From Alphaproteobacteria bacterium (lineage in GTDB: Bacteria; Pseudomonadota; Alphaproteobacteria; CAAHEQ01; UBA3637): a stretch of DNA of 40,711 nt. The stretch's first letter is position 1, and every line of letters starts with the position of its first letter. Positions 1 to 40,711 of the stretch are shown here, in pieces. A program made the translations under genes and the position numbers. The notes under the pieces were generated by a model. That model worked only from the letters and a program-made list of their open reading frames with translations. It had not been told where the DNA came from and made no database searches. The DNA is taken from positions 1-40,711 of the forward strand of contig JAGCKR010000027.1 of assembly GCA_017647405.1 (NCBI GenBank), read 5' to 3'.

Positions 1-2
1 AT

Positions 3-1349
3 GACGACGATGATGATACTGAATCCGATGCGGATTCGGATCCGGATACTGAGGATGAAAATGAATTAAAACAGGAAGAACAGAAACCTCAATCATTTTT
101 TAAAAATCCTTTCTTCATGTTTAAAAGACATGAAAATATGGCTCTTAAAAAAGGGCCTAATCCAGAAAAGCAGCAACGCAGTCCTGTTCAAAAATTTATT
201 GATGTTTTGCTTTATGGGGTTGAAGGTGCCCGTATTAAAAATGGGGAATTACCCAAACAAAGTATCACTGATGAATTATTATTGGGTTTGGGTTTTAAAG
301 CCTATTTAAAAGATGTTTTGTTGGGGCGTCAAGCCGCTAAATATTGGAAACAAAAAATGGGTGGGAAAGAAAATATTTCTCTGCTTAAAACGGGTTTAAA
401 GGGGTTGAAAAAACAGGCTGTAAATGATCCATCAGCCAGAGTGTTGATTAAAGAGGTTCAAAAAGGTTTAAAAGATAAGACTCTGAAATTAAATAAAGAG
501 CGGGTATCACAACAACAGCAATTAATGGAACAACAAAAGCAATCTGTTGAGTTAAATAAACCAAGGCCTCAGCCGGTACCAATAGAAAAGACGAGTGTTG
601 ATAAACAGCCGATTCAGCCTGTTCAAAAAGAGCCAGAAGTAAAGGCGCGGGTGTCTGGTGATGAAATGCGTCAAATCTTATTGAAAACGGAGCAAGAGGA
701 AAAACGCATATTGAAAGATGAACGGCGTGAAATTCTTCAAAGAGAAAGCATTAATGAAAAAGTTGCTTTAATGGAAAAACGGGTTCAGGAAAATAAACAA
801 GAGCAAGTTTTGTCAACACAAAAAAATGTTGAAATGACTGTTGCTAAAAAGGCGGTTGTTCAAAATGATAAAGATCAATTATTGATGCAAAGAGAAGAAA
901 TGCAGATGCAACGTTCTCAGCAAAATATGGACATGAGTGCTCTTCAAAATGCCAGTCGAATGGCTGCTATGCAACTAGGAGCGATGGTTCGCAACAACAT
1001 GGATAAAGTTATGCCTCAACAAGGATTGAAAGAATTTGTTCAGCGAGGGATGGCGCCGATTGATCGGGAAATTGCTGCGATTGGAAATGCTGTTAGAAAT
1101 TTGCAAGGTGTTCCTGGGGCTGGGCAACCGCCGATTGTGCCTCCGGTTGTAAAAGATACAACGCCGCCGGCACCAGTGCAGGCGCCTTCTCAACCAAATC
1201 AACAACAGTCGGTCGGTGATTCAAGAAATCCGCAACCTGAGCCTAGACAACCAGATGTTGCGGGAGCTATTGCTGGTAGAGCGGTTCATGTTATTCCTGA
1301 AGGCCAAGTAGCTCATCCAACGCCGGTATCGGAGCGAACACAAAAATAA
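3..1349 (+). CDS. Gln/Lys-rich protein of unknown function, 5' end outside the window
   Basis: The reading frame is open to the left edge, so the gene starts before the window; the ATG at 117 is internal, because the frame upstream of it codes an acidic run (five Asp, then Glu/Asp/Ser/Thr) without a stop. The visible 448 residues are that acidic stretch, a basic helical region, a long Gln/Glu/Lys-rich segment likely to form coiled coil (about residues 190-330), and a Pro/Gln-rich tail. No membrane segment, signal peptide or catalytic motif is visible. It converges with the slt gene, with 5 bases between the stops. I do not recognise the family; composition suggests a scaffold or structural protein, but that is inference. 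Confidence 0.8.
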   Translation, partial: DDDDDTESDADSDPDTEDENELKQEEQKPQSFFKNPFFMFKRHENMALKKGPNPEKQQRSPVQKFIDVLLYGVEGARIKNGELPKQSITDELLLGLGFKAYLKDVLLGRQAAKYWKQKMGGKENISLLKTGLKGLKKQAVNDPSARVLIKEVQKGLKDKTLKLNKERVSQQQQLMEQQKQSVELNKPRPQPVPIEKTSVDKQPIQPVQKEPEVKARVSGDEMRQILLKTEQEEKRILKDERREILQRESINEKVALMEKRVQENKQEQVLSTQKNVEMTVAKKAVVQNDKDQLLMQREEMQMQRSQQNMDMSALQNASRMAAMQLGAMVRNNMDKVMPQQGLKEFVQRGMAPIDREIAAIGNAVRNLQGVPGAGQPPIVPPVVKDTTPPAPVQAPSQPNQQQSVGDSRNPQPEPRQPDVAGAIAGRAVHVIPEGQVAHPTPVSERTQK

Positions 1350-1354
1350 GTATT

Positions 1355-3049
1355 TTATTGATAGATAGGCCATTTTCCATGGACAACATCATCTAGTGTT
1401 TCCAATGATGACTTTGTTAGTGAATTATAAATCCAATAATTGACCATAATTCTTTCGACAAAGCCGCGTGTTTCTTTTGCCGGAATGCTTTCGATAAACA
1501 GTAAGGGATCATTTTGATAGTCCATTTTGTTTTTCCATTTTATAAGGTTCCCAGGACCTGCATTATAAGCAACGGCAGTAAATATTAAATTGCCTTCAAT
1601 GGCTGGTAATCCCATTAAATAGCTTAAGTAATTTTGCCCTAATGTTAAGTTATATGATTCGTTTTCCATCTTGTGTAATTGAAATTTCATTTGGCTCATT
1701 TGGGCAATAATTTTAGCTGTTTGAGGCATTAATTGCATTAATCCTCTGGCGCCAACAGAACTACGGGCATGTTTATTAAAACAAGATTCTTGTCGAACGA
1801 ATGCAAAAACAAGTTCTTTTTTAACTTTCCAATTGTTTAAGGGTTTCCAGGCTGGTAAAGGGTATCTTTCTTTTGTGTCTGTTGAAACACCCGCCAGTTC
1901 AGATAGTTCTTTATAAAAGTTTTTTTGACGGGCCAGGTGTAGAAGAGCTTCTTTTTTTTCATCACTTAAAGAGAGATAAAGAGCGGTTAATTCTTTATCT
2001 GCAAAGTGTTTTTTGCCAATTTGTCGCAGGGCATAAAATCTGTTTAGTGCCGGATGTGAAAATTTTTGTATTGAAGCAGGTGAGTGACTTGTTTCATCAT
2101 CTAAAATATTTTCAAGATTATTTCCAATCATATAGCGGGCTAATAAGCCGTAAAATGTTCGAGGCTGTTCTGCGGCTAATTCCAAAAAATCACCGACTTT
2201 ATCAAAATCTCCTTCCTTTAAATATGAGCGAGCCGCCCAAAAGGAAGCGCTTGATTTTAATAAGGGATATCCATCATCATGAAGAGCAGTAGTTTCAAAG
2301 AAATGAGCCGCTGATTTATATTCTTTTTGTCGCCAAGAAGAAAGACCGGCGGTCCAATGAGCCAGGGGTAATTTATCACCAGAGGTTAAAATGGCTTTTT
2401 TTGTGAGGCTAAGGGCCTTTTTATCATCCCCATTTAAAAAGTATGAAAATGCGATAGCCGTATACACAATGTCAATATCTTTTTGGTTGAAAAGTTTTTG
2501 TGTTTTTGAATTGTTTACAACTTCAAGAGCTTCGGATAATTTATTTTTTTCAATAAGGGATTTAAGTTTTTGAGAAATTTTTTGAGCTTCTTTTTTATTT
2601 GAGCTTGAAAGATATGAAAAATTTTGTCTGCTGATTAAATTGATGGGCTCATCTCTTTTTATAAAACTGCATGCATTTGCACTGCCTCCATAAACTGGAT
2701 CTTTGGGAGGGGTAGTTTGTATTTTGAAATTTTTTCTTTTTCCTAATGCATAGATATCAGAAGAAATTGGTAAATGTTTATATTTTTTTAGAAAATTATT
2801 TATTTCTGCGGATGATGTTTTGTATCGTGGAGAAAAATATTTATCGAAAAGAATATATCCGGATAACAATTTATTTGAAAGTTGTGTTTCAAGATTTTTT
2901 GCTTTTTGATACTGTCCTTTCTGATGCGCATCAAAAATTTGTTTGTATATTTTTGTGTCTTTTGCGGATAAAACAGTTGCAAAAGAAACAGGAGCGCTTA
3001 AAGAAGCACACAAGAAAAGTGTGATGAAAATAAGGCTCCTGATTTTCAT
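1355..3049 (-). CDS. slt: soluble lytic murein transglycosylase
   Basis: Cleaves the MurNAc-GlcNAc bond of peptidoglycan in the periplasm, leaving 1,6-anhydro ends. It has a signal peptide (residues 1-24, ending SFA), a long alpha-helical superhelix typical of Slt70, and a C-terminal lysozyme-like domain. The catalytic Glu is E421 in RQES, followed by GLMQLMP and AYNAGPGN, the standard family 1 transglycosylase motifs. The 564-residue length is slightly short of E. coli Slt but normal for alphaproteobacteria. The ATG directly abuts the stop of the upstream 209-residue gene, so the two are co-transcribed and probably translationally coupled. The next locus codes a Mur ligase and LD-carboxypeptidase, which fits a cell-wall turnover group. 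Confidence 0.93.
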   Translation of the reverse strand: MKIRSLIFITLFLCASLSAPVSFATVLSAKDTKIYKQIFDAHQKGQYQKAKNLETQLSNKLLSGYILFDKYFSPRYKTSSAEINNFLKKYKHLPISSDIYALGKRKNFKIQTTPPKDPVYGGSANACSFIKRDEPINLISRQNFSYLSSSNKKEAQKISQKLKSLIEKNKLSEALEVVNNSKTQKLFNQKDIDIVYTAIAFSYFLNGDDKKALSLTKKAILTSGDKLPLAHWTAGLSSWRQKEYKSAAHFFETTALHDDGYPLLKSSASFWAARSYLKEGDFDKVGDFLELAAEQPRTFYGLLARYMIGNNLENILDDETSHSPASIQKFSHPALNRFYALRQIGKKHFADKELTALYLSLSDEKKEALLHLARQKNFYKELSELAGVSTDTKERYPLPAWKPLNNWKVKKELVFAFVRQESCFNKHARSSVGARGLMQLMPQTAKIIAQMSQMKFQLHKMENESYNLTLGQNYLSYLMGLPAIEGNLIFTAVAYNAGPGNLIKWKNKMDYQNDPLLFIESIPAKETRGFVERIMVNYWIYNSLTKSSLETLDDVVHGKWPIYQ

Positions 3050-3679
3050 TTATTTAATAACGTATTTTACCATAGATTTGCATTCAGCGTCAGAAATACC
3101 TTCTGCTTTGCAAACACTTGCTTTTACAGGAACAATTTTTAATAAATCTTGGCACATCGGTCCTAACAAATTTATTGCACCGGTTACTGTATCGTTAGCA
3201 GGAACACCGGAAAATTCGTAAGGAACATTAATACCGCCATAAGAAATCAGAAGTTTTAATTGAGAGAGAGGGTATTCGCTTTTGTTTTCAAGGGTCAGTT
3301 GTCCGGTGCAAAATTGGGAGTTTACGCCTGTTGGTGGTGTTGTAATCCGTATATTATGCGGATGAATTTCGAACATTTGATCTTTTTTCTTTTTATCATT
3401 TTTTTCTGTTTTTTCAGATTCTTTTTTAGGAGTTGGCTTTTTAATCGGTTTGTTTGTGACCGTTTCTTCAATTTCTTTAAATTCTTCTTCGGGATTTTTA
3501 TTTAAGTCTATATTCGCTTCTTCATTAAACAAATCAAAAGTCTCTGGATTTTCAGAAACAGGAGCCGGTGCCGGTTTTTCTTTCTTTTGTAATTCAGGGA
3601 AAAGGCCGCTGTTTGCGAAAGATGAAAAAGGAATCAAACAAGAAACTAAAATGGCTGAACATAAAAAGTATTTGCGCAT
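3050..3679 (-). CDS. secreted protein of unknown function upstream of slt
   Basis: A 209-residue protein with a clear signal peptide (residues 1-22, ending SFA), a charged Lys/Glu/Pro-rich linker (about 30-100) and a C-terminal beta-rich domain with four Cys (FCTGQ, MCQD, VCKAEG, AECKS) that could form two disulfides in the periplasm. GAGAGG lies 5 bases before the ATG. Its stop abuts the slt start, so a role near the transglycosylase is likely. The family is not recognised. It is divergent from the Mur ligase gene, with 78 bases between the starts. Confidence 0.8.
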   Translation of the reverse strand: MRKYFLCSAILVSCLIPFSSFANSGLFPELQKKEKPAPAPVSENPETFDLFNEEANIDLNKNPEEEFKEIEETVTNKPIKKPTPKKESEKTEKNDKKKKDQMFEIHPHNIRITTPPTGVNSQFCTGQLTLENKSEYPLSQLKLLISYGGINVPYEFSGVPANDTVTGAINLLGPMCQDLLKIVPVKASVCKAEGISDAECKSMVKYVIK

Positions 3680-3757
3680 GAGAACCTCTCTTTACTTTTG
3701 TTTAAAATTAAGCTAAAATACACTAAATTATTTTTATTTTAGAGGAAAATATTTTAA

Positions 3758-5152
3758 ATGGCAACATTTTTTTTCTGCGGAATTGGTGGTATTGGTATGA
3801 GTGCAATTGCACTTTATCTCCAAAAAAAAGGTCATCGGGTCTTAGGATCTGATCGTTCATTTGATGCAAATAATAATCTTGAAATGAAAGAACGCTTATT
3901 AAAAGCGGGGATTTCGCTTTTTGCACAAGATGGCTCTGGTATAACTGATCAGGTGAATTTTTTAATTGTTTCCTCAGCTGTTGAAGAAAGTATACCGGAT
4001 GTGAAAAAAGCATTAGAACTTTCGATTCCTGTCAAAAAAAGAGCGACTTTGTTAGCTGATATTTTTCATTCGTTTGAAAAAAAGATTGCTGTTGCAGGGA
4101 CCAGTGGAAAAACAAGTGTAACAGCTATGACGGCGCATATTTTATATCAGTTGGAAAAGCATCCGGTGATGATTAACGGTGGAATTATGCGTAATGTTTA
4201 TCATAATGAAGAGCCTTCAAATCTGATTTATGATACGGGAGATATTATTGTGATTGAATCGGATGAATCAGATGGATCGATTGAACTATATAATCCGTAT
4301 ATCAGTGTGTTAAATAATATTTCATTAGATCATAAACCATTGGCAGAGATTAAACCTCTTTTTGAACGTTTTTTAGAAAGAGCAGAGCTGGGTTGTGTTA
4401 TTAATCTGGATTGTGAGCATACAAAAACCATTTCTTTGCCGGATAAAAAGATTGTGTCTTTCTCGGTTGAAAAAGATAAACAGGCAACATTATATGCTTC
4501 TGATGTTTTTCAAACACCGCAAGGTATATCTTTCAAAATGGATGGTGAAGAGTATACTTTGCCTTTTATCGGTATTCACAACCTTTCAAATGCTTTGGCT
4601 GCTGTTTGTGCCTGTTTGTTGCTGGATATAAAACCAAAGGATGCTTTTGAAGCCTTGAAAACTTTTAAAGGAACGCACCGTCGTCTTGAAAAAGTGGGTG
4701 AAACGGGCGATGTAATCATTATCGATGATTATGCTCATAATGAAGAAAAAATTAAAGCAGCGTTATCTGCATTAAAAGTTTTATTAAAACAAGATACACA
4801 TTTGTTTGTTGTTTTTCAGCCTCATGGTTTTGCGCCACTTAAATTAATGAAAGATGGGTTAATTCAAATGTTGAAAAATGAATTATCCGATCAGGTTAGC
4901 TTTTTAATGTTGCCGGTTTATTATGCCGGTGGAACGGTTGATAAATCTATTTCTTCATTTGAGGTTATTGAGCCGTTATTTATGGCAGGAAAAAATGCTG
5001 TTTATTTTGAAACAAGAAGTTTGTTAAAAAAACATATTGTTGATCGGGTAAAATCCGGCGATGTTATTGCTGTTATGGGGGCAAGAGATGCATCTTTAAG
5101 CGATTTTGCCAGAAGCATTTTAGAAACATTAAAAGAAAAGGAGATTGCATGA
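3758..5152 (+). CDS. Mur ligase of the MurC/Mpl type
   Basis: A 464-residue ATP-dependent ligase that joins UDP-MurNAc to an amino acid or peptide. The N-terminal nucleotide-binding motif is CGIGGIGMSAIA (residues 7-18), the P-loop is GTSGKTS (114-120), the middle domain has ESDESDGS, and the C-terminal domain has FKGTHRRLE, IDDYAHN and FQPHGF. These match MurC and Mpl. The P-loop has Ser where most family members have His (GTHGKT). The start has AGAGGAAAA before it. It overlaps ldcA by the 4 bases ATGA. LdcA makes tripeptide from tetrapeptide and Mpl re-attaches tripeptide to UDP-MurNAc, so the pairing favours a recycling (Mpl-like) role over MurC; sequence alone does not settle this. Confidence 0.85.
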   Translation: MATFFFCGIGGIGMSAIALYLQKKGHRVLGSDRSFDANNNLEMKERLLKAGISLFAQDGSGITDQVNFLIVSSAVEESIPDVKKALELSIPVKKRATLLADIFHSFEKKIAVAGTSGKTSVTAMTAHILYQLEKHPVMINGGIMRNVYHNEEPSNLIYDTGDIIVIESDESDGSIELYNPYISVLNNISLDHKPLAEIKPLFERFLERAELGCVINLDCEHTKTISLPDKKIVSFSVEKDKQATLYASDVFQTPQGISFKMDGEEYTLPFIGIHNLSNALAAVCACLLLDIKPKDAFEALKTFKGTHRRLEKVGETGDVIIIDDYAHNEEKIKAALSALKVLLKQDTHLFVVFQPHGFAPLKLMKDGLIQMLKNELSDQVSFLMLPVYYAGGTVDKSISSFEVIEPLFMAGKNAVYFETRSLLKKHIVDRVKSGDVIAVMGARDASLSDFARSILETLKEKEIA

Positions 5153-6009
5153 AAGTTGTCACAATTGTTGCACCGGCTTCTCCGGTTTCTTTATCAGAAA
5201 AAAAAGTAATCGAATCATTTTTCAAAAAAGAGGGATTTGATGTTCGTTTTATGCCACATACTTTTGAACAAGAACGTTATTTGGCTGGAACAGATGAAAA
5301 TCGGGCAGCTGATTTAAATAAAGCGTTGACAGATTCGCAAACAGATATTGTGATCGCGTTGCGAGGAGGATATGGCTCTCCCAGAATTTTAGATATGTTG
5401 GATTATAAAGCAATCAAAAAAGCGAATAAAAAATTATTTGGATTTAGTGATATTACGGCACTTCAACTGGCTTTATATAAAAAAACAGGATTGGTATCTT
5501 ATTCGGGATTTAATGCTGATTGTGCTATTAAAGGCGTTGATCCTCTGTTAAAAGAAACTTTTTTTAAAGCTGTAAATGATGAAAGACTTGTTGTTGATAA
5601 TTTAAAACCTGTTGTAAAAGGGGTTGCTAAAGGAAAAGTTCTTGGGGGAACATTAACGATGCTTGTTTCTTTAATGGGAACACCATATATGCCTTCCTTA
5701 AATGGTGCATTACTCGTTGTTGAAGAGGTACATGAATCTCCTTATCGAATTGACAGAATGTTAAATCAGTTACGTTTAGGTGGGCATTTGAATCGGTTAG
5801 CGGGCGTTATTTTATCTGAATGTGCCGATTGTGTGGCTAAAGATAAACAAGATGGAACCGTTGAAGAAGTTTTTAACAGTTTTTTTAATCAATTAGGAAT
5901 TCCTGTTGTTAGCGAATTTCCGTATGGACATATTCCGAAAAGAATTGTTTTCCCAATTGGAAAAAAAGCAACTTTGAATGCAACAGAAGGTAAACTTATT
6001 TTTGAATAA
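5149..6009 (+). CDS. ldcA: LD-carboxypeptidase, family S66
   Basis: Removes the terminal D-Ala from murein tetrapeptides in the cytoplasm during peptidoglycan recycling. The 286 residues match family length. The nucleophile is probably S100 in GFSDIT, after the conserved GGYG motif; the Glu is in LLVVEEVHE (E192) and the His is H261 in PYGHIPKR, giving the Ser-His-Glu triad of S66 enzymes. It has no signal peptide. Its ATG overlaps the Mur ligase stop, and the U32 gene begins 14 bases after its own stop, so these three plus-strand genes look like one operon. Confidence 0.92.
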   Translation: MKVVTIVAPASPVSLSEKKVIESFFKKEGFDVRFMPHTFEQERYLAGTDENRAADLNKALTDSQTDIVIALRGGYGSPRILDMLDYKAIKKANKKLFGFSDITALQLALYKKTGLVSYSGFNADCAIKGVDPLLKETFFKAVNDERLVVDNLKPVVKGVAKGKVLGGTLTMLVSLMGTPYMPSLNGALLVVEEVHESPYRIDRMLNQLRLGGHLNRLAGVILSECADCVAKDKQDGTVEEVFNSFFNQLGIPVVSEFPYGHIPKRIVFPIGKKATLNATEGKLIFE

Positions 6010-6023
6010 TTAAAGGGTATAAA

Positions 6024-8285
6024 ATGAAAACAGAACTTTTGGCGCCGGCAGGTGATAAAGAAGCCGCATACAGTGCGTTTTATTTTGGTGCAGATGCTAT
6101 TTATTTGGGTTTAAAATCATTCTCTGCGCGTGCGGAAGCGGTTAATTTTGATGAGAAGGATTTGGATGAAATAACTGCTTTTGCACATACAAAAGGTAAA
6201 AAAGTTTATGTTGCCATCAATACCTTAATGCAAGAAAGAGAGTTGCCTGAATTATTAAAAATGCTGTCTATGTGTGAAAAATACCATGTTGATGCCATTA
6301 TTGTTCAAGATTTAGGAGTGGCTAGAATTGCTAAAAAATGTTTTCCAAGTTTGGTTTTGCATGCAAGTACTCAAATGGCGGTACATAATTTAGAAGGCGC
6401 TTTGGCTCTTAAAAAACAAGGGTTTGAAAGGGTTGTTTTAGCTAGAGAACTTTCTTTGAAAGAAATTATCGAAATTAAAGAAAAATCGGGTGTTGAAATT
6501 GAAGTTTTCATTCATGGGGCACTTTGTTATTCATATAGTGGACTTTGTTTATTTTCGTCGTTAACAACTTCAAGAAGTGCAAACAGAGGAAAATGTGTAT
6601 ATTCTTGTAGAGGTCTTTTTGAAAGAAATGGCCAAAAGAGTCATCTTTTTTCAATGAAAGATTTGGCTCTTGAAAAAGATGTTTTAAAATTAGAGGGGTT
6701 ATCTCTTAAAATTGAAGGAAGAAAAAAAACGCCTTTATATGTTGGGGCGGTAACAGATTATTATCGTCGTATTTTAGATACGGGAAAAACAGAGGTAACA
6801 TTAAGTGATAATTTAAAACAAATTTTTGCGCGACCATGGACAAAACTTCATTTTAATGGAAAAAATAAAGATGTTATTGATGAAGAGTTTGTTGGGCATC
6901 GGGGATTGTTTATTGGAGATGTTGAAATTGTATCTGGTGGTATTTTAACATTCAAAACATTATCTGCGATTGAAAGATATGATGGGATTCAAATTGATAT
7001 TGATGGTGTTGAAAGACCATTTGGTTTTTCTGCCGAAGAACTGTTTTTAAATAAAAAAAGAGTTTTTGAGGTTCAAAAAGGACAAAAAGTTTCAATTAAA
7101 TTACCTAATAATGCGCCTTTTATCAAAAAAGGATCAAAAGTTTATTCGGCCTCTTCCACAAAAGTAAAACGGGCATATAAATATCAAAAACCAAAGCCAA
7201 ACGAATATATGAATCAAATTGGAATCGAGGTTTTGGTTTGCGTTCTTCAAGATAAGATAACGGCAACATGTTTAGATCAAACCGTTTGTTTAGAAGGAGA
7301 GTTTTTAAAAGCAAAACAACCGGAAAAGGTTTATGAAAATGTTTTTTCGAGTTTTTCAAAAACAGGGGAATATTCTTTTTATTTAAAAGAATTATTTTTG
7401 GAAAATAAGGAAGGCCTTTTTGTACCGTCTTCTTTATTAAATGAATTGAGACGATTGCTTTATGCTTCGATTTCTTTTGAAGAAAGAAAAGTATCATTAC
7501 CTATTACTCAGAATTTTCAAAAAGAGAAAGTAAGTAAAAAGTGGAGTTTAAAAACCGATCAACTGTCTTTATTAAGCGGATTGGATTTATCTGAGTTTGA
7601 TCAAATTATTTTTAAAATAAATGAAAAATCCATTCCGGAAGAACTTGACTTTTTACCAAAAGAAAAGCTTGTTGTGGCATTGCCTGTTATTATGAGAAAT
7701 CAACTGTTTTGGAAGAAAAAAATTGATGCATTTTTTAATGCAGGGATAAAGCAATTTATGATTGGTAATATTTCCGGATTTTCACTTTTACCGCCATCAG
7801 CAAAGATTTATGTGGATCATACAATTGGTGTTTTAAATTTGCAGGCGCTTTCTTATCTTTTGGAGCAAAAGGCCAGAGGAGTAACTTTAAGTGTTGAAGA
7901 TACAAAGGAAAATATAGCCCATTTAATTGATAAATCTGATTCAGCAACTCTTGTTGTTTATCAGGATGTTGAGTTGTTTATTTCGGCAAATTGTGTTCGC
8001 AAAAACGATTGTTCTCTTTGTGACAGAAAATTTATAACAGATGAAATTACGTTAGGTAGAGATCAGTTTTTGCTTATCAGTGAAAATTGCGAAACAAAAG
8101 TTTTGAAAAAAACACCATTTTATATCGCGCCGGAAGCAAAGGATTTAAGTCCTGAATATTATCGGATTGATTTTTGTAATCGCAAATATTCTGTGTCAGA
8201 AGCAAGGAAGATAATAGAATCATCTTTTAAATTTCAACCGCTTAAAAATACGTTTACGGGTAATTTTAAAAAGAAATTTGCTTAA
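6024..8285 (+). CDS. U32 family protein, RlhA-like
   Basis: A 753-residue U32 'peptidase' protein. It opens with MKTELLAPAGDKEAAYSAF and carries the family features IYLGLKSFSARAEA, FIHGALCYSYSGLC and the Cys cluster RGKCVYSCRGLF. A long C-terminal half follows (about 400-753), ending with CVRKNDCSLCDRKF, a second Cys cluster. Several U32 proteins are now known to hydroxylate RNA (RlhA on 23S rRNA C2501, TrhP/TrhO on tRNA), and the long form with extra domains is most like RlhA. A true protease role is less likely. AAAGGG lies before the ATG, 14 bases after ldcA. Confidence 0.85.
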   Translation: MKTELLAPAGDKEAAYSAFYFGADAIYLGLKSFSARAEAVNFDEKDLDEITAFAHTKGKKVYVAINTLMQERELPELLKMLSMCEKYHVDAIIVQDLGVARIAKKCFPSLVLHASTQMAVHNLEGALALKKQGFERVVLARELSLKEIIEIKEKSGVEIEVFIHGALCYSYSGLCLFSSLTTSRSANRGKCVYSCRGLFERNGQKSHLFSMKDLALEKDVLKLEGLSLKIEGRKKTPLYVGAVTDYYRRILDTGKTEVTLSDNLKQIFARPWTKLHFNGKNKDVIDEEFVGHRGLFIGDVEIVSGGILTFKTLSAIERYDGIQIDIDGVERPFGFSAEELFLNKKRVFEVQKGQKVSIKLPNNAPFIKKGSKVYSASSTKVKRAYKYQKPKPNEYMNQIGIEVLVCVLQDKITATCLDQTVCLEGEFLKAKQPEKVYENVFSSFSKTGEYSFYLKELFLENKEGLFVPSSLLNELRRLLYASISFEERKVSLPITQNFQKEKVSKKWSLKTDQLSLLSGLDLSEFDQIIFKINEKSIPEELDFLPKEKLVVALPVIMRNQLFWKKKIDAFFNAGIKQFMIGNISGFSLLPPSAKIYVDHTIGVLNLQALSYLLEQKARGVTLSVEDTKENIAHLIDKSDSATLVVYQDVELFISANCVRKNDCSLCDRKFITDEITLGRDQFLLISENCETKVLKKTPFYIAPEAKDLSPEYYRIDFCNRKYSVSEARKIIESSFKFQPLKNTFTGNFKKKFA

Positions 8286-8369
8286 CAATATGTATTTTCT
8301 TGCTTTTTTTGTAAAAAGAACATAATCTTTTTTTATGGAAATATATCTAAAAAAAAGAGGAGATTGTTG

Positions 8370-9173
8370 ATGTTTAAATTTTTATTAAAAGCAATACTTA
8401 TTTTGGTTGTTATTTTAATTCTAGCGGTTGTTGGTGTTTATTTTTACGCTGGGGAAATTGTGAAAAAAGCGGTTGAAACATATGTGCCACAAGTAACGCA
8501 AACTTCAGCGAAGTTAGAGGGTATGGATTTATCGTTGGCGAAAGGTGAAGTTTCCTTAAATGGGTTATCTATTGGTAATCCCAAAGGATATCAATCATCG
8601 GATGTTTTTTCTGTTAAACAAGTCAAGGTTGTTTTCCGTCCAACAACGTTGTTGCACGATAAGATTATCATTGATCAGATTTTAATTGATGGAACGCATG
8701 TTTCTGCCGAGGCAACTTATAAAGATGGTCAAATTGTTTCGAATTTAACAACAATCAAAAATAATGTCGATTCGTTTTTGAAATCTTCTTCAACAACATC
8801 TGAATCAAAAGAGTCTGTTTCAAAAGAAGAAAAATCTTCTCAAACGAAATCAACTAAAACAGTTGTGATTAAGGATTTGCAAGTTAATAATTCTAGTTTA
8901 ACATTGGGTTTCTTGGAACAAACTATTGAAATGCCTTTACCAAATATTCAACAGAAAAATATTGGTGAAAAAGGTCAAAAACAAACAATCAAAGATATTG
9001 TTGTTTATATTTTTGATTTGATATCTCTTGAAAGTATTAAGGCTGCCGGAAAAGGTGTTGAGGATTTGTTAAAGCAATCCGCTCAAACAGCTATTGATGG
9101 AGTAAATAAAGTAGTTGATGATGCGAAAAAATCATCAGAAGGCTTGATTAATGCTGTTAAAGGGATCTTCTAA
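8370..9173 (+). CDS. AsmA-like membrane-anchored protein
   Basis: A 267-residue protein with one N-terminal membrane helix (about residues 4-26) and a periplasmic beta-strand region with the pattern LxGxxLSLAKGEVSLNGLSIGNPKGY, VKVVFRPTTLL, ILIDG, seen in AsmA/DUF748-type proteins. The middle is Ser/Lys-rich and the C-terminus is helical. I start at the ATG 8370: GAGGAGA sits 6 bases before it, whereas the TTG at 8364 would touch that site. AsmA-like proteins act in envelope lipid transport or assembly; the exact job here is inferred only from the fold pattern. Confidence 0.75.
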   Translation: MFKFLLKAILILVVILILAVVGVYFYAGEIVKKAVETYVPQVTQTSAKLEGMDLSLAKGEVSLNGLSIGNPKGYQSSDVFSVKQVKVVFRPTTLLHDKIIIDQILIDGTHVSAEATYKDGQIVSNLTTIKNNVDSFLKSSSTTSESKESVSKEEKSSQTKSTKTVVIKDLQVNNSSLTLGFLEQTIEMPLPNIQQKNIGEKGQKQTIKDIVVYIFDLISLESIKAAGKGVEDLLKQSAQTAIDGVNKVVDDAKKSSEGLINAVKGIF

Positions 9174-9192
9174 TTCTTTGATAAAAAAGATT

Positions 9193-9221
9193 GCCCCAAC
9201 ATTTTGTAGGGGCTTTCTTTT
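9193..9221 (+). terminator. Rho-independent terminator after the AsmA-like gene
   Basis: GCCCC (9193-9197) pairs with GGGGC (9209-9213) across an 11-base loop and is followed by TTTCTTTT. It lies 20 bases after the stop at 9173. Confidence 0.75.
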
Positions 9222-9261
9222 AGCTATTTTAATTGTTTTTTGATAAAAAAAAGGATCTTAA

Positions 9262-9567
9262 ATGAAAAACAGAAGATTATGGTTTTATTTTTGTTTGCTG
9301 ATTATATGTATTGTAATTCCTCTTTCAGTTTTTCTTCTTCAAAGAGAAATTATTGTGGAGATTTGTTGTGATGATATTTTGGTTTTCTCTGTTCCTAGAA
9401 ATAGTGGTGTTTTTCACAAAGTTTCTTGTAAGTGTGTTCCCGTTGATTCTTCTTTAAGTTTTGAAAGAATGGTATTTCTATTTGGATTCTCGTTTGTTGG
9501 GATCTTGCTTTTTGGAAGAGGGATTTATTTGTTAATAAAAAAGATAAAAAATAAAAAAATAGGATAG
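9262..9567 (+). CDS. small two-helix membrane protein
   Basis: A 101-residue ORF with AAAGGATC before its ATG, a hydrophobic helix at about residues 8-28 and a second at about 70-92, ending in a Lys-rich tail. Between them is a short loop with four Cys (CCDD, SCKCVP). It stands alone, behind a terminator and before the tRNA-fMet locus. The family is not recognised. A coding call rests on the site, the hydrophobic pattern and gene-like composition. Confidence 0.55.
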   Translation: MKNRRLWFYFCLLIICIVIPLSVFLLQREIIVEICCDDILVFSVPRNSGVFHKVSCKCVPVDSSLSFERMVFLFGFSFVGILLFGRGIYLLIKKIKNKKIG

Positions 9568-9575
9568 TCCTTGTC

Positions 9576-9602
9576 GGTCGCGCGCTTCAACTCCGCACGA
9601 CC
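9576..9602. other. GC-rich hairpin of unknown role
   Basis: GGTCG (9576-9580) pairs with CGACC (9598-9602), and after a C-A mismatch GCG (9582-9584) pairs with CGC (9594-9596). It stands out because its surroundings are mostly A and T. There is no T tract on the plus side. It lies between the small membrane protein and the tRNA terminator. Confidence 0.5.
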
Positions 9603-9610
9603 CACGATAA

Positions 9611-9637
9611 ATAAAAAAAAGCACCCCAAATGGGTGC
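9611..9637 (-). terminator. terminator of the tRNA-fMet transcript
   Basis: GCACCC (9621-9626) pairs with GGGTGC (9632-9637) with a 5-base loop. Read on the minus strand, the stem is followed by a run of eight T (9613-9620), 12 bases beyond the tRNA 3' end. A T tract on the plus side means it could also stop plus-strand transcripts. Confidence 0.85.
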
Positions 9638-9649
9638 TCTTTTTATTTT

Positions 9650-9727
9650 TGGTTGCGGGGGTGGGATTTGAACCTCACGACCTCCAGGTTATGAGCCTGG
9701 CAAGCTACCGGACTGCTCTACCCCGCG
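9650..9727 (-). tRNA. initiator tRNA-fMet (anticodon CAT)
   Basis: The minus strand folds into a tRNA with acceptor CGCGGGG / CCCCGCA, so position 1 C faces 72 A, the unpaired start seen in initiator tRNAs. The anticodon loop is CTCATAA on the stem CCAGG/CCTGG. CCA is encoded (9650-9652). The T loop is TTCAAAT. The T stem reads GTGAGG on its 5' side but CCCAC on its 3' side: removing one A gives five perfect pairs, so there is a bulged A and the gene is 78 bases long with CCA rather than the usual 77. Confidence 0.93.
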
Positions 9728-9740
9728 ATAGAATAAAAAT

Positions 9741-9769
9741 AATATATATGATTTTAATTTGAATGTCAA
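9741..9769 (-). promoter_or_regulatory. sigma70-type promoter of tRNA-fMet
   Basis: On the minus strand TTGACA (9764-9769) and TATATT (9741-9746) are separated by 17 bases, 14 bases before the tRNA 5' end. Confidence 0.85.
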
Positions 9770-9840
9770 TATCTTTTTTTGATAAAAAATGATTTTTTTT
9801 CTAACTATCAAAAAAATAAAGTTTATCTTCATTTTTTTTC

Positions 9841-9869
9841 TTGCATTTTTTTGGGAGTGAGTCCATATT
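9841..9869 (+). promoter_or_regulatory. promoter of the OmpA-like lipoprotein gene
   Basis: TTGCAT (9841-9846), a 17-base spacer, then CATATT (9864-9869). This would give a leader of roughly 25 bases, containing the AGGAG site at 9891-9895. Confidence 0.6.
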
Positions 9870-9901
9870 GAACGTGTAATTATTTTTTTTAGGAGTTTCA
9901 T

Positions 9902-10345
9902 ATGAAAAAACAAATCGCTACAATTGTTATGTCATCTGCTCTCTTACTCTCAGGTTGCGCAAGCTGGTGTGATGAGTGTGCAGACGGTAGCTGCGAAGTA
10001 ACGTCTAAAGTTGTTCTTCCAGCAAATGCTTTATTTGCTTTTGATTCATCAGTATTGACACAAGAAGGTGTTACTGCTTTAGCTCCTGTTGTTGAAAGAA
10101 TGACAGCTGATAAATCAGAAAAAGTTATTGTTAAAGGTTATACGGATAGCACAGGTCCGGCTGCTTATAACTTAGGCCTTTCAAATCGTCGTGCACAATC
10201 TGTTGCTTCATATCTTGAATCTCAAGGTGTTTGTGCGACACGTATCACAACAGAAGGCTATGGGGAAGATGATCCGGTTGCTTCAAATGAAACAGCAGCA
10301 GGTCGTGCACAAAACCGTCGTGCTGAAGTTGTTACATACAAATAA
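9902..10345 (+). CDS. OmpA-family outer-membrane lipoprotein
   Basis: A 147-residue lipoprotein with a signal peptide ending in the lipobox LSGC (Cys19). After a short Cys-rich linker comes an OmpA-like peptidoglycan-binding domain, with FAFDSSVLT, GYTDSTGPAAYNLGLSNRRAQSV and GYGEDDPVASNETAAGRAQNRRAEV. This domain grips the diaminopimelate of peptidoglycan. It is a second Pal-like protein in the window; the pal gene itself is at 37350. AGGAG lies 6 bases before the ATG, and a strong terminator follows, so it is a single-gene unit. Confidence 0.92.
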   Translation: MKKQIATIVMSSALLLSGCASWCDECADGSCEVTSKVVLPANALFAFDSSVLTQEGVTALAPVVERMTADKSEKVIVKGYTDSTGPAAYNLGLSNRRAQSVASYLESQGVCATRITTEGYGEDDPVASNETAAGRAQNRRAEVVTYK

Positions 10346-10361
10346 TTTTGATGTTAAAAAT

Positions 10362-10394
10362 AAAAGCGGAACTTTTGTTCCGCTTTTATTTTAT
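10362..10394 (+). terminator. strong Rho-independent terminator
   Basis: AAAAGCGGAAC (10362-10372) pairs perfectly with GTTCCGCTTTT (10377-10387) with a TTTT loop, followed by ATTTTATT. It ends the lipoprotein gene. Confidence 0.93.
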
Positions 10395-10438
10395 TCTTAA
10401 AAAAATCGATAAAAGATATTCCATTTTTTTTATGACTA

Positions 10439-10447
10439 TGTTATAAT
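10439..10447 (+). promoter_or_regulatory. extended -10 promoter of the Sel1-repeat gene
   Basis: TG-T-TATAAT (TATAAT at 10442-10447) is an extended -10 element with a consensus hexamer. No good -35 is seen at 17 bases upstream (TTCCAT). The AAGGAGA site and ATG follow 9-20 bases later. Confidence 0.6.
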
Positions 10448-10467
10448 CTGTTTATAAGGAGACAAAA

Positions 10468-11481
10468 ATGAAGAAAATATTATTGTTGTGTGCGTTTCTT
10501 TGTTCTGCTTGTCCGGTTTATGCAGATTTTGAAGCCGGAGAGAGTTTTTTTGAACAACAAAATTATTCGGCTGCATTAGTGGAGTTTTTGCCACTGGCAA
10601 ATAGTGGTGATTTTCGGTCGCAGTATTATGTCGGGTATTTGTATTTAAATGGATTGGGTGTTGCTCAAAATGTTCCAGAAGGATTAAAATACCTTCAAAA
10701 ATCCTTGGATCAAAATTATGATATGGCTCAATCATTGATGGGTTTTTTATACGAAGAAGGTAATTTTTTGCCTCAGGATAAAAAGAAGGCTGTTGAATTA
10801 TATTACAAAGCCTCGGCGCAAAATAATGCATCTGCTAATTTAAATTTAGGTGTGATGTATTATAACGGGAATCATGTAGAACAAGATACGACTATTGCGC
10901 TTGAATATTTTAAAAAAGTTCCATTAGATGAAAAGCCTATTGTGGCCCGTTATATTGGTGAAATTTATTTAAATAACCCAGATTTTAAAAATTATCAAAG
11001 TGCCATACAGCATTATAAATATGCTGCCAAAGAAGGTGATTTGGAATCATTTTATGCTTTGGGTGAGATATATAGAAAAGGGATTGGTGTTTCTCAAAGT
11101 ATAACTGAGGCAATTTCTTACTACCAATATGCTGCATCAAAAGGATATTCACCGGCTCAGTATATGTTGGGAATTATTTATGCGAATGGGGAAGGTGTTG
11201 CTAGAGACGTTGCTAAAGGATATGCATGGTTATCTTTGGCTTCTGAGCAACATTTTGAAAATGCTAAAATGGCTATGAACCAGCTTGAAACAAATATGTC
11301 TTTGAATGATTTTGATCAAGCGCGTCGTCAGATATTTTTAATTCAGGAAAATGAGCTTGGAAAAGTTGAAATGCCATCTATATTTGTTTCAAATATAAAG
11401 AGTGATTTAAATATGGGTGGAACAGATAAAGATAAAACAAGAAAAAGAAGAAGGGGTGTGCGTTCAAGGAGGAATGGATGA
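10468..11481 (+). CDS. secreted Sel1-like repeat protein
   Basis: A 337-residue protein with a signal peptide (residues 1-20, ending VYA) and about six Sel1-like helical repeats, for example GYLYLNGLGVAQNVPEGLKYLQKS, ALGEIYRKGIGVSQSITEAISYYQYAA and MLGIIYANGEGVARDVAKGYAWLSLA. Sel1 repeats bind partner proteins; in alphaproteobacteria they occur in exported signalling and surface factors. The C-terminus is basic (KTRKRRRGVRSRRN). The start follows AAGGAGA. Its stop overlaps the next ATG by 4 bases, so the two are coupled. Confidence 0.9.
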   Translation: MKKILLLCAFLCSACPVYADFEAGESFFEQQNYSAALVEFLPLANSGDFRSQYYVGYLYLNGLGVAQNVPEGLKYLQKSLDQNYDMAQSLMGFLYEEGNFLPQDKKKAVELYYKASAQNNASANLNLGVMYYNGNHVEQDTTIALEYFKKVPLDEKPIVARYIGEIYLNNPDFKNYQSAIQHYKYAAKEGDLESFYALGEIYRKGIGVSQSITEAISYYQYAASKGYSPAQYMLGIIYANGEGVARDVAKGYAWLSLASEQHFENAKMAMNQLETNMSLNDFDQARRQIFLIQENELGKVEMPSIFVSNIKSDLNMGGTDKDKTRKRRRGVRSRRNG

Positions 11482-11792
11482 TTTTAAATTTATTTAAATC
11501 GCTTTTTTCGTTTAATTTGGCAACAATTATTGGTGCAATAGTTGGGTTAAGCATGTATGCGGGATATACGGGTTCTATGCCGTTACCTCCACTTTTATTT
11601 TCACAAAAGCTTTATTTGATTTGTTTTGTTTTTGTTTTAATGTTTCATTTTTTCTTGTGGATATTTTTGGATAAAGCCAGTTTTTTCAATTTTAAAAACA
11701 GAATCAAGGATTTGTTGATTGATTATATATGTTTAATGTTTATGTTGGTATGTTCATGCGCAACAGGTTTTTTATTTAACACATTTTATTAA
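11478..11792 (+). CDS. small membrane protein coupled to the Sel1 gene
   Basis: A 104-residue protein with three likely membrane helices (about residues 8-28, 45-65 and 82-102). Its ATG is inside the ATGA overlap with the Sel1-repeat stop. It is convergent with the minus-strand gene, overlapping it by 4 bases at the stops. The family is not recognised; it may be a membrane partner of the Sel1 protein. Confidence 0.7.
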   Translation: MILNLFKSLFSFNLATIIGAIVGLSMYAGYTGSMPLPPLLFSQKLYLICFVFVLMFHFFLWIFLDKASFFNFKNRIKDLLIDYICLMFMLVCSCATGFLFNTFY

Positions 11793-12574
11793 AAAGAAAA
11801 ATCATCACGAGTAATGCTTTTATATGTCGGAGCAAAATGAAGTTCCGGCATATTTTTTTCATTCCATTTTAATTCTTTTTCGGTTAATAACTGACGTTCT
11901 TGTTGATTTTTTTTGTATCCGATACTTTTTAAATATGTATCATATTTTTCAAAAATTCCTTCATCTTTGACTGTTGCGTAAATGGGTTTTAAACGGGAAT
12001 TTAGAGCGATATTTTCTTTAAAATAATAAGATTTAAACTGAATGGTGGCTAATCCTTTTGAGTTTAAGATGCCAGTGACAACGGGTTTGTTTTGTTGTTT
12101 ATCAAAAAACAGATTTAAATTAAAAGAAAATTTGTTAACATTTGAAAGGGCTAATGTTTGGATGGGTTTTTGAAAAATATCTGTTATTGGAATATAATTT
12201 TTAAGCTCTTTAACAATATTGATATTATGTGTTTTTCTAAGGCTGTGAATGATATCAATTTGAGCGTTAGTCATTGAGAGGCTTAATCCATTTTTTTCTT
12301 TCTTTAAAACAAGTTTATCAATATGATTAGAGAAGGAAAAAGAATCAAATTTTACTTGATAAAAAATTAAACTATTGCCAAAAAGAGATTTGGAAACGCT
12401 TTTGTATGAGATATCATTTTGAGATAATCCGGTTGCTTTAAAAAATTGGTTTACAGCTGATTTTGTTGTAAAATTTTGGTAAAATAAAAAAACAAAAAGA
12501 ACCAACAGAAGAATAAAAAAGTAAAGATAAAACACCTTGGCTTTTTTTAAATAAAAAGAATTTTTTTGCGTCAT
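11789..12574 (-). CDS. membrane-anchored protein of unknown function
   Basis: A 261-residue protein with an N-terminal membrane helix (about residues 13-33) and a periplasmic beta-strand-rich remainder (for example LIFYQVKFDSFSFSNHIDKLVLKKEKNGLSLSMTNAQ is a strand pattern, given here only as its positions 70-106). The layout is reminiscent of AsmA/DUF945-like envelope proteins, but no family is recognised with confidence. Its ATG overlaps the stop of the upstream 438-residue gene by 4 bases, so it is the third gene of the dacA operon. Confidence 0.75.
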   Translation of the reverse strand: MTQKNSFYLKKAKVFYLYFFILLLVLFVFLFYQNFTTKSAVNQFFKATGLSQNDISYKSVSKSLFGNSLIFYQVKFDSFSFSNHIDKLVLKKEKNGLSLSMTNAQIDIIHSLRKTHNINIVKELKNYIPITDIFQKPIQTLALSNVNKFSFNLNLFFDKQQNKPVVTGILNSKGLATIQFKSYYFKENIALNSRLKPIYATVKDEGIFEKYDTYLKSIGYKKNQQERQLLTEKELKWNEKNMPELHFAPTYKSITRDDFSF

Positions 12575-13887
12575 TTGGTGCTCTCGCTTTCTGTGGGTTC
12601 ATAATTTTGAATATTTGATGGGAAAATTGTTCCGTAGTAAATGTCATCTTCTTGATTGGCTCTAAGTGAACCGGTTACTTGATACCATCCCGCCTTTAAT
12701 GCGTGTCCACCTATTTTTAAAGGCAGTGGGCTATTGGTGTAACTTTCATTATAAGTGTTATCTTGAATATGAACAACAGTTTGTATCGGAACATTTTCCT
12801 GTTTGATTTTTGAGAGGATACAAAGGTGCATGACAGGGGATGCATCTTCTTCATTTACTTTGTTTTGATGTTGATAATTTTTATTTGGTTCCGGGAGTAA
12901 AAATTGCGGTTCCTCAAAAGAATTTTCTTCCTGATTTAATAAATCTTCATCATCATTTTGTGTCGCTGTTTTAATAAAAGAGGTTTGTGGCGTTATTTCT
13001 TTTTCAAGAGAGATATCTTTCTTTTGGGTTTCAAAAGAAACATTTTGAGGATCTTGTTTAACTTTAAACGGAATCAAATCAATTTTTTTTGCAATCGTTT
13101 TTCTTAAGACATCTAAATCTCTGGTATTTGGTGAAACGATGTTGCTAAGTGTTGCAGCTTCAACAGTTTTTTCATAATATCCGGATTGTTTTAAAGATTC
13201 TTCTTGCCACTTTACTTTTTGTGTATTGTTTTTTAAATCCATTTCGGCATAAAAAACAATATCTTCTTGTGTTGGTTCAATAACGGGACTTACAAAAAGC
13301 ATCACTTTTTCTTCAGCAGGACAAATAGAACGCACCTGTTTTTCAATTTCTTTAAAAATAGAACGAAGTTTCTTTTTATCGGCAAAAACAGGAATGTTTT
13401 CGGTAACAATCAACAATCTAAACGGATTGCAAACTTGAAATGATCCATAAGAACCCATTTTATCTTGTTTGGCAATCATTTGACCAATATAATCAAGCTG
13501 ATAGGATTGATCGCGTGCTAATAAAAAGGTTGCTTTTTGATCGCCGTTTTCCTCTGTAAATCTTGTTAAAAAAGGAGATTTAACAAAGGCAGATCCGGTC
13601 CAATATCCATAGGAAAAATAACCATATAATTGCTCTACCGGTTTTGAAAAAGCATTTTTGATAGTTAAATCATGATATCCATCTAACCACCCATCTTCAG
13701 AACAGGTGATATCTTTTGCGTCAAAATACCATCCTTTGATATTTTTATCAGTTAAATATCTAATACTACAAGAACCATCTTTTGTTGAAATTTCTTTTTC
13801 TTCAACAAAATTTGCATGCAAAGGGTGATTAAATCCGATTGCTGTGTATATAAAAAAAGTTAAACCTAAAAAAAACTTTCTTTTCAT
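12571..13887 (-). CDS. exported protein of unknown function, middle gene of the dacA operon
   Basis: I start at the ATG 13887, because MKRKFFLGLTFFIYTAIG begins a good signal peptide (cleaved after about HAN); the longer frame from 13953 adds 22 residues in front of it. The mature protein (438 residues in all) has Cys at CSIRYL, ITCSEDG, FQVCNP, SICPAEE and LCILSK, an acidic Gln/Asn-rich linker around residues 290-360 and a C-terminal domain ending with YQVTGSLRANQEDDIYYGTIFP. No family is recognised. There is no Shine-Dalgarno sequence before 13887, but a promoter lies just upstream, so the mRNA may be leaderless. Confidence 0.75.
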   Translation of the reverse strand: MKRKFFLGLTFFIYTAIGFNHPLHANFVEEKEISTKDGSCSIRYLTDKNIKGWYFDAKDITCSEDGWLDGYHDLTIKNAFSKPVEQLYGYFSYGYWTGSAFVKSPFLTRFTEENGDQKATFLLARDQSYQLDYIGQMIAKQDKMGSYGSFQVCNPFRLLIVTENIPVFADKKKLRSIFKEIEKQVRSICPAEEKVMLFVSPVIEPTQEDIVFYAEMDLKNNTQKVKWQEESLKQSGYYEKTVEAATLSNIVSPNTRDLDVLRKTIAKKIDLIPFKVKQDPQNVSFETQKKDISLEKEITPQTSFIKTATQNDDEDLLNQEENSFEEPQFLLPEPNKNYQHQNKVNEEDASPVMHLCILSKIKQENVPIQTVVHIQDNTYNESYTNSPLPLKIGGHALKAGWYQVTGSLRANQEDDIYYGTIFPSNIQNYEPTESESTK

Positions 13888-13894
13888 AAGGTAT

Positions 13895-13922
13895 ATTATA
13901 CAAAAATAATGTAAAAAATCAA
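13895..13922 (-). promoter_or_regulatory. sigma70-type promoter ending at the start codon
   Basis: On the minus strand TTGATT (13917-13922), a 16-base spacer and consensus TATAAT (13895-13900). The expected start of transcription, about 7 bases on, is the A of the ATG at 13887. This predicts a leaderless message for the middle operon gene, independent of dacA. Confidence 0.6.
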
Positions 13923-13942
13923 CAGTCTTTTTTTTGTGTGAA

Positions 13943-15445
13943 TTATTGACCACTTGGAAGGGCTATGCAGTTCATATAGTGTTTTTTGAGAGTTTGGCAT
14001 GCATTTTTCGCTTCTTCTCTGTTTTTAAACCCATATAATCTGGCCCTGATGAGCGGAAGGGCTTCCGGTGTGTGAATATTTGTTTCCGGTATATTTAAAA
14101 TTTGAGCTGCGCGCTTTGCTTGTTTAAAAGCGGCGTCAGTTGTTCTAAAAGCACCTACCTGAATTCCTTGGTTTAAAGGCATCTCATCATTTTTTATTTT
14201 TTTAGGAACAAGAGCATTAATAACAGCCTGAGGCTCATTTCTTTGAGGTGTTATTACAACAGGTTGTTCAGATTTGGGCATGCTTTTGACTTCTTCAATA
14301 ATAACTTGGGGTTCGTTTTCGATTTGAACAGGGGTATCTTGACCCTGAATAGGCTCGATATTGGTTTCGGAAACCGGTTGATAAATAATATCTTTTTTGA
14401 CTTCTGAAAAATCATCTTCATAGGTGCTTCCTTGTTCGGGTATTTTATTTTCAATAGAAGTCAATGATTCGGCGGCAATGGCTTGTTTTGTTCCAAAGGG
14501 ATTGAGCTTTAATAAACTAACGCGATTTATTGGTGAATTAGATTGGATGACTTTATCTAATCTGTTAGCCATTATTTTAAGTTCGGATGTTAAGTCTGGT
14601 TTTTGAAGGAGTGCTTTTTTACTTAATAGGTTTTGTTTATCTTTTTGATTTTTATGTTGATTAATTTTTGAAAAGCCATTATCCAGAAGTCGCATTGCCT
14701 GTTTATCGCGTTGAGCAACTGTATCGCCACCAATCACAACTGAAACCAAGCGATCATCATTTCTTTTTGCTGTAGAAATGATATTATATCCAACAGCAGA
14801 AATATATCCTGTTTTTAAACCTTCTGCGCCGGCATATCTTTTTTGCACATGGTTATGTGATCGATAAACTCTTCCATTATAAGTAAAAGATTTCTTTGAA
14901 AATAATTTATAATATTGAGGGAAGTGGTGAATCATAGCCATAGTTAAAATAGCCATATCTTGAGCTGTTGTGACCTGATCCGGATTATGTAGTCCCGATG
15001 CGTTTTTAAAAGTGGTATTATGTAAACCAAGATTTCTGGCTGTTTTTGTCATCATACGGGCAAATTCTTCTTCTGAAGGGGCAAGTGCTTCGGCTAAAAC
15101 AACGGCAACATCATTAGCTGATTTGATAATTAAGGCCATAATGGCATCGCGAACTGAAATGGTTTGGCCTGGGCGCACATAGAGTTTTGATCTGGGCTGT
15201 TTAGCGGCTTTTAAAGAAACCGGAAGGCGATCTTCCATTTTTAAAATTCCGCGTTCGATGGCGCTAAATGTCATATAAAGAGTCATCACTTTTGTAAGTG
15301 AAGCCGGATATTGTTGTTCTGTAGCATTTTTAGATGCTAAAATCAAACCGCTTTTTGTATCTGCAACAAGAGTTGAAACGCTTGCCTCAGTTAAAACCGG
15401 CATCAATAAAACAGATGCTAAAAGTATAGATTTGAAAAATCCCAT
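13943..15445 (-). CDS. dacA: D-alanyl-D-alanine carboxypeptidase with SPOR domain
   Basis: A penicillin-binding protein of family S11 that trims the terminal D-Ala from peptidoglycan pentapeptides in the periplasm. The signal peptide ends at about residue 22 (TEA). The catalytic motifs are SLTK (49-52), SAN (109-111) and KTG (211-213). A long linker leads to a C-terminal SPOR domain (about 425-498, IQVGAFRTTDAAFKQAKR...), which binds denuded glycan at division sites. AGGGG precedes the ATG. The next gene starts near its stop, so the three minus-strand genes form an operon. The 500-residue length is typical of alphaproteobacterial DacA with SPOR. Confidence 0.95.
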   Translation of the reverse strand: MGFFKSILLASVLLMPVLTEASVSTLVADTKSGLILASKNATEQQYPASLTKVMTLYMTFSAIERGILKMEDRLPVSLKAAKQPRSKLYVRPGQTISVRDAIMALIIKSANDVAVVLAEALAPSEEEFARMMTKTARNLGLHNTTFKNASGLHNPDQVTTAQDMAILTMAMIHHFPQYYKLFSKKSFTYNGRVYRSHNHVQKRYAGAEGLKTGYISAVGYNIISTAKRNDDRLVSVVIGGDTVAQRDKQAMRLLDNGFSKINQHKNQKDKQNLLSKKALLQKPDLTSELKIMANRLDKVIQSNSPINRVSLLKLNPFGTKQAIAAESLTSIENKIPEQGSTYEDDFSEVKKDIIYQPVSETNIEPIQGQDTPVQIENEPQVIIEEVKSMPKSEQPVVITPQRNEPQAVINALVPKKIKNDEMPLNQGIQVGAFRTTDAAFKQAKRAAQILNIPETNIHTPEALPLIRARLYGFKNREEAKNACQTLKKHYMNCIALPSGQ

Positions 15446-15475
15446 TTTTGACCCCTAATAATTCCCGATAAATGC

Positions 15476-15504
15476 AGTATAAACATTTTTATTTTTTTTT
15501 ACAA
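15476..15504 (-). promoter_or_regulatory. promoter of dacA
   Basis: On the minus strand TTGTAA (15499-15504), 17 bases, then TATACT (15476-15481), about 30 bases before the dacA ATG and its AGGGG site. Confidence 0.7.
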
Positions 15505-15514
15505 GAAATAATCG

Positions 15515-15543
15515 TTGATTTTGAAATATTTTTTTATCATACT
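15515..15543 (+). promoter_or_regulatory. possible promoter of uvrC, ending at its start codon
   Basis: TTGATT (15515-15520), a 17-base spacer, then CATACT (15538-15543). Transcription would start at or next to the ATG at 15550, which lacks a Shine-Dalgarno sequence. Confidence 0.45.
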
Positions 15544-15549
15544 CTTTAT

Positions 15550-17370
15550 ATGACAAAAAGATTAAAAGGAATTGAATTTTTAAAAGAAAAGATTAAAAAT
15601 GTTTCACAAAAAGCCGGTGTGTATCGCATGCTTGATGAAACCGGAAAGGTTCTTTATGTCGGTAAGGCAAAAAATTTAAAAAAACGATTAACGAATTATA
15701 CACTTCTTGAGCGTTTATCTTACCGAATTAAACAAATGGTGAGTGAAACAAGCGATTTAATTGTTATTGAAACCGCTGGTGAAACAGAGGCTTTTTTGCT
15801 TGAAAATAATTTGATTAAGCAATATCATCCATTTTACAATATATTGCTGAAAGATGATAAAAGTTATCCCTATATTGTGATTACAAATGAGACATATCCC
15901 AAATTAATTAAATATAGAGGACGCCGGAAATTAAAAGGGACATATTTTGGGCCATTTTCATCAAGTTTAGCGGTTAATCAAACTTTGACGGAGTTGCAAA
16001 AAATTTTTGGACTCAGAGTTTGCTCGGATTCTTATTTTAAAAATAGAACAAGACCTTGTTTATTATATCAAATTAAAAGGTGTTTAGGGCCTTGTTGTCA
16101 ATGCGTGCGTGATGAGGTATATCAACAAAGCGTTCAAGATGCTAAATCATTTATGAAGGGTGAAAATCAAGAGATTCAAGAGCGTTTGAAAAAAGAAATG
16201 GAAGAATTTTCTTTACAGATGGAGTATGAAAAAGCCGCTCTTGTTCGGGATAAGATTTTGGCGCTTAATCATATTCAAAACACAGAATCAGAAGTTGTGA
16301 TAAAAAATACAGATTTGGTTGCCTTATATGTTGAAGGAACTCAAGCTGGTGTTCAGGTGTTTTTTTATCGGAGAGGTCGAGCTGAAGGAAATGTTTTCCA
16401 ATTGTTGGCTGATATTGATGAAGAAATGCCGGAAGAATCTTTGGCCTCATTTTTAATGCAGTTTTATGATAATATATTGCCGCCGAAACATATTTTATTG
16501 TCCTGTACAGTGCCAAAAGGGTTGGCTGAAGCTTTAAGTCAAAAAGCGGGATTTTTGATTCATGTGGATGAGGTTCCTTCAAGAGGTGCAAAATATAAAT
16601 TAATGGAAAATGCGCTTAAAAATGCAAAGCATGCTTTTGAACGTGAAATAAATGAAAAAGAAATAAATGCGCAAACATGGGAGGAATTACGTCGGTTACT
16701 TGAAATTGAAAAGCTTGAAACGGTTGAAATATATGATAACAGCCATATTCAAGGGGCTTCAGCAGTTGGGGCTTGTGTTTGTGCATCAGTAAGGGGATTT
16801 GAAAAAAAGAATTATCGCCGATTTAATATTGATGGAACTATGGCCAAAACTAATGATGATTTTGGAATGATGAAGGAAGTTATGTATCGCCGATTAACGC
16901 GCGGATTAAAAGAAAATAATTTGCCAAGCGCTATGTTAATTGATGGTGGAAAAGGGCAACTTTCATCCGTTTTGACTATGATGAATGAGTTGGGGATTGA
17001 AAATATCGGTGTGTTAGCGGTTGCAAAAGGGGAAGAACGAAATAAGGGAAAGGAAACTCTTTTTTTGGGGACAAGACCGAATGAGGAAATTCATTTAGAT
17101 TTAAAAAGTGATTTAATTCATTTGATTCAACGGCTTCGAGATGAAGCGCATCGATTTGCAATTGGGTCGCATAGGAAAAGACGGGCGCAAAATATGTTTC
17201 ACGAATCAATTTTGGATATTGAGGGGGTTGGGCAAAAAAGAAAAAAGGATTTATTGGCTTATTTTGGCTCTGCAAAAGCGATTGCAAGTGCCTCACTTGA
17301 ACAAATTATGAAGGTTGAAGGAATAAGTGAAAAAATTGCAAAAAAAATCTATACATTTTATCATGATTAG
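15550..17370 (+). CDS. uvrC: excinuclease ABC subunit C
   Basis: The nuclease of UvrABC nucleotide excision repair, which cuts on both sides of a lesion. The GIY-YIG domain is at the N-terminus (AGVYRMLDETGKVLYVGKAKNLKKRL), then the Cys-rich region with RPCLLYQIKRCLGPC, a UVR domain (about 200-235), the RNase H-like domain with YDNSHIQGASAVGA and a tandem helix-hairpin-helix at the C-terminus (IEGVGQKRKKDLLAYFG). I start at 15550 (606 residues); the frame runs back to 15472, but those 26 residues are hydrophobic and not part of the family. No ribosome binding site is seen. Confidence 0.96.
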   Translation: MTKRLKGIEFLKEKIKNVSQKAGVYRMLDETGKVLYVGKAKNLKKRLTNYTLLERLSYRIKQMVSETSDLIVIETAGETEAFLLENNLIKQYHPFYNILLKDDKSYPYIVITNETYPKLIKYRGRRKLKGTYFGPFSSSLAVNQTLTELQKIFGLRVCSDSYFKNRTRPCLLYQIKRCLGPCCQCVRDEVYQQSVQDAKSFMKGENQEIQERLKKEMEEFSLQMEYEKAALVRDKILALNHIQNTESEVVIKNTDLVALYVEGTQAGVQVFFYRRGRAEGNVFQLLADIDEEMPEESLASFLMQFYDNILPPKHILLSCTVPKGLAEALSQKAGFLIHVDEVPSRGAKYKLMENALKNAKHAFEREINEKEINAQTWEELRRLLEIEKLETVEIYDNSHIQGASAVGACVCASVRGFEKKNYRRFNIDGTMAKTNDDFGMMKEVMYRRLTRGLKENNLPSAMLIDGGKGQLSSVLTMMNELGIENIGVLAVAKGEERNKGKETLFLGTRPNEEIHLDLKSDLIHLIQRLRDEAHRFAIGSHRKRRAQNMFHESILDIEGVGQKRKKDLLAYFGSAKAIASASLEQIMKVEGISEKIAKKIYTFYHD

Positions 17371-17411
17371 CGTATAAAGAAAAAAGAGAATTTATTTTAA
17401 GAGGTAAAACG

Positions 17412-18206
17412 ATGGCCACAACAACAAAAACAAACAAAAAAACGGTTAAAAAAACAACAAAATCAGTGTCAAAACCTGTGAAAACAAAGAAAAAAGCAAC
17501 AGCAAAAGTTGTTGAAGCTGCTTCTATGATTGAAACGGAAATAACGCCGATTGAAGTGACTGAAAGTATTGCTCAAGAGCAACAAAAAAAGCCTTTTGTG
17601 AATAAAGAAATTGTTGAACAAGTTAAAAAAGATGTTAAAAAACAAATGAATATTCCAAATTTGTTGACGCTTTTCCGAATCTGGGCAATTCCTGGAATTG
17701 TTGTAACTTTTTTCTTTCCAACAGCGTTTTGGGCATGGTTAGGCGTTGTGTTGTTTGCGCTTGCAGGGATTAGTGACTATTTGGATGGTTATTTAGCTCG
17801 TCACTGGAATCAACTTTCCCGTTTTGGTCGGGTTTTAGATCCGATTGCTGATAAATTATTGGTTGGCGCTATGTTGCTTATGTTGGCATACACGGCTCGT
17901 TTAGGGGATTGGGGAATTATTCCGGCTGTTGTGATTTTATGTCGCGAAATTTTGGTTTCCGGTTTGCGCGAATTTTTGGCTGAAATTAAAGTTGGATGTC
18001 CGGTTACTCGTTTGGCTAAATGGAAAACGGCTTGTCAAATGGTTGCGTTACCCATGTTGATGGTTGCCGAACCGAATTTTAGTGGTATATATGCAAATGC
18101 ACTTTATACATTAGGACAAATTGCTTTATGGGGAGCTGCAATTTTAACGGTTATGACAGGATATGATTATTGGAAATCTGGTCGCAAATATATGGATGAA
18201 GAATAA
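17412..18206 (+). CDS. pgsA: CDP-diacylglycerol-glycerol-3-phosphate 3-phosphatidyltransferase with Lys/Thr-rich extension
   Basis: Makes phosphatidylglycerol phosphate in the inner membrane, the first step to phosphatidylglycerol and cardiolipin. The CDP-alcohol motif is complete: D122, D125, G126, A129, R130, G139, D143, D147. Several membrane helices follow. The usual PgsA start is MNIPNLLTLFR, which here is residue 79; in front is a 78-residue Lys/Thr/Ala-rich tail. AAGAGG before the ATG at 17412 supports the long form, while nothing ribosome-site-like precedes residue 79. It lies 41 bases after uvrC, a common pairing in bacteria, and ends at a terminator. Confidence 0.95.
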   Translation: MATTTKTNKKTVKKTTKSVSKPVKTKKKATAKVVEAASMIETEITPIEVTESIAQEQQKKPFVNKEIVEQVKKDVKKQMNIPNLLTLFRIWAIPGIVVTFFFPTAFWAWLGVVLFALAGISDYLDGYLARHWNQLSRFGRVLDPIADKLLVGAMLLMLAYTARLGDWGIIPAVVILCREILVSGLREFLAEIKVGCPVTRLAKWKTACQMVALPMLMVAEPNFSGIYANALYTLGQIALWGAAILTVMTGYDYWKSGRKYMDEE

Positions 18207-18224
18207 GTTGTTTATCTCAACTTT

Positions 18225-18257
18225 AAAAGAGCGTTACTTTTGTGGCGCTCTTTTTTT
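18225..18257 (+). terminator. terminator of pgsA
   Basis: AAAAGAGCG (18225-18233) pairs with CGCTCTTTT (18246-18254), 12-base loop, then further T. In the opposite direction the A-rich 5' arm gives a T tract, so it may also stop transcripts from an inverted promoter. Confidence 0.88.
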
Positions 18258-18300
18258 GTTTGTTTGATAAAAAAATCAATGCCTTATTTTAAATTTTGGG

Positions 18301-18331
18301 GTCGGAAATCTAACGGTCGTTATTTTTGCCG
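18301..18331 (+). repeat. left 31-bp inverted repeat of the promoter switch
   Basis: Every base is matched by the reverse complement of 18578-18608; homology ends exactly at both edges. Its core TAACG-GT-CGTTA (18311-18322) is itself a dyad around an asymmetric GT. Confidence 0.97.
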
Positions 18332-18523
18332 GCTTTTTGGTTAAAAAATAACGCCTTAAAACAGGTCCTTTTTTGCCGATTTTGGAGTAGTTTTTTTGTA
18401 ACAAAAAATATAAAATTTCATATTTTCATCAATTTTTATGCAAAATTTTGATAAAAATAATCGTTTAAAATCAATCATCTAAAAGAAAATATTAAAAAAC
18501 AAGCAATTTTTTTTGAAAAATTT

Positions 18524-18554
18524 TGGACACGAAAATTCAAACCCATGGTATAAT
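18524..18554 (+). promoter_or_regulatory. extended -10 promoter inside the invertible element
   Basis: TG-G-TATAAT, with consensus TATAAT at 18549-18554 and the extended -10 TG at 18546-18547. TGGACA (18524-18529) is 19 bases upstream, a long but possible spacing. Transcription should start near 18561, giving a leader of about 100 bases that includes the right repeat. Confidence 0.8.
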
Positions 18555-18560
18555 AAAAGT

Positions 18561-18599
18561 ATGGAAAGGAAAAAGTTCGGCAAAAATAACGACCGTTAG
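18561..18599 (+). CDS. possible 12-codon leader peptide
   Basis: ATG at 18561, the predicted transcription start, opens a frame MERKKFGKNNDR that stops within the right inverted repeat. It lies between the switch promoter and the autotransporter. There is no other support; it may be chance. Confidence 0.2.
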   Translation: MERKKFGKNNDR

Positions 18600-18608
18600 A
18601 TTTCCGAC
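18578..18608 (-). repeat. right 31-bp inverted repeat of the promoter switch
   Basis: Exact reverse complement of 18301-18331. It lies in the leader of the autotransporter message, 55 bases before the start codon. Confidence 0.97.
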
Positions 18609-18663
18609 TTTCAAGATTCCAAAACAATTAACAAAAGGGGAAATGGCATTAGAGAGGGACATC

Positions 18664-19164
18664 ATGTCAAATTATTCAAAAACCACATTACGTGAATTAA
18701 AAAAACGTTATCTCAATATCCTCAAAAAATGCTTCCTTTTGAATTTGGTGGTATCTGTTTCTCTAACTTTTTCTTCTTTTTCTATGGCTGGAGAATCCAG
18801 ATTAGAAAATACTGGTGAAAAAGAATATAATCAAATTGTTACGTTTGAAAATTTAACTGCTGGAAACCAAGATGGTGGTGCAATTAAAAATAACACAACA
18901 GGAATTATCAAATTTAATGATTTAGCTATTTTTAAAAATAATTCCGCCTTTGAATCTGGGGGCGCTATTATGAATTATGGCCAAATTGAGTTTAATGGAG
19001 GTGTAAAATTTATTGGCAATATCTTAAATTCAGAAGAAGCCATGGGTGGCGCCATTAGAAATAAAGGAAATAAAGCCTCTCTTCAATTTAAAGGAACCAT
19101 TTTGAATATCAAGATTATTAAAGTTAATTTCTTTTGCTTTTCCAGTTATATTCATATTATTTGA
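18664..19164 (+). CDS. autotransporter, N-terminal piece (signal peptide and first Pmp-like repeats), cut short by an inversion
   Basis: The start at 18664 has GAGAGG 6 bases before it and begins an extended signal peptide of about 41 residues (MSNYSKTTLRELKKR, then a hydrophobic core ending SSFSMA), typical of autotransporters. Then come repeats with GGAI or a variant: DGGAIKNN, SGGAIMNYG, MGGAIRNKG. After residue 144 (KGT at 19090-19098) the frame enters DNA that codes on the other strand and stops at 19164, so the product is 166 residues with no barrel. If 19098-21088 is flipped, translation continues as TSIFTNNRSTDSGAI and on to the barrel. Confidence 0.85.
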   Translation: MSNYSKTTLRELKKRYLNILKKCFLLNLVVSVSLTFSSFSMAGESRLENTGEKEYNQIVTFENLTAGNQDGGAIKNNTTGIIKFNDLAIFKNNSAFESGGAIMNYGQIEFNGGVKFIGNILNSEEAMGGAIRNKGNKASLQFKGTILNIKIIKVNFFCFSSYIHII

Positions 19165-21093
19165 AACAACATTATTTGTGCCAGATATTTTATCCGATAT
19201 ATCTAAAGTTACGTTATTGAAAAAGAGATTCCCATTTCCAGTCAAGCTAGATAAAGAAATGTTTCCTTCGCCAATAATAGTTCCAGTATTAAGGATATTT
19301 TTATCAACTGTTATATTTTTAAGTGTTATATCAGCATTATTTGTTATTGCTGTATCTGCTGTTGTTTCTGAAATAATGATATTTTGAAGTGTGACGTGTC
19401 CTAACTGATTATCTATAACCTTTTGGGCTCCTAAAATACTTAAATCTTTAATTGTAAGATTTGTATCTTCTTTATTTAATATAAATAAATCATTTCCATT
19501 TGCATTAATTGAGCTGTTTTTTGCATTAATTGAAGTTCCAATAATTAATTTATTGCCACTAGATAATGGTTCAAAAGTTTTCATTTTATCAATGGAATAA
19601 GTTGCAATAGCCCCATTTTTTGCCATTTTTAACGTGCTATTACCATCATAAGAAATCAAATACTCAAGAGGAGTTATCTCATCTGATAATTTATTGGCTT
19701 CAAAAATTAAATTTTTTCCTAATGTTGTTACCTTGTAGGTGTATGGTGATGTTGCTATAAGTAAGTTTGTGCTTGTATTTTTAAATGTTGCATTGCCATT
19801 TAAAATACTTGTTGTATAACTTATCTTGGGTGAAAAGCTTCCATTTTGATCTAACACTAAATTATCCACATAAGTGTTCAATAAATTTGAATTTGATAGA
19901 TTAAAATCAATTTCTGAAAACTCATAATTTGAGCCATTTAATGTTAGTTTGTCGGCTTTTAATGAGATTGATCCATCAGATTCTTTCATAAAATCGATAT
20001 CAATTCCTAATTTTGCGCCATTTCCTTGTAAATTAGAAAATGAAATATTATCAATTTTTGAATTTTTTAAATCGATTATGTTGCTAGAATCAATTTCATA
20101 AACACCGGTATAGGTGTTTTGTCCTAATTTAATCAGGCTATCTTTAAATATAACTTTATTGATGCCATCTGTATTTGCAACATCAGTTTTGAGATTAAAT
20201 GTGGCCCGTTCAATAGTATCACTTGTCAAAAGTTTGTTTTTTGCATCATAGGTGCCATATAAAATATCCCCATTGGTATCAAAACTCACATTTCCATCAG
20301 CATCAAATAAAGGGATTTTTATATCTGAAACAAAGGCAAGTTCTTTTTGTTTTTCATCTGGTGTATAAGCACCCAATAAAAGCGCTGCTCCATCAAATAT
20401 TAAGTCGCTTGAAAATTCGAGTAATTGCTCAGTTGTATCTGTGGTTAAATACGAAAGTTGCGCACTTCCAGATACTGATACTTTAAGATTTTGTAAATTA
20501 TCTCCATGAACGCGTAGTTCTCCACCAGTGATGGTATTTATTTTTGCAAAATTAAGTTTATCAACAGAAGCAATTGTCAGGCCATTATTTTGGTTGAAAT
20601 AGGAGGTGTTGTCATAAGAATTAATTGTTTTATCGCCAATTATAAGAACGCCACTCCCTGTTTTATTGATTGTTCCTCTGGTTTGATAAATACCACTATC
20701 TAATATACCAATTTGATTTTTCCCAAATTCAAAATTAATAGTCTTTTCATTATGTATATCTTGTCCATTTTGCAATGTGTTATTACGAATGGATGAGTTA
20801 TCACTAAAAAGAAAAGAACCTTTAAAACTCATTGTTCCTGAGTTATAAAAGCCGCCCCCTAATGCATAAGATCTTGTTGCATGAAGTTTATTCCCAATAA
20901 CTATAGTGTTTGAATTTTCTTCAAATGTTACAGTTTCTCTATAATTACTAAGAGCTCCACCAGAACCATATTCAGCGCCGGCTATATTGTTTGCAAATAT
21001 ATTGATTGAGTTTTCAGCAAAAGTAATTGTTCCATCATTGCTTTCAATTGCGCCACTGTCTGTTGACCGATTGTTCGTAAATATAGATGTTCC
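19093..21093. other. inverted passenger segment of the autotransporter gene
   Basis: GGAAC (19093-19097) and GTTCC (21089-21093) form the edges of a 1991-base segment whose coding strand is the minus strand, while both flanks code on the plus strand. Reversing it joins the left frame (codon GGA at 19093) to the minus frame at 21088, and the minus frame at 19098 to the plus frame at 21089, in register at both joints, giving 3810 bases with no stop. The matched edge is only 5 bases (AA-GGAAC with one mismatch inside), unlike the long repeat of the promoter switch. Reversible switch, one-off inversion and assembly error are all possible. Confidence 0.8.
19098..21088 (-). CDS. autotransporter, middle passenger piece in reverse orientation
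   Basis: The minus strand is open from 21088 to beyond 19098 (stop near 19030). It begins TSIFTNNRSTDSGAIES and carries more Pmp-like elements (FANN, SGGALSNY, LGGGFYNSG) followed by a long beta-helix-like region rich in Asn, Ser, Leu and Ile (for example KTGSGVLIIGDK, ITGGELRVHG, TTDTTEQLLEFSSDLIFDGA). The first ATG in this frame is at 20832, but there is no ribosome site worth the name, no signal peptide and no barrel, so this is not a gene in its own right. It is the centre of the split autotransporter. The lack of stops over 1991 bases shows that the break is recent or kept reversible. Confidence 0.8.
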
Positions 21094-22473
21094 CTTTTGG
21101 ATATTAGCAATAAAAATGTTTTTGTTAACAAGATTAAATTTGGCGAAGATTCAACATTAAGAGTTGCATTAAACAGCTTAGAAGATTATGGAACTTTATC
21201 ATATGATGACATTGAAGGAGATGAAAATTCAAAACTTAATCTTAAATTCACAAATGGCATCAAAGAAAATGGCGCTGTTTATAAAATATTTAACTCCGAT
21301 AATGAATTGATTTTAATTGAAAATCCTCTATTAGATATCATTGATATGCAAGATGGTTCTTACTCTGTTTCAAAAAAAGCAGCGGCACTTTTAGAAGAAG
21401 ATTTAGGCTTATCAAACACAGAAGTTAATATTGTAATAGCTTTGCTCAATAAACCTGATGATACAACAAATAAAGATTTTGTTAATATTCAAGAAAACCT
21501 TCTAAATCTTTTGCAATCTGACGATAAGAGAGTCTTTTTAACGGCAAAAAAAGCCTTGAACGCATTAGAAGGCGTAGATAGATCGATATATCAATCACAA
21601 ATCACCAACTTATTCAACCAATTACATATCATCTCTTCCCAAATGGCTTCAAATAATATATCCTTTAAAGTTGGTCATTCAGGTGGCGACATGGACCCGC
21701 GCGCAAAAGTTTATATTAAAGGGATTTATGATCGCACCAAATCAAGCATGGGCGAGGGATTCCGCGCCAGAAGTAAAGGCGCCGTCCTTGGCGTTCAAAG
21801 TGAAGTGACCGACACTTTAACCTTGGGCGTTGGGTATGCAACCAGTCAAACAACGGCAAAAGAAGATTTGCGCCGAACAGAGGTTGATACGAACACAGGC
21901 TTTATCTCAGCGCACTATCAACCAAACGCTTGGTGGATAAGCGGTCTTGCAACGTTCTCAAGGGGCGAATACGAAGAGGAAAAACAAATCCTCTCAAGTG
22001 TGGGCAAAGCCAGTTATGACGTTGATTCTTGGGGCGCTCAAGTGATGACTGGCTATGACATCAAACTTGAAAAGGCTGTTATCACGCCGGAAGTGGGCTT
22101 AAGATATCTCTCTGTTAAACAAGAGGGTTATACCGATACTTTGGGGACAACGGTTAGCGGAACTCGGAGCGATTACTTGACGGCGATTGCCGGCATTAAA
22201 ACAGCTTGGGATTTGGGAAAAATCCGTCCAACAGTTGGCATTAACGTTGGGTATGATATCATCTCTGATGATGTTACCGTATTGAATACGCTTGCTAATG
22301 GGGCTAGCTATACCGTGAACAGCGAAGCATTGGATCGCTTGAGTGTGGGCATTTCAACTGGCATTGAAGCCAAAGTTAGCGATCGCACAAACATGAAGCT
22401 TGAATATAATGGGTCGTTCAGAAAGGAATATGTGGATCATTCAGGTATGATTAAACTTGAAATGCGGTTCTAA
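21089..22473 (+). CDS. autotransporter, C-terminal piece with beta-barrel
   Basis: The frame continues the passenger (LLDISNKNVFVNKIKFGEDSTL) and then codes an autotransporter barrel of about 260 residues: AKVYIKGIYDRTKSS, GAVLGVQSEVTDTLTLGVGYA, GFISAHYQPNAWWISGLATFS, VITPEVGLRYLSVKQEGY, and the closing strand SGMIKLEMRF with terminal Phe, the BAM signal. The barrel resembles that of the autotransporter at 26731. The first codon usable as a start is a TTG at 21097 with no ribosome site, so this piece is probably silent now. The barrel DNA has a higher GC share than the passenger (sample 60-base lines: 53% at 21721, 45% at 22021, 27% at 21181). Confidence 0.85.
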
Positions 22474-22535
22474 ATAGCATCTAGGGACGTTTCTCAACAC
22501 TTATGTACCAGTTCTCTTTATGCTCAAATTCGAAC

Positions 22536-22661
22536 TTCGATTCTAGCAAAGTGTTTTAAGCGTCATCTGGGGCAGATATGAGAGGTCTCGTGTACGCCAG
22601 CCAATACACGTCGCCTCTCACATCTTACCAACTGTTTACTTAAAACCCTTTTTGAATCGAA
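22536..22661. repeat. nested inverted repeats after the autotransporter
   Basis: Outer arms 22536-22560 and 22639-22661 share TTCGATTC/GAATCGAA and GTTTTAAG/CTTAAAAC with an imperfect middle. Inside, GAT-TGAGAGG pairs with CCTCTCA-ATC (22575-22585 and 22614-22624, one mismatch) and CGTGTA with TACACG (22589-22594, 22605-22610). The whole is one long fold with a GC-richer core. It could be a structured RNA, a terminator relic or a small mobile repeat. The remainder of 22474-22900 holds no gene that I can support. Confidence 0.7.
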
Positions 22662-22827
22662 CAACTTTTTTTATAATTCATTTTCCACAGTTAGAGAGCT
22701 AGTTTTGCACTTTGCCTTTTAATTAAATAAGTGGCTTTTTTTAGCTAAAAGAACATTCTAGCTTCCTATTAAAAGCTTTGAATCCACTAAAATAAACAAA
22801 ATATGCTTTTAATGGGGAACTGTTTTT

Positions 22828-22878
22828 CTGCGCAAAGCAATGAACCTAATTGAAAACAAGATTGCTTTGCAAGCGCAG
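22828..22878. other. stem-loop of unknown role
   Basis: CTGCGCAAAGCAAT (22828-22841) pairs with ATTGCTTT (22861-22868) and GCGCAG (22873-22878), all 14 bases matched, with GCAA (22869-22872) bulged and a 19-base loop. It has no T tract. It could be a small RNA or a DNA element. Confidence 0.6.
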
Positions 22879-22913
22879 TTTGAAATAAAGGTGGAATTGA
22901 TAATCCGGCGGGT

Positions 22914-22940
22914 ATAAAAAAACCTCACTTTCGTGAGGTT
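22914..22940 (-). terminator. terminator of the tRNA-Arg transcript
   Basis: AACCTCAC (22921-22928) and GTGAGGTT (22933-22940) pair perfectly with a 4-base loop; on the minus strand the stem ends in a T run and lies 5 bases beyond the tRNA 3' end. Confidence 0.92.
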
Positions 22941-22945
22941 AAATA

Positions 22946-23022
22946 TGGCGCACCCGGCAGGATTCGAACTTACAACCTTCTGATCCGTAGTCAGATGCTC
23001 TATCCAATTGAGCTACGGGTGC
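22946..23022 (-). tRNA. tRNA-Arg (anticodon ACG)
   Basis: The minus strand has acceptor GCACCCG/CGGGTGC, discriminator G and encoded CCA, D-arm AGCTCAATTGGATAGAGC, anticodon stem TCTGA/TCAGA around CTACGGA and T loop TTCGAAT. The ACG anticodon is edited to ICG by TadA and reads CGU, CGC and CGA codons. Length 77. Confidence 0.96.
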
Positions 23023-23037
23023 ATCGGAATGTTTATT

Positions 23038-23066
23038 CTTATACACTAAAAAAAAATAAATTTCAA
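23038..23066 (-). promoter_or_regulatory. promoter of tRNA-Arg
   Basis: On the minus strand TTGAAA (23061-23066), 17 bases, TATAAG (23038-23043), 15 bases before the tRNA 5' end. Confidence 0.8.
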
Positions 23067-23110
23067 GCTTTTTTTTGCTTTTTTTTAATTTTTTTATTTA
23101 ATATATTGAT

Positions 23111-24688
23111 TTATATATTGTTTAAAACACATTTTGGGCATTGTTTTTTTAATAATTCCAATGCGTTATGAAGAGTTTCATCTCTGGATTTATCTGTTAT
23201 TATTTTTGGCCAAGTAACTTTTCCCGTCTCTAAAGATAACTGTTTTTCAAGATCTTCTTCCGTTCTAACGTCTGAGGGATTTCTTTTTCTGGATTGAACC
23301 CGTTCTAATCTGATCTCAAAAGGAGCATCCATCCATAATGAAACAAATGGGATTTTGAGCTCGTGGGCAAGTTCTTCAATTTTTTGGCGCTCCGATTCGT
23401 CATAAAATAATGCATCAACAATAACAGTACAACCGCTTAAAAGAGCTTTTTTCGCTTCTTGACGTAAAATATCATAGACAACTTTTTCAATTACAGGTGT
23501 ATCAAATGCCTTGTCAAAGTGTTGATCAATCGGACAACCGTTAATTTGTTTTTTAACGATGTCATCTCTTAAAATTACAGCACCCGGAGCCGGATTGAAG
23601 AATCCGCCGATTTCTCTTGCAACTCTTGATTTTCCACTGCCGGATAACCCACCGCATGCAATTAAAACAGGTGGATATTGCGTCATAAATTCATAAGCAT
23701 AGTCAAAATATCTGCGAGCTTTTTTAATGGCTTCTTTTCTTTCTGTTCCGGTTAATATTAATGTTCGTTTTGCGCAGATGGCTGCTCGGGTCATTGCTCT
23801 GATGGATTGATAAAGAGGTAATAAGGGATAGCCTTCAACATCATTCATATATGCGAGATAGTGATTAAATAAGATGTTGGCAAGTTTGCGCATCCCTCTC
23901 ATTTCAAAATCCATCAAGAGATAAGCCAAGTCATACAGGGTATCAATCGATTCGGAACGATCGTTATATTCGATTGGACTGAAAAATAAGTATCTACCTT
24001 CTTTTTTCGCAATATTACTGAGCAACAGTTCCCCATGGCATTTTTTAACATGACCGCTTTTACTTCTTAAGTCGATTAATCTTGAATGAATAAAAACGTT
24101 TTTAAGTAAACGCTTCATTAAAGTATCTAATTTTTTTCGTTCAAAAATATATGGGCAAAAACAACCTAACACGCGTTCGGTATCTAAAATAATGTTTTGA
24201 ACAGTTTGAGCCCCCCATTTTGACCGAAATGTTTTTGCTTTTGAATGCAATTCAGATAATTGTTCTGCCAAATCCATGGCTTCAAATCTGGAAAAAGATT
24301 GATTTGGTAAAATATTTCCTAAAATTTCATTTTTTTGGAATCGATGCATCACAATAATGGTATCAACTTCTTCACCTGCTTTTCCGCCAATGCAAATTCT
24401 TCCATTTTTAAGTTTTCGAACCGAGCGGACACCTAAAACCAAATTGGGGGCATAAATAGTGCTTCGCTTCATTTCCTGAACACAAGATAAACGGCGTTTT
24501 TGAGGTGTTGACAAGTCAACATCTGTCATTAAAACGGCTCTTTTTAATTTAAAAACATAATCGCCGGCCATAAATAAAATCGCAATATGAGATTGCTCTA
24601 CCTGAACTTCTTTAACATTCCATTTAGCCGGATACAGTTTTGGATTTTTTAAGGCTTCAATAATTTCTTTTTGCGAATCAACAATCAT
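23111..24688 (-). CDS. two-domain kinase-like protein (phosphotransferase fold plus P-loop kinase)
   Basis: A 525-residue protein with an N-terminal aminoglycoside-phosphotransferase-like domain (about 1-320: DYVFKLKRAV with the ATP-binding Lys, CHGELLLSNI as the catalytic loop, PIEYNDRSE as the metal site) and a C-terminal P-loop kinase domain (about 340-525; Walker A GGLSGSGKSRVA, then RDD and VIVDALFYDESER). This is the COG2187 plus COG0645 arrangement, widespread but of unknown substrate. The catalytic loop has HGELLLSN in place of the usual HGDLHxxN, so the first domain may not be an active kinase. The ATG overlaps the stop of the metal exporter by 4 bases. Confidence 0.87.
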   Translation of the reverse strand: MIVDSQKEIIEALKNPKLYPAKWNVKEVQVEQSHIAILFMAGDYVFKLKRAVLMTDVDLSTPQKRRLSCVQEMKRSTIYAPNLVLGVRSVRKLKNGRICIGGKAGEEVDTIIVMHRFQKNEILGNILPNQSFSRFEAMDLAEQLSELHSKAKTFRSKWGAQTVQNIILDTERVLGCFCPYIFERKKLDTLMKRLLKNVFIHSRLIDLRSKSGHVKKCHGELLLSNIAKKEGRYLFFSPIEYNDRSESIDTLYDLAYLLMDFEMRGMRKLANILFNHYLAYMNDVEGYPLLPLYQSIRAMTRAAICAKRTLILTGTERKEAIKKARRYFDYAYEFMTQYPPVLIACGGLSGSGKSRVAREIGGFFNPAPGAVILRDDIVKKQINGCPIDQHFDKAFDTPVIEKVVYDILRQEAKKALLSGCTVIVDALFYDESERQKIEELAHELKIPFVSLWMDAPFEIRLERVQSRKRNPSDVRTEEDLEKQLSLETGKVTWPKIITDKSRDETLHNALELLKKQCPKCVLNNI

Positions 24689-25575
24689 TTTTTATCCTTT
24701 TCTAATGCAGGCTCTAAATGAATAATAATTTGGGCTTCTGCATATTTTTTTTGAATGCCTTCCTCAATTAAATCTGCAATATCATGCGCTTTTTTAAGTG
24801 TTAAGTCAGAATTCATCTGGGCGCAAAATTGAATAAACATGATATCGCCGGACTTTCTGGTTTTTAAGTCGATAACAGCTTTTACTTCCTTAAATGAGAG
24901 AGCTTCTTTTTCAATAGATTTGCGAATGGATTCATCTAGTTCTGTATCCATTAACATGGCGATTGCTTCTTTGGCTACGCCAAAAACAACGTAAAATAAA
25001 TAGCTGGCAACACCAATTCCAAAAAGAGCATCAATCACATAAAATTCAAAATAGTGAGCCGCCAACATAGATACAATCACCCCAACATTCATTAAAATAT
25101 CGCCGGTATAATGGGCTTGATCTGCTTTAATGGATAAGGAGTTTGTTTTTTTTATAACATATGATTGAAAACGAACCAAGATAATGGTAACAATAATGGC
25201 GAATATTGTTATCCAGACACCAAGAGAAATATCTTTAATTGGTTCGGTTTCAAAAAACCGGTGAAGAGATTCTTTAAGCAAGAAGAATGCAGCTGCCAAA
25301 ATAATTATTCCTTGAACCAAAGAGCCGATGGCCTCTGCTTTTCCATGGCCAAAGCGATGTTCATTATCTGCCGGTTGGGTTGAGTGTCGAACGGCGGCAT
25401 AATTAACGGCAGATGTCATGAAATCTTGAACCGAATCAAATAAGCTGGATAAAATAGATACCGAACCTGTTACCAAATAGGCAAGAACTTTAACGCCAAT
25501 CAACAATATGGCCGTTGAAATGGAGGCAATGGATGCAGCTTTTAATAATCCGTTTAAATGTTTTTTTTCTTTCAT
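24685..25575 (-). CDS. cation diffusion facilitator, FieF type
   Basis: An inner-membrane divalent metal exporter (Zn, Fe or Mn) driven by proton antiport. Starting at 25575 it has 296 residues with six membrane helices; the transport site is seen as FDSVQD and ADQAHYTGD, the intermediate site as HRFGHGKAEA, and the cytoplasmic C-terminal domain ends with IIIHLEPA. The metal specificity cannot be read with certainty; FieF/YiiP is the nearest match. The frame runs back to a GTG at 25632, but those 19 residues are Lys/Tyr-rich and atypical. No ribosome site precedes 25575. It is divergent from the DnaJ-like gene. Confidence 0.9.
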   Translation of the reverse strand: MKEKKHLNGLLKAASIASISTAILLIGVKVLAYLVTGSVSILSSLFDSVQDFMTSAVNYAAVRHSTQPADNEHRFGHGKAEAIGSLVQGIIILAAAFFLLKESLHRFFETEPIKDISLGVWITIFAIIVTIILVRFQSYVIKKTNSLSIKADQAHYTGDILMNVGVIVSMLAAHYFEFYVIDALFGIGVASYLFYVVFGVAKEAIAMLMDTELDESIRKSIEKEALSFKEVKAVIDLKTRKSGDIMFIQFCAQMNSDLTLKKAHDIADLIEEGIQKKYAEAQIIIHLEPALEKDKK

Positions 25576-25599
25576 TACGTGTAGAATATAATATTTTTT

Positions 25600-25628
25600 T
25601 TGTTTTTTCCATAGATTTTTTTTATAAT
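25600..25628 (+). promoter_or_regulatory. promoter of the DnaJ-like gene
   Basis: TTGTTT (25600-25605), 17 bases, consensus TATAAT (25623-25628). Predicted start near 25635, 36 bases before the ATG. Confidence 0.65.
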
Positions 25629-25670
25629 ACACCCTATATATGGTAATAATTATTTATGTTAGAGGAAAAA

Positions 25671-26576
25671 ATGAGTAATCCATATGATCTTTTAGGTGTT
25701 TCAAAAACGGCATCTGCAGCTGAAATTAAAAAAGCATACCATAAATTGGCACGAACATATCATCCGGATGTTAATCCTGATAAAAAAGCAGCGGAAAAAT
25801 TTAAAACCATTACGGCTGCTTATGAATTGTTATCCGATCCGGAAAAACGCAAGAGATATGATAATGGTGAAATAGATGAAAATGGTAATCCAACGCCTTT
25901 TGGTCACGGCGCTTATGATGCCGGTGGTTTTGGGGGTGGTTTTAAAAATGCCGGTCAAGGATTTAACCCAGAAGATTTGGCGTCTATGTTTGGGGGCGGT
26001 CGAGGCGGATTTGATTTCTCGGATTTGTTTGGTGGTTTTGGCGGTTTTTCATCGCATTCGCAACATCATAAAGGACAAGATGTTTCTTATAGTTTGAATA
26101 TTCCGTTTGAATTATCAATCACCGGAGGGGAAACAACGGTAACGCTTCAAAAAGGAAAACAAGTTAAAATAAAGGTGCCGGCCGGCGTTACTGATGATGC
26201 AGTGTTAAGATTAAAAGGGCAGGGGGCTTTGGGATACAATAATAAAAATGGCGATGCTCTTATTAAAATTAAAGTGCAAAATTCTTCTATTTATACCAGA
26301 GAAGGCGATAATGTTTTTTTAACGCTTCCGATTTCTCTTAAAGAAGCAGTTCTTGGGGCAAAACTTAGCGTTTCAACACCATATGGACCCGTTATGCTTA
26401 AGATTCCGCCATATTCAAGCGGTGATAAGCTTATGAGGCTTAAAGGAAAAGGTGTGAAAGATAAAGGGGATTTGATGGTGAAGCTGAGCATTGTGTTACC
26501 GGAAAAAGAAAATGAAGAATTAACGATGTTTATGGAAAATTGGCAGGAGCCGGTTCAAAAAATTCGTTCTTTTTAA
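25671..26576 (+). CDS. DnaJ-family co-chaperone without zinc finger (CbpA type)
   Basis: A 301-residue Hsp40 that stimulates DnaK. The J domain (residues 1-65, with the HPD triad in TYHPDVNP) is followed by a Gly/Phe-rich linker (about 75-130) and two C-terminal beta domains ([43 protein letters not shown]). The zinc-finger repeats CxxCxGxG of DnaJ are absent, so it is CbpA-like. I start at 25671, with AGAGGAAA just before; the ATG at 25656 would put that site inside the gene. It stands alone. Confidence 0.93.
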
Positions 26577-26671
26577 AAAACACGGTTTTGTTTTTTTGTT
26601 TTCTCTTTCTTGGTATTTTGTCCATATTTTACTTTATTTTAAAAAAATAAGTAGGTAATTTAAAAATTTAA

Positions 26672-26700
26672 TAGACTTTATTTTGATTTTGTGATATAAT
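26672..26700 (+). promoter_or_regulatory. promoter of the second autotransporter
   Basis: TAGACT (26672-26677), 17 bases, consensus TATAAT (26695-26700) with an upstream TG-A, an extended -10 element. No inverted repeat flanks it, so unlike the first autotransporter it looks fixed. Confidence 0.8.
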
Positions 26701-26730
26701 ACGCTCCAGTCATCGTTGTTTGGAGGTATT

Positions 26731-29700
26731 ATGAAAAAAAATTTATCAACGTTTCTTTTGTCTTATTTTGTTTTTTTGTCAACATTATCGAATATGGTTA
26801 ATGCGGCAGAAGATCAAAAGGGGCTTTTTAAGCAAATTTCAGAAATTAATAAAAATGCAACTGATGGAAGTTCTTATACATATCAGGTAACTGGAAATGA
26901 GATTATTGCCGGTTCAAACCTTGATAATCTTTCATCTAAGTCATATTGGCCAGTTAAAAAGGCGGTTAATTGGACGGTTTCGGGGTCATCTTCTAATGAG
27001 GGTATTCAAGGAACTGTTGGTATTTATAATTCATCAGCAACGAATGTGAGTGGTAAGTTAACACTTAAAAACATCGGTTCTCTTAAAAGTGGTACAGATA
27101 TTAAAACCGCAACGGCTTCAGATGTTAATGGCGGTGTTAAAAATTTAACAGGTTATTTGACAAGTAACGGCAAAGGAGCCAGCGAAACACCGGCTGTTGT
27201 TGTTTATAATTCGAATTTAGATGTTGATAATGTTGTTTTTGCCGGTTCATCAAATGGAAATTTGAGTGATCAAAGTGAATTAGGTGGTGCAATTCACGTT
27301 CGTAAAGGTAACACAGTTCAAATAACTGATGCTAACGGTAATAAAAAAACGGTGACTGTTACGGGAACACCGGTTGCAAATATTAAAAATTCAAAATTTA
27401 TTGAAAATAAATCAAATGATAACGGTGCCGCAATTAATACGGACCATGTTCAATTAAATGTTAGCAACTCTCAATTTGTTAAAAATTCGGTAACGGGTCA
27501 CGGTGGCGCTCTTGATGTGGGTGGCACAACAACATTAACAAATAGCCGTTTTTATAACAATAAAGCTAATGAGCTTGGTGGTGCTATTTTTGTTCATGAT
27601 TATTCAACTCTGACAAGTCAAAATAACGTTTTCGAAGGAAACAGTGCTTCTAATCAAAATGGTGGTGCTGTTGAAAATACGGGAACTTTAAAAATTAATG
27701 GTGATACTTTCATTAAAAATAGTGCAAACGGAACAACAAGCTCCGGCGGTGCTGTTTCAAATGATTTTGTCACGTATTATGATTCGAATAATGTTGCAAC
27801 AAAATATAGAGGGACAGCTGAAATTAAAAACGCAACGTTTAAAAATAATACAGCAAAAAATACAGGTGGTGCTGTTTATAATGTTGGTACAATGACTTCT
27901 CAAGGTTCAACATATACGTCAAATACGGCGGCATCAGGTGGGGCTGTGTCAAATGATACACCGAAAGGACAAACTGTATCAAAGTTTACTTCAACAAATG
28001 ATACTTATAATAGCAATAAGGCTACTTCTGTTGGTGGTGCGGTTTATAACACAGCAAATGCAACATTTGATGGGGTTACATTCTCAAATAACTCAGCTAC
28101 TCAAGGTGGCGCTATTTATAACACAGGAACTGTAACATTAAATAATGCTTATAAAACAAAATTTTATAACAATACTTCATCTGGTGTTGGAAGTGCTATC
28201 TATAATACAGGTACTGTTACTATCAATAATGCAAGTGATACAATTGATTTAGATTATAACCCACATACAGGTGTTACTGCACCAACGCAAAAAGTACGGT
28301 TGTTTGCTGATGGTGAAGATATTTATAACAGTGGCATTATTAATGTGAATAACAGCGATTTGCAGTTGCACTATGATCGAGATTTAACAAAAGGATTTAT
28401 TAACGTTCATGACTCTTTGACGAAGAGAAAAGTCGGAACTATTAACGTTAAAAATAGCCGAATTGATATTGGTAAAACAATTTTATATGGTGATGCAATC
28501 AATTTATATGATGGATCAGAATTATTAACGCATGTTAATGCTGCTTCAGGTAATGAATTTGGTCGCATTCAGGCAAATAGTATTTATGTTTCTCCAAATG
28601 GTACGGATATCACAATTATAGTTGCTGCCGGAGAACATTTGAATGAAGGAGAATCTAAGGTTTTTAAAATTTTGGATGCTTCAAATGAGTTAAATGCTAC
28701 TTCACCTAATGGGTTTAAAAATATCACAGAAAATAAAATGTATGATATTAAATATTTAGGTGACGGTAAATATCAATTATCAAGACCGGGAAAAGAGCCG
28801 TCCGATCCGTCAGATCCATCAGATCCGTCAGATCCATCCGATCCGTCAGACCCATCAGATCCGTCAGATCCATCAGATCCGTCTGACCCATCCGATCCGT
28901 CAGATCCATCCGATCCGTCCGACCCATCCGACCCATCCGATCCGTCAGATCCATCTGATCCGTCAGATCCATCCGACCCATCCGACCCATCTGATCCATC
29001 TGATCCGTCAGATTCTGATCAAAAAGACGATGATAAGATTTGTCCAGAGGCTGGATGTATCCATAATGCTTGGGTTGAAGAAGGTAAAATGGTTGGAAAT
29101 GAAACAGCTATTCGCGTTCAAAATGTTTTAAATGAGATGGCTCAAAGATTGGGTTGTGATTCTAAAGAATATCAGGATGCTTTAGATGGTATTGCTCCGG
29201 ATGTTTCTCCTCTTATTCAAGCTCATTCAACGGAAATTACGCGTCGTTTAGCTGCTACTGTTTCAAAACACATGTCTGTTTCTATGGAAAGAACAGCCTA
29301 TAAACATCGTGGAAAACGATTCTATTACTTTCCTCGCAGACAAGCACATTTATGGGTTGAAGGATTATATGGTAAATCCGAATATGATGCCGATAAAGGT
29401 TTTGATATGGATAATAAAGGCATAGCTGTTGGTTTTGATGGTCATGTTTCCAGTAACACCAGAATGGGTATCGCTTATGCTTATACAATGAGTGATGGTG
29501 AATCAGTTGGCAGAGATACGGAAATTGATTCTCACACGATTATGCTTTATGGTGAATATAATCCAAATCGTTTTTATACAAATTGGTTAGCTTTATATAC
29601 GCGATCCAACTATGAAGAGGAAAAGAAAGTATTCTATGAACGTGTGAATGCAGAATATGATGTTGATGTGTTTGCAGCTCAGTTAATGGTTGGTAGAAAA

Positions 29701-30147
29701 ACAGGACCTTTTGTTTTTGGTGATTGGGCAACAGGTGTTATTTCTCCGGAAGCCGGTTTGAGATATACATACATCAATCAACATGACTATACCGATCAAG
29801 CTGGACAAAAAGTTGAAGGTGGTAATGGGCATGTATTGACAGGTATTTTAGGCGCTCAATATGTTGTTGGCTATTCTATCTCACCGTCAGTATCATGGTA
29901 TCCTGAATTTAGAGCTGCCATTACATATGACTTTATTACTCCTGACATGGAAAACTCTGTTACACTTGTGAATGGTTCACGTTATGATGTTGTGACGGAA
30001 AATCTTGAACGTTTTGGCATTGAAATTGGTGCCCGCGTTGGTTTGGATATTAACAGAAAAACAGAAGTTGCTGTTGAGTATGAAGGTATTTTCAAAGGCG
30101 ATTACACTAATCACACCGGTTTAGCCTCCTTAAAATATAAATTCTAA
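26731..30147 (+). CDS. intact Pmp-like autotransporter with Ser-Asp-Pro linker
   Basis: A 1138-residue type V secretion protein. The signal peptide is at residues 1-26 (ending VNA). The passenger has about ten repeats combining FxxN with GGA[ILV]: FVKNSVTGHGGALDV, FYNNKANELGGAIFV, FEGNSASNQNGGAVEN, FKNNTAKNTGGAVYNVG, FSNNSATQGGAIYNTG. These are the repeats of chlamydial polymorphic membrane proteins and form a beta-helix. A linker of 23 SDP units (28801-29007) precedes a short Cys pair (CPEAGC) and a barrel of about 290 residues ending SLKYKF. GGAGG precedes the ATG; an earlier in-frame start at 26716 would add five residues. The gene is a single unit with its own promoter and terminator. Confidence 0.94.
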   Translation: MKKNLSTFLLSYFVFLSTLSNMVNAAEDQKGLFKQISEINKNATDGSSYTYQVTGNEIIAGSNLDNLSSKSYWPVKKAVNWTVSGSSSNEGIQGTVGIYNSSATNVSGKLTLKNIGSLKSGTDIKTATASDVNGGVKNLTGYLTSNGKGASETPAVVVYNSNLDVDNVVFAGSSNGNLSDQSELGGAIHVRKGNTVQITDANGNKKTVTVTGTPVANIKNSKFIENKSNDNGAAINTDHVQLNVSNSQFVKNSVTGHGGALDVGGTTTLTNSRFYNNKANELGGAIFVHDYSTLTSQNNVFEGNSASNQNGGAVENTGTLKINGDTFIKNSANGTTSSGGAVSNDFVTYYDSNNVATKYRGTAEIKNATFKNNTAKNTGGAVYNVGTMTSQGSTYTSNTAASGGAVSNDTPKGQTVSKFTSTNDTYNSNKATSVGGAVYNTANATFDGVTFSNNSATQGGAIYNTGTVTLNNAYKTKFYNNTSSGVGSAIYNTGTVTINNASDTIDLDYNPHTGVTAPTQKVRLFADGEDIYNSGIINVNNSDLQLHYDRDLTKGFINVHDSLTKRKVGTINVKNSRIDIGKTILYGDAINLYDGSELLTHVNAASGNEFGRIQANSIYVSPNGTDITIIVAAGEHLNEGESKVFKILDASNELNATSPNGFKNITENKMYDIKYLGDGKYQLSRPGKEPSDPSDPSDPSDPSDPSDPSDPSDPSDPSDPSDPSDPSDPSDPSDPSDPSDPSDPSDPSDPSDPSDPSDPSDSDQKDDDKICPEAGCIHNAWVEEGKMVGNETAIRVQNVLNEMAQRLGCDSKEYQDALDGIAPDVSPLIQAHSTEITRRLAATVSKHMSVSMERTAYKHRGKRFYYFPRRQAHLWVEGLYGKSEYDADKGFDMDNKGIAVGFDGHVSSNTRMGIAYAYTMSDGESVGRDTEIDSHTIMLYGEYNPNRFYTNWLALYTRSNYEEEKKVFYERVNAEYDVDVFAAQLMVGRKTGPFVFGDWATGVISPEAGLRYTYINQHDYTDQAGQKVEGGNGHVLTGILGAQYVVGYSISPSVSWYPEFRAAITYDFITPDMENSVTLVNGSRYDVVTENLERFGIEIGARVGLDINRKTEVAVEYEGIFKGDYTNHTGLASLKYKF
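28801..29007 (+). repeat. 23-copy 9-bp tandem repeat coding Ser-Asp-Pro
   Basis: Twenty-three 9-base units of the form TCNGA[TC]CC[GA], each coding SDP, in tandem. The unit length is a multiple of three, so gain or loss of copies keeps the frame and only alters linker length between passenger and barrel. The unit variants are interspersed, suggesting duplication of blocks. Confidence 0.97.
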
Positions 30148-30160
30148 ACCGGATGTGGAA

Positions 30161-30190
30161 AAGGGCGAGTCAAATGGCTCGCCTTTTTTT
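30161..30190 (+). terminator. terminator of the second autotransporter
   Basis: GGCGAG (30164-30169) pairs with CTCGCC (30178-30183) over an 8-base loop, extended by A-T pairs and followed by seven T. Confidence 0.9.
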
Positions 30191-30320
30191 ATGGGAAAAT
30201 AAGAGATGCTGTTTGTAAAATCTTAACTAATTGAAAAATATTTTAAATAAATCTCTTTTTCATATTTTCATATTCTTTTTTTTATACTATGGTTGTGTTG
30301 TTTTTGAAGGAGATTTAATT

Positions 30321-31724
30321 ATGACATTATTTTTTACAGCTTGTTGTTTTCTAATTCTTGGCTATATTTTTTATGGTGCTTTTGTTGAAAAAGTTTTTGG
30401 GGCGAATGAGAATAAAAAAACACCGGCTGTTAGATATAATGACGGAGTGGATTATGTTGTTTTACCACCCTATAAGATTTTTTTAATCCAATTTTTAAAT
30501 ATTGCCGGTCTTGGCCCTGTTTTTGGGGCATTAATGGGGATAATATATGGGCCGGTTGCCTTGATTTGGATTGTTTTTGGTTGTGTTTTTGCTGGTGCGG
30601 TTCATGATTATTTGAGCGGGATGATTTCTTTAAGATATCGAGGGCAGTCGCTTGTTTTTTTAATTGAAAAATTTTTTGGAACGAAATTTAAATTTTTATT
30701 TATGCTTTTTTTGGGCTTCTTTTTAGTTATGGTTGGAGCGGTATTTGCGATGAATCCTGCTGCCATGTTATCTGATGTTTTTAAAGCGAAATTTATCTAT
30801 TTGATTATCTTTATTTTTGGTTATTATTTTTTAGCAACACTTTTACCGGTTGATAAAATTATTGGTCGTTTTTATCCTTTTTTTGCGGTGTTGCTCATTG
30901 GCGTAACCGGCAGTTTAATTGTTGCACTTTTTTTATCAGATTTAACATTTTATCAAGATATAACTTTTTCATCTCAGCATCCACAAGGACAAAGTTTTTT
31001 CCCGATTATGTTTGTTACAATTGCATGTGGTGCGATTAGTGGATTTCATGCAACACAATCCCCAATGATGGCTAAATGTATTAAGAATGAAAAATATGGG
31101 CGTCCGATTTTTTATGGGGCGATGATTACAGAAGGATTTGTGGCGCTTATTTGGGCAACACTTGGTATTGCTTTTTATCAAAATAGTGAGTCTTTGTCTG
31201 CTGTTTTATCCTCTGTTGGACCGGGGGGTGCTATAAAAGAGATTTCTTCATCATTATTAGGCAAAATTGGTGGGAATCTTGCACTTATAAGCGTTGTTGT
31301 TCTTTCGATTACTTCTGGTGATACTGCTTTTCGTTCAGCTCGATTGATTTTTTCAGAATGTTTTAATTTGTCACAGAAAAAATTTAAAATGCGCTTAATG
31401 GTATCGATATTTGTTCTGAGTGTCGGTATTTTTCTTTCTTTTTTTGATTTAACGTTTATATGGACATATTTTGGTTGGGCAAATCAAATTTTGGCAACGG
31501 TAACCTTATTTGTTTGTTCAGTTTATTTGAGAGAAAAGAAAAAAAATTATTGGATAGCACTTATTCCGGCACTGTTTATGTCTGTGATTTGTTTTTGTTA
31601 TATATTAAATCAAAAAATTGGATTTAATATGAGTTTAGGTTTTTCAAGTGTTTTGTCTCTTCTTTTGACGAGTATTTTTTTGATCATATTTTTTAATGGA
31701 AAAAAGAAGATAAAAAAATCGTAA
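30321..31724 (+). CDS. CstA-family transporter
   Basis: A 467-residue inner-membrane protein of the carbon starvation CstA family with a dozen or so hydrophobic helices. Recognisable stretches are RYNDGVDYVVLPPYKIFLIQF, NIAGLGPVFGALMG, AGAVHDYLSGMISLR and SGFHATQSPMMAKC. CstA and the related BtsT take up pyruvate or peptides; the short form here is common and its substrate is not known. I start at 30321, with AAGGAGA before it; the frame extends to 30231 by 30 hydrophobic residues that would give a non-standard N-terminus. Confidence 0.92.
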   Translation: MTLFFTACCFLILGYIFYGAFVEKVFGANENKKTPAVRYNDGVDYVVLPPYKIFLIQFLNIAGLGPVFGALMGIIYGPVALIWIVFGCVFAGAVHDYLSGMISLRYRGQSLVFLIEKFFGTKFKFLFMLFLGFFLVMVGAVFAMNPAAMLSDVFKAKFIYLIIFIFGYYFLATLLPVDKIIGRFYPFFAVLLIGVTGSLIVALFLSDLTFYQDITFSSQHPQGQSFFPIMFVTIACGAISGFHATQSPMMAKCIKNEKYGRPIFYGAMITEGFVALIWATLGIAFYQNSESLSAVLSSVGPGGAIKEISSSLLGKIGGNLALISVVVLSITSGDTAFRSARLIFSECFNLSQKKFKMRLMVSIFVLSVGIFLSFFDLTFIWTYFGWANQILATVTLFVCSVYLREKKKNYWIALIPALFMSVICFCYILNQKIGFNMSLGFSSVLSLLLTSIFLIIFFNGKKKIKKS

Positions 31725-31781
31725 AATTTCTTCTTGCAGGGTAAAAATTTTTGTGTTATCGTCAAAAAAAAGAAGGTGGAC

Positions 31782-32549
31782 ATGAACGAAAAAAAAGAGA
31801 CAAAACAAGAAAAATTTCCTGCGTTAGCAGTAATGAATAAATATGCAAAGGAATCAATTAAGAAGTTGATTTCATTGCAAAATGACGATAAAAAATCCAT
31901 AAACGGTTCGCGTTTGGCTATGCAAAAAAAGATTATGAGCCGTTTGGAAAAAGAGGCCTCAAAAGGGAGTGCCGTTATGGGGCTTGCGGTTATGAAAGGA
32001 ATGATTGTAACCGGCATTAATTTTAGTCGTTTTTTTGATTATACGTCCCCCTATATTGATAATCGAGGATTTGAAAAAATCGAAGAATTTGCCATGTTTG
32101 AAAATGTTGCTCTATTGATGATGCAATATAACACAATTCAAAAAGCAGATACCATTATGCAATTTATTCGTATTTTGCCGGATTTGAATGAATTACCTTT
32201 TTCAACAGAATTATATGATGTTTTAAATGAAACGTCAGAAGGTGAAAAAAGTTTTCAAACAACATTATTTGACCGGTGGAAGCAAGAATATCGTTTAGCT
32301 GATTCAGAGATTAAACCTGTTTATTTAAGTATTTTGAAACGCGCAGTTTCAAAAGGATATTCTGGGGCAGCTCTTTGCTATGCAGAAACGATTCAAAAAG
32401 AGCAAAAAACAGGGTCTCAATCTGTATTAAAGCTTCTAAAATCTGTTCAAAAAAATCGTTTTTCCTCTTCTTTTGAACGGCAACAGGCTACCAAAAAGAT
32501 TTCAAGTCAGTTGTCGCTGAGAGCTAAGGAAAATTCATTTGTTCATTAA
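31782..32549 (+). CDS. helical cytoplasmic protein of unknown function
   Basis: A 255-residue protein, mostly helical by composition, with a Lys/Glu-rich start and a basic Ser/Lys-rich end. There is no signal peptide or membrane segment. AAGGTGGA precedes the ATG 31782; an upstream in-frame ATG at 31734 is less likely because it overlies that site. The C-terminal half (YLSILKRAVSKGYSGAALCYAETIQKEQ) has a faint Sel1/TPR look. Family not recognised. It lies 57 bases after the CstA gene with no terminator between. Confidence 0.75.
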   Translation: MNEKKETKQEKFPALAVMNKYAKESIKKLISLQNDDKKSINGSRLAMQKKIMSRLEKEASKGSAVMGLAVMKGMIVTGINFSRFFDYTSPYIDNRGFEKIEEFAMFENVALLMMQYNTIQKADTIMQFIRILPDLNELPFSTELYDVLNETSEGEKSFQTTLFDRWKQEYRLADSEIKPVYLSILKRAVSKGYSGAALCYAETIQKEQKTGSQSVLKLLKSVQKNRFSSSFERQQATKKISSQLSLRAKENSFVH

Positions 32550-32657
32550 TTATGTAACATATTGACATATAAGGATATTATTTTTTACTTATTATCTTGA
32601 ATAAGGATAAATCATCGCCTACCTAAAAAAAGGATTTTAAACTTTTTTGGAGGTTAC

Positions 32658-33191
32658 ATGGATAAAAATACTTGTTCAAATAAGATATGGTTATTAATTA
32701 TTTCTCTTTTGCTGATTGTTAGCGGTATTTACGTGTTTTTTAATCCGTTTACGGCATTGTTAACATCAGCATTATTTGTTGGTGTTGTTTTAATTGTTAT
32801 TGGAAGTGGGTATATTTTATCCTTTTCTAAGGGTGAATCATACGCTATTTTGGCATTAGGCATTTTAGATATTTTAGTTGGTATTTTGTTTTTAACAAAT
32901 TTAAGTCTTTCGGCATTGACGCTTCCAATTATTTTGGCCTTTTGGATTATGGCGAACAGTGTTGTTCAGTTGGCAATGGCGTTTGAATTAAAAGATGACC
33001 CGATGTTCCCGACCAAACCTTGGGTTATTGGAACATTTTTAGGAATTGTATTATCAATTTTAATTTTCATGTATCCAATTGTTGGCACTTTGACGATCAC
33101 CATTTTAGTTGGTTTTTATTTAATCGGATACGGTCTTTTTGAATTACATCGTTTTATCAAATGTTCTAAAAAATCTTTAGCAAAGGAATAA
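32658..33191 (+). CDS. HdeD-family membrane protein
   Basis: A 177-residue protein with six closely spaced membrane helices arranged as repeated pairs (DUF308), with YVFFNPFTALLTSALFVGVVLIVIG and VIGTFLGIVLSILIFMYPIVG as partial repeats. HdeD takes part in acid resistance at high cell density in E. coli. GGAGG precedes the ATG. The dps gene begins 4 bases after its stop, so they form a stress-related pair. Confidence 0.88.
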   Translation: MDKNTCSNKIWLLIISLLLIVSGIYVFFNPFTALLTSALFVGVVLIVIGSGYILSFSKGESYAILALGILDILVGILFLTNLSLSALTLPIILAFWIMANSVVQLAMAFELKDDPMFPTKPWVIGTFLGIVLSILIFMYPIVGTLTITILVGFYLIGYGLFELHRFIKCSKKSLAKE

Positions 33192-33195
33192 AATT

Positions 33196-33684
33196 ATGAC
33201 TTTTTTAAAAACAAAGAAAAGAAAAACATTATTACAATTTTCAGAAACTCAAAAAGAGGCAAGTTATCAAACACTTAATAAATATCTTGTTGATTTTTCA
33301 AACCTTTCATTGGTTACCAAACAGGCTCATTGGAATTTGCAAGGGAAGAATTTTATTGCAGTTCATGAAATGTTAGATGATTTTTATGAAATGTTTCAAA
33401 AGTATGTTGATATTTTTGCAGAGCGTTTGGTGCAAATGAATTTACCTGCAATTGCAACAGCAGAGCATTTGTCAAGATGCACTTCATTTCAAGAATATCC
33501 CTCTGAAATTTTAACGGTTGAAGAGCATTTATATTCATTGCTTGAACGATATAGTCAAACGGCAAATTCTCTTCGTTCAGATATTGATAAGGCTGAAGCT
33601 GATGCGGCAACAATTGATTATTATACACAAGCTGTTGAAGAATTAGATAAAGCTGTTTGGTTTATAGAGGCGCATCTTAATTAA
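33196..33684 (+). CDS. dps: Dps-family DNA-protecting ferritin
   Basis: A 162-residue mini-ferritin that oxidises Fe(II) with peroxide and, as a dodecamer, protects DNA. The ferroxidase ligands are all present with E. coli spacing: H45 (AHWN), H57, D61, D72 and E76. The Lys-rich N-terminus (MTFLKTKKRKT) suits DNA binding. Its gene follows hdeD in one unit and ends at a terminator. Regulation by OxyR or a stationary-phase factor is possible but not visible. Confidence 0.95.
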   Translation: MTFLKTKKRKTLLQFSETQKEASYQTLNKYLVDFSNLSLVTKQAHWNLQGKNFIAVHEMLDDFYEMFQKYVDIFAERLVQMNLPAIATAEHLSRCTSFQEYPSEILTVEEHLYSLLERYSQTANSLRSDIDKAEADAATIDYYTQAVEELDKAVWFIEAHLN

Positions 33685-33705
33685 CTTTTAATTTGTGAAA
33701 AAAAA

Positions 33706-33729
33706 GCGAGGGTTATCCTCGTTTTTTTT
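33706..33729 (+). terminator. terminator of hdeD-dps
   Basis: CGAGG (33707-33711) and CCTCG (33717-33721) pair with a 5-base loop, followed by nine T. Confidence 0.85.
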
Positions 33730-33783
33730 ATGGATATTTTAGTTTTAATGGTGTATGGTTAATTGGTTATTTAAGGAGTCATC

Positions 33784-34284
33784 ATGAAAACAAAAATAAC
33801 GATACACCTGATGCATGGATTTATCGGTTGTGGCAAAACAACAATAGCAAAAAAAATTCAAGAAGAAACGGGCGCTGTTTTATTGACACATGATGATTTC
33901 ATGATTAAAGAATATGGTCGTAATCCGGAAGATTTTTCAAAAGAGCGATTTAATGCGATTGATGAAAAAATAAAATTGATAGCCGCTCGTGAAATTGAAC
34001 AGGGAAATTCGGTTATTATGGATTATGGATTTTGGGAAAAAGAAACCAGAAAAAAATATTTTAAATGGGCTAAAAATTTAACATCAAATGTTGTTTTCCA
34101 TGCAGTTCAATGTGATATTGAAACTGCAAAAAAAAGAGCTTTAAAAAGAACGCAGGATGATTTAACTCAATTTGTTATCAACGAAGAAATTTTTTCGGAT
34201 CGTTTGAAAAGATTTGAGCCGATGACACATGAAGAAGTTGAAGAAGAACATTATCAAGCAAAATTTTATTACACTGACAAATAA
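33784..34284 (+). CDS. P-loop kinase-like ATP-binding protein
   Basis: A 166-residue protein with Walker A GFIGCGKTTIAK (residues 12-23), THDDFM, then VIMDYGFWEKETRKKYF and an R-rich lid (KKRALKRTQDD). This is the COG0645/AAA_33 kinase-like family, related to gluconate and shikimate kinases and to zeta toxins. Its substrate is not known. It has no antitoxin partner next to it, so a toxin role is unlikely. AAGGAG precedes the ATG. It is related to the C-terminal domain of the protein at 23111. Confidence 0.85.
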   Translation: MKTKITIHLMHGFIGCGKTTIAKKIQEETGAVLLTHDDFMIKEYGRNPEDFSKERFNAIDEKIKLIAAREIEQGNSVIMDYGFWEKETRKKYFKWAKNLTSNVVFHAVQCDIETAKKRALKRTQDDLTQFVINEEIFSDRLKRFEPMTHEEVEEEHYQAKFYYTDK

Positions 34285-34292
34285 AACTAATT

Positions 34293-34547
34293 TTATTTGT
34301 CAGTAAGAGCTTCCATAATGGCTTTTGATAATTGATCTGCGCAAGAAGTTCCTTTGCCTCTACAATCATTGCCTTTTAATAAAGTTGCAATTTCTTTTGC
34401 TTCTTTTCCTTCAACTAATTTTGCAATGGCGCATAAATTTCCCATGCATCCACCAATAAATTGAACGTTGAAAATTTTACCGTCTTTGATGTCAAAGCTG
34501 ATGTTTTGAGCGCAAACACCTTGAGGTGTATATGAAAAATGTTGCAT
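34293..34547 (-). CDS. TSCPD-domain protein (TIGR03905 type)
   Basis: An 84-residue protein with TSCADQL near the end and Cys at VCAQ, GCMGNLCA and DCRGKGTSC. TSCPD domains also occur at the C-terminus of class II ribonucleotide reductase, where the Cys may bind metal; the stand-alone form has no known role. AAAGGATAAAAT precedes the ATG. It is convergent with the kinase gene, 8 bases apart. Confidence 0.88.
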   Translation of the reverse strand: MQHFSYTPQGVCAQNISFDIKDGKIFNVQFIGGCMGNLCAIAKLVEGKEAKEIATLLKGNDCRGKGTSCADQLSKAIMEALTDK

Positions 34548-34617
34548 ATTTTATCCTTTTGTTGTTTTCTTTATCTTATAACAGTAAAAATAGTACTTTG
34601 CAATTATTTTAAAATGA

Positions 34618-34645
34618 TTGACAGTCATATTTTTTGATGTATGAA
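34618..34645 (+). promoter_or_regulatory. promoter of the membrane protein at 34674
   Basis: Consensus TTGACA (34618-34623), 16 bases, TATGAA (34640-34645). GGGAGGGG follows, 4 bases before the ATG. Confidence 0.7.
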
Positions 34646-34673
34646 TGAATTATATTTTTTAGGGAGGGGATAA

Positions 34674-35570
34674 ATGAACGAAAAAGAAAAATTTCTGGAA
34701 GATTATAGTTCTTGGTCAACTCAAAGTAAATTTGATGATTTTAAATTTATTAAAAGATTATCACCTCAGGATAAAGAACGTTTATTAAATGGATCGCTTG
34801 TAAATGGATGGGCTTTTCTGTTTGGTCCGTTTTATTATGTTTATTTAGGGTTATATCGCAGTATTTTTTATATTATTTTAAGTATTTTGTTTTTCACTTT
34901 TGGTTATCATATTGGTTTAACTCTTTATGTTTTATTTGCTTTGATTTTAAGTATGCGCGCGAATTATCATTACATTTCTTTTTTGAAGAGAAAAAAGGAT
35001 AAGTATGCTGATTTTAATCCGGAAGCCGAAACACCCTATTTTAATATTTCAATCAAAAGATTGGTGACGTTATCATTGTTGACCGGTGGTATTTATCTAA
35101 TGTATTGGATATATCAAAATGCAAAGGTGATGAGAGATTATCAAAAAGATGTGATTAGACCTTTATGGCAGGCAATTTTTATGTCATTTACATCAATTAA
35201 TGTTTTTCGAGCGATTGCATATTCAGTTAAGTCACTGGGATATGAACAAAAATTAAAACCTTTGGCATCTGCCTGGTTTGTTTTTTTATTAACGGCAATG
35301 TATGGTTTTGAATATGAAGGAAAAGAAGGGGTTGCTTTAACGTTAGAGATATTAACGGCAGTTATTGTTATTTATTGGACAATGATTGTTTTAACAATTT
35401 ATGTTTTTATAAAATACCAAAAAGCAATTAATTTTTATTCTAAAATAAAAAATATTCCGGTGGCAAAAGTGACAGTTTGGGAATGTGTTTTTGTATTCAT
35501 CGGTTGTTTGTTAAATGCCGGATTAATTTACTCAACAGGCATTTTGATTTATAACTATTTGTTGCTTTGA
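34674..35570 (+). CDS. integral membrane protein with DUF2628- and DUF4234-like parts
   Basis: A 298-residue protein. The first half has the pattern LVNGWAFLFGPFYYVYLGLYR and two helices, as in DUF2628 proteins; the second half has LSLLTGGIYLMYWIYQNAKVMRDY, as in DUF4234, and four further helices. The combination of the two is what I infer from the motifs. No enzymatic residues are evident. It has its own strong promoter and stands before the tRNA-Lys terminator. Confidence 0.75.
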   Translation: MNEKEKFLEDYSSWSTQSKFDDFKFIKRLSPQDKERLLNGSLVNGWAFLFGPFYYVYLGLYRSIFYIILSILFFTFGYHIGLTLYVLFALILSMRANYHYISFLKRKKDKYADFNPEAETPYFNISIKRLVTLSLLTGGIYLMYWIYQNAKVMRDYQKDVIRPLWQAIFMSFTSINVFRAIAYSVKSLGYEQKLKPLASAWFVFLLTAMYGFEYEGKEGVALTLEILTAVIVIYWTMIVLTIYVFIKYQKAINFYSKIKNIPVAKVTVWECVFVFIGCLLNAGLIYSTGILIYNYLLL

Positions 35571-35584
35571 CTTATATTCTTTGA

Positions 35585-35616
35585 AACAAAAAAGCCTCTC
35601 ATTTTGAGAGGCTTTT
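35585..35616 (-). terminator. terminator of the tRNA-Lys transcript
   Basis: AAAAGCCTCTC (35590-35600) pairs with GAGAGGCTTTT (35606-35616) with a 5-base loop; the minus side ends in a T run. It also fits the plus-strand gene ending at 35570. Confidence 0.93.
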
Positions 35617-35620
35617 AAAT

Positions 35621-35696
<76 letters not shown>

Positions 35697-35709
35697 TTGA
35701 TAGGTGAAT

Positions 35710-35738
35710 TTTATACACCATATTGAAGTAAAATGCAA
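35710..35738 (-). promoter_or_regulatory. promoter of tRNA-Lys
   Basis: On the minus strand TTGCAT (35733-35738), 17 bases, TATAAA (35710-35715), 13 bases before the tRNA. Confidence 0.8.
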
Positions 35739-35754
35739 GGATAAAATGATTGGC

Positions 35755-37158
35755 TTATACTTTTTTTCGTTTTTGAACACGAATTTGTAATTCTCGTTTA
35801 ATAGCAGATATTTGATTAAGTGGACCAAAAAGCGAGATTTTAAATTCTTTAATAACAATAAAATAACTAATCATAACAAAAATGGCGGCACTGACCCAAG
35901 CAATTGGACCTGCATAGCAAATGCCTTCATATCCCATATAGGCGGCAAGAGAAAAAGCCGTAAACCATCTCATAACAAGTTCAATAATGCCGGAAATTAA
36001 AGGGATGATCGCTCGTCCCATGCCTTGTAACGCTTGTCTGAATATAAATATTTGCGCCAAGAAAATATAAAACAAGGTAGTGATTTGGATATAAGTGGTT
36101 GATTGCGATAAAATTTCTTCACTGGGATTATTAAGGAATAATGATACCATATTTTTCCCATAAATAAAGGCAATGAGTGCTAAAACAATACTGGTTCCAG
36201 AGGCAAGAATAAAACATTGCAAAACGCCTTGTCTGATGCGTCGAAGAAGTCTGGCGCCAAAGTTTTGGGCTACATAGGTTGTAAGCGCATGGCCTAATGA
36301 TAAAAGAGGCATCGTTGTTAATTGTTCAATGCGGGTAGCTGCTGAAAAAGCGGCAATTGTTCCGGTTCCGAATTGGTTGCAAACACTTTGTACCGTAATG
36401 ACACCAAGACCGATAATCGAAAATTGAACAGTCATTGGAACGGCGATTTTTAAATGTTCTAAAAGGTATTTAAAGTCAAAAGAAAAATCCTCTTTTCTTA
36501 ATCGCAACATTGGGTATTTGATTAGCATATATGATAAACATAGGATAGCGGAAATAAATTGAGCGATACAAGTTCCGAAAGCAACGCCGGTGACATCCTG
36601 ATTAAATTTAACGATAAGTGTAATATTAATAATAATATTTAAAACGGAAGAAAAGATGAGATAGTAAAGAGGAGTTTTGCTGTCACCAAGAGATCTTAAA
36701 ATGCCGGCTAAAAAATTATAAAATACAATGGCAACAATTCCATAGGAGAGGGTGGTCATAAAGCGACCTGAATCAATGAAAATATCTTCTGGGACATTCA
36801 TTAATTTTAAAATCAAGTCCATTTTGAAAATTAAAAATAAAAAGACACAAAGAGCAAATAAACAGCTAAGAACAATTCCAATAGCAAATGATTTTCGAAC
36901 ATTTTTAATATCATTGGCGCCAAATCGTTGTGCGGTTATAATTGAAAGACCGTTTGTAAATCCCAAAGAGGTCATAATTGCCATAATGAAGATTGGTGTC
37001 ATAGCACCGGCAACGGCAAGAGCATGGATGCCTAAATAATGGCCCAAAATTAAAAGGTCTGACAGAATATAAATCTGATGGAAAATATTGCCCAACAAAA
37101 TGGGTAACATAAATAATAAAATAAGTTTGAGAGGGTTGCCCTCTGTCATGCTTTTCAT
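35755..37158 (-). CDS. MATE-family efflux transporter
   Basis: A 467-residue inner-membrane antiporter with twelve hydrophobic helices. The start MTEGNPLKLILLFMLPILLGNIFHQIY and the middle FGTGTIAAFSAATRIEQLTTMPLLSLGHALTTYVAQNFGA are typical of the DinF/NorM-like MATE branch. It exports cationic drugs or metabolites using Na+ or H+. AAAGGATAAAG precedes the ATG. It sits on the opposite strand to pal, in the place where tolB usually lies. Confidence 0.93.
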   Translation of the reverse strand: MKSMTEGNPLKLILLFMLPILLGNIFHQIYILSDLLILGHYLGIHALAVAGAMTPIFIMAIMTSLGFTNGLSIITAQRFGANDIKNVRKSFAIGIVLSCLFALCVFLFLIFKMDLILKLMNVPEDIFIDSGRFMTTLSYGIVAIVFYNFLAGILRSLGDSKTPLYYLIFSSVLNIIINITLIVKFNQDVTGVAFGTCIAQFISAILCLSYMLIKYPMLRLRKEDFSFDFKYLLEHLKIAVPMTVQFSIIGLGVITVQSVCNQFGTGTIAAFSAATRIEQLTTMPLLSLGHALTTYVAQNFGARLLRRIRQGVLQCFILASGTSIVLALIAFIYGKNMVSLFLNNPSEEILSQSTTYIQITTLFYIFLAQIFIFRQALQGMGRAIIPLISGIIELVMRWFTAFSLAAYMGYEGICYAGPIAWVSAAIFVMISYFIVIKEFKISLFGPLNQISAIKRELQIRVQKRKKV

Positions 37159-37251
37159 GTCTTTATCCTTTTACGTAAAAATTGTTGGCAAAGTATAAAT
37201 TTTTCTTTTGAAAATAGCAATATTTTTTAAAGATTGTTTTAAAAAAATATC

Positions 37252-37284
37252 TTGACTTTTCAAAGAGATTATGTTTTTTATATT
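37252..37284 (+). promoter_or_regulatory. probable promoter of pal
   Basis: TTGACT (37252-37257) is a good -35. The -10 is uncertain: TTTATA (37277-37282) at 19 bases is the best of several A/T choices. Confidence 0.45.
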
Positions 37285-37349
37285 CATTAAGGATGGAAGA
37301 GCTTTCTCTGTCGCTGATGTTAGGAAATTTTAAAATAAAGGAAGAAAAA

Positions 37350-37844
37350 ATGTTGAAAAGAATACTTGCAGTTGTATGTGCCGTTTCTTTCTTGAGTGCT
37401 TGTGCTTCTCAAAAAGACGGAGCTGATTTATATGGTAATGGTCAAGGCGGTTGGAACGATAACGTAAATATTGCTGATTTGCAAGATACTGCTATGACAC
37501 AAAAATTCAAAGATGAAAATCAAAATGTTGTTTATTTTGCATTAGACAGTTCTTCTTTGGACGGAGATTCAAAAGCTGTTTTAACTCAACAAGCTGAATG
37601 GTTGAAAGCCAATCCACGTGTTTTAGTTGTCATCGAAGGTCGTTGCGATGAACGTGGTACAGAAGAATACAACTTGGCTTTAGGTGAACGTCGTGCAGAT
37701 GAAGCCCGTCGTTTCTTAGTGATGAAAGGTATTTCATCTGATCGTATTCGTATTATCTCATACGGTAAAGAAAGACCGGTTGTTCCTGGTTCAACTGAAG
37801 AAGCTTGGGCTAAAAACCGTAATGCAACAACAGTTGCTTACTAA
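37350..37844 (+). CDS. pal: peptidoglycan-associated lipoprotein Pal
   Basis: Outer-membrane lipoprotein of the Tol-Pal system, needed for outer-membrane constriction at division. The 164 residues start with a signal peptide and lipobox LSAC (Cys18), then a linker and an OmpA-like domain with VYFALDSSSLDGDSKAVL, GRCDERGTEEYNLALGERRADEARRFL and YGKERPVVPGSTEEAWAKNRNA. AAAGGAAG precedes the ATG; an upstream in-frame start at 37293 would bury the signal peptide. A terminator separates it from ybgF. Confidence 0.96.
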   Translation: MLKRILAVVCAVSFLSACASQKDGADLYGNGQGGWNDNVNIADLQDTAMTQKFKDENQNVVYFALDSSSLDGDSKAVLTQQAEWLKANPRVLVVIEGRCDERGTEEYNLALGERRADEARRFLVMKGISSDRIRIISYGKERPVVPGSTEEAWAKNRNATTVAY

Positions 37845-37880
37845 AAAAGTTTTTCTTTAAAAAAAAGACTTGTTAAAAAA

Positions 37881-37914
37881 AACTCTTCCTTGTAAAATGA
37901 GGAAGAGTTTTTTG
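37881..37914 (+). terminator. terminator or attenuator between pal and ybgF
   Basis: AACTCTTCCT (37881-37890) and AGGAAGAGTT (37900-37909) pair perfectly with a 9-base loop, then TTTTG. It would reduce ybgF expression relative to pal. Confidence 0.88.
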
Positions 37915-37931
37915 TATAAAAGGAACGCATC

Positions 37932-38720
37932 ATGAAAAAAATCATTTTATCTTGTTTTATCTTTTCTTCTTTTATTTCATTATCGGCTTTGGCTGAATTG
38001 AAAGTTGATTTATTGAGTGAAAAAGTAACGCGTATTGAAAATGATTTAAGCGCGTTACAACGAAAAGTTTATCAAACAAAAGAAACGCCTATTTTATTGC
38101 CGGCTGATAATACCGCGTCTACTGTTGTTGAAGGGAATTTAGAAGATTTATATTCTCGTCTTTCTGCGCAGGATCAGGTTGTAAAAGATTTAACGGCAAA
38201 AATGGAGCAAATTGAGTTTAATCAAAAACAATTAGAAGAAAAATTTAATAAAATGAATGCTGATTTAGATGTTCGTTTTAATATGCTTTCAACAGAAAAA
38301 TCATCTTCTTTGGCGGGGGTATCAACGTCTAAAACCGGGGATAAAGAAGCTTATGATGCCGCTTATAATATCATGAAAAAAGGCGATTATAAAAAAGCAG
38401 AGGAAGCCTTTACTTTGTTTATGAAAGAGTATCCGAATTCAACGTTGGTTGGAAATGCAAATTATTGGTTGGGCGAAACCTATTATGCCAGAGGTCTTTT
38501 TGAACAGGCTGTTGGAATTTTTGCAGATGGATTTACCAAATATAAAAATAACTCAAAAGCAGCAGATAATTTGTTGAAGCTTGGTTTAACGATGAATAAA
38601 TTGAATAAGAAAGAAGAAGCCTGCACGGCATTTAAATCTTTGGGAACGGAATTCCCTAAAGCCGATCAAAAGTTAAAAGAAAGAGCAAAAGCTGAAGCAA
38701 AGAAATTGCAGTGTAAATAA
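37932..38720 (+). CDS. ybgF: cell division coordinator CpoB/YbgF
   Basis: A 262-residue periplasmic protein that links Tol-Pal to peptidoglycan synthesis at the septum. The signal peptide ends at about residue 22 (ALA). A coiled coil (about 25-125, with leucine heptads in the segment from KVDLLSEKVTRIENDL) drives trimerisation, and three TPR-like repeats follow (DAAYNIMKKGDYKKAEEAF, NYWLGETYYARGLFEQAVGIF, LLKLGLTMNKLNKKEEACTAF). AAGGAAC precedes the ATG. tilS begins one base after the stop. Confidence 0.94.
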   Translation: MKKIILSCFIFSSFISLSALAELKVDLLSEKVTRIENDLSALQRKVYQTKETPILLPADNTASTVVEGNLEDLYSRLSAQDQVVKDLTAKMEQIEFNQKQLEEKFNKMNADLDVRFNMLSTEKSSSLAGVSTSKTGDKEAYDAAYNIMKKGDYKKAEEAFTLFMKEYPNSTLVGNANYWLGETYYARGLFEQAVGIFADGFTKYKNNSKAADNLLKLGLTMNKLNKKEEACTAFKSLGTEFPKADQKLKERAKAEAKKLQCK

Positions 38721-38721
38721 T

Positions 38722-39930
38722 ATGAAATTTGATGACGTATATTTTGAACAGAAAATTTTTGAATTATTACCCGATTTAAAGGAACGCCTTGCTGTTGCTG
38801 TTTCGGGTGGATCTGATAGTCTTTGTTTAACATTGATGCTTCATGAATTTTGCCAAAAACAGGGGATTGAATTAAAAGCGGTAACTGTTGACCATAAAAT
38901 CAGAAAAGAAAGTTCAAAAGAAGCAAAATCTGTTCATTCTTTTTTGAAAAAACAAGGGATAAAACATGAAATTTTAGTGAATAAAGAAAAAATAGGAGAC
39001 ACTAAAATTGAAGAAAAAGCCCGTGAAATCAGATATCAATTATTAACGGATTATTGCCAAAAGAATAATATTCAAACGCTTTTTGTTGCGCATCAGCAAG
39101 AAGACCAAATTGAAACTTTTTTATCGCGTTTAGCAAGAGGAAGCGGAATTGAAGGTCTAAGTGCTATGCGTGAAAAAGTTTATCGTAATGGTATTTTGTT
39201 GGTTCGTCCTTTTTTGGAAATATCCAAAAAAGAAGTTGAAAAGTATCTGTTACAAAAAGGAGTTGATTGGGTTCATGATCCTATGAATGAGGATGAGGTT
39301 TATGAGCGGGTAAAATGGCGTAAATTTTTACCTGTTTTAGAAGAAAAAGGATTGTCGCTTAAAAGTATGTTTTCTTCTACTAAACGATTAACAAGAGCCT
39401 CTCAGGCACTTTTTTGGTATCAGGAATCTTTTATAAAAGAGGCGGTTTCTTTTTATCCGGACGGGTATGCACTTGTTGATAAAGAAAAATATTATTTGTT
39501 ACCGGATGAAATTAAAATCAGAGTGATGGAGGCATTACTCAAACGGATTGGACAATCCGAAAAAATGATTTCGCTTGAGCTTTTGGAAAGATCTTTTTTA
39601 GGGGAAATTAAAAAGATGAGTTTAGCATCTTGTTTAATTATTCCTCATAAAAGAGGGATCTTTATTTCAAAAGAACCAAGAAAAATGCCAGCTCCCATGA
39701 AAGTTAAAAAAGGAAAAATTGTTGAGTGGGGATGTTTTAAAATTTATTCGGAACTAAATGGAATAATCCAAGCAAAAGCCCCCTTGAAACGCAAAAAAAA
39801 TATTCCATATTTGGTTCAGCAAAGTTTTGTGTTTTTCGAGCCGGAAAAAGAGCTTGAAAATATTGTTCAGATTGAGTATAAAGAAACCTCAGATTATCAT
39901 ATTTTTATAAAAATGATTAAAAAAAGTTAA
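38722..39930 (+). CDS. tilS: tRNA(Ile)-lysidine synthase
   Basis: Converts C34 of tRNA-Ile(CAU) to lysidine, so that it reads AUA and is charged with isoleucine; essential, and AUA codons are frequent in AT-rich genomes. The PP-loop is AVSGGSDSLCL (residues 26-36), with VDHKIRKES and VAHQQEDQIETFLSRLARGSG as the other conserved blocks. The 402 residues have a C-terminal domain like that of other family members. It is translationally close to ybgF (one base) and upstream of ftsH (15 bases), the usual alphaproteobacterial order. Confidence 0.95.
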   Translation: MKFDDVYFEQKIFELLPDLKERLAVAVSGGSDSLCLTLMLHEFCQKQGIELKAVTVDHKIRKESSKEAKSVHSFLKKQGIKHEILVNKEKIGDTKIEEKAREIRYQLLTDYCQKNNIQTLFVAHQQEDQIETFLSRLARGSGIEGLSAMREKVYRNGILLVRPFLEISKKEVEKYLLQKGVDWVHDPMNEDEVYERVKWRKFLPVLEEKGLSLKSMFSSTKRLTRASQALFWYQESFIKEAVSFYPDGYALVDKEKYYLLPDEIKIRVMEALLKRIGQSEKMISLELLERSFLGEIKKMSLASCLIIPHKRGIFISKEPRKMPAPMKVKKGKIVEWGCFKIYSELNGIIQAKAPLKRKKNIPYLVQQSFVFFEPEKELENIVQIEYKETSDYHIFIKMIKKS

Positions 39931-39945
39931 AAAAGGAAAGTTTAA

Positions 39946-40711
<766 letters not shown>

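What the first reader, a model, noticed from the sequence alone, without database searches (positions are those of the whole stretch)
18664..22473. Autotransporter gene body split by a reversible-looking 2.0-kb inversion
The signal peptide and first repeats (18664-19097, plus), the passenger (19098-21088, minus) and the barrel (21089-22473, plus) join into one 1269-residue frame when the middle is flipped at GGAAC/GTTCC. Both joints are in register and no stop is found in 3810 bases. Such an intact but inverted middle is expected for a recent or repeatedly reversed inversion, not for an old pseudogene. It would be a second, protein-level switch below the promoter switch.
Basis: partly seen in the sequence, partly recalled or inferred. 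Interest (0 to 1): 0.95.

Follow-up and report, generated by a model that had tools for sequence, protein, structure and literature searches.

The report
Surface-protein gene with inverted middle
In an uncultured, likely gut-dwelling bacterium, the middle 2 kb of one predicted surface-protein gene lies backwards and splits the gene; this is probably a recent one-off inversion that silences it, not a built-in switch, although the promoter in front of it does look like one.

Summary
Left piece (18664-19095, +), middle (19096-21093, -) and right piece with the barrel (21094-22470, +) are each open, in matching phase, and meet at a 5-bp inverted repeat GGAAC/GTTCC. A natural relative (P0001, 95% identical over the middle) is collinear across both joints without a gap, though it does not match the first 70 residues. 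A 458-aa ORF product expected only in the inverted state is listed for 6 contigs, the longest longer than this one, so a misassembly of this contig alone is unlikely.

'In register with no stop' follows for any clean, recent inversion and says nothing of reversal. The repeat has no arms beyond 5 bp, is not the promoter switch's site, is not kept in related genes, and no second such split was seen among 95 listed matches in 43 genomes. Most likely a microhomology-driven inversion knocked out one phase-variable autotransporter. No reads were available, so reversal is not excluded.

The likely real switch is upstream: 38-nt inverted repeats around a promoter, a family found at many loci here and in one relative (G004), with Mpi-family serine recombinases in the genome.

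The parts
18301..18338 (+). left arm of the 38-nt inverted repeat of the likely invertible promoter element; core AACGGTCGTT at 18312
18523..18554 (+). promoter-like sequence inside the element (TTGGACA, then TGGTATAAT with TATAAT at 18549-18554), pointing at the autotransporter gene as assembled
   Evidence: read by eye; the 29-nt stretch 18526-18554 is found at 0-1 mismatches in 14 of the 15 stretches fetched; not listed by the sigma-70 scan, whose spacing limit it exceeds
18571..18608 (-). right arm of the promoter element, 92% complementary to the left arm
18664..19095 (+). N-terminal piece of the autotransporter gene: signal-peptide-like start (by eye) and first repeats, 144 codons
18664..19164 (+). 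truncated frame as it stands in the inverted state, 166 aa and stop
19093..19097 (+). left joint, GGAAC, 5-bp inverted repeat
19096..21093 (-). inverted middle: most of the passenger, 666 open codons on the minus strand
21089..21093 (-). right joint, GTTCC on the plus strand
21094..22473 (+). right piece: end of passenger, linker and beta-barrel, 459 codons and stop; the ORF called in the inverted state starts at TTG 21097 (458 aa)
21715..22410 (+). autotransporter beta-domain (PF03797, 126.5 bits for the right piece, cut-off 26)

Best explanation
The gene encodes an autotransporter whose middle 2.0 kb is inverted, which cuts its reading frame after 166 codons, and this is likely a recent one-off inversion between two 5-bp inverted matches (GGAAC/GTTCC) that would silence the protein rather than a programmed switch. 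Shown: the three open pieces, their phases, the reciprocal joints, the uninverted order in a close relative, and the loss of a continuous frame. Inferred: that a replication or repair error used the 5-bp match, that the product is no longer exported to the surface, and that the lineage carrying it spread clonally. The normal control of this gene is predicted to be the element just upstream: a promoter between 38-nt inverted repeats, predicted to be flipped by an Mpi-type serine recombinase coded elsewhere in the genome. As assembled that promoter points at the gene, so the body inversion would silence a gene whose promoter is ON.
For: Relative P0001 collinear and ungapped over both joints; relatives L057 and L061 collinear over the right joint. 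No sequence is lost or gained at the joints against P0001. Zero stops bounds unconstrained change since the event at about 63 substitutions, 1.7% per site. A match of 5 or more at random breakpoint pairs in this gene has a frequency of 0.0089, so the short match probably took part. The joint region is not a repeat in the genome as far as scored: the 2.3-kb stretch has two partial relatives at 65-68% identity (40 of 111 candidates scored). The 458-aa product of the inverted state is listed for 6 contigs. No other gene with an antisense middle beside its barrel in the 95 matches listed for 33 of 43 genomes (in G000, G002 and G004 only 16 of 29-35 candidates each were scored), nor at the other 18 barrel places of G000 (4 of these 18 show only a barrel end at a contig end).
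Against: The frame is intact, which a switch would also give. The genome has three Mpi-family serine recombinases whose full set of sites is unknown. The 5-bp match is also what a recombinase with a very short crossover would leave. The six contigs may come from one study, and cluster members of P0001 could include an uninverted copy of this very allele (identity over the aligned parts about 93%, reckoned, above the 90% clustering). The search for second cases was partial.
Confidence: 0.72

Rival explanations
1. A programmed, reversible intragenic inversion: a recombinase flips the middle at GGAAC/GTTCC and so turns the protein on and off, below the promoter switch.
For: Reciprocal joints and open frame; three Mpi-family serine recombinases in the genome; the same gene has a likely invertible promoter; a 5-bp match is more than random breakpoints usually give.
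Against: No arms beyond 5 bp; promoter-site core absent from the gene body; the inverted pair is not kept in the relatives and paralogues placed at either joint, 0 of 8 left and 0 of 10 right (the left placements fall in repeats and are loose); no second case seen; no orientation mixture could be shown. The contig runs through both joints, whereas at least 8 of 15 promoter-arm matches in this assembly lie within 300 bases of a contig end, a weak sign that the body is not mixed.
Confidence: 0.1
2. An assembly artefact: two false joins in one contig.
For: The genome is a 68-contig draft with many similar barrels, several cut at contig ends.
Against: Both joints share the same 5 bp with nothing lost; the joints lie outside the barrel and no near copy was found in the genome (40 of 111 candidates scored); the inverted-state product is listed for 6 contigs, longest 48,455 bases against 40,711 here.
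Confidence: 0.06
3. An older inversion kept because the pieces have a use of their own, for example the 458-aa barrel piece or the antisense reading frame.
For: Long open frames remain on both strands.
Against: The barrel piece has no signal peptide by eye; no close relative of the 600-aa antisense frame with its joint-specific end was found (1 protein, 40% identical, among the 7995 candidates scored); zero stops fits a recent event equally well.
Confidence: 0.05

Closest known systems
Intragenic invertons / gene-altering programmed inversions (Chanin et al. 2024; Milman et al. 2023)
   Same: A stretch inside a gene lies inverted and the gene product changes (recalled).
   Different: Here the inverted repeat is 5 bp and no mixed orientation is shown. 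Both papers were not held; known from titles in the reference list of PMC11892184 and recall.
Mpi-controlled multiple promoter inversion of Bacteroides fragilis
   Same: Many promoter elements with one inverted-repeat family and serine recombinases of family NF009949 in the genome; surface proteins below some of them.
   Different: Alphaproteobacterium, autotransporters; the enzyme-site link is untested. Known from a title in reference lists and recall.
ipuS element and autotransporter UpaE of E. coli CFT073
   Same: Invertible element upstream that governs an autotransporter (abstract of PMC6083910).
   Different: Tyrosine recombinases there; no inversion of the gene body in the abstract.
Spontaneous microhomology-mediated inversion mutation
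   Same: Short inverted match at both ends, clean reciprocal inversion.
   Different: Nothing that I could measure; mechanism recalled, not taken from a paper read here.

Membership tests
Intragenic inverton (programmed inversion inside a gene) | Segment inside a gene inverted against relatives | tested here: met
Intragenic inverton (programmed inversion inside a gene) | Flanking inverted repeats of about 10-40 nt | tested here: not met
   5 nt exact, arms 3/12 and 4/12 alike; range from a passage of PMC11892184
Intragenic inverton (programmed inversion inside a gene) | Both orientations in one population | not testable with these tools
   no reads held; one orientation on this contig, uninverted in a 95% relative
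Intragenic inverton (programmed inversion inside a gene) | A recombinase that acts at the site | tested here: inconclusive
   Mpi-family, XerC- and XerD-like recombinases present; promoter-site core absent from the gene body
Intragenic inverton (programmed inversion inside a gene) | Site or event recurs in related genes | tested here: not met
   inverted pair kept in 0 of 8 left and 0 of 10 right placements, 3 of the 10 right ones holding GGAAC the other way round; no second antisense middle among the 95 listed matches, a capped list
Autotransporter (type V secretion) | C-terminal beta-domain PF03797 | tested here: met
   126.5 bits, cut-off 26
Autotransporter (type V secretion) | N-terminal signal peptide | not tested
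   hydrophobic stretch seen by eye at residues 23-42; no predictor run
Invertible promoter of Mpi type | Inverted repeats around a promoter | tested here: met
   38 nt, 92%, promoter-like sequence between them
Invertible promoter of Mpi type | Mpi-family serine recombinase in the genome | tested here: met
   3 found, 2 of 3 over the NF009949 cut-off
Invertible promoter of Mpi type | Promoter found in both orientations | tested here: inconclusive
   towards the neighbouring autotransporter at 1 and away from it at 3 of the 4 G004 loci where I could name it; not shown for both orientations at one locus

The most novel reading that the evidence does not exclude
The gene has two stacked switches: an Mpi-type promoter flip and, below it, a reversible flip of the passenger itself at a bare 5-bp crossover, a gene-body inversion that finders of inverted repeats of 10 nt or more would miss.
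Probability: 0.08. Interest if true: 0.8.

Novelty: new member of a known kind. Interest (0 to 1): 0.35.

Why it matters
It shows how a split surface-protein gene can look like a switch while carrying only the marks of a clean recent inversion, and it points to the likely true switch beside it: a repeated promoter element family in little-known Alphaproteobacteria. If the body inversion did prove reversible, flips at 5-bp repeats would escape inverton finders that need repeats of 10 nt or more, and more genes would need a second look.

Tried and rejected
Misassembly: rejected as unlikely (reciprocal joints, no near copy found, six contigs). A shared site with the promoter switch: the core AACGNNCGTT occurs in the window at 18312, 18588 and 23956 only, none in the gene body. 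A conserved site at the joints in relatives: not seen; three right-joint places (L057, L064, L060) hold GGAAC in the orientation that gives no inverted pair. Dyads around the right joint were looked at by eye and left as unproven. Tyrosine invertase: of the two strong Phage_integrase hits, the one on C8 matches the XerC model best (294.8 bits, below its cut-off 335.15) and the one on C35 the general tyrosine recombinase model NF001399 (335.5, over its cut-off) and then XerD (320.9, below 329.6); the other two hits, both on C59, were not typed. Other split autotransporters: the short barrel frames of G004 C71, C44, C39 and G002 C10 end at contig ends; G010:C12 has two overlapping same-strand frames and G034:C15 a short gene, not inversions; G000:C33 has a barrel end at its start and, tail to tail, a minus-strand gene with its own barrel. 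These screens are partial: only 16 of 29-35 candidates were scored in G000, G002 and G004, and a passenger far from P0001 would be missed. Named relatives of the passenger: none in genome contigs; with P0001, none in viral contigs. The inverted-state 600-aa frame in the protein database: only a 40% relative among 7995 scored candidates; the window's own frame was not listed either, so this absence weighs little. No predictor of signal peptides and no fold was run.

Full report
What the sequence shows. The window is contig C20 of a 1.61-Mb, 68-contig genome, 90% complete. The UvrC gene beside the locus finds uncultured Alphaproteobacteria as its best named relatives (62% identity; isolates from roe deer cecum and goat abomasum at 58% and 55%, which may leave out records nearest to the window's own genome), so the host is an uncultured alphaproteobacterium, likely of the gut. 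Between pgsA (17412-18206, name by recall) and a tRNA (22949-23022) lies one autotransporter gene in three pieces. Left 18664-19095 (+), middle 19096-21093 (-) and right 21094-22470 (+) have no stop, are whole numbers of codons, and together make 1269 codons. The right piece has PF03797 at 126.5 bits.

The joints. Left GGAAC (19093-19097) and right GTTCC (21089-21093) are an exact 5-bp inverted match and no more; the 12-nt arms outside and inside agree at 3 and 4 of 12 places. For random breakpoint pairs in this gene a match of 5 or more occurs with frequency 0.0089. The codon phases agree at both.

Relatives. The natural protein P0001 (1204 aa; 95% identical over the middle; 6 member sequences) matches the window as 18874-19098 (+), 21096-19093 (-), 21091-22470 (+), with residues 6-80, 78-745, 745-1204 and no gap (one search scored the 7995 candidates sharing most words and gave two proteins, P0001 and the 45% relative P0002). 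It does not match the first 70 residues of the window's frame and its residues 1-5 do not align, so it proves the order of the parts and not a working gene. The 2307-aa frame of G002 (L057) passes the right joint at residues 1903-1904 and has its own start matching the left piece (29% identity); the paralogue C46 (L061) passes the right joint at 917-919. So the window's arrangement is a real inversion, derived against relatives.

Is it in other assemblies? The frame that starts at TTG 21097 is expected as a gene only when the middle is inverted. Its 458-aa product (P0004, 100%) is listed with 1 member sequence and 6 contigs, the longest 48,455 bases. The tool does not say whether these are independent samples. 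The product of the 600-aa minus-strand frame was not found, not even for this window, so gene callers seem not to have called it.

Age. In the three pieces 4.75% of single changes would make a stop; with none seen, the 95% bound on unconstrained substitutions since the event is about 63, or 1.7% per site. Recent, then. The register adds nothing on reversal, because flipping back any clean inversion restores the frame.

Is it a switch? Against: no repeat arms, while invertons are described with repeats of 10-40 nt (passage of PMC11892184); the promoter-site core is absent from the gene body; related genes do not keep the inverted pair (GGAAC in 0 of 8 left-joint placements, GTTCC in 0 of 10 right-joint placements; 3 of these 10 hold GGAAC, the same orientation as the left joint; the left placements fall in repeats and are loose); among the 95 matches to P0001 listed for 33 of 43 family genomes, only this locus has an antisense middle beside a barrel (read from the list, in which 16 of 29-35 candidates were scored for G000, G002 and G004; C33 has two tail-to-tail parts). 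At the other 18 barrel places of G000 none has an antisense passenger beside it, 4 of them showing only a barrel end at a contig end. For: three serine recombinases of the Mpi family, two over the cut-off, and a gene that is already under a likely promoter switch. Weak sign against mixing: the contig passes both joints, while at least 8 of 15 promoter-arm matches in this genome lie within 300 bases of a contig end. I give the switch 0.1.

The promoter element. Arms 18301-18338 and 18571-18608 (38 nt, 92%) carry the core AACG-GT-CGTT; one copy (C58) has perfect 10-nt arms around the central GT, the style of a serine-recombinase crossover (recalled). The promoter-like 29-nt stretch between them is found at 0-1 mismatches in 14 of the 15 stretches fetched. 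At the four G004 loci where I could name the neighbouring gene as an autotransporter, the promoter points towards it at one (C16) and away from it at three (the end of C12, the start of C35, C73). The arm pattern, one mismatch allowed, has 15 matches in this genome and 29 in G004, none in the other 8 genomes of the genus that were searched. In the window the promoter points at the gene.

Mechanism. Most likely a replication or repair error joined the two 5-bp matches and inverted the middle once; the frame now stops at 19164 and the barrel piece has no export signal by eye, so the surface protein would be lost although its promoter is in the ON orientation. Loss of a surface protein could be favoured by phage or host pressure; that is conjecture.

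Literature. Chanin 2024 and Milman 2023 were not held. I saw search listings (one search found no paper), passages of PMC11892184, PMC11868660 and PMC13343947 and the abstract and outline of PMC6083910.

Noticed in passing
G004 loci L198-L208; window 18301-18608; L211 (G000:C52): A family of likely invertible promoter elements, 29 arm matches in G004 and 15 in G000, none in the other 8 genomes of the genus searched; the promoter points towards or away from the neighbouring autotransporter at different loci. It looks like a multi-locus surface switch in Alphaproteobacteria.
   Followed up: partly
L062 (G000:C43) end and L063 (G000:C48) start: Two different autotransporter genes whose contigs end at the same base inside near-identical promoter elements, perhaps one element between two genes or two copies that the assembler could not resolve.
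   Followed up: partly
P0001 residues 1-5; P0014 residues 1-4: Both database proteins depart from the window or from L106 just at their starts, inside the gene, as if the 5' part were rearranged or the contig cut there; the departing residues were not found in the loci searched.
   Followed up: partly
window 28780-28970: The second autotransporter (26716-30147) has a long Asp-Pro-Ser repeat before its barrel, a possible slippage site (place by eye).
   Followed up: no
L191 (G010:C12) 4280-6639; G004:C16:15081-16597: Two autotransporters split into overlapping frames on one strand, as by a frameshift.
   Followed up: no
G000:C58:26132-26820 (L095, L212): A promoter arm lies just upstream of a truncated barrel (151-aa frame, PF03797 positions 104-254), a likely remnant.
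   Followed up: no
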